Both the position numbers and the translations under genes were made by a program. Source: Acidobacteriota bacterium (lineage in GTDB: Bacteria; Acidobacteriota; Terriglobia; Acidiferrales; UBA7541). From it: a stretch of DNA of 46,443 nt. How positions within the stretch are numbered: the stretch's first letter is position 1; the number at the start of each line of letters is the position of its first letter. The stretch spans positions 28,451-74,893 of the forward strand of contig QHYJ01000011.1 of the NCBI GenBank assembly GCA_003223255.1, given 5' to 3'. The notes under the pieces were generated by a model. That model was not told the DNA's origin. It made no database searches and saw only the letters and a list, made by a program, of their open reading frames with translations. This document shows positions 1 to 46,443 of the stretch, in pieces.

Positions 1-205
1 AAAGCACCATGATTCCGCCAACATAAAGAATGATCTGGACGATAAACAGAAATTCCGCGCCGAGTTGCAGGAAGATTCCAGCTGTGGCAAGGAGCGCCGT
101 GATGAGGAAGACGGCGCTGTGCACGGTGTTGCGCCGCGTGACGGTCAGAATCGCGCTCACTACGGCGATTGCCGCGAAAAAGTAAAAGATGACCTGATCA
201 AGCAT
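1..205 (-). CDS. nuoJ: NADH-quinone oxidoreductase subunit J (5' part only)
   Basis: Membrane subunit of respiratory complex I. The ATG is at 205-203 and the gene runs off the window start, so only about 68 N-terminal residues are visible. They read as a first membrane helix (FYFFAAIAVVSAIL), then TVHSAVFLITALL, then LGAEFLFIVQIILYVGGIMV. That last block is the strongly conserved glycine-bearing third helix of NuoJ. The start overlaps the nuoH stop by 8 bp, which implies translational coupling. nuoI, which usually lies between nuoH and nuoJ, is absent. The family call is firm; the rest of the protein is unseen. Confidence 0.88.
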   Translation of the reverse strand, partial: MLDQVIFYFFAAIAVVSAILTVTRRNTVHSAVFLITALLATAGIFLQLGAEFLFIVQIILYVGGIMVL

Positions 206-1571
206 AAGAATCCGGAGTGGCTGCGCCAGGCTGCTGTTGCGGCTCTTTCTTTTGTTCGACCGCCAAGATAAATAGGGCAATCATCAGCGCGATGACGGAG
301 GCGGGGATGGTGGTCAAAAGCAGCGAAGGGCCGGTCAGATCGAAGTACTGCCCAACAATCATCGCGATTCCGATCAGCAGCACGTTGATGATGGACAAGG
401 GGATCAGGAAGTGCCACCCGAGGCGCATCAACTGATCGAAACGATAGCGCGGCAGCGTAAAGCGCAGCCACATGAAGAAATAAATATACGCGCCCACTTT
501 GAAAATGAACCAAAAGCCGCCGTGAATCCCTTCGAAGAACGGCTTCATGGCGGAGGCCAAAGACGGCTTCAGAAGTGGCCCGAGCATGGGAGCAGCCAGG
601 ACCACCGCTACCGCAAAACACATACCCGCCACGGCCAGCATGAACAATTGCTGCACGCGCACGGGCTGCTTGGGCACGCGGATGAGGCAATACACGCCAA
701 TCACAACCATTAAGAGGGGCGGCAGAAAGTCGATGAAGTCAAGCCAGTGCGTGCGGGGAAAGGGGCGCAGCCAGCCGCCGAGAAATAAGGTCGTCGCAAC
801 CGACGCGACGACAATCATGTTGGTGTATTCCGCGAGAAAGTAGAGCGACCAGCGGAAGCCGCTAAATTCGGTCATGTAACCGGCCACCAATTCCGATTCC
901 GCCTCGGGCAAATCAAACGGCGCGCGGTTTGTTTCCGCGATGGAGGCCACCAAATACACGAAAAACGCCACGGGAGCGAGCAATCCGAACCAAATGCCCT
1001 GATCGTACTGCGCTTGCACGATCGAAGTGATGTTCAGCGTGCCGGCGAAGAGCAGCCCGCACACCAGAGCCATGCCCGCGGCGGTTTCGTAGCTCACGAG
1101 TTGCGCGGAGCTGCGAAGAGCGCCGATCAGCGAATAGTGGCTGTTCGAAGCCCAGCCGCCGAGCACGATGCCGAAAATTCCCATGGCACTGACGCCGACG
1201 ACAAAAAGAATTCCGATATTGATGCCCTGCGCGATTTGGAACGCTGGCCCAATCGCGAGGCCTGCCATGGCAAGCAAAGCAGCGCCAACAGAGAGAACGG
1301 GCGCGAGCCAGAAAACGAGTTTGTCCGCGTCGTCGGGGATGATGTCTTCCTTGATCAGTAGCTTCACCGCGTCGGCGATGGGTTGCAGCAGGCCGTGCGG
1401 ACCCACGCGCATCGGCCCGAGCCGCGCCTGCATGTCCGCCATGATCTTGCGCTCGACCAGCACGACGTAGCCGACGATGAGCGGGAGAACCGCAACAACG
1501 ACGAACCCGCAGACGAGTGGCGCCCAGTTCTGCTTCACGAATTCCGTCGTGGCTTGCGTTACAGCTTGCAT
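198..1571 (-). CDS. nuoH: NADH-quinone oxidoreductase subunit H
   Basis: Complex I membrane subunit that forms much of the quinone entry site next to NuoB and NuoD. The protein has 457 residues, compared with roughly 325-365 in well-studied bacteria. Conserved landmarks are VERKIMADMQARLGPMRVGP at about 39-58, IAETNRAPFDLPEAESELV at about 211-229, AGYMTEFSGFRWSLYFLAEY near 230-249, and FTLPRYRFDQLM near 371-382. The excess length is mainly an extra hydrophobic block at about 273-345 with two predicted helices, and a last helix around 416-438 followed by a short polar tail. It lies between nuoD and nuoJ on the same strand. Confidence 0.95.
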   Translation of the reverse strand: MQAVTQATTEFVKQNWAPLVCGFVVVAVLPLIVGYVVLVERKIMADMQARLGPMRVGPHGLLQPIADAVKLLIKEDIIPDDADKLVFWLAPVLSVGAALLAMAGLAIGPAFQIAQGINIGILFVVGVSAMGIFGIVLGGWASNSHYSLIGALRSSAQLVSYETAAGMALVCGLLFAGTLNITSIVQAQYDQGIWFGLLAPVAFFVYLVASIAETNRAPFDLPEAESELVAGYMTEFSGFRWSLYFLAEYTNMIVVASVATTLFLGGWLRPFPRTHWLDFIDFLPPLLMVVIGVYCLIRVPKQPVRVQQLFMLAVAGMCFAVAVVLAAPMLGPLLKPSLASAMKPFFEGIHGGFWFIFKVGAYIYFFMWLRFTLPRYRFDQLMRLGWHFLIPLSIINVLLIGIAMIVGQYFDLTGPSLLLTTIPASVIALMIALFILAVEQKKEPQQQPGAATPDSYA

Positions 1572-1647
1572 CTGCGACGTGTCACCCCTTTAGACTGCGC
1601 GACCCTCGTATTCGCGGGCCAGCGAACCCGACGGGATAAACCCGCCG

Positions 1648-2805
1648 CTACCTGTCCACTTCGCCCAAAACGATGTCCAGCGTTCCAATGATGGCCACCA
1701 CGTCCGCCACCAGACCTCCCCGAGCCATCTTGTCAAACGATTGCAGATTGACAAATGAAGGCGGCCGGATGCGCACGCGATACGGCTGCACCGTTCCGTC
1801 ACTGACGACGTAATAGCCTAATTCCCCCTTGGGAGCTTCGATGGAATGATAGACTTCGCCGGGCGGCGGCTTCAGCACTTTGCCGACTCTCGCCATAATC
1901 GGCCCGCTTGGAATGTTCTCGATGGCCTGCAGACAAATCAACCTCGACTGCCGCATCTCTTCCATACGCACCATATACCGGTCGTACGTGTCGCCGGTCT
2001 TGCCCGTGGGAATCTCAAATTTGTATTGATCGTACGCCGCATACGGCATGGCTTTACGGATGTCCCACTTCACGCCGCTGGCTCGCAACACCGGGCCCGT
2101 TGCGCCCAATGCGATGGCCTCGGCCGCCGTCAAAATTCCCACGCCTTTCGTGCGCCCCAGCCAAATGCGGTTCTGCGTCAGCAGGTCTTCGTAGTCCTTG
2201 ATGCGCGGCTCGAAGGCTTTGCAAAAACGCTCGACGTCCTTCTCCAGTGTGTCGTAGGCTTCGTATTGCAGTCCGCCGATACGAAATGCGTGCGTGGTCA
2301 GGCGCGCACCACAATATTTTTCGAAAATTTTCAGAATTTCTTCGCGCTCGCGGAAGCAATAGAAAAGCGGCGTAAGCGCGCCAATGTCCAGCGCATGTGT
2401 TCCCAGCCACAAGAGGTGGCTGGCAATGCGCTGGAGCTCGGTCAGGATCGTTCGAATGACCTTTGCCCGTGGCGGCGCTTCGACCATCAGCAATTTTTCA
2501 ATTGCTTCGCAGTAACCCAAGCCGTTGCTGACTGCGGCCACGTAATCCATGCGGTCCACATACGGCGCAAATTGTTGGTACGAGCGTTGTTGGTACGAGC
2601 GGTGCTCCGCAATTTTCTCTACACCTCGGTGCAGATAGCCGATCATGCACTCGGAGCCAATTACGCGTTCGCCGTCGAGTTTGAGCTTTACGCGCAGCAC
2701 GCCGTGCGTAGACGGATGCTGCGGCCCCATGTTCAGGATGAGCTCGTCCGCACCCAGCAGCGTCTGCTGCTTCTCTCCCGCGTCCGGGATGGTGTTGTTC
2801 GCCAT
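1648..2805 (-). CDS. nuoD: NADH-quinone oxidoreductase subunit D
   Basis: The 49-kDa-type subunit of complex I that lines the quinone headgroup pocket in the peripheral arm. The protein has 385 residues, starting [14 protein letters not shown]. The quinone loop [14 protein letters not shown] is near residues 25-38, and the partner tyrosine is in the PYVDRMDY motif near residue 90. The C-terminus ends DIVLGEVDR, as expected for the family. An exact in-frame 15-bp tandem duplication (2572-2601) makes RSYQQ appear twice just before [10 protein letters not shown], where relatives have a single copy. The reading frame is otherwise intact. It sits 19 bp after nuoC and 76 bp before nuoH. Confidence 0.96.
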
Positions 2806-2824
2806 GCGAGTTATTGTTCGCCCG

Positions 2825-3499
2825 CTATTGTCCGCTTTCGATGCCCACGTTTTCCTTTACCCAGCCAGTATCCTGCTCGATGATGTCGTAGTCCTTGCGC
2901 AGGGGATACCCTTGCCATTCGTCAGGCAACAGGATGCGCGTGAGATTGGGATGCCCGGCGAAAATGATCCCAAACATGTCAAAGGCTTCGCGCTCCAACC
3001 AATTGGCCGTGGGCCAAACGCCCGCGACGCTCGGAACTTGTTCGCCGTCGCCCGCCCGAGCCTTCACGCGCAGGCGCTCATTCTTCGCAAAGGAGTAGAG
3101 ATTGAGCACCACGTCGAAGCGCTTGTCGCGCTTGGGCCAATCGACGGCGGTCAGGTCCGAAAGCAGGTCGAACTTTTCTTCATCGCGGAGATATTGTGCA
3201 ATTTCCGCAAGCTTCGCGCATTCCACGGTGAGGATCGCTTGCTTGCGATCCTCGATCGCTTCTACCAGCGCCGTTCCAAACTTGGCGCGAACGCGGCCAA
3301 CCAACTCATTGTTCAGCGGTGTCTGCACCGGCACCGGAGCCTTCGGCGGCACTGGTGCGGCCGGTTTCGGCGGGGCGGCAGCAGGCGGAGCCGCCGCGGC
3401 GGGCTTGGCTGGAGGAGTGGATGCGGGAGCGGCGCCGCTCGCGGGCTTGTCGCCCGCGGGCACGGGAGAAGGCTGTTGTTCCTTGGGTTCGTCGGCCAT
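2825..3499 (-). CDS. nuoC: NADH-quinone oxidoreductase subunit C
   Basis: The 30-kDa-type subunit of complex I, which binds NuoD in the peripheral arm. I start at the internal ATG at 3499 ([11 protein letters not shown]), giving 224 residues. The frame is open back to an ATG at 3634, but those 45 residues are not NuoC-like. After the start comes a Pro/Ala-rich tract of about 50 residues, then the NuoC domain with [11 protein letters not shown]. The family signature follows: [19 protein letters not shown], then [17 protein letters not shown]. The Pro/Ala leader is unusual and looks like a disordered extension. nuoB, normally between nuoA and nuoC, is missing; 192 bp separate this start from the nuoA stop. 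Confidence 0.92.
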
Positions 3500-3691
3500 A
3501 GACCCTATGCAATGCGGGCTGCGGTCCATCTCTATGCAGTAGAAGGGCAAAGACCTCTGCACTCCAACCGCACGAAACGAAGACTCGAATTTCAAGCGCC
3601 CGCGTTTTCTAACACACGGCAAAAAGCTAGTCAATCACAAGAACTTGGAATGCGGATCGATAGCGCCTGGGAGCAAATTGCGTCTCGCAGC

Positions 3692-4066
3692 TCAAGCCCA
3701 TTCCAGCGCGCCCTTTTTGTACAGCCACACGTAACCAACCAGCAGAATCCCGAGGAACACAAACATCGAAACGAGCGCAAAAAGTCCCATGTGCGCCATT
3801 ACCCAGCTACGATACAGAATCGCCCACGGAAACAAGAACATGGTCTCCACATCAAACACGACGAACAACATGGCGATGATGTAAAAACGTACGGAATATC
3901 GCCCGCGCGAGTGACCCTCGGAAGCAATGCCGCATTCGTACGGTTTCAGCTTTGGCCCGGTCGAAGTGGAATCCGGCCGGATGAGCTTGGCCAGGATGAG
4001 CGTCACTGCGGGAAACGCCATCACCAGTACGGCGTAAATCAGGACGGGAAGATAGGCTTTGGGCAC
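3692..4066 (-). CDS. nuoA: NADH-quinone oxidoreductase subunit A
   Basis: Small three-helix membrane subunit of complex I, 124 residues, of normal length. Helix 1 is at about 5-27. The conserved loop KLKPYECGIASEG is near 39-51. FYIIAMLFVVFDVETMFLFP, with its conserved acidic FDVE, is near 61-80, and helix 3 is near 93-115. It is the first gene of this nuo cluster. The 177-bp gap upstream to the proC stop must contain any promoter, but no convincing -35/-10 pair was seen there. Confidence 0.96.
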   Translation of the reverse strand: MPKAYLPVLIYAVLVMAFPAVTLILAKLIRPDSTSTGPKLKPYECGIASEGHSRGRYSVRFYIIAMLFVVFDVETMFLFPWAILYRSWVMAHMGLFALVSMFVFLGILLVGYVWLYKKGALEWA

Positions 4067-4106
4067 GGTTTCCTCACGCGCAGCATCCTATCATTCCTTA
4101 AGAGAA

Positions 4107-4236
4107 GTGGCGAGTGGTGAGTGGCAGGTTGGCGGGTGAAAGAGGTTCAAGAGTTGAAGGTTAAAGGTTCAAGGGGCTTGCAGAATCCCGAGCCAGAGAC
4201 AGACACTATGTCCACCTAACTGTTGAACTTTAACCT
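4107..4236. repeat. Degenerate intergenic repeat with imperfect inverted arms
   Basis: The gap between nuoA and proC holds purine-rich repetitive DNA: GTGGCGAGTGGTGAGTGG, then GAGTTGAAGGTTAAAGGTTC (about 4149-4168). An imperfect reverse complement, GTTGAACTTTAACCTC, follows near 4220-4235. The arms are about 50 nt apart. Similar strings occur near 39.7 kb and around 43.23-43.43 kb. Function is unknown; it could act as a weak 3' structure for proC. Confidence 0.4.
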
Positions 4237-4243
4237 CCGCGAC

Positions 4244-5071
4244 TCATTTCTCGAAAAGGAGTTCGCCCGCGCGGCTGGTGGCTTTCACCACGGCCTTAAT
4301 CAGTGTCACGCGGAGCTTGCCTTCTTCGAGTTCAAGAATTCCATCGATGGTGCAGCCGGCAGGCGTAGTCACGGCGTCTTTCAGCAGCGCTGGATGATCG
4401 CCGGTCTCGAGCACCACGCTCGCCGCCCCTTTCATCGTTTGCGCGGCCAGCAACGTTGCCACATCGCGCGCCAAGCCCACTTTGACGCCCGCTTCCGCCA
4501 GCGATTCGAGGATGATGTAGGCAAAGGCAGGACCGCTGGCAGAAAGCCCGGTCACTGCGTCCATGTTTTTCTCGTCGACTACGACTGTGCGCCCTACCGC
4601 ATTAAACATCGTTCGCGCCGTCTCCAGATCTTCTGCACCCGCGTGCGCGCCGCGGCAAATCCCCGTCATGCCGCATCCCACGGTCGAAGGCGTATTCGGC
4701 ATGACGCGCACGACAGGAACTTTGGCGGTCAGGTGCTGTTCGATGTAGGACGTCGGCACGGAAGCGGCCACGGAAATCACCAGCGTCTTCTCCTTGATAT
4801 CAGGTGAAATTTCTTTCAACACCTCGCCAACCACTTTGGGCTTGACGCACAGCAAGACGACGTCCGCGCCCTGCACGGCTTTGCGGTTCTCGGTCTTTAC
4901 GGGCACGCCCAGTTCTTTGGACAGTGCCGCGGCTTTGTCCGCGTGCGCCACCGTTGCTGTCACGTGCTTCGGCGTGAACAGCTCCTGCTTCAGGTATGCC
5001 CGCAACAAGATGCCGCCAAGCTTTCCGGCTCCTAAAACCGCCAGCTTCTTCTCCGCCAGTTTTTGCGTCAT
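4244..5071 (-). CDS. proC: Pyrroline-5-carboxylate reductase
   Basis: Last step of proline biosynthesis, reducing 1-pyrroline-5-carboxylate with NAD(P)H in the cytoplasm. The start at 5071 (MTQKLAEKKLAVLGAGKLGG) puts the Rossmann GxGxxG motif at the N-terminus, as in the family, and gives 275 residues. An upstream in-frame ATG at 5128 would add 19 non-conserved residues. Conserved blocks are VVRVMPNTPSTVGCG in the middle and SGPAFAYIILESLAEAGVKV followed by DAVTTPAGCTIDGILELE in the C-terminal dimerisation domain. It is divergent from the secreted hydrolase gene and has no proline-pathway neighbours. Confidence 0.95.
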   Translation of the reverse strand: MTQKLAEKKLAVLGAGKLGGILLRAYLKQELFTPKHVTATVAHADKAAALSKELGVPVKTENRKAVQGADVVLLCVKPKVVGEVLKEISPDIKEKTLVISVAASVPTSYIEQHLTAKVPVVRVMPNTPSTVGCGMTGICRGAHAGAEDLETARTMFNAVGRTVVVDEKNMDAVTGLSASGPAFAYIILESLAEAGVKVGLARDVATLLAAQTMKGAASVVLETGDHPALLKDAVTTPAGCTIDGILELEEGKLRVTLIKAVVKATSRAGELLFEK

Positions 5072-5137
5072 AGTACAAACATTCTTGACGACAGGCAGGT
5101 CTGCGTCAACCACCGTTTCGTCGCACATTCAAGTACA

Positions 5138-6952
5138 ATGCTGCCCCTGATGATCTTTGCGCTTACGAACTCTCGCGCCAGCGTCTGGCATCTGGTCTGT
5201 CTCTTGTTGGCGCTGTGGTTATGCGCTCCCTTTTTCTCCCAGACGCCGCAATCCGCCAAAACCAGACCGCTCCTCACGCCAAAGGATGTCGCAGTCCCCA
5301 TGCGGGACGGTGTCGTCCTCCGGGCAAATATCTTGCTGCCCGCCTGGTCCGGCCGCTTTCCGACACTCGTCTATCGAACGCCGTACGACAAAGAGTCTGC
5401 TCTTCGGGAATACAAAACCTTCGAAAAGGCTGTAGCACGGGGCTACGCCGTCGTCGTTCAGGACGTCCGCGGGCGCTATGCCTCCGACGGCGAATTCAAT
5501 GCTTACCGGAATGAGGGCCACGACGGCTACGACACGATCGAGTGGGCGGCGCGGCAGTCCTGGTCAGACGGAAATGTAGGCACCTTCGGTTTGTCGTATC
5601 CGGGTGCGGTCCAATGGCTGGCGGCCGTCGGGAATCCTCCTCATCTAAAAGCCATGGTTCCGGCAATGACTTTCTCCACGCCGCGCAATTTCTTCTATTC
5701 CGGCGGCGCATTCGACGGGTCCTGGATCGACTGGATCTGGTTCAATATCGCACCGGATATTCGCCGCAGGAAGAATCTTCCCGGCCCAAGAACGCACAAA
5801 GAAGCGGCTGCTGCGTGGGAGAAAGAACATCAAAGATTGCAGGAGTTTCTTCCCCTTCGTGAACTTCCCGACATGAAGGACATCGCGCCCTTCTATTACG
5901 AATGGCTCTCGCATCCTCCGGGGGATCCCTGGTGGGACTGGGCCGAACTCCGCAGCAAATATGACCGCGTGCATGTTGCGGTCCTGAATTTTTCGGGATG
6001 GTATGACGAGGCTTACGGGCCCGATGGTGCTACCACAAATTTCAACGGTCTCCTCGCGGCTCGCCGCGGCGAACAGGATCCGCGCACACGCACTGTCATC
6101 GGGCCTTGGACGCACGGAGGCCAGGAGGAACCGCGCTCCGGCGAACGCGACTTCGGACCCTCCGCAGCCATCGATTATGATGAGCTCATCCTCCGCTGGA
6201 TGGACCATTATGTTCGAGGGATGGACAATCGTGCGGACCGCGACAGCCGTGTGCGCATTTTTGTCATGGGAGAAAACGTCTGGCGCGATGAAGATGCGTG
6301 GCCCCTCCAACGTGCTCTTTCCGAATCGTTCTACCTGGCTTCCACGTCCGCAGACGACAGGACCGGCAGTCTTGTGCGCTCTGTCGCGAACAGTTCCTAT
6401 CCTGATTCCACTTTTCTTTCGGATCCAGCTAAGCCTGTCACCGATCCTTACACCGCTTATGGGGCGCATGACTATCGCTCCTTGTCGGGACGCAGTGACA
6501 CCCTGGTTTTTGATACCGAACCGCTCCCAGCGAACCTGGAGGTCACTGGACCGGTCCGCGCCGAGATCTATCTCTCAGCGGATTGCCGCGACTTAGATCT
6601 TTGGGTACGGCTTCTCGATGTGGCACCCGACGGTACTGCCTTTAACCTGATGAGCCCTGGCCTCGACGTTCTCCGCGCCAGCTACCGCAACCATTCGGCG
6701 CAACCGGAATATCTCGAGCACGGGAAGATCATCCGCATGAATCTCGACCGCTTGCTGACGAGTAATACCTTTCTCGCCGGGCATCGCATCCGTGCACAAC
6801 TGTCCGGCGCCTTTTTCCCGCACTTCTCCCGCAACCTGCAAACCGGAAATTCCGAGTCCGTCAGCTCGCGGACGGCCCCTTGCGTGATTCGCGTCCTTCA
6901 CAGCAAAGAGCATCCCTCGCGAATTGTTCTGCCGGTTGTTCCTGGAAAATAG
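5138..6952 (+). CDS. Secreted CocE/NonD-type alpha/beta hydrolase (X-Pro dipeptidyl peptidase S15-like)
   Basis: An esterase, amidase or peptidase of the CocE/NonD family; the substrate cannot be told from sequence. Starting at 5138 gives 604 residues with an N-terminal hydrophobic signal (SVWHLVCLLLALWLCAPFF), so it is probably exported. ATG 5150 is an equally possible start, and neither has a clear Shine-Dalgarno. The catalytic triad is visible: Ser153 in FGLSYPG, Asp290 in SGWYDEAY, His326 in GPWTHGG. The oxyanion-region VVVQDVRGRYASDGEF precedes the nucleophile. The C-terminal half (TGPVRAEIYLSAD, then LMSPGLDVLRASYR) matches the jelly-roll domain of the family. It ends 2 bp before the convergent mog stop. 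Confidence 0.9.
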   Translation: MLPLMIFALTNSRASVWHLVCLLLALWLCAPFFSQTPQSAKTRPLLTPKDVAVPMRDGVVLRANILLPAWSGRFPTLVYRTPYDKESALREYKTFEKAVARGYAVVVQDVRGRYASDGEFNAYRNEGHDGYDTIEWAARQSWSDGNVGTFGLSYPGAVQWLAAVGNPPHLKAMVPAMTFSTPRNFFYSGGAFDGSWIDWIWFNIAPDIRRRKNLPGPRTHKEAAAAWEKEHQRLQEFLPLRELPDMKDIAPFYYEWLSHPPGDPWWDWAELRSKYDRVHVAVLNFSGWYDEAYGPDGATTNFNGLLAARRGEQDPRTRTVIGPWTHGGQEEPRSGERDFGPSAAIDYDELILRWMDHYVRGMDNRADRDSRVRIFVMGENVWRDEDAWPLQRALSESFYLASTSADDRTGSLVRSVANSSYPDSTFLSDPAKPVTDPYTAYGAHDYRSLSGRSDTLVFDTEPLPANLEVTGPVRAEIYLSADCRDLDLWVRLLDVAPDGTAFNLMSPGLDVLRASYRNHSAQPEYLEHGKIIRMNLDRLLTSNTFLAGHRIRAQLSGAFFPHFSRNLQTGNSESVSSRTAPCVIRVLHSKEHPSRIVLPVVPGK

Positions 6953-6954
6953 AA

Positions 6955-7431
6955 TCAATCGTGGCGGGCGCCGTGGAGCACCTTTACGGCGTGGGGTAGC
7001 AGATGCGCGACTGCTTCGAGCGACTCGGTCGCGCCTTTGGGGCTGCCTGGCAGGTTAACGATGAGAGTCTTGTTCCTCACCGCGGCTGTCCCTCGCGAAA
7101 GTACGGCCGTCGGGGTGTGCTCTAAACCTTTGCGTCGCATTTCTTCGGAGATCCCCGGCACCATCCGCTCAGCCACGGCCTGCGTCGCCTCGGGAGTATT
7201 GTCCCGCGGCCCGATGCCCGTTCCTCCGGTGGTCAGCAACACATCCATGCGGCCGGAATCGGCCAGTTCGCGCAATTGTTGACGAATCCCCGCAGGATCG
7301 TCGGAAATCGGCAATACTGCGGTAACTTCCCATCCCAGCCCGCGGCACGCGGCCGCTACAGCGGGACCGGAGCGGTCTTCGCGTTGGCCTTTGGCCACGC
7401 TATCGCTGATGGTGAGGACCGCTACGCGCAT
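6955..7431 (-). CDS. Molybdenum cofactor biosynthesis protein of the MogA/MoaB family
   Basis: Adenylylates molybdopterin before molybdate insertion by MoeA, or is a close paralogue of that enzyme. The protein has 158 residues, of normal length. The N-terminus is MRVAVLTISDSVAKGQREDR, the core motif is LLTTGGTGIGPRDNTPEAT at about 85-103, and LIVNLPGSPKGATESLEAV is near the C-terminus. MogA and MoaB are not separable with confidence here, so no symbol is given. It is the most downstream gene of a minus-strand molybdenum-cofactor group with moeA and moaC, separated from them by a response regulator and a 220-bp gap. Confidence 0.92.
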   Translation of the reverse strand: MRVAVLTISDSVAKGQREDRSGPAVAAACRGLGWEVTAVLPISDDPAGIRQQLRELADSGRMDVLLTTGGTGIGPRDNTPEATQAVAERMVPGISEEMRRKGLEHTPTAVLSRGTAAVRNKTLIVNLPGSPKGATESLEAVAHLLPHAVKVLHGARHD

Positions 7432-7453
7432 GAGGAAGGAGTTTTCAGTTTCT

Positions 7454-7483
7454 AGTTCTTGGTTCTCTTTCAGATTTCAGTTG
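7454..7483. repeat. Copy of a degenerate AGTTCTTRGTTCTC-type intergenic repeat
   Basis: AGTTCTTGGTTCTC (7454-7467) followed by CAGTTG (7478-7483) closely matches the reverse complement of 43404-43429 (AGTTCTTAGTTCTC ending CAGTTG). It lies just upstream of the mog start. Function unknown. Confidence 0.45.
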
Positions 7484-7509
7484 CCAATTTTCTAGCTGCT
7501 ATTCCATGC

Positions 7510-7665
7510 TCAAGAGTGCCGAGTTCTCGGCCGCTTTGCGGCGGATTTGACCTGCCGCTCGTATTCATCGATCCACGACTCCGTGAGCCGATCGAGCTCG
7601 TCTAGTTGCTCCTCGGAGTAGTTCTCGGGGGCGTATTGCTCGATCCAGGAAGTTAGTTGGCTGCG
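7510..7665 (-). pseudogene. Start-less acidic reading frame after the response regulator
   Basis: A 51-codon open frame on the minus strand with no ATG, GTG or TTG at its head. It begins within the last codons of the response regulator, in another frame, and ends at TGA 7512-7510. The peptide contains two similar segments, SWIEQYAPENYSEEQLDELD and ESWIDEYERQVKSAA, which look like amphipathic helices and protein-like composition. It may be the tail of the response regulator displaced by a frameshift, or a remnant of a small separate gene. No family was recognised. Confidence 0.3.
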
Positions 7666-8312
7666 TTAAAGTCGATTTCAAAATCTCCGGCGGTCCACAG
7701 CACGACTTTGTAGACCGCGTCATCGCCTTCTACTTTGCCCACCTTCGCATCGCGGCACTGGCCACCGGCAAAATAGAGCTCCCCTTGCACTCCGTTATTG
7801 CGCACCGTGAGCCGGCAGGACTTTTGGCCCATTTCGAGAGATTGCATCAGGTCGATCATGCTCATCTCTTCCAGCCGGCCCTGAATCACACCCGGACGCG
7901 AAGCGCTTTTCTGCAGCTTCTCGAGGTGCAAGCGATCGATCACTTTTTTCGCGATTCTGATCAAGTCTTTAACCAAAAACGGCTTGGTGATGAAGTCTTC
8001 CACGCCATCCACCAGAGGCCGCAAGCGCTCCTCGATGTCCGGGCGGCTGGCCATGAACAAAAACGGAATGTGCCGTGTGGTATCGCGCGCGCGCAGCTTT
8101 TCGAAAAGCTGCCTGCCGTCCAACACGGGCATCTTGTAATCGCAAAGAATGACGTCTGGAGGGGTGTCGACGACCTTGAGCAGCGCGTCGCCGCCATCTT
8201 GGCACACCTCGATTTCGCAGAAAGGCTCAAGCCCCTTGACAATCAAGTCGCGCACCAGCGGATTGTCCTCCGCCAGCAGCAGCCGGACCGATTTGCTGCT
8301 CGATGCGCTCAT
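7653..8312 (-). CDS. Response regulator with receiver and C-terminal PATAN (DUF4388) domain
   Basis: Two-component signalling output protein with no DNA-binding domain. The start at 8312 (MSASSSKSVRLLLAEDNP) shares an ATGA overlap with the moaC stop, which favours it over the in-frame ATG at 8330. The protein has 219 residues. The receiver domain spans about 8-125, with acidic pocket AEDN, phospho-acceptor Asp58 in LCDYKMP and conserved Lys110 in ITKPF. The C-terminal domain (about 135-219; GRLEEMSMIDLMQSLEMGQK, then GELYFAGGQCRDA) is the PATAN/DUF4388 fold, thought to mediate protein contacts. Its place inside a molybdenum-cofactor operon is unexplained. A partner kinase is not in the window. 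Confidence 0.88.
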   Translation of the reverse strand: MSASSSKSVRLLLAEDNPLVRDLIVKGLEPFCEIEVCQDGGDALLKVVDTPPDVILCDYKMPVLDGRQLFEKLRARDTTRHIPFLFMASRPDIEERLRPLVDGVEDFITKPFLVKDLIRIAKKVIDRLHLEKLQKSASRPGVIQGRLEEMSMIDLMQSLEMGQKSCRLTVRNNGVQGELYFAGGQCRDAKVGKVEGDDAVYKVVLWTAGDFEIDFNAAN

Positions 8313-8803
8313 CGCGCGCGCCTCTGCCAAGCCGCCGCCCGGCGGTAGTCTCCGCTTTTTCCGCCAGTTTTTTCGATGAGCACGATATCCGTGATTTCCA
8401 TCCCTTTATCGAGGGCTTTACACATGTCGTAAACCGTGAGGGCTGCGGCAGCCACGGCGACCAGCGCTTCCATTTCCACACCCGTCCGCGCTGCTGTAGT
8501 CACTGCGGATCGCACTTCCACGCCATTCTTGCACAGGCGTGCGGTCACATCAATGTGCGTGAGAGGCAGAGGATGACAAAGAGGTATCCACTCTGCAGTA
8601 CGCTTGGCAGCGGCAATTCCGGCGATCCGCGCCACTTCCAGGGGGTCCCCTTTAGGATTTTTGAGCCGGCGCACGGCTTGCACCACCGCGGGTTTCATCT
8701 TTACGAAGCCCTGGGCCACAGCCGTTCGTGCGCTCACAGCTTTGGCCGACACATCGACCATGCGCACTTCGCCCGTGGCTCGGTAATGCGAGAGCTTGGC
8801 CAT
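8309..8803 (-). CDS. moaC: Cyclic pyranopterin monophosphate synthase
   Basis: Converts the MoaA product to cyclic pyranopterin monophosphate, the first stable intermediate of molybdenum-cofactor synthesis. The protein has 164 residues, of normal length. Signatures are MVDVSAKAVSARTAVAQGFV near the N-terminus, ARIAGIAAAKRTAEWIPLCH, THIDVTARL, TGVEMEALVAVAAAALTVYD, DMCKALDKGMEITDI, and KTGGKSGDYRR at the end. The gene starts 9 bp after moeA and overlaps the response-regulator start by 4 bp, so the three are very likely co-transcribed. moaA is not in the window. Confidence 0.97.
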   Translation of the reverse strand: MAKLSHYRATGEVRMVDVSAKAVSARTAVAQGFVKMKPAVVQAVRRLKNPKGDPLEVARIAGIAAAKRTAEWIPLCHPLPLTHIDVTARLCKNGVEVRSAVTTAARTGVEMEALVAVAAAALTVYDMCKALDKGMEITDIVLIEKTGGKSGDYRRAAAWQRRAR

Positions 8804-8812
8804 CGTCTAAGC

Positions 8813-10024
8813 CTATACGACATCCTTTCTCAGCAAGACCGAAACACGCTCCCCGGCGGCAATCTTTTCGTTCTCTGGCTGCACTACCACAAAGCAATTC
8901 GCTCCCGCCAGCGCAGCAATGTCGCCCGAGCCTCGCCACTTCAGGGCCTTCACTTCAGGCACCGCACCGCGCCATTCGATGCGCGCTGGCAAGAAATGGG
9001 CAAGTCCCGACCTTTCGTTCAGCGAGTCTGCCAGACGCGCTTCGACCAGCGGTAAAGGAAGCGCTTCCGCGCCACTCAGCAATTCGATCGCCGGAGCCAC
9101 AAACAATTGAAAGGTCACCATGGTCGAGACGGGATTACCCGGCAAACCGAACACGGGCTTTCCCTGGCAAATCGCGAATACTGCAGGCTTCCCCGGACGA
9201 ATCGCCACGGCGTCGAAGAAAAACTCCGCCCCCAGCGCTTTTAGCACGCTTTCGACTAGATCGTATTTCCCCATCGAAACGCCGCCGGTCAGCACCAGCG
9301 CGTCTTCCTTCAACCCACGTTCGATTCTTTCTCCCAAGTCTTCCACACGGTCCGCGGCGTTCCCCAGAACCACGGGTTCCCCGCCAACGATTCGAACCTG
9401 TGCAGCAAGCGAGACGCTGTTGCTGTTGCGAATTTGGAATGGACCCGGCTGCTTATCGATGAGAACGACCTCATCCCCCGTTGAGAGGATCGCCAGGCGT
9501 GGCCGCTTCGCGCACTGCAGTCGTCCAGCGCCAACCTGCGCGGCCAGCGCCAACTCCGCGAATCCCAGCCGCATTCCCGGCTTCAGAATGGTTTGCCCGG
9601 CTCGCGCCTCGCTTCCGCGGAGCACAATGTTTTGTCCGGGCGGCGTCTCCCGTTCGAATCGGACGAGTTCCCCTGCCCGTTGCGTATATTCGATCATCAC
9701 GACGGCGTCCGCGCCCGCTGGCACCGCCGCACCCGTCATGATTTGCACACAAGTTCCCTCCGGCAGCGCTTCGGTGACGGCGTCCCCCGCCTTAATTTCC
9801 CCGGCGCACTTGAGCGGTGCGCCCGGCTTGATCTCCTTCGAACGCACGGCGTAGCCGTCACGCGTGGAGCGGTCAAACGGCGGATACTCGCGATCCGTCT
9901 TGACTCCCTGTGCTAGCACCAATCCCAGCGCATCCCACACGCTCACACTTGTGGTCGCACACGGTCCTCGCATCTTTCCGACTTGTTCGATGACCTTCCG
10001 GCGGGCTTCTTCGTAGCTCAGCAT
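8813..10024 (-). CDS. moeA: Molybdopterin molybdenumtransferase
   Basis: Inserts molybdate into adenylylated molybdopterin to give the finished cofactor. The protein has 403 residues, of normal length. The N-terminal part has PPFDRSTRDGYAVRS and the MoeA-typical VQIMTGAAVPAGADAVVMIE. The catalytic third domain has LAILSTGDEVV, VLTGGVSMGKYDLV, and PGKPAVFAICQGKPVFGLPG. Domain IV ends VSVLLRKDVV. It is the first gene of the moeA-moaC-regulator group and is separated from purA by 102 bp. Confidence 0.97.
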   Translation of the reverse strand: MLSYEEARRKVIEQVGKMRGPCATTSVSVWDALGLVLAQGVKTDREYPPFDRSTRDGYAVRSKEIKPGAPLKCAGEIKAGDAVTEALPEGTCVQIMTGAAVPAGADAVVMIEYTQRAGELVRFERETPPGQNIVLRGSEARAGQTILKPGMRLGFAELALAAQVGAGRLQCAKRPRLAILSTGDEVVLIDKQPGPFQIRNSNSVSLAAQVRIVGGEPVVLGNAADRVEDLGERIERGLKEDALVLTGGVSMGKYDLVESVLKALGAEFFFDAVAIRPGKPAVFAICQGKPVFGLPGNPVSTMVTFQLFVAPAIELLSGAEALPLPLVEARLADSLNERSGLAHFLPARIEWRGAVPEVKALKWRGSGDIAALAGANCFVVVQPENEKIAAGERVSVLLRKDVV

Positions 10025-10126
10025 GACATGGCCTTTTCGGGCCCCAATCAGCGGTAAAACCTATGATCCCTTGTAATCTTCTTTTTTTCTTACCCGCCTA
10101 ATTCCTTACCTCTTTCCTTCCTCTTT

Positions 10127-11425
10127 TCACAGCCATTTCGAGAGCAGTGTTCCTGCCGGCACAATCGTGGCGTCGCGCTCCGGTCCCGTCGAAATCATCC
10201 CAATCTCCACTTGGAGAAAATCAGAAATAAACCGCAAATACTCCAGCGCCGCTTTCGGCAGCCTTTCGCCATCCTTCACGCCGTAGGTGGAAGTGCACCA
10301 CCCCGGAAGTGCCTTGTAGTCCGGCGTAACGTGCTCGTACTCTTCCGCGAGCGCGGGCATCTCTTTCAGTGCCTTCCCCTTGTATTTGTAGCCGACGCAG
10401 ATTTGAATCTCGCGCTGCGTATCAAACACATCCAACTTAGTAATCACCAACGAATCGATCCCGTTGATCACCTTCGCGTAACGCAGCACTTGCAAGTCCA
10501 GCCAGCCGCAGCGCCTTGGCCGCCCGGTCACGGCGCCAAATTCTTTTCCGCGGTCGCGCACTTCCTTGGCATCCAGATCCGGCATTTCTGTTGGAAATGG
10601 CCCTCCGCCCACGCGCGTGGTGTACGCTTTGGAAATCCCCAGGACATGCTTGATTTTTGTCGGCGGCACGCCTACGCCGGTAGCCGCGCCGCCTGAAGTA
10701 GCGCTCGAAGAAGTAACGAATGGGTACGTACCATGGTCGATGTCCAACATCGTGCCCTGCGCGCCCTCGAAGAGCACGGACTTCCCTTCCGCCAACGCGC
10801 CATTCAACAGTTCCGCGGTATCACAGATGTAACCGCGAATCTTTTCGCCAAGCTTCAGCGCTTGCTCCACTTCCTGCGAAAAGTCGATATCCGCCCCGTA
10901 CGCGCCTTTTGCCAAGCGGTTCTTTTCGGCCACGACGTGCGCTGCCTTTTTCCGAAACAGCTCCGGCTCCAGCAAATCGCACATACGCAGCCCGCGCCGC
11001 GCCATTTTGTCTTCGTAGGCCGGCCCGATGCCGCGTGAAGTGGTGCCGATTTTGTTGGCGCCGCGTGCTGCTTCCGCGGCTTTGTCCAGTTCGCGGTGAT
11101 AGGGAAAAATTAAGTGCGCGCGGTTGCTCACGTGCAGCCGCCCGCCTACATCCACGCCCGCCTTTGAAAGGGTTTCGATCTCCGCCACAAGTGCTGCGGG
11201 ATCTACCACAACTCCCGTACCGATCACCGCGTGGCGCTTGGGCCGCAAAATTCCACAGGGTATCAGCTGCAGCACGAAGCGATCTTTTCCAATAATGACG
11301 GTATGCCCTGCGTTGTGGCCCCCGGCGACGCGGGCGATGTAATCAAACGAGCCGGACAGGTAGTCGACGACTTTGCCTTTGCCTTCATCGCCCCATTGTG
11401 CGCCTACTACCACGACGGATTTCAT
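10127..11425 (-). CDS. purA: Adenylosuccinate synthetase
   Basis: GTP-dependent synthesis of adenylosuccinate from IMP and aspartate, the first committed step to AMP. I start at 11425 (MKSVVVVGAQWGDEGKGK), because a GGAAAGG-type ribosome site lies just upstream of that ATG and homologues begin there; the frame is open for seven more codons. The protein has 432 residues. Motifs are WGDEGKGK at 11-18, AGGHNAGHTV near 34-43, GTTSRGIGPAYEDK, EGAQGTMLDIDHGTYPFVTS and TTRVGGGPFPTE, with TGRPRRCGWLDL near the end of the core. Confidence 0.98.
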   Translation of the reverse strand: MKSVVVVGAQWGDEGKGKVVDYLSGSFDYIARVAGGHNAGHTVIIGKDRFVLQLIPCGILRPKRHAVIGTGVVVDPAALVAEIETLSKAGVDVGGRLHVSNRAHLIFPYHRELDKAAEAARGANKIGTTSRGIGPAYEDKMARRGLRMCDLLEPELFRKKAAHVVAEKNRLAKGAYGADIDFSQEVEQALKLGEKIRGYICDTAELLNGALAEGKSVLFEGAQGTMLDIDHGTYPFVTSSSATSGGAATGVGVPPTKIKHVLGISKAYTTRVGGGPFPTEMPDLDAKEVRDRGKEFGAVTGRPRRCGWLDLQVLRYAKVINGIDSLVITKLDVFDTQREIQICVGYKYKGKALKEMPALAEEYEHVTPDYKALPGWCTSTYGVKDGERLPKAALEYLRFISDFLQVEIGMISTGPERDATIVPAGTLLSKWL

Positions 11426-11605
11426 GCTGACCTTTCCCGTATCCACACTTCCGCGCCGTGCTGCTCACTTCGCCTTAACTTCTAGGGATTTCACAACGAA
11501 CGGCAAGTTCTTATCGTAAGCTGGCACCGCCCCCAACGCAAGCCGACGGGCTGCGCCGGCTGCGCCGCGACATCACAAACTCAATTCTCAGCCATGTCTT
11601 AATGC

Positions 11606-11611
11606 TATAAT
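11606..11611 (+). promoter_or_regulatory. Candidate -10 box (TATAAT) for the SnoaL-like gene
   Basis: A perfect TATAAT lies 25 bp before the ATG at 11637. No good -35 hexamer was found at 16-18 bp upstream. A ribosome site GAGAGGTG follows at about 11625-11632. Moderate support only. Confidence 0.4.
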
Positions 11612-11636
11612 CCCCTCCCCGCGCGAGAGGTGAATC

Positions 11637-12194
11637 ATGAAAAAAGCTCTCGGTCTCTTCCTCTTTGCCGGACTGTTTGGGATGCTGGCATTCGCTAAGA
11701 GTCAGAAAGGCCTCAGGAGGCAAGACGAGGAGGCGCTCCGAAAAATCGAAGCGCAAACTGCTCAATTTGAGCAGCAAAATGATGCGTCCAAAATGGGGGC
11801 GCTCGCCGATGACTGGGTGTGTCTTGTGGAGGGCAGCAGAAAGGCCCTCTCTAAGGCGGAGTTTCAACAAAACGTGAAACACAATTTTGCGGCCAACGAC
11901 AAAGGCCCGAGTCCATTCACAATCGAAAAAAAGAACATGCGGGTGGATTTGTTTGGCGACACCGCTGTCGTGACTTACATCAAGGAATACCGGCAGACGG
12001 CCGACCCGTCGAAGTTCTTCGACGAAGATGATACGGATGTTTTCACGCGCTCTTTTAAAGGATGGCGTTTGCGGCTGACGAAGATCGCTCCCGCCCCCGC
12101 GCCGCAGCCTGCGTCAAACTGGCCACCCGTCACGTTCTTCCGTTGGCACGGGCTAAGTCCGCGTATCGAAAGCAGTTCACGACGTGGTCATTGA
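11637..12194 (+). CDS. Exported SnoaL-like/DUF4440-type small protein
   Basis: The protein has 185 residues. It begins with a clear signal peptide (MKKALGLFLFAGLFGMLAFA) and continues as an alpha-helix (EALRKIEAQTAQFEQQ). The fold-typical pieces come next: ALADDWVCLVEGSRKALSKA, MRVDLFGDTAVVTYIKEYRQ, and FTRSFKGWRLRLTKIAP. This pattern (helix, then a sheet with TAVVTY and W-x-L) matches the NTF2-like SnoaL/DUF4440 group, whose members are often of unknown function. The last about 30 residues follow a PAPAPQPAS linker and overlap the convergent tag gene by 65 bp, so the true C-terminus may be weakly constrained. Substrate unknown. Confidence 0.72.
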   Translation: MKKALGLFLFAGLFGMLAFAKSQKGLRRQDEEALRKIEAQTAQFEQQNDASKMGALADDWVCLVEGSRKALSKAEFQQNVKHNFAANDKGPSPFTIEKKNMRVDLFGDTAVVTYIKEYRQTADPSKFFDEDDTDVFTRSFKGWRLRLTKIAPAPAPQPASNWPPVTFFRWHGLSPRIESSSRRGH

Positions 12195-12729
12195 CCATGC
12201 CCGTGGCTTGCATCAATGCGTAGCAAATTGTCGAGCCAACAAACCGGAACCCTCGTTTCTGTAAGTCCTTGCTCAAGGCATCCGATTGCGGCGTCTTCGT
12301 GGGAACTTGTTTGCGCGTCTTCCAGGCATTCTGCATGGGGCGACCGTCGACGAAGCGCCAAACGTAGCCGTCAAACGATCCAAACTCTTCTCGCACCGTC
12401 ATGAACGCCCCCGCATTCTCAATCGCCGCGTCGATCTTCAATTTGTTGCGGATGATTCCCGGATCGCGGAGCAGTTCCCGCACTTTCTTCTTGTCGTACC
12501 GCGCCACTTTCTCCGGATCGAATCCGTCAAATACATCGCGGTACCGCGCGCGCTTCCGCAGAATCGTATCCCAGCTCAGTCCCGCCTGCGCCCCTTCCAA
12601 AATCAAGAACTCGAACCATTTCTTTTCGTCGTGCACCGGCACACCCCATTCCTGGTCATGATAAGCAATGTTGAGTTCACTCCGCGCCCAGTGGCACCGC
12701 GCCAGACCCGATTCGCGAGATTTCTTCAT
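12130..12729 (-). CDS. tag: DNA-3-methyladenine glycosylase I
   Basis: Base-excision repair enzyme of the HhH superfamily that removes 3-methyladenine. The protein has 199 residues, of normal length. Zinc-ligand pattern of the Tag family: Cys12 in ARCHWA, His24 in AYHDQEWG, and a C-terminal His and Cys in MVNDHVVNCFR. The catalytic-pocket region FLILEGAQAGLSWDTILRKR and the C-terminal FRFVGSTICYALMQATG are conserved. It is transcribed toward the SnoaL-like gene and overlaps its 3' end. A second, unrelated alkyl-adenine glycosylase lies at 36.2 kb. Confidence 0.96.
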   Translation of the reverse strand: MKKSRESGLARCHWARSELNIAYHDQEWGVPVHDEKKWFEFLILEGAQAGLSWDTILRKRARYRDVFDGFDPEKVARYDKKKVRELLRDPGIIRNKLKIDAAIENAGAFMTVREEFGSFDGYVWRFVDGRPMQNAWKTRKQVPTKTPQSDALSKDLQKRGFRFVGSTICYALMQATGMVNDHVVNCFRYADLARANGRT

Positions 12730-12784
12730 TTTCGGTCCTTCGCACTAAGAGTGTGGGGATGGCGGACCAATCCAAAAGTCCGAT

Positions 12785-12824
12785 CAAAAAGAAAAAACGT
12801 GCCGCCTCTTCTCTTGCAGCACGT
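12785..12824 (-). terminator. Rho-independent terminator of trxA
   Basis: On the minus strand, ACGTGCTGC, a 10-nt loop, and GCGGCACGT form a 9-bp stem with one mismatch. It is followed directly by TTTTTTCTTTTT. It begins 25 bp after the trxA stop. Confidence 0.85.
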
Positions 12825-12848
12825 CTTCAATCTGTAGGTTCTTGGAAT

Positions 12849-13187
12849 TTACGCCACGTGGCGGTCCAGTGCTTTGGTGATCTGCTCCTTCGGTACCGCC
12901 CCAACAATCTGTTCCACCACCTGCCCATTCTTGAACACAAGGAGCGTGGGGATTCCGCGAATGTTGTAACGCCCCGCGGAATTCATCGCTTCATCCACGT
13001 TCAGCTTCATCACTTTCAGCTTGCCTTCGTAGTCGTGCGCGATTTCGGCAACCGTGGGCGCCAGCATATGACACGGCCGGCACCATTCGGCCCAGAAATC
13101 CACCATGACTGGTTTGGAATTGCTCGCGGCCAGCACTTCCGTCTCGAAATTTCCGTCGGTCGCCGCTGGAATGGAATTGTCTGCCAT
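12849..13187 (-). CDS. trxA: Thioredoxin with an atypical CRPC active site
   Basis: Small redox protein, 112 residues with the normal thioredoxin fold length. The active-site segment reads VDFWAEWCRPCHMLAP, with redox cysteines at 36 and 39. The residue between them and the proline is Arg instead of the usual Gly (WCGPC), and the following Lys is His. The cis-proline loop GIPTLLVFKNGQVV and the core KLKVMKLNVDE are normal. It stands alone, downstream of glgA on the same strand, and ends in a clear terminator. The CxxC centre changes are expected to alter redox potential or partner choice; that is inference. Confidence 0.93.
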   Translation of the reverse strand: MADNSIPAATDGNFETEVLAASNSKPVMVDFWAEWCRPCHMLAPTVAEIAHDYEGKLKVMKLNVDEAMNSAGRYNIRGIPTLLVFKNGQVVEQIVGAVPKEQITKALDRHVA

Positions 13188-13244
13188 GACCTTTGTTCTC
13201 AGCGGTCGCCGATTCCGGCTCCCGCCTATCTCTCCTTTGTCAAT

Positions 13245-13430
13245 TTAATTAGATGTTCGAGCAGGCTTTTGGTTTCTCCCTGCCTGCTGCCCCGATCCTT
13301 GTGGAGCTTCTCCAACCTCTTCAGGGGCTTGCTCCGAATTTTGCGGGGGCTGCCTCGATTCCTGAGGGTCTTGCTCCAAACTTTGGATACTTTGCCCCGA
13401 GCCTTCAGCACCCTGCCCTGAGTCTTGAGC
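13245..13430 (-). other. Gln/Pro/Glu-rich reading frame continuing past the glgA stop
   Basis: In the +1 frame relative to the end of glgA the DNA stays open for about 60 codons to a TAA at 13247-13245. It encodes a low-complexity tail (GQSIQSLEQDPQESRQPPQN, then SEQAPEEVGEAPQGSGQQ). The DNA has internal near-repeats such as GGAGCAAG followed by CCC. No start codon of its own was seen. It may be a former extension of glgA displaced by a frameshift, or chance openness in GC-rich DNA. A competing 61-residue basic ORF occupies a third frame. Confidence 0.25.
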
Positions 13431-15075
13431 CGTCTTCTTTCTCTAGGTCCGATTGTTCCGGCCCTTGAAAAACCTTCCCGCCCCCCGGAGCGGATCGTCC
13501 CACAACCTTGGCTGCCTTCTTGGCTACGCGGCGCGATGACCGCTCGCTCTCCGCTTCCTTCTCCGCCTTCTCTACCCGCTCCGCCGTCTCTACCTTTTCG
13601 ACCTTTTCTACCTTTTGCACCATGGGCGCGAATCCGCGGGTCACCCGCGCTGCTTCATACAAGTTCGCGTATTCCCTGGCCGGCCCCTTCCAGGAGAAAT
13701 CCTTGGCCATGCCGTTTAACTGGATGCGTCTCCAGATTCTCTCGTCCATGTAATGATGCAACGCCTGCCGCACTGCATACAAGAGCGCCTCTCCGGAATA
13801 CTCGTAGAACTTGAATCCCGTCCCCGTGCCGTGCTCTACGTTAAACGGCTCGATACTGTCGTCCAGCCCGCCTGTCGCCCGCACAATCGGCACCGTACCG
13901 TATTTCAAACTGTACATCTGATTCAAGCCCGAAGGCTCGTAACGCGACGGCATGAGAAACATGTCCGCGCCCGCCTCCACTTTGTGCGCCAGCACATTGT
14001 CGTATGCGACTTTCAACCCCACGCGGCCCGGATACGTCGCCGCCAAAGCAGTAAACAGCTTTTCATACTTGCGATCGCCCGTACCGAGCACCACCAGCAC
14101 CAAATCTTCCTTCATCAGCTCGTGCGCTTTCGCCGCGATTAAATCGAATCCCTTCTGGTCCGCGAAGCGCGACACGATTCCAATCACGGGCTGCTCCAGA
14201 TGCTCGTGAGGCAGTCCAAACGCGTCCAGCAACTCTTGTTTGCAAACTTGCTTTCCGCTCAAATCCTTTGCCGAGTAATTCGCTGCAATCAGCGGATCTT
14301 TCGCCGGATTCCACGCCGTATAGTCCACGCCGTTCAAAATTCCTATCAGCCGGTCCGCGCGCTTTCTGGCCACGCCATCCAGTCCGTGGCCGAATTCCCT
14401 GGTCTGGACCTCCTGCGCGTACTTCCGGCTCACCGTGGTCAAATAATCCGAATAAACTAGTCCACCCTTCATAAGGTTTACGCTGCCGTAAAACTCGAGG
14501 CCCTCGGGATGAAACACCGTTGGCGGCAGACCCACGCGCTCCAGCACATCTCGCGTGAATTGCCCGTGATACCCCATATTGTGAATGGTGAACACCACCG
14601 GGATGTTCTTCACCAGCGGATCGTCGCTATACGACGTCCTTAGTAGCACGGGAACCAGCGCCGATTGCCAGTCGTGGCAGTGAAATACGTCCGCCGGCCA
14701 AATTTGCTTGGCCACTTCAATGGCCACGCGGCAAAACTCCGCGTAGCGCTCTGCGTTGTCCGGATAATCTTTCCCGCCGGTTCCGTAGAGTCCTTCACGG
14801 TCAAAATAAGCGGCATCATCCACGAAGAAATACCGCACTCCGCCCAAAACCGCGCCATCGGCTATCGCCGGGAAGCGCAGCCGTGCGCCGCCCATCGGAA
14901 TCGTCAGGCTCGGAATCACCACCGCCGATGCTTTGGTCCCCCGGTAGCGCGGCAAAACCACCGCCACTTCGTGGCCTTGCGCCACCAGCGCCGTTGGCAG
15001 CGCTTCAATCACGTCCGCCAGGCCGCCCGTCTTCGAAAACGGCAGCCCTTCCGATGCCACAAACAAAATTCTCAT
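13405..15075 (-). CDS. glgA: Glycogen synthase (GT5 family)
   Basis: Transfers glucose from a nucleotide-sugar donor to a growing alpha-1,4-glucan. I start at 15075 (MRILFVASEGLPFSKTGGLA), since the substrate-binding K-T-G-G motif at 15-18 should be close to the N-terminus; the frame opens 8 codons earlier. The protein has 556 residues against about 480 for typical enzymes. GT5 features: FVDDAAYFDREGLYG, FHCHDWQSALVPVLLR, FTIHNMGYHGQF, GIVSRFADQKGFDLI, LMPSRYEPSGLNQMYSLKYG, and ATGGLDDSI. After about residue 485 comes a non-catalytic charged tail with repeated KVEKVEKVE units and a basic stretch. No other glycogen genes are adjacent. Confidence 0.95.
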   Translation of the reverse strand: MRILFVASEGLPFSKTGGLADVIEALPTALVAQGHEVAVVLPRYRGTKASAVVIPSLTIPMGGARLRFPAIADGAVLGGVRYFFVDDAAYFDREGLYGTGGKDYPDNAERYAEFCRVAIEVAKQIWPADVFHCHDWQSALVPVLLRTSYSDDPLVKNIPVVFTIHNMGYHGQFTRDVLERVGLPPTVFHPEGLEFYGSVNLMKGGLVYSDYLTTVSRKYAQEVQTREFGHGLDGVARKRADRLIGILNGVDYTAWNPAKDPLIAANYSAKDLSGKQVCKQELLDAFGLPHEHLEQPVIGIVSRFADQKGFDLIAAKAHELMKEDLVLVVLGTGDRKYEKLFTALAATYPGRVGLKVAYDNVLAHKVEAGADMFLMPSRYEPSGLNQMYSLKYGTVPIVRATGGLDDSIEPFNVEHGTGTGFKFYEYSGEALLYAVRQALHHYMDERIWRRIQLNGMAKDFSWKGPAREYANLYEAARVTRGFAPMVQKVEKVEKVETAERVEKAEKEAESERSSRRVAKKAAKVVGRSAPGGGKVFQGPEQSDLEKEDGSRLRAGC

Positions 15076-15162
15076 GGATGGCCCATTACACTTGCCCATC
15101 CATTTTACGGTACTTCTCCGTCGTCTGCTCCATTACTTGCGAGCAGGGCTTACCGCCTTTTT

Positions 15163-15447
15163 TCACGATGCGGCCGCAGAAGATTTCTTCCCCTGATACG
15201 TCCCTGGAATCGCCCGCAACGAAACCGCCAGGCGATTCCACGAATTGATCGCTACCACCGCAAATGTCAGATCCAACAGTTCCTTTTCACTGAAATGCTT
15301 CCGCACCTCTTCGTACACTTCATCCGGCACGTGCGTTTGCGAAACCAGCGTCACCGCCTCCGTCCAATCCAGCGCCGCGCGTTCCCGCTCGCTGTAGAAC
15401 GGCGTTTCGCGCCACGCATTCAGCGCGTACAAGCGATGCTCGCTCTC
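15163..15447 (-). pseudogene. 3' fragment of an AhpD/carboxymuconolactone decarboxylase-like gene
   Basis: The last about 95 residues of a 281-residue frame are not permease-like. LYALNAWRETPFYSERERAA, then LDWTEAVTLVSQTHVPDEVY, then FSEKELLDLTFAVVAINSWN match the C-terminal half of AhpD-like alkylhydroperoxidase/carboxymuconolactone decarboxylase proteins. The N-terminal half of such proteins, which carries the catalytic CxxC, is absent. The fragment is joined in frame to a permease fragment upstream, so a deletion has probably removed the end of one gene and the start of the other. Any product would lack peroxidase activity. Confidence 0.75.
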
Positions 15448-16366
15448 TTCCAGCGCCCGCTCGAGAAAAACGCCTGGCCGCATGCGTCCCAGCACGGCCA
15501 GCCAGCCGGTGTAGTCGTTGAGTAGCAAATCAGCGTCGGGTTCCAGTGCCTTTTGCATCGTTACCGGCGCCCAAAACGCGCTGGGCCAGGGATCGAGCCC
15601 GCGAAAGCCCGGCGCGGCAACGCCAATCACCACAAATTTCGCGCGATTCAAAGAAATACTTTTCCCCACAACCAACGGATCCGCGCCGAATCGCGTTCGC
15701 CACAGATCGTCGCTCAGAACCGCGACGGGGCTTGCACCGGGGGCGCTGCAATCCGCCTCCACGAAGGTTCGCCCCAACGCCGGGCGCTCTCGCAGGACGT
15801 CAAAGAAATTGCAGGAAGTTTCTGCCCCCATGACTTGACTGGGGCTCTCTCCCCCGAGCGTCGCTTCCAGAAACGGCGCATACGCAAGCATCCCGGAGAA
15901 GAAATGATTGCTCGCCCGATAGTTTTTGTATTCGGAGTAGGAAAACATCCCCGGCTCGCCGTGAACGTTGCGCCTGAATTTGCCGTGGAAAGTCTGATCC
16001 ACGCTCACAATTTGGTCCGCTCTGGGAACGGGAAAAAATTCCGGTGTTCACCCCGATTCCCAGCGCGATCGCCAGAACCGCCACCGCCGTAAACCCCGGA
16101 TTCTTCGCCAGCGCCCTCGCTCCGTACCGCAGATCGCGCCAAGTGCTTTCCAGCGAGACAAAACTCCACGCTTCCCGGCACGCTTCCTTGATGCGCGTGA
16201 CGTTGCCGAAGTGCCGTCGCGCCGCGTACCGCGCCTCCTCTCCCTCAATCCCCCGCTCGCGGTTCTTCTCTTCGCGCATCGCCAGATGAAACGCAAGCTC
16301 GTCCTCCAAGTCGCGGTCGAGCTGCTTGGTCTGGAACAGCGCCTTCACTCTCATCCAGTAGCTCAT
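15447..16366 (-). pseudogene. Truncated, frameshifted ADOP-type (MacB/FtsX-like) permease
   Basis: The N-terminal part starts at 16366 ([20 protein letters not shown]) and shows the helical leader and first membrane segment of acidobacterial ADOP permeases ([20 protein letters not shown]). At about 16045 the frame breaks at a T6 run. The continuation in the second frame ([15 protein letters not shown], then [20 protein letters not shown]) is the extracytoplasmic MacB-like domain, apparently after loss of about 20 codons. The domain runs to about MRPGVFLERA and is then joined to the AhpD-like tail. Full-length relatives have about 800 residues with four helices; only the first helix remains. 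It lies 38 bp after padR, the usual regulator of such permeases. Confidence 0.8.
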
Positions 16367-16404
16367 GGAATGCTCCTAATCCCCGGTCCCCATTCCCTAG
16401 CCCC

Positions 16405-16734
16405 TCACGCAATTTGCATCACTCTCGCGATCGCCCGGGACATCCGCCGCCAATACTCGGTCTCTTCGGCCAGTTTCTTGCGCCCCGCCGCCGTCAGCGA
16501 ATAATACTTAGCCCGACGGTTGTTCGCCGACGTTCCCCACTCCGCGGATAGCCACCCCTTCAGCTCCAGCCGATGGAGCGCCGGGTACAGTGCACCCTCT
16601 TCCACGTGCAGGACGTCGTTCGAGCTTTCATGGATCCATTCCGCAACGCCATACCCGTGCTTCGCCCCGCGAGCCAACGCCTTCAGCACCAGCATATCCA
16701 GCGTTCCCTGCAACAGATCGGCCTCTTTTTCCAT
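16405..16734 (-). CDS. PadR-family transcriptional regulator
   Basis: Small winged-helix repressor of 109 residues from the ATG at 16734 (MEKEADLLQGTLDMLVLKAL), which has GGAG about 8 nt upstream; ATG 16746 is an alternative. The core GTLDMLVLKALARGAKHGYG, EEGALYPALHRLELKGWL, and AKYYSLTAAGRKKL are diagnostic of PadR. The short C-terminal helix EEYW-like segment (EETEYWRRMSRAIARVM) mediates dimerisation in the family. It is followed by the broken ADOP permease, the common acidobacterial arrangement of padR with an ABC-type permease, so it probably regulated that gene and itself. Confidence 0.93.
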   Translation of the reverse strand: MEKEADLLQGTLDMLVLKALARGAKHGYGVAEWIHESSNDVLHVEEGALYPALHRLELKGWLSAEWGTSANNRRAKYYSLTAAGRKKLAEETEYWRRMSRAIARVMQIA

Positions 16735-16749
16735 GCCTACTCCCATATG

Positions 16750-16791
16750 CCCTTTAGGGAACCCATTCTATACCCCTAAACGACTCAGGGG
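16750..16791 (-). promoter_or_regulatory. padR promoter with two small palindromes (candidate operators)
   Basis: Upstream of padR the sequence contains CCCCTAAACGACTCAGGGG (16773-16791, arms CCCCT/AGGGG) and CCCTTTAGGG (16750-16759). Between them lies TATAGA on the minus strand (16772-16767), a possible -10 box. Placement around a -10 box fits autorepression by PadR; this is inference. Confidence 0.4.
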
Positions 16792-16876
16792 TCCCCTTTG
16801 TTTCATCCAGAACAAAAATTTTTCCTAGTGCCCGTGTCCCATGGCCGCCTACCACTGCTGTTACACTAATTGCCCC

Positions 16877-17692
16877 ATGGCTCGCCAGCGCCTCGGCCAG
16901 CATTTTCTCGCCGACCTCGACTGGCGCGAGCAGATCGCCCGCGCCATCCGCGTCTCCCCACATTCGACCGTTCCGCTTTTGCCGGACGACCAGCATTGCT
17001 GGGTCGAGATTGGCGCAGGCCACGGCGAAATGACCCGCCATCTGCTTGCGGCCGGCGGTCCCGTCACCGCCATTGAGTTGGACCCGTTGCTCGCTGGCGG
17101 ACTTCGCCGCCTTGGGAAAGAGTTTTCCCAACTCACGGTTGTTTCCGCCGACGTTCTCAAGACCGACCTTGCCATGCTGGCTTCCGGCCGGCACATGCGC
17201 ATTTACGGCAACCTTCCCTACCACATCAGCTCACCGATCTTGCATCATCTCTTCGCCTTCCCGTCCCTGATCGACGAAATGCACTTCGTCATCCAGAGGG
17301 AAGTCGCTCAACGCCTCGCAGCGCAGCCCGGCAGGCGCGATTACGGCTATCTCTCCGTCGTCACGCAGTTCTACACGCGCCCAGAACTGGTTTTCGAGAT
17401 TCCTCGCGATGCCTTCCAGCCGCCGCCCGAAGTCACATCCGCGCTAGTCACGCTGCGGCTTCCCGGTGAACGCGCGAAGCTCGTCTTGAAGGACGAAGCG
17501 CGTTTCCTGAATTTTGTGAAATTGTCTTTCTCGCAGAAGCGCAAAACCCTGGTGAACAACCTGAGGTCTCTCGCCAATCCGGAAAAAATTCGCGCCGCGC
17601 TGGCCTCGCTAAGCCTTCGACCCGACGCCCGCGCCGAGCAGCTTACCGTCGTGCAACTCGCCGCTCTTCATATTTTCCTGGAAGGTTCTTGA
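16877..17692 (+). CDS. rsmA: 16S rRNA dimethyladenosine transferase
   Basis: Dimethylates two adjacent adenosines in the 3' terminal helix of 16S rRNA late in 30S assembly. I start at 16877 (MARQRLGQHFLADLDWREQI), matching the family N-terminus with its RLGQHFL; the frame opens 12 codons earlier. The protein has 271 residues. SAM-binding motif I is VEIGAGHGEMTRHLL, motif II is VTAIELDPLL, and the catalytic motif IV is YGNLPYHISSPIL. The FQREVAQR-type block reads VIQREVAQRLAAQPGRRDYG, and the C-terminal domain includes KLSFSQKRKTLVNNLRSL. It ends 5 bp before the convergent GDPD gene. Confidence 0.96.
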   Translation: MARQRLGQHFLADLDWREQIARAIRVSPHSTVPLLPDDQHCWVEIGAGHGEMTRHLLAAGGPVTAIELDPLLAGGLRRLGKEFSQLTVVSADVLKTDLAMLASGRHMRIYGNLPYHISSPILHHLFAFPSLIDEMHFVIQREVAQRLAAQPGRRDYGYLSVVTQFYTRPELVFEIPRDAFQPPPEVTSALVTLRLPGERAKLVLKDEARFLNFVKLSFSQKRKTLVNNLRSLANPEKIRAALASLSLRPDARAEQLTVVQLAALHIFLEGS

Positions 17693-17697
17693 GGAGG

Positions 17698-18429
17698 TCA
17701 CAAAACTGCTTCGGATTCTTTCTTCAGCGCCGCCACCAAGCGGTCCGGATAGTCGCTCATGATTCCGTGAACGCCCGCCTCGATCAGCAGACGCATGTGC
17801 GCCGCTTGATTGATGGTCCAGCAGACAACCTGCAAATCTTTTTTGCGCGCCTGCTCCAGCAGCGCCGGCGTGACCAGATCTCCCCGCACCACCAGTTGCC
17901 GCGCGCCAATTTCCACGGCCTTCTCCACCGGTTTTTCCAGTTGCCCGTCGTAAAGCAATCCGGTCATCACCGTGGGCTCGATGTTGCGCACATTCAGCAC
18001 CATCGTGGGCTCAAAGGAAATCACTACCGCGCGCGGGATTTCTCCCGATTCGCGCAGCGCGGCGATCATGGCGTGCTCTCCGCCCCAGGAGCCGCTGGGT
18101 TTCATTTCTAGATAAGAAACGACGTCATTTTTCTTGGAGAACTGCAAGATCTCTTCCAGCGTGGGGATGCGCTCGCCGGCAAATTCGCTCCCGAACCAGC
18201 TTCCGGCGTCGAGCTCGCGCAATTCCGTGAGCGTCAGGTCGTGCACCGCTCCACGCCCGTTCGTGGTGCGATTCACCGTCTCGTCGTGGATGGCTACAAA
18301 ATGCGCGTCACGCGAAAGCTGCAAATCCGTCTCGATGAACGTCGCCCCCAGCGCCACCGCTTTGCGAAAGGCCACCAGCGTGTTCTCTGGCGCGTGCCCC
18401 GAGGCCCCGCGATGTCCAATCACCAGCAT
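17698..18429 (-). CDS. Glycerophosphodiester phosphodiesterase
   Basis: Hydrolyses glycerophosphodiesters to glycerol-3-phosphate and an alcohol. I start at 18429 (MLVIGHRGASGHAPENTLVA), which has a GGAG ribosome site upstream and places the catalytic HRG at the N-terminus. The frame remains open far upstream, but that part overlaps the divergent BON gene and is not GDPD-like. The protein has 243 residues, the usual length of the cytoplasmic form, with no signal peptide. Other active-site blocks: FIETDLQLSRDAHFVAIHDE, SYLEMKP, and VVCWTINQAAHMRLLIEAGV followed by GIMSDYP. Confidence 0.94.
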   Translation of the reverse strand: MLVIGHRGASGHAPENTLVAFRKAVALGATFIETDLQLSRDAHFVAIHDETVNRTTNGRGAVHDLTLTELRELDAGSWFGSEFAGERIPTLEEILQFSKKNDVVSYLEMKPSGSWGGEHAMIAALRESGEIPRAVVISFEPTMVLNVRNIEPTVMTGLLYDGQLEKPVEKAVEIGARQLVVRGDLVTPALLEQARKKDLQVVCWTINQAAHMRLLIEAGVHGIMSDYPDRLVAALKKESEAVL

Positions 18430-18635
18430 CCCGATTTGCTCTCCGCTTCCCGAACTCCACGGCTGGGCCCGCACCGTGCATAAGGGTGCCATTCGCTCGC
18501 TGGATTCATCTTTCCAGCAGCCTTGCCAAGTAGTATGGTAGCACTCGCCTGCAGATTCCTCCGTGCAGTCCTTAGCCCTGCACCTTGAATCTAACCGGTA
18601 GAGGCCCACAGAAAAACTAGCGAGGAGGGAAACCA

Positions 18636-19208
18636 TTGACAAAAGATCTCCGTGCCCTGTTCGTATTGTTGCTATTTTTTGCGCCCCTTGCTGACCCTGG
18701 CACGGAAACCGCGGCCGCGCAACAAAGCAAGCACCAGCGTAGCGAAGAGAAATACCGGGAACGGCTCGCCAAGGAAGTGCGCCACCAACTGTTGATGCTG
18801 CCGTGGTACTCCGTGTTCGACAATCTGGAATTTCGCGTGGATGGAGACAAAGTAACGCTGATGGGTGCAGTGACCCGTCTGACGCTGAAATCCGATGCAG
18901 AAACCGCAGTGAAAGGCATCGAGGGCGTAGCCTCAGTGGTGAACAACATTGAAGTTCTTCCCGTTTCACCAATGGACGACCAACTGCGCCACGCGGTGTA
19001 TCACACGATCTACGGCGAGCCAGGCTTGCAAAAGTACGGTTTTCAGGCAATTCCGTCGATTCACATTATCGTGAAAAACGGCAACGTCACGCTGGAAGGG
19101 GTCGTGGACAACGAAGCGGACAAAAATCTAGCGAATTTGCGCGTGAGCCAAGTCCCCAACGTGTTTTCGGTGAAAAACAACTTGGTCGTGGCGGGCAATT
19201 CCAAATAG
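18636..19208 (+). CDS. Exported protein with two BON domains
   Basis: The protein has 190 residues and begins with a TTG codon, supported by a strong GAGGAGGG ribosome site 7-14 bp upstream. A signal peptide is present (LFVLLLFFAPLADPG), with likely cleavage after an ALA/AAA-like site near residue 28. Two BON repeats follow. The first (about 60-108) has FDNLEFRVDGDKVTLMGAVT and IEGVASVVNNIEVLP. The second (about 115-185) has IPSIHIIVKNGNVTLEGVVD and NVFSVKNNLVV. BON domains are thought to bind phospholipid and are common in envelope-stress proteins. It is divergent from the GDPD gene, so a phospholipid-related role is possible but unproven. Confidence 0.88.
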   Translation: MTKDLRALFVLLLFFAPLADPGTETAAAQQSKHQRSEEKYRERLAKEVRHQLLMLPWYSVFDNLEFRVDGDKVTLMGAVTRLTLKSDAETAVKGIEGVASVVNNIEVLPVSPMDDQLRHAVYHTIYGEPGLQKYGFQAIPSIHIIVKNGNVTLEGVVDNEADKNLANLRVSQVPNVFSVKNNLVVAGNSK

Positions 19209-19269
19209 CGGGTTCTCGCGAAATAGCGGCAGCCTTGTTTCGCTCCAACGCAAGTGAGAGGTCTGGCTA

Positions 19270-20058
19270 TCAAGCGGCGCCTGCGGCTCCCCTTCGATGT
19301 AGTTGGCGCGTAATGCGCCGCGCAGTTTCTTTCAAAGCCTCGGCAATGCGTGGCATGCTAGCCTGATCGACCTGTGTCAGCGTGCCGCTGGCGCCCAGCG
19401 CGGCCACGACGTTTCCGGTGACATCGCAAACGGGTGCGCCAAGGCAACGCGCCCCGAGACTGTTTTCCTCGTCATCGACGGCATAGCCTTCCTGCTTGAC
19501 GTGTTCCAATTCGGCCAGCAGCCTCGCCATCGTCGTGATGGTCTTCGGCGTTCGCTTCTTCAAACCTTGCTGTTTCACCAGCGTTTCCACGTCGTGTCTT
19601 GGTAACCAGGCGAGCAGGCATTTGCCGACGCTCGTGGAATGCAGAAACATGCGGCGGCCCACCCAGGTGTTCACTCTAAAAAATCCTGGCGCTTCCACCT
19701 TTTCGATATAAACGGCCTCGCCCTGATCCAACACCGCGAGATGCACGGTCATGTGGATTTTTTCCACCAGCGCGCGCATGAACGGGAGTGCCACGTCGGC
19801 GATATCGAGATTGGCCTGGGCGTCGCCGCCGAGACTGAGAATTTGCAAGCCGAGCCGGTAACGGCCGCTTTCCGCTTCGCGGCGCAAGTAGCCGCGCCGC
19901 TCGAGAGTTCGAAGAATGTAGCTGGCGGAGCTTTTGGGAATGCCCAGCTTGCGGCTGATTTCCGAGTTGGTGAGTCCGTCGCGGCGGTGGGCCGCAGCTT
20001 CGAGGATGTTGAGCGCGCGTTCGACAGCAGTGACGGGGCTGGCGTCCGAGACCGGCAT
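19270..20058 (-). CDS. IclR-family transcriptional regulator
   Basis: The protein has 262 residues. The N-terminal winged helix is at about 8-70 (AVERALNILEAA, GLTNSEISRKLGIPKSSASY, LERRGYLRREAESGRYRLG). The C-terminal effector domain runs from about 85 to 255 (MRALVEKIHMTVHLAVLDQG, HSTSVGKCLLAWLP, GYAVDDEENSLGARCLGAPV). It lies divergent from aceB-aceA, the glyoxylate-shunt genes classically controlled by IclR in enterobacteria, and palindromes occur in the shared upstream region. Control of aceBA is therefore the likely role, by context and not by direct evidence. Confidence 0.92.
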   Translation of the reverse strand: MPVSDASPVTAVERALNILEAAAHRRDGLTNSEISRKLGIPKSSASYILRTLERRGYLRREAESGRYRLGLQILSLGGDAQANLDIADVALPFMRALVEKIHMTVHLAVLDQGEAVYIEKVEAPGFFRVNTWVGRRMFLHSTSVGKCLLAWLPRHDVETLVKQQGLKKRTPKTITTMARLLAELEHVKQEGYAVDDEENSLGARCLGAPVCDVTGNVVAALGASGTLTQVDQASMPRIAEALKETARRITRQLHRRGAAGAA

Positions 20059-20102
20059 GGAAACTCCTGACAGAGAATTAAGGAGTTCGTAGTATAGAAT
20101 AT

Positions 20103-20122
20103 TTGTTCAGAATATTGAACAA
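20103..20122. promoter_or_regulatory. Candidate IclR operator 1
   Basis: Perfect 7-bp inverted repeat TTGTTCA-N6-TGAACAA, 45 bp upstream of the iclR start. The same half-site (TGAACA) recurs at 20169-20195. The position suits autoregulation of iclR. Confidence 0.55.
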
Positions 20123-20168
20123 GATCTTGCAAGCAGCGGGGTTAGCACGGTAAAAGGAGCATGGAGGT

Positions 20169-20195
20169 TGAACAGATGTTCAGCCTGTTGAACAG
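20169..20195. promoter_or_regulatory. Candidate IclR operator 2 (two adjoining palindromes)
   Basis: TGAACAGATGTTCA (20169-20182, 6-bp arms) is followed by CTGTTGAACAG (20185-20195, 5-bp arms). Both use the half-site of operator 1. From here to the aceB start (20418) I see no other strong signal. The aceB promoter was not identified, so the aceB leader would be long unless a promoter lies downstream. Confidence 0.5.
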
Positions 20196-20417
20196 GAACG
20201 CGGAGCGAGGAAAATTCCGGGCGAGGAGGTGCAAAATTCTCAACTCTTGGTCCCAATTTTTCCGCAGTGTTTGGCGGGGTCTTTCGCGGTCGCGCTATCT
20301 TATTGCAAGCAAGAGGCTTAGAGGCGTGCATTCCGGCCGCGTTGGGCATCTAATTGTCTGCTTGTCCGCCAACCGGCCCTGATTCGAATTGGCAGCAGAA
20401 AGGACTGACCAAGCGCC

Positions 20418-22028
20418 ATGGCAACCGCTACTACCAGGCCGAATCCAGCGCTTAGGCCGATGCCCTTTTCGCACCGCATCGTGCCGGTAAACACCGCTCC
20501 GCCGGATTTTAATCCGCAGCGCGATCTTCCGGAAGGGTTCCTGGATTTCCTGGCCCCGCTGCATGCTGCGCTGACGCTGCGGCAGAGGGCGCTGGTGGCG
20601 CGGCGCGAGTACGCCCTGGCAGAAGCCCACGCGGGCAAGGTGCCTTCGTATTTACCGCCTTCGGTGGCGACGATGAGCCTCTGGCGAATTGAGGTTCCGG
20701 AGTGGTGCGCCGACCAGCGGAATCAGATGACGGGTCCGGCAGATGACGCGGAACTCGTGGTCAAAATGCTGAATTCCGGCGCCCCAGGGGTGATGCTGGA
20801 CCTGGAAGACTCCACGGCCAATACCTGGGAACACAACGCGCTGGGTATTCAGAACATTCTGGAAGCGCTGGCAGGGCGGCTGACGTACTTCGACCGCAAG
20901 GGCAACAAAAAGGTTGGCATCCGTTCAAGCACGACGGTGATTTTCACGCGGCCACGCGGCTTGCACCTGCATCAGGCCGGCATTTTGCCGGGCGAACTTC
21001 TGCCCGCTTCGCTGTTTGACGTGGCGATGGTCGCGTACCAAGTGGATTTCAACGCGTTGAAGCACCCACTGTGCATTTACATTCCCAAATCGGATTCGGC
21101 GGACGAGGCGCTGTGGTGGCGCGATCTGTTCCAGATGATTGCACGCCTGAAAGGCCTGCCGACGAGCGCCATCAGGTGCATGGCGCTCGTGGAATCCCAT
21201 CCACTGGCATTTCAGATGGAAGAATTCGCCTGGAATCTGCGGGACCACATGGTGGGTCTGAACCTGGGCCGCTGGGACTACATGGCCAGCCTGATTCATT
21301 GCAATCTGGAAAATCCGGAGTGGGTGCTGCCGGATCGCAACACCATTCCGCACAATGTGGCCTTTTTCCAGAATCTGCGCAACTTGATTCCAGAAATTTG
21401 TCACAAACACGGCATGTTGGCGATTGGCGGAATGACCGCCCTCTATCCGAGCCGCGAAGACGCGGAGCTGAATGCGCGGGCGTTGAAAGTGCTCGCCGAA
21501 GACAAGAAAAATGAAGCCAATTCGTTGATGGATGGCGCGTGGACGAGGCATCCCGATCAAAACGAGATCGCGGTAAGCCAGTTCCCTGTTCCCAACCAGT
21601 TGCAGGCGCGGCCGGCGAATGCCAACGCGCATCCCGACCTGCGGCCGCTGCCGACCGGCGTGGGCAAGCGCACGCTGGCAGGCACTCGCGCGGCGATTCG
21701 CACGGTAATTCGCTATCGCAACGGCGTGCTGAACGGAAAAGGTGCGAGTCTGCTCGATGGCTACATGGAAGACCTGGCCACGGACCGCATCTACCGCTTG
21801 ATGATTGCCCAGCGTATGCGCCATTCGCGTCAAGTTGAGATCCTCGATGACAGCGGCGTAGCTGTGCCGCATACGCCGGAATTGATCCGCAATTTGTTTG
21901 ACGAGGAGCTCGACCAGCTCCTGCGCCAAACTGCGAAGAACGACGATCCGAATGCGGCGGCAACGCTGCGCGAGGCGCGCGGTATCAGCGAGGAAATGAT
22001 CCGGCGAGAAGAGTTCAATCCGGTATGA
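20418..22028 (+). CDS. aceB: Malate synthase (A-type)
   Basis: Condenses glyoxylate and acetyl-CoA to malate, the second step of the glyoxylate bypass. The protein has 536 residues, the usual size for the A-type enzyme. Landmarks are LNSGAPGVMLDLEDSTANTW at about 117-136, VIFTRPRGLHLHQAGI near 174-189, MALVESHPLAFQMEEFAWNL then RDHMVGLNLGRWDYM near 255-290, and DQNEIAVSQFPVPNQL. The acidic motif GYMEDLATDRIYR (Asp near 452) corresponds to the A-type catalytic aspartate region. The protein is divergent from enterobacterial AceB but keeps the whole core. It is followed after 171 bp by aceA. Confidence 0.93.
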   Translation: MATATTRPNPALRPMPFSHRIVPVNTAPPDFNPQRDLPEGFLDFLAPLHAALTLRQRALVARREYALAEAHAGKVPSYLPPSVATMSLWRIEVPEWCADQRNQMTGPADDAELVVKMLNSGAPGVMLDLEDSTANTWEHNALGIQNILEALAGRLTYFDRKGNKKVGIRSSTTVIFTRPRGLHLHQAGILPGELLPASLFDVAMVAYQVDFNALKHPLCIYIPKSDSADEALWWRDLFQMIARLKGLPTSAIRCMALVESHPLAFQMEEFAWNLRDHMVGLNLGRWDYMASLIHCNLENPEWVLPDRNTIPHNVAFFQNLRNLIPEICHKHGMLAIGGMTALYPSREDAELNARALKVLAEDKKNEANSLMDGAWTRHPDQNEIAVSQFPVPNQLQARPANANAHPDLRPLPTGVGKRTLAGTRAAIRTVIRYRNGVLNGKGASLLDGYMEDLATDRIYRLMIAQRMRHSRQVEILDDSGVAVPHTPELIRNLFDEELDQLLRQTAKNDDPNAAATLREARGISEEMIRREEFNPV

Positions 22029-22092
22029 CGCAGAACTTTAGTTTGTGATTTTCGGTTTGGGTTCGTAGTTCGAGTTTGCCGTTTTAGTGCTA
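22029..22092. repeat. GT-rich degenerate repeat between aceB and aceA
   Basis: The aceB-aceA spacer begins with a run of TTAGTTTG, TTTTCGGTTTGGGTTCG and TAGTTCGAGTTTG strings that resemble the other degenerate repeats in the window. No hairpin or promoter was clear. Confidence 0.3.
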
Positions 22093-22199
22093 GTCCCCAA
22101 GAAAATGGGTCCTCGGGTACACAGGGGCGGGAACACCTCGGTCCCGTCGGCAGTAGCAAAGGAAACAGCAATTCGGAAGCAAAAAGAAAGGAGAAAAGA

Positions 22200-23576
22200 A
22201 TGTCAGCAAATAGAGCCAATGGGGCCAACAGTAAAGGCAATGGGATGAATGGAAACGGGAGAATGGATCTGCCGATCGAATCGTGGAGCAAGGAACCTCG
22301 CTGGGCAGGCATCATGCGGCCGTATTCGTACTCCGATGTGCTGCGGCTGCGCGGCTCGATTCAGATCGAGTACACGCTGGCACGGCTGGGTGCGGAGCGG
22401 CTCTGGAACTTGATGCAGACCGAGCCGTACGTCCCGGCGCTGGGCGCCATCACTGGGAATCAGGCAATTCAGATGGTGCAAGCCGGGTTGAAGGCGATTT
22501 ACGGCAGCGGCTGGCAGGTTGCGGCGGACAACAACACCGCGGGCGACGTGTATCCCGACCAGTCGCTCTATCCTTGCGACTCCGCGCCGAACCTGGTGAA
22601 GCGCATCAATCGCGCGCTGCTGCGCGCGGACCAGATCGAATCCGCGGAAGGCAAACACTCGGGCACATATTGGTTCGCACCGATTGTGGCCGATGCCGAA
22701 GCTGGCTTTGGCGGCTCGCTGAACGCCTACGAGATCATGAAAGCGATGATCGAAGCGGGCGCCGCAGCGGTGCACTTCGAAGACCAGCTTTCTTCAGCAA
22801 AAAAGTGCGGGCACCTGGGCGGCAAGGTCGTGGTGCCCACGCGGGAATTCCTGGAGAAGCTGATTGCCGCGCGCTTGGCGGCAGACGTCTGCGGCGTGCC
22901 GACGATTCTCATCGCGCGTACCGACGCGAATTCCGCGGGATTACTGCTTTCCGACGCCGATCCGCGCGACCGCGAATTCATTTACAGCGAGCGCACGCCG
23001 GAAGGTTTCTATCAATTTCGCGGCGGAATCGATGCGGCCATCGCTCGTGGCCTAGCTTATGCACCGTATGCCGACATGCTCTGGTGTGAAACCTCGACGC
23101 CGGATTTGGCCGAAGCAAGGAAATTCGCGGACACGATTCACGCGAAGTTCCCCGGCAAGTTGCTGGCATACAATTGTTCGCCGTCGTTCAACTGGAAGAA
23201 GAAGCTCGACGATGTGACCATCGCGAATTTCCAACAAGAGCTGGGCAAGATGGGCTACAAGTTCCAGTTCGTCACGCTGGCCGGGTTCCACGCACTGAAT
23301 ATGTCCATGTTCCACTTGGCGCGGGGCTATGCACAGGCGGGAATGACCGCGTATTCGCGACTGCAGCAGGAAGAGTTCGCCTCGCAGGAACTTGGGTACG
23401 GTGCGGTAACCCACCAGAAATTCGTCGGCACCGGCTATTTCGACGAAATCGCACAGGTCGTGTCCGGCGGCCATTCCTCCACCACCGCGCTCGCCGGCTC
23501 AACGGAAACGGCACAGTTTCAGGCTAACGTGCCGCCAACTCCAGGGAACGAGTACAGCGCCGAAGCGCGCGCCTGA
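22200..23576 (+). CDS. aceA: Isocitrate lyase
   Basis: Cleaves isocitrate to succinate and glyoxylate, the first step of the glyoxylate bypass, needed for growth on acetate or fatty acids. The protein has 458 residues and follows a strong AAGGAG ribosome site. The active-site loop [17 protein letters not shown] has its catalytic Cys at about 203. Other conserved blocks: [71 protein letters not shown], and [16 protein letters not shown]. The leader of about 30 residues is Gly/Asn-rich. It is co-oriented with aceB, giving an aceBA unit probably controlled by the divergent IclR protein. Confidence 0.97.
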
Positions 23577-23629
23577 AGAAACGGCTTCACCAAGAGCTCT
23601 CCTGGCAACAAACGGTCTATAGCTGGCGA

Positions 23630-23887
23630 TTGAGCAGCGAACTGAAAAGCGAACTGGAGCGGGCTGCACGCTTGCGCCGTAGGCCGCTCGCTGCTGTTCT
23701 CGAGCAGGCCGCGCGGGACTGGCTCGCGCAGAACTCTTCCGCGCTGGCAGACGATCAGGAAACCCAGCGAAAGCTGCATGCGGCCGCGGAACCCTACATC
23801 GGCTGCCTAGCCGGAACCAACCCGCGGCGCTCGGAAATGGTCCGAGAAGTTGTGCGCGAGAAACTGTGGCGCACGTATGGCCGGTAG
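23630..23887 (+). CDS. Antitoxin-like ribbon-helix-helix protein of a VapBC-type pair
   Basis: The protein has about 85 residues if read from TTG 23630. The family-like N-terminus actually begins a few codons earlier (TVYSWRLSSELKSELERAA), so the natural start codon may be lost, or an upstream CTG overlapping the aceA TGA may be used. The first half resembles a ribbon-helix-helix DNA-binding domain, and the second half (EMVREVVREKLWRTYGR) would bind the toxin. It overlaps the toxin start by 11 bp, the usual toxin-antitoxin layout. It lies 53 bp after aceA. Confidence 0.6.
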   Translation: MSSELKSELERAARLRRRPLAAVLEQAARDWLAQNSSALADDQETQRKLHAAAEPYIGCLAGTNPRRSEMVREVVREKLWRTYGR

Positions 23888-24303
23888 CCCAAGCGCCCTC
23901 GTGGATACAGGCGCGATCCTAGCGATTTTGGATCGAAATGACATTTGGCCCGTGAAAATGCGTTTCGGTAATTGCCTCTCCCTACTCTTAAACATCGGAA
24001 GCTGTGCTCACCGAACTGTTTTATCTGGCGGACAAAAGCCGCATAGAAACAGAGAAAGTGTGGAGATTTGTACATTCAGGAGCTATTGTTCTGTGTGCCG
24101 TTGAGAATGCGGAACTACCTGCGTTGCATGCTTTGATGTCGCGCTACGCCGATCGGCCAATGGGCTTCGCGGACGCGACGCTGGTCCACTTGGCGAACCG
24201 GGAGTCACTAAATGCCGTTCTGACGATTGACCAGGCAGATTTTGCAACGTATCGCCTTGCGGGAAAGAAACGGTTCCGCGTTTTGCCGGTAGAAAGACCG
24301 TAA
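23877..24303 (+). pseudogene. PIN-domain (VapC-type) toxin broken by a one-base insertion
   Basis: The first part starts at 23877 (MAGSPSALVDTGAILAILDR), with the first catalytic Asp of PIN nucleases at residue 10. At 23988-23993 the sequence TTAAAC carries one A too many. Removing it joins the frame to LTSEAVLTELFYLADKSRIE, then RPMGFADATLVHLANRESLN and TIDQADFATYRL, which complete a PIN domain with its later acidic residues. As written, translation ends in nonsense soon after. The toxin is therefore probably inactive, unless the A run is an assembly error. Confidence 0.78.
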
Positions 24304-24324
24304 GATCAGTTCCCATGGTACTTC

Positions 24325-24510
24325 TTGAAATGGAAGACCGAGGAAGAAGCGGCACGCTACCGCGCTGTGCTGAAGGAGTCAAAGACGCTTTTTCCCGCGG
24401 AACAGCACCAAGACGGAACGTGGTTTCGGGTAAGGCGAGCAGACCGGGCTATCCACAATCGTCTGTGGCCTCAAGCGCTTGAACCACGAGAGAAACGCCG
24501 AAAAACCTGA
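24325..24510 (+). CDS. Small hypothetical protein
   Basis: An open frame of about 61 codons from TTG 24325, or slightly longer upstream to just after the toxin stop. The peptide (KWKTEEEAARYRAVLKESKT, DGTWFRVRRADRA) is charged and helix-prone. No ATG or ribosome site is visible and no family was recognised. It may be a remnant of the same accessory island. Confidence 0.28.
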   Translation: MKWKTEEEAARYRAVLKESKTLFPAEQHQDGTWFRVRRADRAIHNRLWPQALEPREKRRKT

Positions 24511-24519
24511 GAAGCTGTG

Positions 24520-25752
24520 TTAGGCGCGTGGGAACATTATGCCGTCGGCGAGGAAGCCGTCGCGGTGCGGCGAATTCTCGGACCTGCTGGGGAGCGCGTA
24601 ACTGACGCTGGCGGAATTTTTCATGACGGCGGCGAAGGAGGTCTGGAAGGTGTCCATCTCCGCCTGCGTGCCTACGCTGATGCGCAGATGCGTGGGCCAC
24701 GCGGGCCAGATTCTGCCAATAAACACCTTTTGTGCCGCCAGTGCGTCGATGACCTGCTTCGCGGGGCGCTTGGCGTCTAGCATGAAAAAGTTGGCCTGAG
24801 ACGGCGTGAAAGAATAACCCTGGCTCCTCAACCAATCAAACGTCTTCTCACGTATCGTCGTGTTGATGAGCTTGCGTTCAGGAACCAGATGCTCATGCTT
24901 GAGGCTGGCGGACGCCGCGACCAGCGCGGTGATGGGCATGGCGCTTCCGCCGCCCTGAGGGATCAGTTTCTCGAGCAAATCGGGTCGCGCGATGGCTGCG
25001 CCGCACCGGATGCCGGCCATGCCGTAAATCTTCGAGAACGTGCGCAGCACGATAAGGTCCTGCCCGGCTTTTATCAGGTCGATGGCCGTGGCGTTCAGGT
25101 CCGCAAAATGGATGTAGGCTTCGTCCACGAGCACGATCGAGCCTTTCGGTTTCTTCGCCAACAATTCTTCGATCGCAGAGTGCGGTGTGAGCGTGCCGGT
25201 AGGATTATTCGGCGTGCAAACGTAAAAAAGGCCAGCGTCCGGCGCGGCGGCAAGCATGGCGGGAATGTCGTGAGCGTAGTCCTTCGTGAGCGCAATCTTG
25301 GCCACACGCGCGCCTGAGAATTTGGCGGAATGCATTCCAGACTCATAGCCGGGGTCAGCGGTGACGTAGCTGCGCGTGGGCGTAGTAAACGCCATCACCG
25401 AAAAATGCAGCGGCTCGCTGGAGCCGGGGAAAATCGCGACGTTTTCCGGCTTTACGCCGACCGACTCCGCAAACGATTTCGTGAGCTCCTCCTTCAGCCA
25501 CCAGCAATAGCGCCCGCCATCCGGGATGATGTCGGCGACGGCTTTTCTGGCCAAGTCGCACGGTCCCAGAGGATTTTCGTTGGCGTTGATGACCACGGAG
25601 CCCGGGGGGAAATGTTGCATGTCGCGGTCAACAGCCGCGGCGGCGAGCAATGGCTCATTCATAATGCGGAAGGTGGAAGCAGCGGCCGCGGCAACGGACC
25701 ACTTCAAGAATGACCTGCGGGAATCGCTGCGAAGCATGGTGTTCTGGCTCAT
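24520..25752 (-). CDS. Tat-exported PLP-dependent aminotransferase (HisC-like)
   Basis: Fold-type I aminotransferase of the histidinol-phosphate aminotransferase group. I start at 25752 (MSQNTMLRSDSRRSFLKWSV), which has GAGGAGG 6 nt upstream. The protein has 410 residues. The N-terminus is a Tat signal (S-R-R-S-F-L-K at 11-17, then AAAAAS), so export to the periplasm is predicted. Enzyme core: VINANENPLGP, SSEPLHFSVMAF, YVCTPNNPTGTLTPHSAIEE, VLVDEAYIHF, and the PLP Schiff-base Lys241 in RTFSKIYGMAGIRCGAA. A C-terminal 30-residue tail is not conserved-looking. Export makes a biosynthetic HisC role unlikely; the substrate is unknown. Confidence 0.85.
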   Translation of the reverse strand: MSQNTMLRSDSRRSFLKWSVAAAAASTFRIMNEPLLAAAAVDRDMQHFPPGSVVINANENPLGPCDLARKAVADIIPDGGRYCWWLKEELTKSFAESVGVKPENVAIFPGSSEPLHFSVMAFTTPTRSYVTADPGYESGMHSAKFSGARVAKIALTKDYAHDIPAMLAAAPDAGLFYVCTPNNPTGTLTPHSAIEELLAKKPKGSIVLVDEAYIHFADLNATAIDLIKAGQDLIVLRTFSKIYGMAGIRCGAAIARPDLLEKLIPQGGGSAMPITALVAASASLKHEHLVPERKLINTTIREKTFDWLRSQGYSFTPSQANFFMLDAKRPAKQVIDALAAQKVFIGRIWPAWPTHLRISVGTQAEMDTFQTSFAAVMKNSASVSYALPSRSENSPHRDGFLADGIMFPRA

Positions 25753-25980
25753 GCGAACCTCCTCAGGAGCGTTGCGGTTCAGGCTGTAGGCCACTACTAT
25801 AGCACTGAAACCGGCGTTTCAGGGAGGTTGCCGGGACCGCTGTTGTGGTTGCGAGGCAAGCCTGTACCCGGAAATGGATTGGATCAATTTGACGCGGCAT
25901 AGCGGATAGATTTGACAACTTCGTTTGGCCTAAACTTTGCATTGGACATCGTTTTGGACGGATAAGCTTTGAGGGACGTC

Positions 25981-26724
25981 ATGCCTGAAGCAGCGCGAAA
26001 AATGTTCGGGACGCCATCCATCGCGGAACGCATCGACGCGCTGGATTGGGAAAGCGCGGTCGCTTCCCTATCGCAGCGCGGCTACGCGGTGACCACGCCG
26101 ATTCTTTCGCCGGAAGAATGTGGCTCTCTGGCCACCATGTACAGCGACGACAGCCGCTTCCGCAGCCAGATCATGATGGAGCGCCACCGCTTCGGCGTCG
26201 GCGATTACAAATATTTCGCCAACCCGCTGCCGGAAATCATCGCGACCCTGCAGTCCGCCGCCTATCCGCACCTCGCCAAGGTAGCGAATCAATGGGCGGA
26301 AGCTCTCGGTGAAAAGAGTCCGCGTTTCCCCGCGGAACATGCGGCATTTCGGAAAATTTGCCACAAAGCCGGCCAAACCAAGCTGACGCCGCTGCTTCTG
26401 CATTACGAAGCGGGCGGGTACAACTGCCTGCATCAGGACATCTATGGCGAAGTCGCTTTTCCGCTACAGATGGTTTTTCTCCTGGGACAGCAAGGCCGCG
26501 ACTGGGAAGGTGGCGAGTTTTTGCTCGTCGAGCACCAGCCCCGGGCACAATCCAAAGCCGAAGTAGTGCGCGCCGATCAAGGCCAGGCGATTATTTTCAC
26601 CACGCGCTACCGCCCCGTGCGTGGCACACGCGGCTATTACCGCGTGAACATGAAGCACGGCGTGAGCCGAGTCCACCGCGGCACCCGCTACACTCTGGGC
26701 ATCATCTTCCACGACGCAAAATAA
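25981..26724 (+). CDS. 2-oxoglutarate/Fe(II)-dependent dioxygenase
   Basis: Non-haem iron oxygenase of the prolyl-hydroxylase-like group; the substrate is unknown. The start at 25981 (MPEAARKMFGTPSIAERIDA) has GAGGGA upstream; a TTG 12 bp earlier is less likely. The protein has 247 residues. The iron triad is visible as His151 and Asp153 in CLHQDIYG and His226 in MKHGVSR, followed by the 2-oxoglutarate-binding Arg in RGTRYTLGIIFHD. The region WEGGEFLLVEHQPRAQSKA between them is typical of the fold. It is a single gene, with convergent pntB downstream. Confidence 0.88.
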   Translation: MPEAARKMFGTPSIAERIDALDWESAVASLSQRGYAVTTPILSPEECGSLATMYSDDSRFRSQIMMERHRFGVGDYKYFANPLPEIIATLQSAAYPHLAKVANQWAEALGEKSPRFPAEHAAFRKICHKAGQTKLTPLLLHYEAGGYNCLHQDIYGEVAFPLQMVFLLGQQGRDWEGGEFLLVEHQPRAQSKAEVVRADQGQAIIFTTRYRPVRGTRGYYRVNMKHGVSRVHRGTRYTLGIIFHDAK

Positions 26725-26758
26725 TTCTTTGCCCTGATTCGACAACCTCAAGATTGTC

Positions 26759-26806
26759 ATCCCGACTCTCCAGGCTGCGGTCTTCCACAGCCTAAGGCGG
26801 AGGGAT
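26759..26806. repeat. Imperfect palindromic intergenic element, possible bidirectional terminator
   Basis: Between the convergent oxygenase and pntB genes. Outer arms ATCCC (26759-26763) and GGGAT (26802-26806) enclose inner arms AGGCTG (26772-26777) and CAGCCT (26788-26793). GTCATCCCGA/GGGATCTGC-like ends are, from memory, common in acidobacterial intergenic repeats; not verified. Confidence 0.4.
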
Positions 26807-26832
26807 CTGCTTCACCCTTGATTTCTTGGGTT

Positions 26833-28224
26833 CTACTCGTGCCCGCCTGCCAGCTCGCGAACGATCGAGCCAACAAAATTCTTCGCATCGCCAAACAGCA
26901 TCAGCGTTTTGTCCATATAATAGAGCGGGTTCTCGATTCCCGCGAACCCCGCGCCCATCCCGCGCTTGATGACCATCACCGTGCGCGCCTTATCCACGTC
27001 GAGAATGGGCATGCCGAAGATCGGGCTAGCAGGGTCGGTGCGTGCCGCGGGATTGGTGACGTCATTCGCGCCGATGACCAGAGCCACATCCGTCTGCGGA
27101 AAGTCCCCGTTGATCTCGTCCATTTCGAGCAGTTTGTCGTATGGAATGTCGGCTTCAGCGAGCAAAACATTCATGTGCCCCGGCATGCGGCCGGCTACCG
27201 GATGGATGCCGAATTTCACGTCAATACCACGCTTTGTCAAACCATCATAAAGTTCGCGCACTTTGTGCTGCGCCTGCGCCACCGCCATGCCGTAGCCAGG
27301 AACGATGACCACTTTGTTCGCGGCAGCAAGAATCCCCGCTGCTTCCTCGGGAGAAGCGCTGCGCACCGTGCGCTCTTCGGCGGCTTGGCCGGCGGAGACC
27401 TGCACTTGGCCGAAAGCGCCGAAGAGGACATTCGTGAAGGACCGGTTCATGGCTTTGCACATGATCACCGAGAGGATGAAACCGGAGGCGCCATCGAGCG
27501 CGCCGGCAACGACGAGGACTTTGCTATTGAGCACGAAGCCTAAAAGCGCAGCGGAGAAACCGGCGTAGGAGTTCAAGAGCGAAATAACTGTGGGCATATC
27601 CGCTCCGCCGATGGGAGTGACAAGCATAACCCCGAAAAGCAGCGCGACGACGATCATGGCCTGGAAAAGATGCGTGTATTCCGGATGGACCATGAGGATG
27701 AGCATGAGAACAATCGCACCGCCGAGAGCGGAAAGGCTGACGACGTTCTGGCCTTTATAGGTGATGGGACGCTGCGGAAGAATTTCCTGGAGTTTACCTG
27801 CAGCGATCAAGCTGCCCGTGAAGGTGAGAGATCCAACGATGACTTCGAGGCCGATCTCCAGCATCTCGAACTTGGTGAGATGCGGAGTACCTACGTAATA
27901 CTCCCCGATGCCGATGAGCGCGGCGGAAAGAGCGCCAAAGGCGTGGCTGAGCGCTGTTCGTTGAGGAACGGCGGTCATCTTCACCAGCCCCAGGGGAACG
28001 CCGATGGCCGCGCCGATAATCAAAGTGATGATGATCCATTTGTAGCGCGTGACCTGCGGATCGAAAAGCGTGGCGAGAACGGCCACCCCGGAAGCGATTT
28101 CGCCGATGAGAACGCCACGCATGGCGGACACCGGCGAACTGAGCCATTTGAGCGCGAGGATAAAGCCAATCACCGCGGCGATATACGAAAAATCAATGAC
28201 CTGTTGCGTGGCGATCGCGGTCAT
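26833..28224 (-). CDS. pntB: NAD(P) transhydrogenase subunit beta
   Basis: Membrane domain II plus NADP(H)-binding domain III of proton-translocating transhydrogenase. The protein has 463 residues, of normal length. It opens with a series of membrane helices, including IIITLIIGAAIGVPLGLVKM, VEVIVGSLTF-type helices (LEVIVGSLTFTGSLIAAGKL), and AMIVVALLFGVMLVTPIGGA. Domain III has IVPGYGMAVAQAQHKVRELY, FGIHPVAGRMPGHMNVLLAE, ALVIGANDVTNPAA, and VIKRGMGAGFAGIENPLYY. It is the last gene of the pntAA-pntAB-pntB operon, starting in an ATGA overlap. Confidence 0.97.
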   Translation of the reverse strand: MTAIATQQVIDFSYIAAVIGFILALKWLSSPVSAMRGVLIGEIASGVAVLATLFDPQVTRYKWIIITLIIGAAIGVPLGLVKMTAVPQRTALSHAFGALSAALIGIGEYYVGTPHLTKFEMLEIGLEVIVGSLTFTGSLIAAGKLQEILPQRPITYKGQNVVSLSALGGAIVLMLILMVHPEYTHLFQAMIVVALLFGVMLVTPIGGADMPTVISLLNSYAGFSAALLGFVLNSKVLVVAGALDGASGFILSVIMCKAMNRSFTNVLFGAFGQVQVSAGQAAEERTVRSASPEEAAGILAAANKVVIVPGYGMAVAQAQHKVRELYDGLTKRGIDVKFGIHPVAGRMPGHMNVLLAEADIPYDKLLEMDEINGDFPQTDVALVIGANDVTNPAARTDPASPIFGMPILDVDKARTVMVIKRGMGAGFAGIENPLYYMDKTLMLFGDAKNFVGSIVRELAGGHE

Positions 28225-28517
28225 GGCTTTTTCGCCTTGCCCGCGCGGAACATGTGCAGCATGCGGTCAGTGATCAGGAAGCCGCCAACCATGTTGCTGA
28301 AGGAAGCGGCCACGGCGATCAACCCGAGCAAAGTGGAAAGCTTGGTTTCATGCCGGCCCGCGAGGATGATCGCTGCGACTACGACGATGGCGTCGAGAGC
28401 GTTGGTCAAGGACATCAGCGGAGTGTGCAGGAGCGGAGACACCCGCTTGATCAATTCGAATCCCAAAAACCCCGCGAGGATGAACACGAAAAGACTTGAA
28501 ATGAAATCAGCAGGCAT
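28221..28517 (-). CDS. pntAB: NAD(P) transhydrogenase subunit alpha, membrane part
   Basis: Separate membrane segment of the alpha subunit in the three-subunit type of transhydrogenase. I start at 28517 (MPADFISSLFVFILAGFLGF), with a GAGGACGG-like ribosome site upstream, giving 98 residues. Three helices are visible: FISSLFVFILAGFLGFELI, ALDAIVVVAAIILAG, and LLGLIAVAASFSNMVGGFLI. The conserved HTPLMSLTNALDAIV block is near 31-45. The stop overlaps the pntB ATG by 4 bp. Confidence 0.94.
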   Translation of the reverse strand: MPADFISSLFVFILAGFLGFELIKRVSPLLHTPLMSLTNALDAIVVVAAIILAGRHETKLSTLLGLIAVAASFSNMVGGFLITDRMLHMFRAGKAKKP

Positions 28518-28527
28518 CCCGTCCTCC

Positions 28528-29700
28528 TTACGCTTTGGCCACCAGGGCAGGCAACGAGAAAAATTCGCGAATGCGAGGATTGACGACTTCGCCGTCTTTG
28601 GTAAGCAAAGTCTCGCGCACAATTTCGTCATCAAGGTTCAGTTGCAGTTTTCCCTCTTTGACCAGGTGCAACAAAAACGCGCTGAGGTTTCGTGCGTACA
28701 TTTGGCTGGCGTGGTAAGGCACGCTGCTCGCCAAATTGAAGGTGCCTATGATCGTGACTCCGTGCTCCACAATAATCTCGGCCGGTTTGGTCAGCTCGCA
28801 ATTCCCGCCGCGTTCGCTCGCGAGATCCACAATCACAGAACCTGGCGCCATGCTCGCCACCATTTCTTTCGTGACCAGCAACGGCGGCTTTTTCCCGGGA
28901 ATCACCGCCGCGGTAATCACCACGTCGCTGTAGGCGACCGCCTTTGCCAAAAGCTCGCGCTGGCGCTGATAAAACGTCTCATCCTGCGCGCGCGCATAGC
29001 CTCGCGAATCCTGCGCGTCCTTCGCCTCGATAGGAAGCTCCACAAACCGCCCGCCCAAACTTTGGACTTGCTCCTTAGCGGCAGGCCGCAAGTCGTACGC
29101 AGACGCAACGGCACCGAGCCGCCGCGCCGTGGAAATGGCCTGCAAACCCGCCACGCCCGCGCCGATGATGAACGCGCGCGCGGGAGTGATGGTCCCCGCG
29201 GCCGTCGTGAGCATGGGGAAAATGCGCGGCAATTTGTCGGCAGCCAGGAGGGCCGCTTTGTAACCGCAAATCGTAGCCATGGAGGAAAGCGCATCCATGC
29301 TCTGCGCGCGTGTGGTTCGGGGCATCAGTTCCACGGAGAATGAAGTCACACCTTTGGAGGCAATTTCCTGAATGGTTTCAATCGAGCCCAGGGGCCGCAA
29401 GAATCCGATCAGCACATGACCCCGGCGGTACAGCGGAACATCTGCCTTGCCCGTTTTGTCGTTTGAGCCGTAACACAGCACCTGCACGACGATATCGGCA
29501 GCGCGAAAAACTTCGGCGCGACTCGGCACGATTTTTGCGCCCTTGGCCGCATATTCCGCATCCGGATAGCCCGCGCTGCCCCCAGCACCTGCCTCGACCA
29601 CCACTTCCAAACCCGCTTTGGTCAGATTCGGCACCGTTCCTGGCACCAATGCCACGCGGCGCTCTTCTGGGAAGGTTTCTCGCGGTACGCCCACAATCAT
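28528..29700 (-). CDS. pntAA: NAD(P) transhydrogenase subunit alpha, NAD-binding part
   Basis: Soluble NAD(H)-binding domain I. The protein has 390 residues starting MIVGVPRETFPEERRVALVP, the typical N-terminus. Motifs are GAGGSAGYPDAEYAAKGAKI, the SMDALSSMATICGYKAALLA segment, the Rossmann AFIIGAGVAGLQAISTARRL with VASAYDLRPAAKEQVQSLGG, and VIVDLASERGGNCELTK. It lies 10 bp before pntAB. The enzyme couples NADPH formation to the proton gradient; no partner pathway is next to it. Confidence 0.96.
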   Translation of the reverse strand: MIVGVPRETFPEERRVALVPGTVPNLTKAGLEVVVEAGAGGSAGYPDAEYAAKGAKIVPSRAEVFRAADIVVQVLCYGSNDKTGKADVPLYRRGHVLIGFLRPLGSIETIQEIASKGVTSFSVELMPRTTRAQSMDALSSMATICGYKAALLAADKLPRIFPMLTTAAGTITPARAFIIGAGVAGLQAISTARRLGAVASAYDLRPAAKEQVQSLGGRFVELPIEAKDAQDSRGYARAQDETFYQRQRELLAKAVAYSDVVITAAVIPGKKPPLLVTKEMVASMAPGSVIVDLASERGGNCELTKPAEIIVEHGVTIIGTFNLASSVPYHASQMYARNLSAFLLHLVKEGKLQLNLDDEIVRETLLTKDGEVVNPRIREFFSLPALVAKA

Positions 29701-30214
29701 GAAGTTTCCTCCAGAACCAAAACCCTCACCGGCTTATGGGAATTGCACACTATCGACGAGACGCACCCAAGCGCGTTCAATGCTGAGGTCTACCCCACCC
29801 CGACCAACAATCTCAAACTCAAAGCATACACTCTTCGCGGGCGTTTCGTTAAGGGGCCCGCTGAGCGCTAGGAACCAGTCGCCTATTGCGGTGTTGGGGG
29901 TCGGAGCTTTTAACTCCGACATCAAAAGCTTAAGATAAGAAAAGATAGGCTTCACCCCTGAGGAATTGCTTTTCAATATTGCTATTTTAAGATACCTCCT
30001 AGACGGACTAGCGCCTAAGGCTAAGCTAGCTCCCAGCCATAACCGGTTCGATTCATTGAGAAAGGCCCGCTAGTCCGAGCACGCATTGAACAAATCATCG
30101 CTACTCCTCGCGCTTTGTCGCGTTTTGCTGCCCTTTCCTCTGTGATGCGCGTCACCATTCTCGATGATGCCATCGGTATTCTCGCGAATTCTTATGCCAG
30201 AGTTATACTTGCCT
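29701..30214. other. Gene-free region with strong hairpins
   Basis: About 510 bp between the pnt operon and the DUF1684-type gene with no convincing gene. It contains a perfect 7-bp hairpin GTCGGAG-loop-CTCCGAC (29900-29920). It also has a perfect 10-bp inverted repeat, CGGACTAGCG (30004-30013) and CGCTAGTCCG (30068-30077). GCCTAAGGC and AGCTAGCT palindromes lie between those arms. An 80-codon minus frame at 29734-29976 has no family features. Confidence 0.5.
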
Positions 30215-31150
30215 ATGCGTTCGCTGCTTCGATTCTCGCGTTGGCTCACGGCCCTTGTTGCTGCTCTTCTGCTCGCAGCTTCGCTACTCGCCCAGGACGG
30301 CACTTTCCAGAGAGATTTGGCCACCTGGCGTACCCAGCACGCAGCGGACCTGTTGAAACCCGATGCCTGGCTCTCGCTGGTTGGACTGGAATGGCTGCAA
30401 CCTGGCGACAATTCAGTTGGTTCCGCGCTAGACAACAGCATTCGCCTCGCGAAAGGTCCGGCCCATCTCGCCATCCTGCATCTTGAAGGCGAAAACGTCA
30501 CGCTGCATCCTCCCGCGGGCGGATTCCCGCAGGATTTCTTGGTAGCAGGCACTCCGGCAAAATCGCAATCGCTTCGTGCGGAGGGCAATAAGGACAGACT
30601 TGCGCCGCGCATGATCATCGGCACTCTGAACATGTATGTGATTCGCCGCGAATCGCGCTTCGCTCTGCGCATCAAGGATGCCCAGTCACTTTCGATCACC
30701 GGATTTCATGGGCTCAAATGGTATCCGCCTGACGAAACTTATCGCGTCACAGCCAAGTGGATTCCCTACATTCCATTCAAAACCATTACGCTTGCGACGC
30801 TCGTCGGCACCAACTATGACCAACCTGTCCCTGGAGCCGCAGAATTTGCTCTAGCCGGTAAAACCTGGCGCCTCGAGCCCGTGCTCGAGGATCCCGCCGT
30901 AGCGAAGCTTTTCTTTATTCTTCGCGACACCACCAGCTCGACCACCACCTACCAAGCCTGCCGTTTTCTATACACCGGCTTCCCGACAAATGGCCTTGAC
31001 AAGACCGGTGAACTGGTGCTGGATTTCAATCACCTGGAAAATCCCCCTTGTGCTTACACTCCATACTCCACTTGTCCGCTGCCGCCCCCCGGCAACCGCC
31101 TCTCGATTCCCCTCCCGGTCGGCGAGCTCCGCTATCACGAATCGAACTAG
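30215..31150 (+). CDS. Exported DUF1684-family protein
   Basis: I start at 30215 (MRSLLRFSRWLTALVAALLL), which begins a good signal peptide ending near LLAQDG; the frame opens 17 codons earlier and no clear ribosome site is present. The protein has 311 residues. The body has WRTQHAADLLKPDAWLSLVG, LEWLQPGDNSVGSALDNSIR, and GLKWYPPDETYRVTAKWIPY. The C-terminal LVLDFNHLENPPCAYTPYST and CPLPPPGNRLSIPLPVGE segments are typical of DUF1684 proteins, whose function is not established. It is a single gene, convergent with the ADOP pseudogene. Confidence 0.85.
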   Translation: MRSLLRFSRWLTALVAALLLAASLLAQDGTFQRDLATWRTQHAADLLKPDAWLSLVGLEWLQPGDNSVGSALDNSIRLAKGPAHLAILHLEGENVTLHPPAGGFPQDFLVAGTPAKSQSLRAEGNKDRLAPRMIIGTLNMYVIRRESRFALRIKDAQSLSITGFHGLKWYPPDETYRVTAKWIPYIPFKTITLATLVGTNYDQPVPGAAEFALAGKTWRLEPVLEDPAVAKLFFILRDTTSSTTTYQACRFLYTGFPTNGLDKTGELVLDFNHLENPPCAYTPYSTCPLPPPGNRLSIPLPVGELRYHESN

Positions 31151-31189
31151 CCGTCAGCAGCATCTGAATGCTCAGGGCGGACACGCGTC

Positions 31190-33544
31190 TGGGCTGCGGG
31201 GCACGAAGTTCCCGATAACGGAAGGCCTTAAGTGGTGGAGACCTAGCTCGCAACGATCGGCATGATTTCCCTCGCAGCAACACCGTAGCTGCTAGGCTGA
31301 ACGTAGCCCCGTCGAAAACCTTAATACCAAAGAGTTGACTCGCAATCAGAGGCTTCAGCAGGAGTGAAATTCCCAGTCCCAGGGCCATGCCAAAAAGGGT
31401 CACTATTAGTCCATGTCGGAATATGAGCAGAAGAATATTCGCGTTAGAGGCGCCAATCGCAATACGAATTCCGATCTCCCGAGTCCGACGCGTTACGACG
31501 TAACTCAAGACAGCATAGAGACCAACGGACGCTAGCACTAACGCCAAAGCTGCGAAAATCGTGAGAAGCAGTGTCACGAACTTCCGCTTTTGCAGAGATG
31601 CAGCGAGTAAATCCTGCATTGAGTTGACATCGTACACCGGGACGCTGCTGTCGACCTCGTTGATTGCTTCTCGGATAGCGGCCACAAATGCTGTCGGATT
31701 GGCTCTTGTTCTGATTATGAGTGTCGTTCCAGCATATCCGGGAATATAGATCATTCCTGTGGACTCTGCGGCGAGATCGGTGTCACGCACGTCGCCGACC
31801 ACGCCGATAATCGTTGCCCAACCGTCCGCCTCGTTCCCGATTTCGGAACCGATGGGGTCCTGATTCGGCCAGAAACGTTTGGCGAGCTTTTCGTCGATGA
31901 TCGGACACTGCCTTTTCCTAGCGAGTTACCCACTCGCATTTCCGCAGCAGTGTGGAAGCGTCCACTAACTAACTAATTAGGGGTATCTTCAGTGCTGCGA
32001 AGTATTGTGGCGTGACTAACGTCACGTTCGCGAATGGTTCTGGCTTGGTGGGGTCAACTTGGCGTCCCTTAATGTCAAACGTAGTGTTGTAGCCCTCAGA
32101 AGCGAAAGGAGCTCCTGTCGCGATTGCAGCTTGTGATACACCAGGCACTGAAGAAATCCGATCCAGAAGCGATGCAGAAAAGGAGGCCACGTGCAACGGA
32201 TCGTAAGGTGTTGACGAGGCAGTTTTACCCGAATTGATTGCCGCTACGGGAAGGGAGAAGCGCATCGTTAGCACGTTGTCAGGAACAAAACCCGGCTTGA
32301 TCTCGACGAGCCGTTCGAATGTTCGGAGCAGTAACCCCGACGCCACCAATAGCACGAGGGCGAACCCCACCTGCGAGACTATCAACGCGTTAGCAAACGA
32401 TCGACGATCCATAGTTGCGCCGCGACCACCGATTTTCAGGCTCTCAGCAACTTGCACGCGCGTTGAAAGAAATGCCGGCAGCACTCCGAACGGTGCACTG
32501 CTGATCACACAGATTGCGAATGTCCAAAATGACCACCCGCACGTCAAGATGAACATCGGCAATCCGTACTTTCGGCGAAAAGTTGGCCGACGAGCCGTAT
32601 GCCTTGGCAACCGAGAGCGCTTCGGATGGCAATTTCGTAAGGAGGCCCCTCATTCCGCACCATAACCAGATTCGCGACATTAGTGCATGCCAGTAAAAGC
32701 AATAGCCCGACGGCAGCCCATACTAGGTATAGTATAGCTGATTCTCTACGTCCCCAACCTCTTCATCCATGAGCGACCGAACTTCAACGTGAAATTGCGC
32801 AAAGGTACCTCCGTTGAAATGGGCTGCAGAGGTTTCCATTCCAACCTGCGCTTGTTTGAGATTCACGCCAGGAGCTAAGCGTGCCCCAACATGGTGTATC
32901 CGACATACCAGCGATATTTTGGCGATAACGACTCTCCTGGTTGAATACTGCTGGAATCCAGATTTCCACGTGAGGATAAAGAGCTTCAATTTCCTTCGGC
33001 AAGACACCGATGATCTCGTAACTCTTTGCGTCAAGGCGTAACTCACGACTGACGACGGCCGGATCGTTTCCAAAGAGTCGGTGCCAAAGTCCGTGACTGA
33101 GCAGAACCACTCGCGCACTTCCATTCGTATCGTCCTGACTTGTGAAGTCGCTTCCTAGCTCCGGACGGACCCCCAGCAGCGAAAATAACTGTGACGTCGC
33201 CTCCATCCCCTGCAAGCGCAATGCTTGTCCCGTCAGAGTTAGGTCCGTTCGCTTTAGAGCTGCGGTCGACTCGAAAAGATCCGTCCTCTGGCTGAATCAC
33301 GAAATTGCAGCACAGAGACTGTCGTCCGCGGGAGGTTCAACGTGGAAAATTGGTCGTGCACCACAACTACATTTTGCGGATCCCGAATTGGGAGGCGACG
33401 CACCAGAACGGCGCTAACTACGGTGAATATAGCGGCGTTTGCACCGATCGCGAGAGCGAGTGTCAGAAGCACAGTCGCCGTAGACTTGGGACTCTTTCTT
33501 AGCACGCGAGCTGCATACAGAACATTGTTCCACATAGGAATCAT
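31190..33544 (-). pseudogene. ADOP-type (MacB/FtsX-like) permease, multiply frameshifted
   Basis: About 2.35 kb, the full length of an ADOP permease gene, but split over at least four frames. The pieces in order are WNNVLYAARVLRKSPKSTAT with LALAIGANAAIFTVV (33254-33544), then the extracytoplasmic domain VVLLSHGLWHRLFGNDPAVV (32784-33221). Next comes the middle membrane region ALIVSQVGFALVLLVASGLL (31969-32610), and then a segment near 31800-31910 (KLAKRFWPNQDPIGSE). Last is the C-terminal helices LLTIFAALALVLASVGLYAV and RTREIGIRIAIGASNANILL (31190-31802). The ATG overlaps the upstream peptidase stop by 4 bp. Confidence 0.85.
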
Positions 33545-35127
33545 GGTTGCGCCTTGATGGTTGGATACGGAATTCCCAGTTGCTCGAGATAACTCTTATA
33601 CCGTGCGGGGTCGTAGTAGAACTTCCGCAGTTGCGGAAGAAACCTTTCCATCTTTTCCTTGTTCATTTCAATTGCCGGATTGTCCTCAGGACTCAGGAAC
33701 GACGAATAGTGGATGTCCTTTGTCTGCACGTTGCGGAAATATTCCCACGCCTGCTGAACCAGTTGCGGTTGCAACAAAAAGTCAAGCGCGGTGAGCGCTT
33801 GGACTTTTGCGCCGGCAGTGGATCCCTTGTGCGCAATGGGCGTGGCCATAGCCACGGCGTTCGGCCAACTGTGGCCTGGCAAGCTGGGGATGTTCGCGGG
33901 GTAAAACAGATACGTCATGGGCACATTCCAGGAAATGTCGCCCACATCATCGGATGCGCCTCCCGTTAGATTTTTCGCTGGTTCGGAGAGCGGTTCAATT
34001 TTCTCCCTCAATCCTTCCACCTTGGCGCCGATTTCTTTCTGGAGCGCTTTGGCCAGCGTCTGATCTGCTTCGCTCCACTTGGGCATGCCCACGGCTTCGA
34101 TGTTTTTCTGTTGGGCCTCTGCGATGACCTTGTTAAAGAAAGCCGGCCAGGCCGAGCCCACCAGCTTGTGGTCCACGGTCGTGCCGGTCATCTTCGCTGC
34201 CGAATCGGCGATGGAATTTCCCAGATCGTACAGCTCTCTGATGTGTGAATAATCCAGTTCGCGGAAGTAGTATCAAACTGCGGCTTCGGACGGAACGACG
34301 TTTGGCTGATCGCCACCGTTGATGATGACGCGATGCGAGCGCTGGGCGGGCCGTAGATGCTCGCGGCGAAAATCCCAGCCCGTGTCCATCAGCTCGACGG
34401 CGTCGAGCGCGCTTCGTCCCTCCCAAGGCGCCATCGCCGCATGGGCCGCTTTGCCGCGGAAGAAATATTGCACGGAAACCAGACCGCTAAACATGCCGTT
34501 TCCTGTGGCGTAAGAAGTCGCAAACTCCGACCCGACGTGCGCTCCCAGCACCATGTCTACATCGCGGAACAATCCAGCACGCACATAGAAAGCCTTTGTC
34601 CCCAGCAGTTCCTCCGCAACCCCGGGAAAAATCTTGAGCGTTCCGGCAAGGTGATGCTCTTCCAGCAGTTTCCTCAAGACGAGCGCGGCGGTTACGTTTA
34701 CCGCCATGCCGGAGTTGTGGCCTTCTCCGTGTCCAGGCGCGCCATCTATCAATGGATCGTGATACGCCACTCCAGGCTTCTGAGAAGCACGCGGAATGCA
34801 GTCAAGGTCCGTGATAAAACCAATCACCGGCTTGCCGTGGCCATAAGAGGCCACCCAAGCCGTGGGAATGCCAGCAATTTCGCGTTCGATGTGGAAGCCG
34901 TTCTTCTCCAGGATGCCCGTGACGTAGCGCGACGTTTCGTACTCCTGGAAGCCAAGTTCGCTGAAGCTGAAAATTTCGTCGACCATCTGCTGCGTGAGCG
35001 TCTGCAGCTTGTCGACCTCTTTGATGGCCTCCTCCTCCAATGTGCGGAGTGCGCCAGGCTGCTGACCTAAAAGAGCCGGCGCTGCACAGAGGGTCAAAAA
35101 CAAAACGACAAAAGAAACTGTTTTCAT
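33541..35127 (-). pseudogene. Exported M20 (AbgB-like) amidohydrolase with an internal TGA
   Basis: Zinc amidohydrolase of the M20D type. The frame starts at 35127 with a signal peptide (VSFVVLFLTLCAAPALLG). It shows FSFSELGFQEYETSRY, FITDLDCIPRASQ, GHGEGHNSGMAVNVTAALV and a lid domain (GLVSVQYFFRGKAAHAAMAP). After NVVPSEAAV a TGA (34275-34273) interrupts the protein at codon 285. In-frame translation continues at once as YYFRELDYSHIRELYDLGNS and runs to 33541 with LGSAWP-like and HSWPNAVAMATPIAHKG blocks. The expected residue at the stop is Trp (AVWYYFRE in relatives), so a TGG-to-TGA change is likely. Without the stop the protein would have 528 residues. Confidence 0.85.
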
Positions 35128-35256
35128 GGCTTTCTCCGCTCCAATGCCGCCCGCATACTACATCCAATACCCCAAAGCAAATACAGGCAAATTGGCGCAA
35201 TCCTCTCAAATAACGGAAATCCGGCCACGAATAACCTTCACACCTGCCTTTGAAAA

Positions 35257-35283
35257 TTGATAGCTGCTATCGGAAAATATAAG
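35257..35283 (+). promoter_or_regulatory. Candidate promoter with an embedded palindrome
   Basis: TTGATA (35257-35262) and TATAAG (35278-35283) are spaced 15 bp apart. The perfect palindrome GATAGC-T-GCTATC (35259-35271) overlaps the -35 box. The next ATG is at 35295, so the transcript would be nearly leaderless. Confidence 0.4.
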
Positions 35284-35294
35284 CTTAGGCAAAC

Positions 35295-35741
35295 ATGGGC
35301 TTCGCGAACTCCAAATTAGAGGGCTCCAACCACGATTCTCCGGCCCGCGAAAAGCTCATCACTTTGCGCCTGGCCCTTCTTCGTGTGCACAAGAAACTCC
35401 TCGAAATGGAGCGGCGGACCTACGAGCGCGAGCACGGCCACGTCAACGCCGGCGAATTATTTCAGTTGGTCGTGGATCATTCGCAATTCGCGTGGCTACA
35501 CAATATTTCCGAGTTTGTCGTGCGCATCGACGAATCCCTCGCCGCTAAAGAACCCATCACTCCCGAATACACCAGCGCGACGTTTTCCCTGGCGCGAAAA
35601 ATGTTTGTCCCCACGGAATCCGGCGATGGCTTCCAGAAAAAATATTTCGACGCCATTCAAAATGATCCGGCCGTGGTGATCGAGCATGCCGAACTGGCCA
35701 GGCTCTTCAACAACGAGCCACCGGACTCGTCGGGCGCTTAG
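35295..35741 (+). CDS. Conserved hypothetical protein
   Basis: The protein has 148 residues, is soluble and mostly helical. LITLRLALLRVHKKLLEMER begins a long amphipathic helix, followed by REHGHVNAGELFQLVVDHSQ and FAWLHNISEFVVRIDESLAA, which read like a conserved small-protein family. I know no assigned function. The C-terminal part has ARKMFVP and FQKKYFDAIQNDPAVVIEHA. The ATG at 35295 has no clear ribosome site. It is followed by the GNAT-like gene after 96 bp, with no obvious functional link. Confidence 0.7.
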   Translation: MGFANSKLEGSNHDSPAREKLITLRLALLRVHKKLLEMERRTYEREHGHVNAGELFQLVVDHSQFAWLHNISEFVVRIDESLAAKEPITPEYTSATFSLARKMFVPTESGDGFQKKYFDAIQNDPAVVIEHAELARLFNNEPPDSSGA

Positions 35742-35837
35742 GCTCCTGCGAATTCCTGGTAAAATTTCACGGTTGGCCGGCGGAATTTCATGAGCGCATC
35801 GCAGATCCTGGCGCTCGGCTAAGTTCGCGCCAAAAAA

Positions 35838-36182
35838 ATGGACACAGCCCGCGGGGTGCGTGTGGAACTAAACCTGGATGACGTGGTCGTCAGCAACAAT
35901 CAACAATCCAGCCGGTTCGAGGCCACCGTGGACGGGCTTCGCTCGCTGATTACGTATCGCCGCTTCCCAGACCGCCTCGTGTTGCAGCACACAGAAGTGC
36001 CTGCGCCGCTCGAAGGCAAAGGGCTGGCGGCCAGGCTCACCCGCGCCGCGCTCGATTTCGCGCGCGCCAATCATCTTCGCGTGGTTCCACTTTGTCCTTA
36101 TGTGTCCAGCTTCCTCCGCCGACACCGCGAGTATCAGGATTTGCTTTCCCCGAGCGATCTTCAGAAGATTCTGTCGCATTGA
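35838..36182 (+). CDS. YjdJ-type GNAT-like N-acetyltransferase
   Basis: Short single-domain protein of 114 residues in the minimal GCN5-like group. Diagnostic segments: SSRFEATVDGLRSLITYRRF, the acetyl-CoA loop region HTEVPAPLEGKGLAARLTRA, LDFARANHLRVVPLCPYVSS, and FLRRHREYQDLL at the end. Members have the acetyl-CoA-binding core but lack the N-terminal substrate part of normal GNATs; the acceptor is unknown. It ends 12 bp before the glycosylase gene and is probably co-transcribed with it. Confidence 0.88.
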   Translation: MDTARGVRVELNLDDVVVSNNQQSSRFEATVDGLRSLITYRRFPDRLVLQHTEVPAPLEGKGLAARLTRAALDFARANHLRVVPLCPYVSSFLRRHREYQDLLSPSDLQKILSH

Positions 36183-36194
36183 AATTGACTTCGC

Positions 36195-36899
36195 ATGGTC
36201 ACGCCTAGAATGTCCTCGCCACAGTCTTCATCCAGCAGCGCTCTCAAAGAATCGCACGCGAAAATTTCCATGCGGCGGATTCGTCGCTCCGAGCTCCCGG
36301 AGGACACCATCGAGCTATCGCGCTTCCTGATCGGCAAAGTCGTGGTGCACGAACTCCCGGCAGGGCGCGTCAGCGGGCGCATCGTGGAAACCGAAGCTTA
36401 TCCTCCGGGCGACCCCGCCGGACATCATTTTCGCGGGCCCACGCCGCGCATCCGCTCGATGTATCTCGCTCCCGGCCACGTCTACGTTTTTTTCAATTAC
36501 GGCAACCACTTCATGCTCAACGTCGTCAGCGAGCGCCCGCAAACCGCCGCGGCCATTCTGATTCGTGCGCTCGAGCCGCTCGACGGAATCGAAATCATGC
36601 AGCGGCATCGCAAAACCACCGAACTCTTGGATCTCACGCGCGGCCCGGGGCGTCTCGCGCAAGCGCTGCAAATCGACCGCCGCCATGACGGCGTCGATCT
36701 TTGTGGGGATGAAAAACTTTGGCTTGGCGAAATCGACCATCCCGTGGGTGCCATCGGCAAATCCGTGCGCATCGGCATCACGCGGGCTGCCGACAAGCTG
36801 CTTCGTTTTTTTGAACGCGGCAATCCTTTCGTGAGCGGTCCAAAACGGCTTCTTCAACCATCGCCGAGACCTCGGAAGTCCCCCGCGCGCCCTGCGTGA
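36195..36899 (+). CDS. 3-methyladenine DNA glycosylase (Aag/MPG type)
   Basis: Removes alkylated purines; eukaryotic-type AAG fold, unrelated to Tag. The protein has 234 residues from 36195. The first about 25 are Ser-rich, and ATG 36270 (MRRIRRSELPEDTIELSRFL) is another possible start. Conserved blocks: GKVVVHELPAGRVSGRIVET, EAYPPGDPAGHHFRGPTPRI with catalytic Glu in VETEAY, LAPGHVYVFFNYGNHFMLNV, TRGPGRLAQALQID, and RGNPFVSGPKRL near the C-terminus. The window thus holds two independent 3-methyladenine glycosylases. Confidence 0.92.
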   Translation: MVTPRMSSPQSSSSSALKESHAKISMRRIRRSELPEDTIELSRFLIGKVVVHELPAGRVSGRIVETEAYPPGDPAGHHFRGPTPRIRSMYLAPGHVYVFFNYGNHFMLNVVSERPQTAAAILIRALEPLDGIEIMQRHRKTTELLDLTRGPGRLAQALQIDRRHDGVDLCGDEKLWLGEIDHPVGAIGKSVRIGITRAADKLLRFFERGNPFVSGPKRLLQPSPRPRKSPARPA

Positions 36900-37143
36900 T
36901 CCTGGTGTCATCGCAGAAAACACGCCATTCATCACGCATTTTTTTACTAATAGGAATCTCGCTCGCATTGGCAACCATTTCGTGCCAGAATGAATTCGGC
37001 GAGCGCCTTGGTCCCGGCGCCTTCGCAATTTAAGTCTCGACGATCCAGTCCCGTCCAAGACGCCACCGCGCTTACGCGAAGTCCAACCGGCGGAACGTGT
37101 TTGCATTCACTGGAGGCAAGAATCCCCCGGTTCGAGGTGCTAT

Positions 37144-38895
37144 ATGAGTTTCTCCTGGAAACAGTACGAAGCCCAGGTCATCAACAATACCTTTCCGTTG
37201 CTGCAGTATATAGGCGGCTCCAGCGAATCCGCCGTTTTCCTCACGCAACTCGCCGGCCCGCAATCCTCCAAAGCCGTAGTCAAACTGTTTCCTGAAGAAC
37301 TGTCGGTTGATCTGCAGCTTTCTCTCTGGCGCCGCGCTTCCAAACTCACGCATCCCAATTTGCTTCAGTTGTACCAGGGCGGCCGTTGCCGTCTCGCGGA
37401 CATGGATCTTCTCTACGTCGTGATGGAATACGCTGAAGAAGATCTTTCTCAGATTCTCCCGCAACGCGCCCTGACGCCTGCGGAAATAAAGGACATGCTC
37501 GGGCCTGTGTTGGACGCGTTGAGCGATTTGCATGGGCAAGGCCTGATCCATTCACGTTTGAAGCCATCGAACATTTTGGCCACCAGCGATCAGGTCAAAC
37601 TTTCGACCGACCGGCTTTTTCCCGCCGGTGAAATTCGCAAATCTTCGGCGAAACGCTCGGCGTACGACGCGCCGGAAACCGCAAATCAGGCGCTCACCGC
37701 CGCAAGCGACGTTTGGTCGCTGGGCGTGATGCTCATCGAGGTGCTGACGCAACGGGTCCCCACCGGGCAACCGGGCACGCCGGCGCCGGAATCGCTTCCG
37801 CAGCCGTTCCGCGACATCGCCCAGCATGCCCTCGAACGCGATCCCAAGCTTCGCTGGAGCATCGCCCAAATCGCGGCCAGCCTGAATCCTCGCGCCGCCG
37901 CCGCAGCGCAAAGCGCGTCTCCGTTGTTGGTTCCCGTACCGCCGGTTCCTGCGGTTCCTGCCGCAAAGCTGCAGGCCCCGAAACCTGCGCCCTTGGTACC
38001 GCCGCCCCCTCCTCCGGCGCCAGCGCCGAGACGGCCTCTTTTCTCTCCCCCGGCCGCGAGAGCTCCGAAGCCTGCATCACCGGCGCCACCCGCGCCGGTG
38101 ATGCCGCCCATCCTGCCGCCGCTCGCGAAAGCGCCGGGGTCGGCGCGGCCCGTAATACCGCCGCTCGGAAGGGCTCCGTTGCCCGAGAGTTGGAAGGTGG
38201 GCGGCGCAAAACGAGACATTGTCCTTCCCAGCTACGTCATCGCGATTGGGTTTGCGGTCTTGGTCGTCGGTGCAATCGTCGCGCTACCCAAATTCCTCGG
38301 CAGGCGCGTGGAGTCTTCCACTCCTGCCGCTCCAAGGACCACCGCCCGTGCGGCGTCGCGGGAATCCACCGAACAACCGGCAAGCTCGGAAGTTTCCCGG
38401 AACGCAAAACCGAGTTCTTCTGCCAGCCGGGATTCGTTGAAAACCGCGGCAACGAAACCAGCGGCGAAAGAAATTTCCCAGCCGCCAGCCGTTTCTCCCT
38501 CTCCCGCTTCCTTGCGAACCGAAACGAGAGCTGCAACGAGCACACCGGCGAGTTCCACAACCGGTACCGCTGCCAGTTCCGGTCCAGCTTCCGGTCAGGG
38601 CGAAGTGCTGGACCAAATCTTGCCGGACGTTCCTGACAAAGCGCTGGCGACGATTACCGGCAAGGTGCGCGTGACGGTGCGCGCTCATGTCGATGCTGCC
38701 GGCAACGTTTCAGACGCCGAGTTCGAGAATCCCGGCCCGAGCAAATTTTTCGCGGATCTCTCCCTCAAAGCCGTTCGCCGCTGGGAGTTCACTCCGCCGG
38801 AAGTGAATACGCGCAGCGTTCCCAGCGAATGGCTGGTGCGCTTCGAGTTTTCAGCGTCCGGCGTGCAGGCATTTCCCAAGCAAATCACCCCGTAG
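37144..38895 (+). CDS. Pseudokinase - transmembrane - TonB C-terminal fusion protein
   Basis: The protein has 583 residues. At 1-250 is a Ser/Thr kinase-like fold with Lys47 in AVVKLF, YVVMEYAEEDLSQIL, YDAPE (174-178) and SDVWSLGVMLIEVLTQRVP. The catalytic HRD is replaced by HSR (HSRLKPSN, 136-143), and DFG is missing (VKLSTDRL). It is therefore predicted to be catalytically dead. Residues 257-350 are Pro/Ala-rich. One helix lies at about 362-384 (SYVIAIGFAVLVVGAIVALP). A Ser/Thr/Ala-rich linker follows to about 485, then a TonB-like C-terminal domain (about 505-570; VTVRAHVDAAGNVSDAEFEN, LKAVRRWEFTPPEV). The topology suggests the cytoplasmic pseudokinase is joined to a periplasmic TonB domain. 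No exbB/exbD are nearby. Confidence 0.85.
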   Translation: MSFSWKQYEAQVINNTFPLLQYIGGSSESAVFLTQLAGPQSSKAVVKLFPEELSVDLQLSLWRRASKLTHPNLLQLYQGGRCRLADMDLLYVVMEYAEEDLSQILPQRALTPAEIKDMLGPVLDALSDLHGQGLIHSRLKPSNILATSDQVKLSTDRLFPAGEIRKSSAKRSAYDAPETANQALTAASDVWSLGVMLIEVLTQRVPTGQPGTPAPESLPQPFRDIAQHALERDPKLRWSIAQIAASLNPRAAAAAQSASPLLVPVPPVPAVPAAKLQAPKPAPLVPPPPPPAPAPRRPLFSPPAARAPKPASPAPPAPVMPPILPPLAKAPGSARPVIPPLGRAPLPESWKVGGAKRDIVLPSYVIAIGFAVLVVGAIVALPKFLGRRVESSTPAAPRTTARAASRESTEQPASSEVSRNAKPSSSASRDSLKTAATKPAAKEISQPPAVSPSPASLRTETRAATSTPASSTTGTAASSGPASGQGEVLDQILPDVPDKALATITGKVRVTVRAHVDAAGNVSDAEFENPGPSKFFADLSLKAVRRWEFTPPEVNTRSVPSEWLVRFEFSASGVQAFPKQITP

Positions 38896-38931
38896 TCTTT
38901 TTGGTGCTTCTGTCTTGTTGTTTCTCTTGTA

Positions 38932-39004
38932 GGGGCGCAATTCATCGCGTCCCCGCTTCACACTCCCTACGGGAGTTCCCGTATTCCTTTCCCTCGGGCA
39001 AAGG
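38932..39004. repeat. Cluster of small hairpins downstream of the pseudokinase gene
   Basis: GGGGCGC (38932-38938) pairs with GCGTCCCC (38947-38954) with one bulge. CTCCC (38963-38967) pairs with GGGAG (38971-38975). CCTTT (38986-38990) pairs with AAAGG (39000-39004). The first unit resembles a GGGGCGC-ATTCAT-GCGCCCC repeat that I recall from other bacterial genomes (not checked). Together with T-runs just after the stop it may end the transcript. The rest of the 38896-39190 gap shows GGTAGTGG-type low-complexity DNA and no gene. Confidence 0.4.
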
Positions 39005-39190
39005 GAGGAGCCCGCCACCCCCGGTGCTGTGGGATGGTTGTTAAAACCAAGGACTCTTGTATTGTCATGAAAAGAAACAAGATAGAAAGAGGCAAAGCAC
39101 TGATGGGTAGCGGGTAGTGGTGGTGAGTACCGTAAAGTTATGCGTAAATTTCGAGATGTGTGGGGATAGAGGCCCTCCAAGGGGGGAGCG

Positions 39191-39589
39191 ATGGGGACGC
39201 AGATTACGCCGATGTTGGCGGTGAGCGACGGGAAGGCGGCGATGGAGTTTTACAAAGCGGCGTTTGGGGCGACGGTGTTGTGGGACCTGGACGGACAGGT
39301 TGCGGGACTAGAGATTGATGGCGCGCCGTTTTTTCTGGCGGAGGAGGCGGCGGAGTACGGCACGCGCGGGCCGGCGTCGGCTGGATTCACAACGGTGCGG
39401 ATTGAGCTGTTTGTGGACGATCCCGGAGCGGTGCAGAAGAAGGCGTTGGCGGCGGGTGCCCGGGTGCACAGTCCGGTAGAGGAACACGAGCACGAGACGA
39501 CGGGGCCGCGGCCGATCCGGAGGATGCTGCAAGGGGCGGTGGTGGATCCGTTTGGGCATCTATGGTTGATCGGGAAGATTCTAGAGTGA
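39191..39589 (+). CDS. VOC-superfamily (glyoxalase/PhnB-like) protein
   Basis: The protein has 132 residues with two beta-alpha-beta-beta-beta units. It starts MGTQITPMLAVSDGKAAMEF after a GGGGGGAG ribosome site. YKAAFGATVLWDLDGQVAGL and IDGAPFFLAEEAAEYG form the first unit; VRIELFVDDPGAVQKKALAA and VVDPFGHLWLIGKI form the second. The PhnB-like signature DPFGHLW is present. Substrate and metal dependence cannot be told. It is flanked by repeat-rich gaps, so it is probably monocistronic. Confidence 0.88.
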   Translation: MGTQITPMLAVSDGKAAMEFYKAAFGATVLWDLDGQVAGLEIDGAPFFLAEEAAEYGTRGPASAGFTTVRIELFVDDPGAVQKKALAAGARVHSPVEEHEHETTGPRPIRRMLQGAVVDPFGHLWLIGKILE

Positions 39590-39964
39590 AGAAAGGCGGA
39601 AATTCGGAAAACATTTAACGCAGAGGGCCACGAGACGCAGAGAAGAGCTAAAAAAGGAAATGGAAAATCGGTAAAAGATGCGCAGGCCATGGAAACGCTG
39701 AAGGAGTTGAAAGGTTTTAAAGTTCGAAGGTTTGAACCCAAAGGACCGAGCGAAAAGCAGATCCCTCACTCCCCATTCGCAAAAAACGCGACTGCGTTCG
39801 GGATGAAAACAGAGAGAGTGGCGAAAAGAAAGATGCCGGGCTGATCAGGGGGCGTTCCCAACGTGGAAACCTTCCAACGTGCCACATTCAAACGCTTCCT
39901 TGCCCGCTTGCAAACGTCCGGCGCTCCATCTACGCTACTCGCAGGGGAAAAAGAAAACACCTTG
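39590..39964. other. Intergenic region with degenerate repeats
   Basis: A 375-bp gap without a gene. It contains GAGTTGAAAGGTTTTAAAG followed by TTCGAAGGTTTGAA (about 39703-39736), similar to the string at 4149-4168. It also has CCAACGTG twice about 17 bp apart near 39857-39880. An in-frame extension of the protease upstream to 39863 is open but unlikely to be coding. Confidence 0.45.
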
Positions 39965-40621
39965 ATGCCCAATCTTTCACCGGAAAACCTCGCGCTGTAC
40001 TTCATTTTGTTTGTGGTCTTTCTCTTTTCGACCACGTGCCACGAAGCGGCTCACGCGCTGGTGGCAAAAATCGGCGGCGACGAGACGGCTTTCCTGGGCG
40101 GGCAGGTGACGCTGAATCCCGTGCCGCACATCCAGCGCGAGCCGTGGGGCATGGTGATTATTCCCATCCTGATGCTGGTCTTGAACGGCTCGATCATTGG
40201 GTGGGCCAGCGCGCCGTACGATCCGCATTGGGAACGGCGCCACCCGCACCGGGCGGCGTGGATGGCTCTGGCGGGCCCGGCGACGAATTACACGCTGATG
40301 CTGATTGCCGCGATTGCCTTGCGCCTGGGATGGACCCAAGGGTGGTTACACCAAGGTTCGTTTGCCGAGACGCTGATTGGCGCCACGTTTTCGCTCAATC
40401 TCTTGTTGGGCACGTTCAACCTGCTTCCGGTGACGCCGCTGGACGGCAGCACGGCCATCATGCTGTTTATGGGCGAGGACCGCGCGCACCGGTACCTGGA
40501 TTGGCTGCGCGGAAATCAGTACGGCATCCTCGGCTTGGTGGTGGCGCTGGTGGCGTTCCGGTATGTTTACGGACCGATTGAGGCTTTTGCCCGAGGAATA
40601 TTGTTGTGGAGCCATTTCTGA
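39965..40621 (+). CDS. Site-2-protease-like membrane metalloprotease (M50 family)
   Basis: Intramembrane zinc protease, 219 residues from 39965 (MPNLSPENLALYFILFVVFL). The first helix carries the zinc motif HEAAH at about 26-30. The third zinc-ligand region is NLLPVTPLDGSTAIM in the C-terminal part, matching the NLxPxxPLDG signature of the group. Between them are WGMVIIPILMLVLNGSIIGW and AAWMALAGPATNYTLMLIAA. No PDZ or CBS domain is present, as in the minimal bacterial forms. The substrate (perhaps an anti-sigma factor) is unknown. An upstream in-frame ATG at 39863 is less likely. Confidence 0.9.
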   Translation: MPNLSPENLALYFILFVVFLFSTTCHEAAHALVAKIGGDETAFLGGQVTLNPVPHIQREPWGMVIIPILMLVLNGSIIGWASAPYDPHWERRHPHRAAWMALAGPATNYTLMLIAAIALRLGWTQGWLHQGSFAETLIGATFSLNLLLGTFNLLPVTPLDGSTAIMLFMGEDRAHRYLDWLRGNQYGILGLVVALVAFRYVYGPIEAFARGILLWSHF

Positions 40622-40750
40622 CTGCCAAGGATTCGCGGCTTTTTGCCTCGGCTTTGCTGCACCAATTGTGAACATTCCGAAGGGAGGCGTCCCGGCTGCG
40701 CACAGTTTCAAGATGCATGCGCGCTAGCGTCTAAGTCATTTCATTTCATT

Positions 40751-41056
40751 TACGTAACGCACGGACCTGGTGGCCCGGTCTGCAATTCTCCACCCTGGAG
40801 GTCGCGCAGGCCTGCGATCGAACGCCAGCCCCTGGCCACCACTTGCAGCGTTGAGGTTTCGGGCTGGGACTCTTCCCATACTTTTTTCGGACTCTGCCGG
40901 AAGGAAGAAACCGGCAAGCGACTGACACTCCTGCACCGACTTGCTCCCGGTGCGATGATTTTCGTGGCCTGGCTCAGCCGACCGACGGCGAGCGCGCATT
41001 CCCCGCAGCCTAGGAAGCCGAAGCCTTGCCCTAGTTCCGAGTAGCCCATTCGGTTG
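40751..41056. ncRNA. Candidate structured RNA (strand undetermined)
   Basis: A 300-nt block in the 494-bp gap between the M50 protease and DinB genes, with no convincing gene. Frames of 119-133 codons are open on both strands but match nothing. Perfect short stems are dense: CTCCA/TGGAG, CGCAGG/CCTGCG, GCCAG/CTGGC (40824-40836), TGGGA/TCCCA (40864-40878), TGCCGG/CCGGCA (40895-40916), GCACCG/CGGTGC (40933-40953) and GCCG/CGGC. TGGTGGCC (40768-40775) pairs with GGCCACCA (40834-40841). CTGCAA (40780-40785) pairs with TTGCAG (40843-40848), which would make a pseudoknot. RNase P, tmRNA, 6S and common riboswitch signatures were not found. Confidence 0.4.
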
Positions 41057-41115
41057 TGATATGCTTTTGCTCCCCGTTTCGCTGACCGAAGCCAAGCAAA
41101 AGGAGAATGCAAAAA

Positions 41116-41733
41116 ATGAGGAACAAATCCCTGTTAGGGACGCTCGTCGCGCTCCTTCTGATCACCGGCGCGGCCGCAGCGGCCTCCGCGCAAGAAGTGT
41201 CGCAGGCGGAAAAGGGCCGCGCGCTGCAGTACCTCGAATCGACAAAGAAAAATGTCCTGGAGGCGACAAAAGGCCTTTCCGAAGCACAGTGGAACTTCAA
41301 GCCAGCGCCGGATCGCTGGTCGGTGGCGCAAGTGATGGAACACATCGCGGCGGCGGAGGATTTTCTCCGGGAAACAACCAAGGAAAAAGTCATGACGGGA
41401 CCGGCGGGAGATCCCGGACGGGACTTCAAGAAGACGGACGAAGCGGTTCTGACCATGGTTCCCGACCGTTCGCACAAGGCGCAGGCGCCGGAACCGCTTG
41501 TGCCCAGCAACCGTTTTGGCTCTCCGGATGGTTCAGTGAAGCATTTCCTCGAGAGCCGCGCGGTGACCGAAGATTTCCTGAAGAGCACGGCGGGATTGCG
41601 CGATCACGTGATGGACAGCCCGCTGGGGAAGCTGGATGGCTACGAGTTTGTCCTGTTCATCGCGGCGCACAGCGAGCGGCACACCAAGCAGATCAACGAA
41701 GTGAAAGCGGATCCGAATTTTCCAAAGAAGTAG
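41116..41733 (+). CDS. Exported DinB-family protein
   Basis: Four-helix-bundle protein of the DinB/YfiT type, 205 residues from ATG 41116 (MRNKSLLGTLVALLLITGAA). The AGGAG site lies 11 nt upstream; ATG 41107 would be only 2 nt from it. The signal peptide ends near AAAAASAQE. The bundle shows EKGRALQYLESTKKNVLEAT, WNFKPAPDRWSVAQVMEHIA with the first metal His, and IAAHSERHTKQINEV with two more His, the usual metal triad. Exported DinB proteins are frequent in Acidobacteriota, with no known substrate. Confidence 0.87.
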   Translation: MRNKSLLGTLVALLLITGAAAAASAQEVSQAEKGRALQYLESTKKNVLEATKGLSEAQWNFKPAPDRWSVAQVMEHIAAAEDFLRETTKEKVMTGPAGDPGRDFKKTDEAVLTMVPDRSHKAQAPEPLVPSNRFGSPDGSVKHFLESRAVTEDFLKSTAGLRDHVMDSPLGKLDGYEFVLFIAAHSERHTKQINEVKADPNFPKK

Positions 41734-41978
41734 CCCACTCTGGAACTAGAAGAAGAAGCGATGTGCCGCGCGGGAGGAAATCTTTGCGCGGCGCAATCGT
41801 TTGGGCCGCTGCGCATCGCCACGCGGCCACTCCCCATCAAAACAAATCTCCATCCGGAAGTTACTTCCGAGATGAAGAGGTAAAAACGAATCTTGCCGCG
41901 AACACCAGCTAAGAGTATCTTTCTGCCAAACCCGGGTGCCCAAAAACAATAACTCATCTTTTTAACGGAGGAATTTCG

Positions 41979-42491
41979 ATGAAGAAGAATCAAGGGGGGA
42001 GAGTTTGTATGGTCTTGGCTGGGATTGTGGCTCTGGCGCTGGCGGCTTCCAGCCAGGAGAAAAAAGAAAGCGCGGAGGCGCACAAGATCGTGCACTTCGG
42101 CGACTTGAAATGGACCCCGATCATAAAGGGATGCGATCTCGCACCGGTAGCGGGGGATATGAATGCCGAGGGCGCACCATTCGTGCTGCGGATCCGCTGC
42201 GCGGACCGGGCGAAGATTCCCGCGCATTGGCATCCGACGGATGAAAACGTGACGGTGCTCAAGGGAACTTTTCTTGTGGGGATGGGCGAATCGTTTGACG
42301 AAAGCAAGTTACAGACGATGAACGTCGGAAATTTTGTGACCGTGCCCAAGGAGATGCGGCATTTTGCCATGAGCAAAGGCGAGACCATCGTGCAGGTCCA
42401 CGCCATGGGGCCATTCAAGGTGAATTGGGTGAATTCGTCGGAAGTGCAGGCGCCGGATGCGCAGGCTGCGGCGGCAAAGCCGAAGTCGTGA
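41979..42491 (+). CDS. Exported cupin-domain protein
   Basis: The protein has 170 residues with a signal peptide (VCMVLAGIVALALAASSQ) after a GGAGG ribosome site. The single cupin domain is at about 45-150. Motif 1 is KIPAHWHPTDENVTVLKGTF, with metal ligands H, H and E. Motif 2 includes GNFVTVPKEMRHFAMSKGET, with the last His. The C-terminus is Ala-rich. Enzyme or binding role unknown. The 245-bp gap before it holds no recognisable gene. Confidence 0.87.
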   Translation: MKKNQGGRVCMVLAGIVALALAASSQEKKESAEAHKIVHFGDLKWTPIIKGCDLAPVAGDMNAEGAPFVLRIRCADRAKIPAHWHPTDENVTVLKGTFLVGMGESFDESKLQTMNVGNFVTVPKEMRHFAMSKGETIVQVHAMGPFKVNWVNSSEVQAPDAQAAAAKPKS

Positions 42492-42586
42492 GCCTGAGTG
42501 AAAAGGCGTTTCCGCGGTTTACTGTTGCTTGATTAAGGCTGGGCTCCAATTAGGAAGATTGCCCGTTCGAGCGCAATCTCGCTATG

Positions 42587-42806
42587 ATGAGGACGCGTCT
42601 TCCGCGGAGACAAATACTACGTGGCGGAATGCTTCGATCTGCCAGCGGTGACGCAGGCAGCCACGCTCGATGAATTGATGTCCAATGTGAAACAGGCGAT
42701 CGCCCTCCAATTAGAGGGCGAAAATCCCGCTGACTTTGGATTGGCGCCCGGCGCCTCCATTCTAGCGAGTTACGAATTGGAACCCGAACCGCAGGCGCAT
42801 GCCTAA
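42587..42806 (+). pseudogene. HicB-like antitoxin remnant
   Basis: The frame reads VFRGDKYYVAECFDLPAVTQ, AATLDELMSNVKQAIALQLE, and GENPADFG, which is the partial RNase-H-fold HicB pattern. The ATGs at 42584 and 42587 are one base out of frame with it, so the natural start seems lost by an indel. Only the internal GTG at 42621 could start a 61-residue truncated form. The hicA remnant follows immediately. GATTGC/GCAATC (about 42557-42578) forms a small hairpin just upstream. Confidence 0.65.
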
Positions 42807-43047
42807 CTAAGCTCAAGGTTCTCTCCGGCGCTTAAGTAGTTAAGATTCTTGCTTCGTTTGGCTTGGAAGTCGTGGCGCAACGAGGAAGCCATATGAGGTT
42901 AAGAAGAACCCCTGCAGATGGTACAGGCAGACACTCACAGTTCTGAATCATCGCGAATTGAATCGTGGAACTCTGTTGGCGATCCACCGGCAAGCCCTTC
43001 GCTATCTTCGAGCCGAGCAACTCGCGCCACATTTCTTCACGAACTGA
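42799..43047 (+). pseudogene. HicA-like toxin remnant with three lesions
   Basis: Reading through lesions gives the HicA mRNA-interferase pattern: ATGCCTAAC followed, one base out of frame, by KLKVLSGA. A TAA (42833-42835) sits where Glu is expected, and then come VVKILASFGLEVVAQRGSHM and RLRRTPADGTGRHSQF. A frameshift near 42941-42945 leads into LNHRELNRGTLLAIHRQALR and the stop at 43047. The catalytic His in GSH is still present. With two frameshifts and one stop it cannot be functional. Confidence 0.72.
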
Positions 43048-43067
43048 GTGTGTTAGAATTTTCCCGC

Positions 43068-43089
43068 CGACGCGCGAGAGTGCGCGTCG
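43068..43089. promoter_or_regulatory. Perfect 8-bp hairpin just upstream of SRP RNA
   Basis: CGACGCGC, a 6-nt loop, and GCGCGTCG. It lies 10 bp before the SRP RNA stem and 9 bp after a TAGAAT box (43054-43059) that could be a -10. It may be part of the SRP precursor leader. Confidence 0.45.
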
Positions 43090-43099
43090 ACCGGAGCGT

Positions 43100-43203
43100 G
43101 GAACTTCGGGCTCTGTGCAACGAGGTCCCGCGAACCCCGCCAGGCCCGGAAGGGAGCAACGGTACCGGGTATGCCTCGGGTGCCGCAGATCACCCGAAGT
43201 TCC
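43100..43203 (+). ncRNA. ffs: Signal recognition particle RNA (4.5S type)
   Basis: About 104-nt RNA. The SRP core loop is present as CAGGCCCGGAAGGGAGCAAC at 43141-43160, with the matching 3' strand GGTATGCCTCGGGTGCCG. The ends GGAACTTCGGG (43100-43110) and CCCGAAGTTCC (43193-43203) form a perfect 11-bp closing stem. It lies upstream of dnaX-ybaB, an arrangement also seen in Bacillus. The product binds Ffh for co-translational membrane targeting. Exact ends are estimated from the stem. Confidence 0.93.
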
Positions 43204-43230
43204 TCTCGCCGAAGGAAGTTTTCATTCGTA

Positions 43231-43429
43231 AGTTCTAAGTTGTGAGTTCAAGGTTGGGAGCTGCGGGACTTGGCCTTAAGTCTTGTGTCCCGTGCTTGCG
43301 ACGACGGCGCGAACACAGAAAATGACTGGAAGATTCCCTTGGCAGATGCTTGAAAACGAAAACAGTCATCTGATTGAAGGGCATTTTGCTTGGGTTTTAC
43401 GTGCAACTGAAGACTGAGAACTAAGAACT
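43231..43429. repeat. Inverted copies of the AGTTCT-type degenerate repeat before dnaX
   Basis: AGTTCTAAGTTGTGAGTTC (from about 43231) and CAACTGAAGACTGAG followed by AACTAAGAACT (43404-43429) are imperfect inverted copies that flank a 140-bp spacer. The second copy ends 5 bp before the dnaX ATG and occupies the place of its ribosome site. Confidence 0.45.
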
Positions 43430-43434
43430 TTCCT

Positions 43435-45213
43435 ATGAGTTATCAAGTCATTGCCAGGAAGTGGCGCCCGCAGACGTTCCAGGATCTTGTCGGGCAGCAG
43501 CACGTTACGGAAACGCTGAAAAATGCCATCGTGAACAAGCGCGTGGCGCACGCCTACATTTTTTCGGGCGCGCGCGGCGTGGGAAAAACCACCGCCGCTA
43601 GAATCCTCGCGAAGGCGCTGAACTGCGTGAAGGGGCCGACGCCGGAACCTTGCGGCGTGTGCGATTCGTGCAAAGAAATTGCCGCGGGAACTTCGCTGGA
43701 CGTCATTGAAATCGACGCAGCCTCGAACCGCGGCATCGATCAAATCCGCGAGCTGCGCGAAATGGTGCGCTATGCGCCGGCGGCTGCTCGAACGAAAGTC
43801 GTGATTCTCGACGAAGCGCACATGCTGACGGGCGAAGCCTCGAACGCGCTGCTGAAGACACTGGAAGAGCCGCCGGACCGCGTGGTTTTTGTGATGGCCA
43901 CGACGGAACCGGAAAACCTGGAAGACACGATTCGATCGCGGTCGCAGCATTTTCATTTTCGCGCGCTGACGTTTGCGGAAATCACCAAGCGGCTGGAGGA
44001 AATCGCGCAGAAAGAGGAATTGAAGATTGAGCCGGGCGCGATGGCGGTGATCGCGCGCATGGCGGAAGGCAGCTTGCGGGACGCGCTGTCGCTCGTGGAA
44101 CAGGCTCGGGCGTATTGCGGCGACACGATTCCCGATGAGCAAGTGCGCGGGCTGTTCGGCGTGGTTCCGGAAGATGCGCTGGAGGAACTCGTGGGCGCGA
44201 TTGCGGCGGGTTCTGCGGACCGCGCGCTGGGACTGGTGCACACGTTTCAAAAAGAAGGGCGCAACCTGCAGCACTTCTGCCGGGAAGCCATCCGGCACAT
44301 GCGCAACCTGCTGATCGCGCGCGTGTGCGGCGCGGATTCCGAGTTGATTGCCGCAACGCCGGACCAGCGGCCTGCGATCGCGAAAGCTGCGGCGCTATTC
44401 GGCGAAGAAGACTTGACGCGATTTTTTCAGATTCTGCTGCAGACGGATGATGATTTGCGGAGAAAGCCCGATCCACGGGTGCACTTGGAAATGGGGCTGC
44501 TGCGGTTGATTAATGCTGCGCGCCTCGCGCCGCTGGAAGAGCTGTTGGCGGAACTGAAAAGCGGCATGCCGAGTGGCGCTAGGGCGGGAACGATGCGAGC
44601 GAGCGCAAGCACTTTGCCGCAAGCGCGACAGGCAGCGGCGCAGGCCGCTCCCGCTTTCGCAACGCCGCAGGGGACTGCAGCTTCGAGCTTCTCAGCAACA
44701 AGCGCCGCACCGGCGCGGCTTGCGTCGGATCCGCAATTCTCTTCTCCGTCCGCGCCACAAGCTGCGGCAACTTCGACGACTGCGGAAGTTAAAGCAGCGA
44801 ACGGCAGCAAGGAGCCGATTCGCCTCAGCGGTATTCGTGAAGAACAAGTCGCAGAAATCAAGAGCGCGATTCAAGCTCAGCAAAAATTTTTGGGTGAGCT
44901 CGTTGAGCACAGCAGCGGCTGGGAACTCGAGGGCGCGGAACTGCGCATTTATTTTTCGCCGGACAAGCGGCCGTTCGCGGAAATGATCGAAGGGCGCGAG
45001 TCGCTGGAAAGGATCCGTGCCGTTTCGAGCAACGTGCTGGGCCGCGCGGTGCGAGTTTGTGCTAGACTTGAATCAGTCGCTGCAGCGGCGGCAGCGGCAT
45101 CTGGTAATCAGGAATTGCGCGCACAGTTCGAGCGCGATCCGCTGGTACGGTCGATGCTGCAGCGATTTGGTGGTAAAATCACGGAAGTGCGATCGCGGCA
45201 AGAAGAAAAGTGA
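43435..45213 (+). CDS. dnaX: DNA polymerase III subunit gamma/tau
   Basis: Clamp-loader ATPase that organises the replisome. The protein has 592 residues. The N-terminus is MSYQVIARKWRPQTFQDLVG, with Walker A GARGVGKT at 45-52, four zinc-binding Cys around 64-79 (CGVCDSC), DEAH at 126-129, and the clamp-loader signature region DTIRSRSQHFHFR. Domain III follows to about 370. Then comes an Ala/Ser/Thr-rich linker of about 90 residues and a tau-like C-terminal domain (about 465-592; EQVAEIKSAIQAQQKFLGEL). The ribosome site is poor, replaced by a repeat. The stop overlaps a GTG of ybaB. Confidence 0.97.
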   Translation: MSYQVIARKWRPQTFQDLVGQQHVTETLKNAIVNKRVAHAYIFSGARGVGKTTAARILAKALNCVKGPTPEPCGVCDSCKEIAAGTSLDVIEIDAASNRGIDQIRELREMVRYAPAAARTKVVILDEAHMLTGEASNALLKTLEEPPDRVVFVMATTEPENLEDTIRSRSQHFHFRALTFAEITKRLEEIAQKEELKIEPGAMAVIARMAEGSLRDALSLVEQARAYCGDTIPDEQVRGLFGVVPEDALEELVGAIAAGSADRALGLVHTFQKEGRNLQHFCREAIRHMRNLLIARVCGADSELIAATPDQRPAIAKAAALFGEEDLTRFFQILLQTDDDLRRKPDPRVHLEMGLLRLINAARLAPLEELLAELKSGMPSGARAGTMRASASTLPQARQAAAQAAPAFATPQGTAASSFSATSAAPARLASDPQFSSPSAPQAAATSTTAEVKAANGSKEPIRLSGIREEQVAEIKSAIQAQQKFLGELVEHSSGWELEGAELRIYFSPDKRPFAEMIEGRESLERIRAVSSNVLGRAVRVCARLESVAAAAAAASGNQELRAQFERDPLVRSMLQRFGGKITEVRSRQEEK

Positions 45214-45233
45214 GTGCCCAAGAAGGACATGGT

Positions 45234-45560
45234 ATGGAAGTCGGTGCCCTGCAACAGATGCTTTCGCGATTCCGGCAACTGCAGGAAGATCTGCAGCGGC
45301 AGGTGAATTCCGTCACGGTGGAAGCTTCGGCCGGCGGCGGAATGGTCACCATAAAAATGAACGGGCAGAAGCAGGTGGTGGATGTGCGCATCGAGCTGGA
45401 AGTTTTCGCCAGCAAAGATCAAGAGATGTTGCAGGATTTGATTCGCGCCGCGGTCAACGAAGCCGCGCGCCGCGTGGATGAAGAACTTGCCAATCAGATG
45501 AAGAACCTTGCCGGCGGCATTCCCGGAATCGCCGGGCTGAAAATCCCGGGCCTTTTCTAA
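45234..45560 (+). CDS. ybaB: YbaB/EbfC-family nucleoid-associated protein
   Basis: Small dimeric DNA-binding protein usually encoded between dnaX and recR. I start at ATG 45234 (MEVGALQQMLSRFRQLQEDL), which has AAGGA 6 nt upstream, giving 108 residues. GTG 45210, which overlaps the dnaX TGA, would add 8 residues. Conserved parts: VTVEASAGGGMVTIKMNGQK, VDVRIELEVF, and LQDLIRAAVNEAARRVDEEL. The C-terminus GIPGIAGLKIPGLF is typical. recR does not follow; the next gene is on the other strand. Confidence 0.94.
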   Translation: MEVGALQQMLSRFRQLQEDLQRQVNSVTVEASAGGGMVTIKMNGQKQVVDVRIELEVFASKDQEMLQDLIRAAVNEAARRVDEELANQMKNLAGGIPGIAGLKIPGLF

Positions 45561-45601
45561 GCTACCGCGCTCCTTCCTTGAATTTTCTGCGCCTAATTTT
45601 T

Positions 45602-46007
45602 CTATTTCACGTACTCGCCGTTGTGGACTTCGTATTCGACGCGAAAATGCTTTCGCTCGGTGCGGGATTCCCAATGTTCCTGCGCGATGATGCCGTTGGC
45701 TTGGGCGAGGCGCTTCGGAAGGCAGTGGATGCGAACGGTAATGCGAGAGCTGTTCTTGCGGGCTTTGCGCGTGAATGACGTACTCATCAAGGAGCTTCGC
45801 CAAGCGCTCGGAGAGATCGACCGCGCCGAACGGCGAATAGCCCGACTGCACCGGGAGATACATTCCTTCGCGGTCGGCTTCGAACTCCTCGTCCTTGACG
45901 TTGACGTCGACGTCTTCACACATCCTTTTGTATTTCCCCAATAAGTAAAGCGCAACAAACGGGGTAACGGCCACAAGTATCAGGTGGAGGATGGTTCCTT
46001 GTGGCAA
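45602..46007 (-). pseudogene. Small membrane-anchored protein with a frameshift
   Basis: The start at 46007 (MPQGTILHLILVAVTPFVAL) gives one N-terminal helix and then KYKRMCEDVDVNVKDEEFEA, MYLPVQSGYSPFGAVDLSER and LAKLLDEYVIHA. Near 45775 the coherent sequence moves to another frame, continuing FTRKARKNSSRITVRIHCLP, ANGIIAQEHWESRTERKHFR, and VEYEVHNGEYVK to the stop at 45602. Joined, the product would have about 135 residues. No family was recognised. A single-base lesion or assembly error separates the halves. It sits where recR would be expected but reads the other way. Confidence 0.55.
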
Positions 46008-46016
46008 GATACGGGA

Positions 46017-46443
46017 ATGCTGATCCGCGAGGCTATTCCAAGCGATAACGATGCCATTTGGTCCATCATGGAACCCATCATCCGCGCGGGCGAAACTTAT
46101 CCGCTAGCGCGCGACATGAGCCGGGAGGCCGCATTAACTCACTGGCTTGCTCCGGGCCATGAAGTTTTTGTCGCGGAAGACGGCGGCCAAATCGTTGGCA
46201 CGTACATTCTGCGAGCCAACCGCGAAGGGGGCGGGGCCCACGTTGCCAATTGTGGTTACATGACGGCGCCCCACGCGACGGGCCGTGGCGTGGCTCGAGC
46301 GATGTGCGCGCACTCCCTGGAGCGGGCGCGGGAGCGCGGTTTCTGCGCAATGCAATTTAACTTCGTGGTCAGGTCCAACGAACGCGCTGTTCGACTGTGG
46401 CAGACCTTTAATTTCGAGATTGTCGGCCGCCTTCCGCGCGCTT
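46017..46443 (+). CDS. GNAT-family N-acetyltransferase (3' end outside window)
   Basis: Starts at ATG 46017 (MLIREAIPSDNDAIWSIMEP) and is open to the window end, about 142 residues. GNAT core: VFVAEDGGQIVGTYILRANR for motif D, the acetyl-CoA loop ATGRGVARAMCAHSLERARE for motif A (a variant of Q/RxxGxG/A), and FNFVVRSNERAVRLWQTFNF then EIVGRLPR for motif B. The acceptor is unknown. It is divergent from the frameshifted small gene, with only 9 bp between the starts. Confidence 0.9.
   Translation, partial: MLIREAIPSDNDAIWSIMEPIIRAGETYPLARDMSREAALTHWLAPGHEVFVAEDGGQIVGTYILRANREGGGAHVANCGYMTAPHATGRGVARAMCAHSLERARERGFCAMQFNFVVRSNERAVRLWQTFNFEIVGRLPRA

Follow-up and report, generated by a model that had tools for sequence, protein, structure and literature searches.

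The open reading frame studied here runs from 37144 to 38895 on the forward strand, where the preliminary description had placed it, within a window (the whole stretch of DNA analysed, 46,443 nucleotides) that lies on contig C416 of a 6.66 Mb Acidobacteriota assembly in 428 contigs. Its 583 residues are arranged, in order, as a kinase-like domain, a proline-rich linker, one membrane helix, a second linker, and a domain that resembles the C-terminal domain of TonB; the coordinates of these features given below are all on the forward strand. The start methionine is common to 27 of 28 members from the same genus, and one relative (L009, whose gene is identical to that of G025, a genome of the window's genus) covers residues 1-583 and reaches 71% identity to the window protein in the best segment. 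Neighbouring genes in the window encode a DNA glycosylase, an acetyltransferase, a glyoxalase-like protein, an M50 peptidase, DinB, DNA polymerase III gamma/tau, an M20 peptidase, and one product without a match, and close relatives share the flanks with the DNA glycosylase, acetyltransferase, M50, DinB, and dnaX regions. The M20-type peptidase (33541-35127, reverse strand) is apparently split in two frames, of which 34273-35127 gives matches to M20 and to the beginning of the dimerisation domain and 33541-34191 resembles the remainder by eye; this gene may be broken, or the split may be a sequencing error. Among the tested window neighbours, Pfam identified no exbB, exbD, or TonB-dependent receptor, as had been noted before, and the nearest Plug match on the contig lies about 35 kb downstream, beyond the window. 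The conserved receptor neighbours that the preliminary description had proposed to look for did not emerge either, since no neighbour cluster recurred in at least four of 30 distant loci (25 from other genera and five diverged ones from the own genus, several cut by contig ends) besides the gene itself and three sets of reading frames overlapping it.

A search for further proteins that combine a kinase fold with TonB_C recovered, with the window protein, 53 distinct fusion sequences from four families. The residue counts that follow refer to these 53, which comprise 28 own-genus sequences (the window protein included) and 26 from outside the genus, less one duplicate (L115, identical to L108). 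The own-genus set was reduced from 31 aligned sequences by dropping two paralogues without TonB_C (L002 and L003) and one sequence cut by a contig end (L036), while L030, whose gene is not in one frame, was kept out of the alignment.

The kinase-like domain (residues 12-250; 37177..37893) is matched by Pfam Pkinase over residues 66-244 (E 1.7e-22). A profile of the 28 own-genus members matched 1147 distinct PDB sequences at 1e-10, and PknB (1.2e-24) is the closest solved relative among the best 60 of these 1147. NCBIfam scores for the anti-phage kinase MAD6 (76 of 460 bits) and for PASTA kinases (68 of 450 bits) fall far below their cut-offs and reflect general kinase similarity only. The elements that had been reported from a first reading were all found in the sequence: Lys47 (37282..37284), equivalent to the ATP-site lysine and conserved as K in 49/53 members, the DAPE and DVWSLG motifs, and HSR in place of HRD at residues 136-138 (37549..37557). 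The position of the HRD aspartate is occupied by Arg in 25 members, His in 22, another residue in three, and Asp in only three, such that the catalytic Asp is lost in 50/53. Asn143 of the catalytic loop (37570..37572) is conserved in 49/53. The preliminary description had also stated that DFG is missing, and this holds for the motif as such; an aspartate nonetheless persists at the usual place of the DFG Asp, thirteen residues after the asparagine (Asp156; 37609..37611; D in 51/53). The next residue is in most members T, G, R, S, or A in place of Phe, and Gly two residues on occurs in none. The N+13 spacing between the catalytic-loop Asn column and the Asp156 column holds in all 54 aligned rows (53 distinct) and also in five of six ordinary kinase motifs found by a pattern search of the fetched loci, the sixth having a spacing of 17. 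Profile alignments place S, T, A, or another non-Asp residue in the DFG-Asp column of all 53 members, with the Asp one residue later.

According to excerpts of a 2025 review (PMC12599244), a pseudokinase lacks at least one of the beta3 Lys, the HRD Asp, and the DFG Asp. The window protein, with a Pkinase match and without the HRD Asp by which active Hanks-type kinases are judged, thus classifies by sequence as a pseudokinase, which is how it had first been labelled. Lys47, Asn143, and Asp156 could possibly still support nucleotide binding, given that an Asp at the canonical spacing persists in 51/53 members. A further step to catalysis seems highly improbable. Such a reading would make the protein an active transmembrane kinase that employs a non-canonical base and carries a TonB-like sensor. 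It could draw on the conservation of K47, N143, and the Asp at N+13, and on three members (L028, L029, and L034) that carry HGD and thereby the catalytic Asp. These three form a single clade (support 0.996 in a midpoint-rooted tree) among members without the Asp, which looks like a reversal, and they may have kinase activity. Elsewhere in the family, however, the HRD Asp has become Arg or His in 47/53 members, the glycine-rich loop is degenerate by eye, and Phe-Gly is missing after Asp156. Moreover, the three members of one clade (L126, L127, and L128) have lost most of the activation segment together with the APE Glu and have kept the helix and the TonB-like domain, which favours a non-catalytic role.

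The TonB-like domain spans residues 486-583 (38599..38892) and is supported by Pfam, a family profile, and a predicted model. Pfam TonB_C matches residues 509-570 (E 2.4e-6; 28.4 bits against a cut-off of 24.6), NCBIfam TIGR01352 (tonB_Cterm) scores 30.1 bits against a cut-off of 27.1, and a profile of the 28 own-genus domains, which align as 98 gapless residues in 28/28, matches TonB C-terminal domains in the PDB (best 9.6e-6). The W-x-F-x-PP segment reported at the outset is present as WEFTPP at residues 547-552. An AlphaFold2 model of this domain alone, computed from a two-row alignment of the window protein and L009, reached a pLDDT of 80 and a pTM of 0.71 and has a predicted TonB-like fold, in agreement with the first expectation; a full-length model from one sequence was uninformative, with a mean pLDDT of 39. 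With the domain model, the best Foldseek match has an E value of 7.3e-3 at probability 1.00, none being at or below 0.001, and the first seven rows are TonB-family domains. A second structure comparison (VIA) aligned 75 residues at 2.0 A with a Z score of 9.0, the first 12 rows being TonB-family domains, and placed biotin-carboxylase-type rows at a middling Z of about 5-6. Since a Z of 9.0 is barely above the 7 to 8 typical of models without a clear match, the sequence evidence weighs as much as the structural comparison. Nine residues are invariant in the 53 members (P494, A500, T503, G506, G520, S533, W547, F549, and F567), and the YP motif occurs in none of them, on account of which we regard this half as a specialised branch of the domain.

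Between the two domains lie a Pro/Ala-rich linker on the kinase side of the membrane (37894..38229), a single transmembrane helix at residues 363-381 (38230..38286), and a Ser/Pro/Ala-rich, presumably periplasmic linker (38287..38598). This order of proline-rich region, one helix, and TonB-type end is the one first proposed. The helix has a hydropathy of 2.59, and a weaker segment at 183-201 (1.53) falls within the kinase domain. A membrane helix was found in 53/53 members, three of which have it at 241-259, 217-235, and 229-247. Lysine and arginine within 25 residues of the helix are richer on the kinase side in 31/51 members and poorer in 7, with a split of 19 to 17 within 10 residues; the flanking charges would mildly favour a kinase-inside orientation. 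This is also the natural reading given that the N-terminal domain is large and shows no signal peptide by eye. These indications support the orientation proposed initially, in which the kinase-like domain is probably cytoplasmic and the TonB-like domain probably periplasmic.

The distribution of the fusion within the class is patchy. Among 61 related genomes searched, both domains were matched in many of those from the same genus. The C-terminal profile matched 78 of 299 class genomes at E 1e-8 or better, including 26 of the 30 same-genus genomes in that draw, and above 80 bits there were 64 matches in 63/299 genomes from four families (the own family, f6, f7, and f11). In a phylum-level draw, 5/347 genomes, one of them the own genome, had matches at E 1e-15, and all five belong to the same class, whose share of the 347 is not given. 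All 38 loci of the 64 strong matches that lie outside the own genus were fetched. A kinase-like domain was found in the same frame in each of the first 26 (82-405 bits). The other 12, which stand outside the residue counts, comprise six clear fusions, one fusion with a partial kinase score (L154), two loci cut by contig ends (L159 and L162), one in which the kinase and TonB-like parts are in separate frames (L157), and two from genus g27 (L158 and L161) in which a frame of about 300 residues holds the helix and the TonB-like domain with no in-frame kinase domain. The kinase seems to have been lost from these two g27 matches or never joined to them. The fusion is hence present in 33 of the 38 outside-genus matches and, with at least two that are not fusions, is not universal across the family. 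Two oddities were met in this set. One distant member (L129:6149-8344, reverse strand) has about 300 extra in-frame residues upstream of the kinase; a portion of these looks by eye like a receiver domain, without a Pfam match. The identical proteins of L108 (G158) and L115 (G306) come from genomes that are placed in two different families, pointing to a foreign contig in one of the bins.

Both domains are under constraint. The window gene was set against close relatives in five comparisons, which all share this gene and are not independent; dN/dS was 0.10-0.13 in the kinase domain, 0.12-0.18 in the C-terminal domain, and 0.18-0.39 in the linkers and helix. Pairwise distances in the kinase and C-terminal domains are correlated over the 53 sequences (r 0.80; 0 of 999 permutations as high). 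The common architecture of 53 distinct sequences, the low dN/dS in both domains, and their joint divergence indicate that the gene is real and not a chance reading frame.

The same genome encodes paralogues that hold the pseudokinase in other settings. One (L002/L147; 576 residues) has the same kind of pseudokinase joined through an apparent helix (by eye) to a different C-terminal part without a Pfam match, and another (L003; 302 residues) is a pseudokinase without TonB_C. A paralogous pseudokinase stretch at G000:C220:9803-10462 (L004) contains internal stops. The existence of L002/L147 and L003, with the pseudokinase and without TonB_C, marks the pseudokinase as a module that serves more than one output. 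The pairing in L002/L147 of the same pseudokinase with an unrelated C-terminal part, as if the former were a common signalling end, would also suit an outside-in sensor, in which the TonB-like domain would sense the state of something in the periplasm (peptidoglycan, an envelope protein, or a receptor) and the pseudokinase would relay it to cytoplasmic partners without phosphorylation. Receptor-type Ser/Thr kinases have this very topology, with the kinase inside, one helix, and a sensor outside, and PknB is the best solved relative of the kinase profile. Conversely, we know of no TonB domain that acts as a sensor. Conservation in the C-terminal domain is no lower than in the kinase (own-genus column identity averages 73% vs 61%), which would fit a binding function equally well, and the two g27 matches that keep the helix and TonB-like domain without a kinase suggest that this end has a role alone. 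On balance, an outside-in sensor appears rather unlikely.

The preliminary description had proposed signalling-gated energy transduction. Put in terms of motors, this would mean that the pseudokinase gates a helix coupled to an ExbB/ExbD or Tol motor. In TonB, the SxxxH motif of the helix couples the protein to its motor, and the YP motif falls in the receptor-contacting region. None of the 53 members has a His in the helix core. When the flanks are included, [SAT]xxx[HQ] occurs in two members (L122 and L128), each time at the far helix end. As a comparison, we read 15 of the 30 TonB_C matches of the genome other than the window protein, with search spans slightly wider than those used for the family. 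Five of these carry [SAT]xxxH in or beside the helix, three carry SxxxQ, and seven carry neither (one of the seven having no helix), while YP occurs in the last 140 residues of 10/15. A missing His motif alone is no proof of a different role, since other TonB_C proteins of the genome lack it too. Similarly, we found no recurrent exbB/exbD neighbour or genetic link for the family gene, which weighs little because true tonB genes can be unlinked to exbB/exbD. Taken by features, the protein has the predicted fold of a TonB energy transducer and lacks the Ser/His helix motif, the YP motif, and an exbB/exbD link. A canonical proton-motive-force drive through ExbB/ExbD is unlikely, judging from a helix without the coupling His and an altered receptor-contacting region.

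Three of the seven proteins with neither motif join a PilZ domain through a helix to TonB_C (L041:1495-3027, L149:161-2608, and L150:1011-3014, all on the reverse strand), linking a c-di-GMP-type input to a TonB-like end. Other combinations in the genome include a 511-residue frame in which a trypsin-like protease domain precedes two TonB_C stretches (L060:1402-2934, reverse strand) and a set of TPR repeats ahead of a TonB_C match (L044:187-1809, reverse strand).

An energised protein whose helix engages the motor without the usual His would be conceivable in a genome that has both motors and receptors: 2 ExbB and 4 ExbD matches in two loci (one of which resembles Tol-Pal by eye), 34 Plug matches (28 of them over the cut-off), and 30 TonB_C matches (28 over the cut-off). 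With these numbers of TonB_C, ExbB, and ExbD matches, many TonB-like proteins would share few motors. The predicted TonB fold of the C-terminal domain points in the same direction, and a two-hybrid assay showed an interaction of the motor protein AglR with GltG, whose layout is similar, as excerpts of that study report (PMC3169522). Set against this, the helix-core His and the YP motif are missing from every one of the 53 members and no motor gene recurs beside the family gene, which weakens the original proposal and leaves us to regard an energised role as distinctly unlikely.

We tentatively propose, with somewhat less than even confidence, that the window protein is a non-catalytic adaptor that spans the inner membrane by one helix and is most likely not driven by ExbB/ExbD in the canonical manner. 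The kinase-like half, judged by its sequence, has lost its catalytic base and been kept as a constrained module, separated by a single helix from a TonB-like domain with which it has diverged mostly as one unit. In the cytoplasm, the pseudokinase may serve for docking or for sensing a ligand, perhaps with nucleotide binding retained, and its state would control how the TonB-like domain is placed or clustered or how available it is; this domain in turn may bind a periplasmic or outer-membrane partner. The protein would then act as a transmembrane scaffold, unlike classical TonB. This inferred adaptor role carries the caveat that the His motif was judged missing by sequence, whereas an unusual TonB could couple otherwise.

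More generally, we speculate that the lineage may have a class of transmembrane couplers, in which a cytoplasmic module (the pseudokinase, PilZ, and perhaps others) is followed by a motor-independent helix and a TonB-derived domain, and which would deliver intracellular signals by binding or mechanically to periplasmic or outer-membrane proteins. The pseudokinase-TonB proteins would be one such type, present in at least four families of the class. We hold this broader idea as possible, though doubtful. The fusion nonetheless represents a defined pseudokinase family with a nameable likely output domain, and it suggests that TonB-type domains have been freed from energy transduction to serve as the periplasmic ends of signalling or scaffold proteins. 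Partners, if identified, would show a route by which a cytoplasmic pseudokinase reaches the outer envelope.

In comparison with the canonical TonB of the TonB-ExbB-ExbD system, the window protein shares a TonB C-terminal fold, one helix, and a Pro-rich linker, but carries a kinase fold of about 250 residues ahead of the helix and lacks SxxxH, the YP motif, and adjoining exbB/exbD genes. The closest described layout is that of GltG (PglI) from the gliding machinery of Myxococcus xanthus, in which, according to available parts of the publication, a cytosolic FHA domain and a helix precede TonB_C (PF03544, E 1.8e-5) (PMC3169522). Both proteins thus combine a cytosolic signalling-type domain, one helix, and a C-terminal TonB_C, and the earlier statement that no system with such an arrangement had been described does not hold for the general layout. 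The cytosolic part of GltG is an FHA domain, however, rather than a kinase fold, and we detected no FHA match in the window protein (Pfam, E 0.01). GltG is also encoded in a motility gene cluster, as excerpted from the same publication, whereas no GltG-type motor or glt genes were found among the neighbours of the window gene. The pseudokinase version of the layout was not found in the open-licence literature, where a search for kinase-TonB fusions returned none. For PilZ joined to TonB, the same literature held nothing relevant, with TonB occurring only within a reference in the portion of PMC10313047 that was available. The PilZ proteins of this genome (L041, L149/L053, and L150/L050) share with the window protein the order of cytoplasmic domain, helix, and TonB_C and a helix without the His motif, and differ in their PilZ input and in a C-terminal domain that has YP and higher TonB_C scores.

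On the kinase side, the abstract of the 2025 review describes bacterial pseudokinases as largely unexplored by experiment (PMC12599244). Excerpts of the review cover the families ActPs1-3, GLW, CP1, DYD, and DLHK, with Act1/Yegi1 members in Table 1, and neither 'TonB' nor 'Acidobact' occurs in its main text. Like the family described here, the reviewed families show a conserved, defined loss of catalytic residues, and several have a helix after the kinase, as far as these excerpts extend. A Nocardia Act1 protein in that table has HQRLR, with a similar Arg for the HRD Asp. EssB/YukC of type VII secretion in Firmicutes is portrayed in the same source as a transmembrane pseudokinase that recruits the secretion machinery (PMC12599244). 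Compared by description, EssB/YukC differs from the window protein in having losses in each of the three catalytic motifs and, in the excerpts of the review, in having no TonB domain mentioned, yet it shares a cytoplasmic pseudokinase and one helix, and by this analogy we consider it the nearest functional counterpart on the kinase side.
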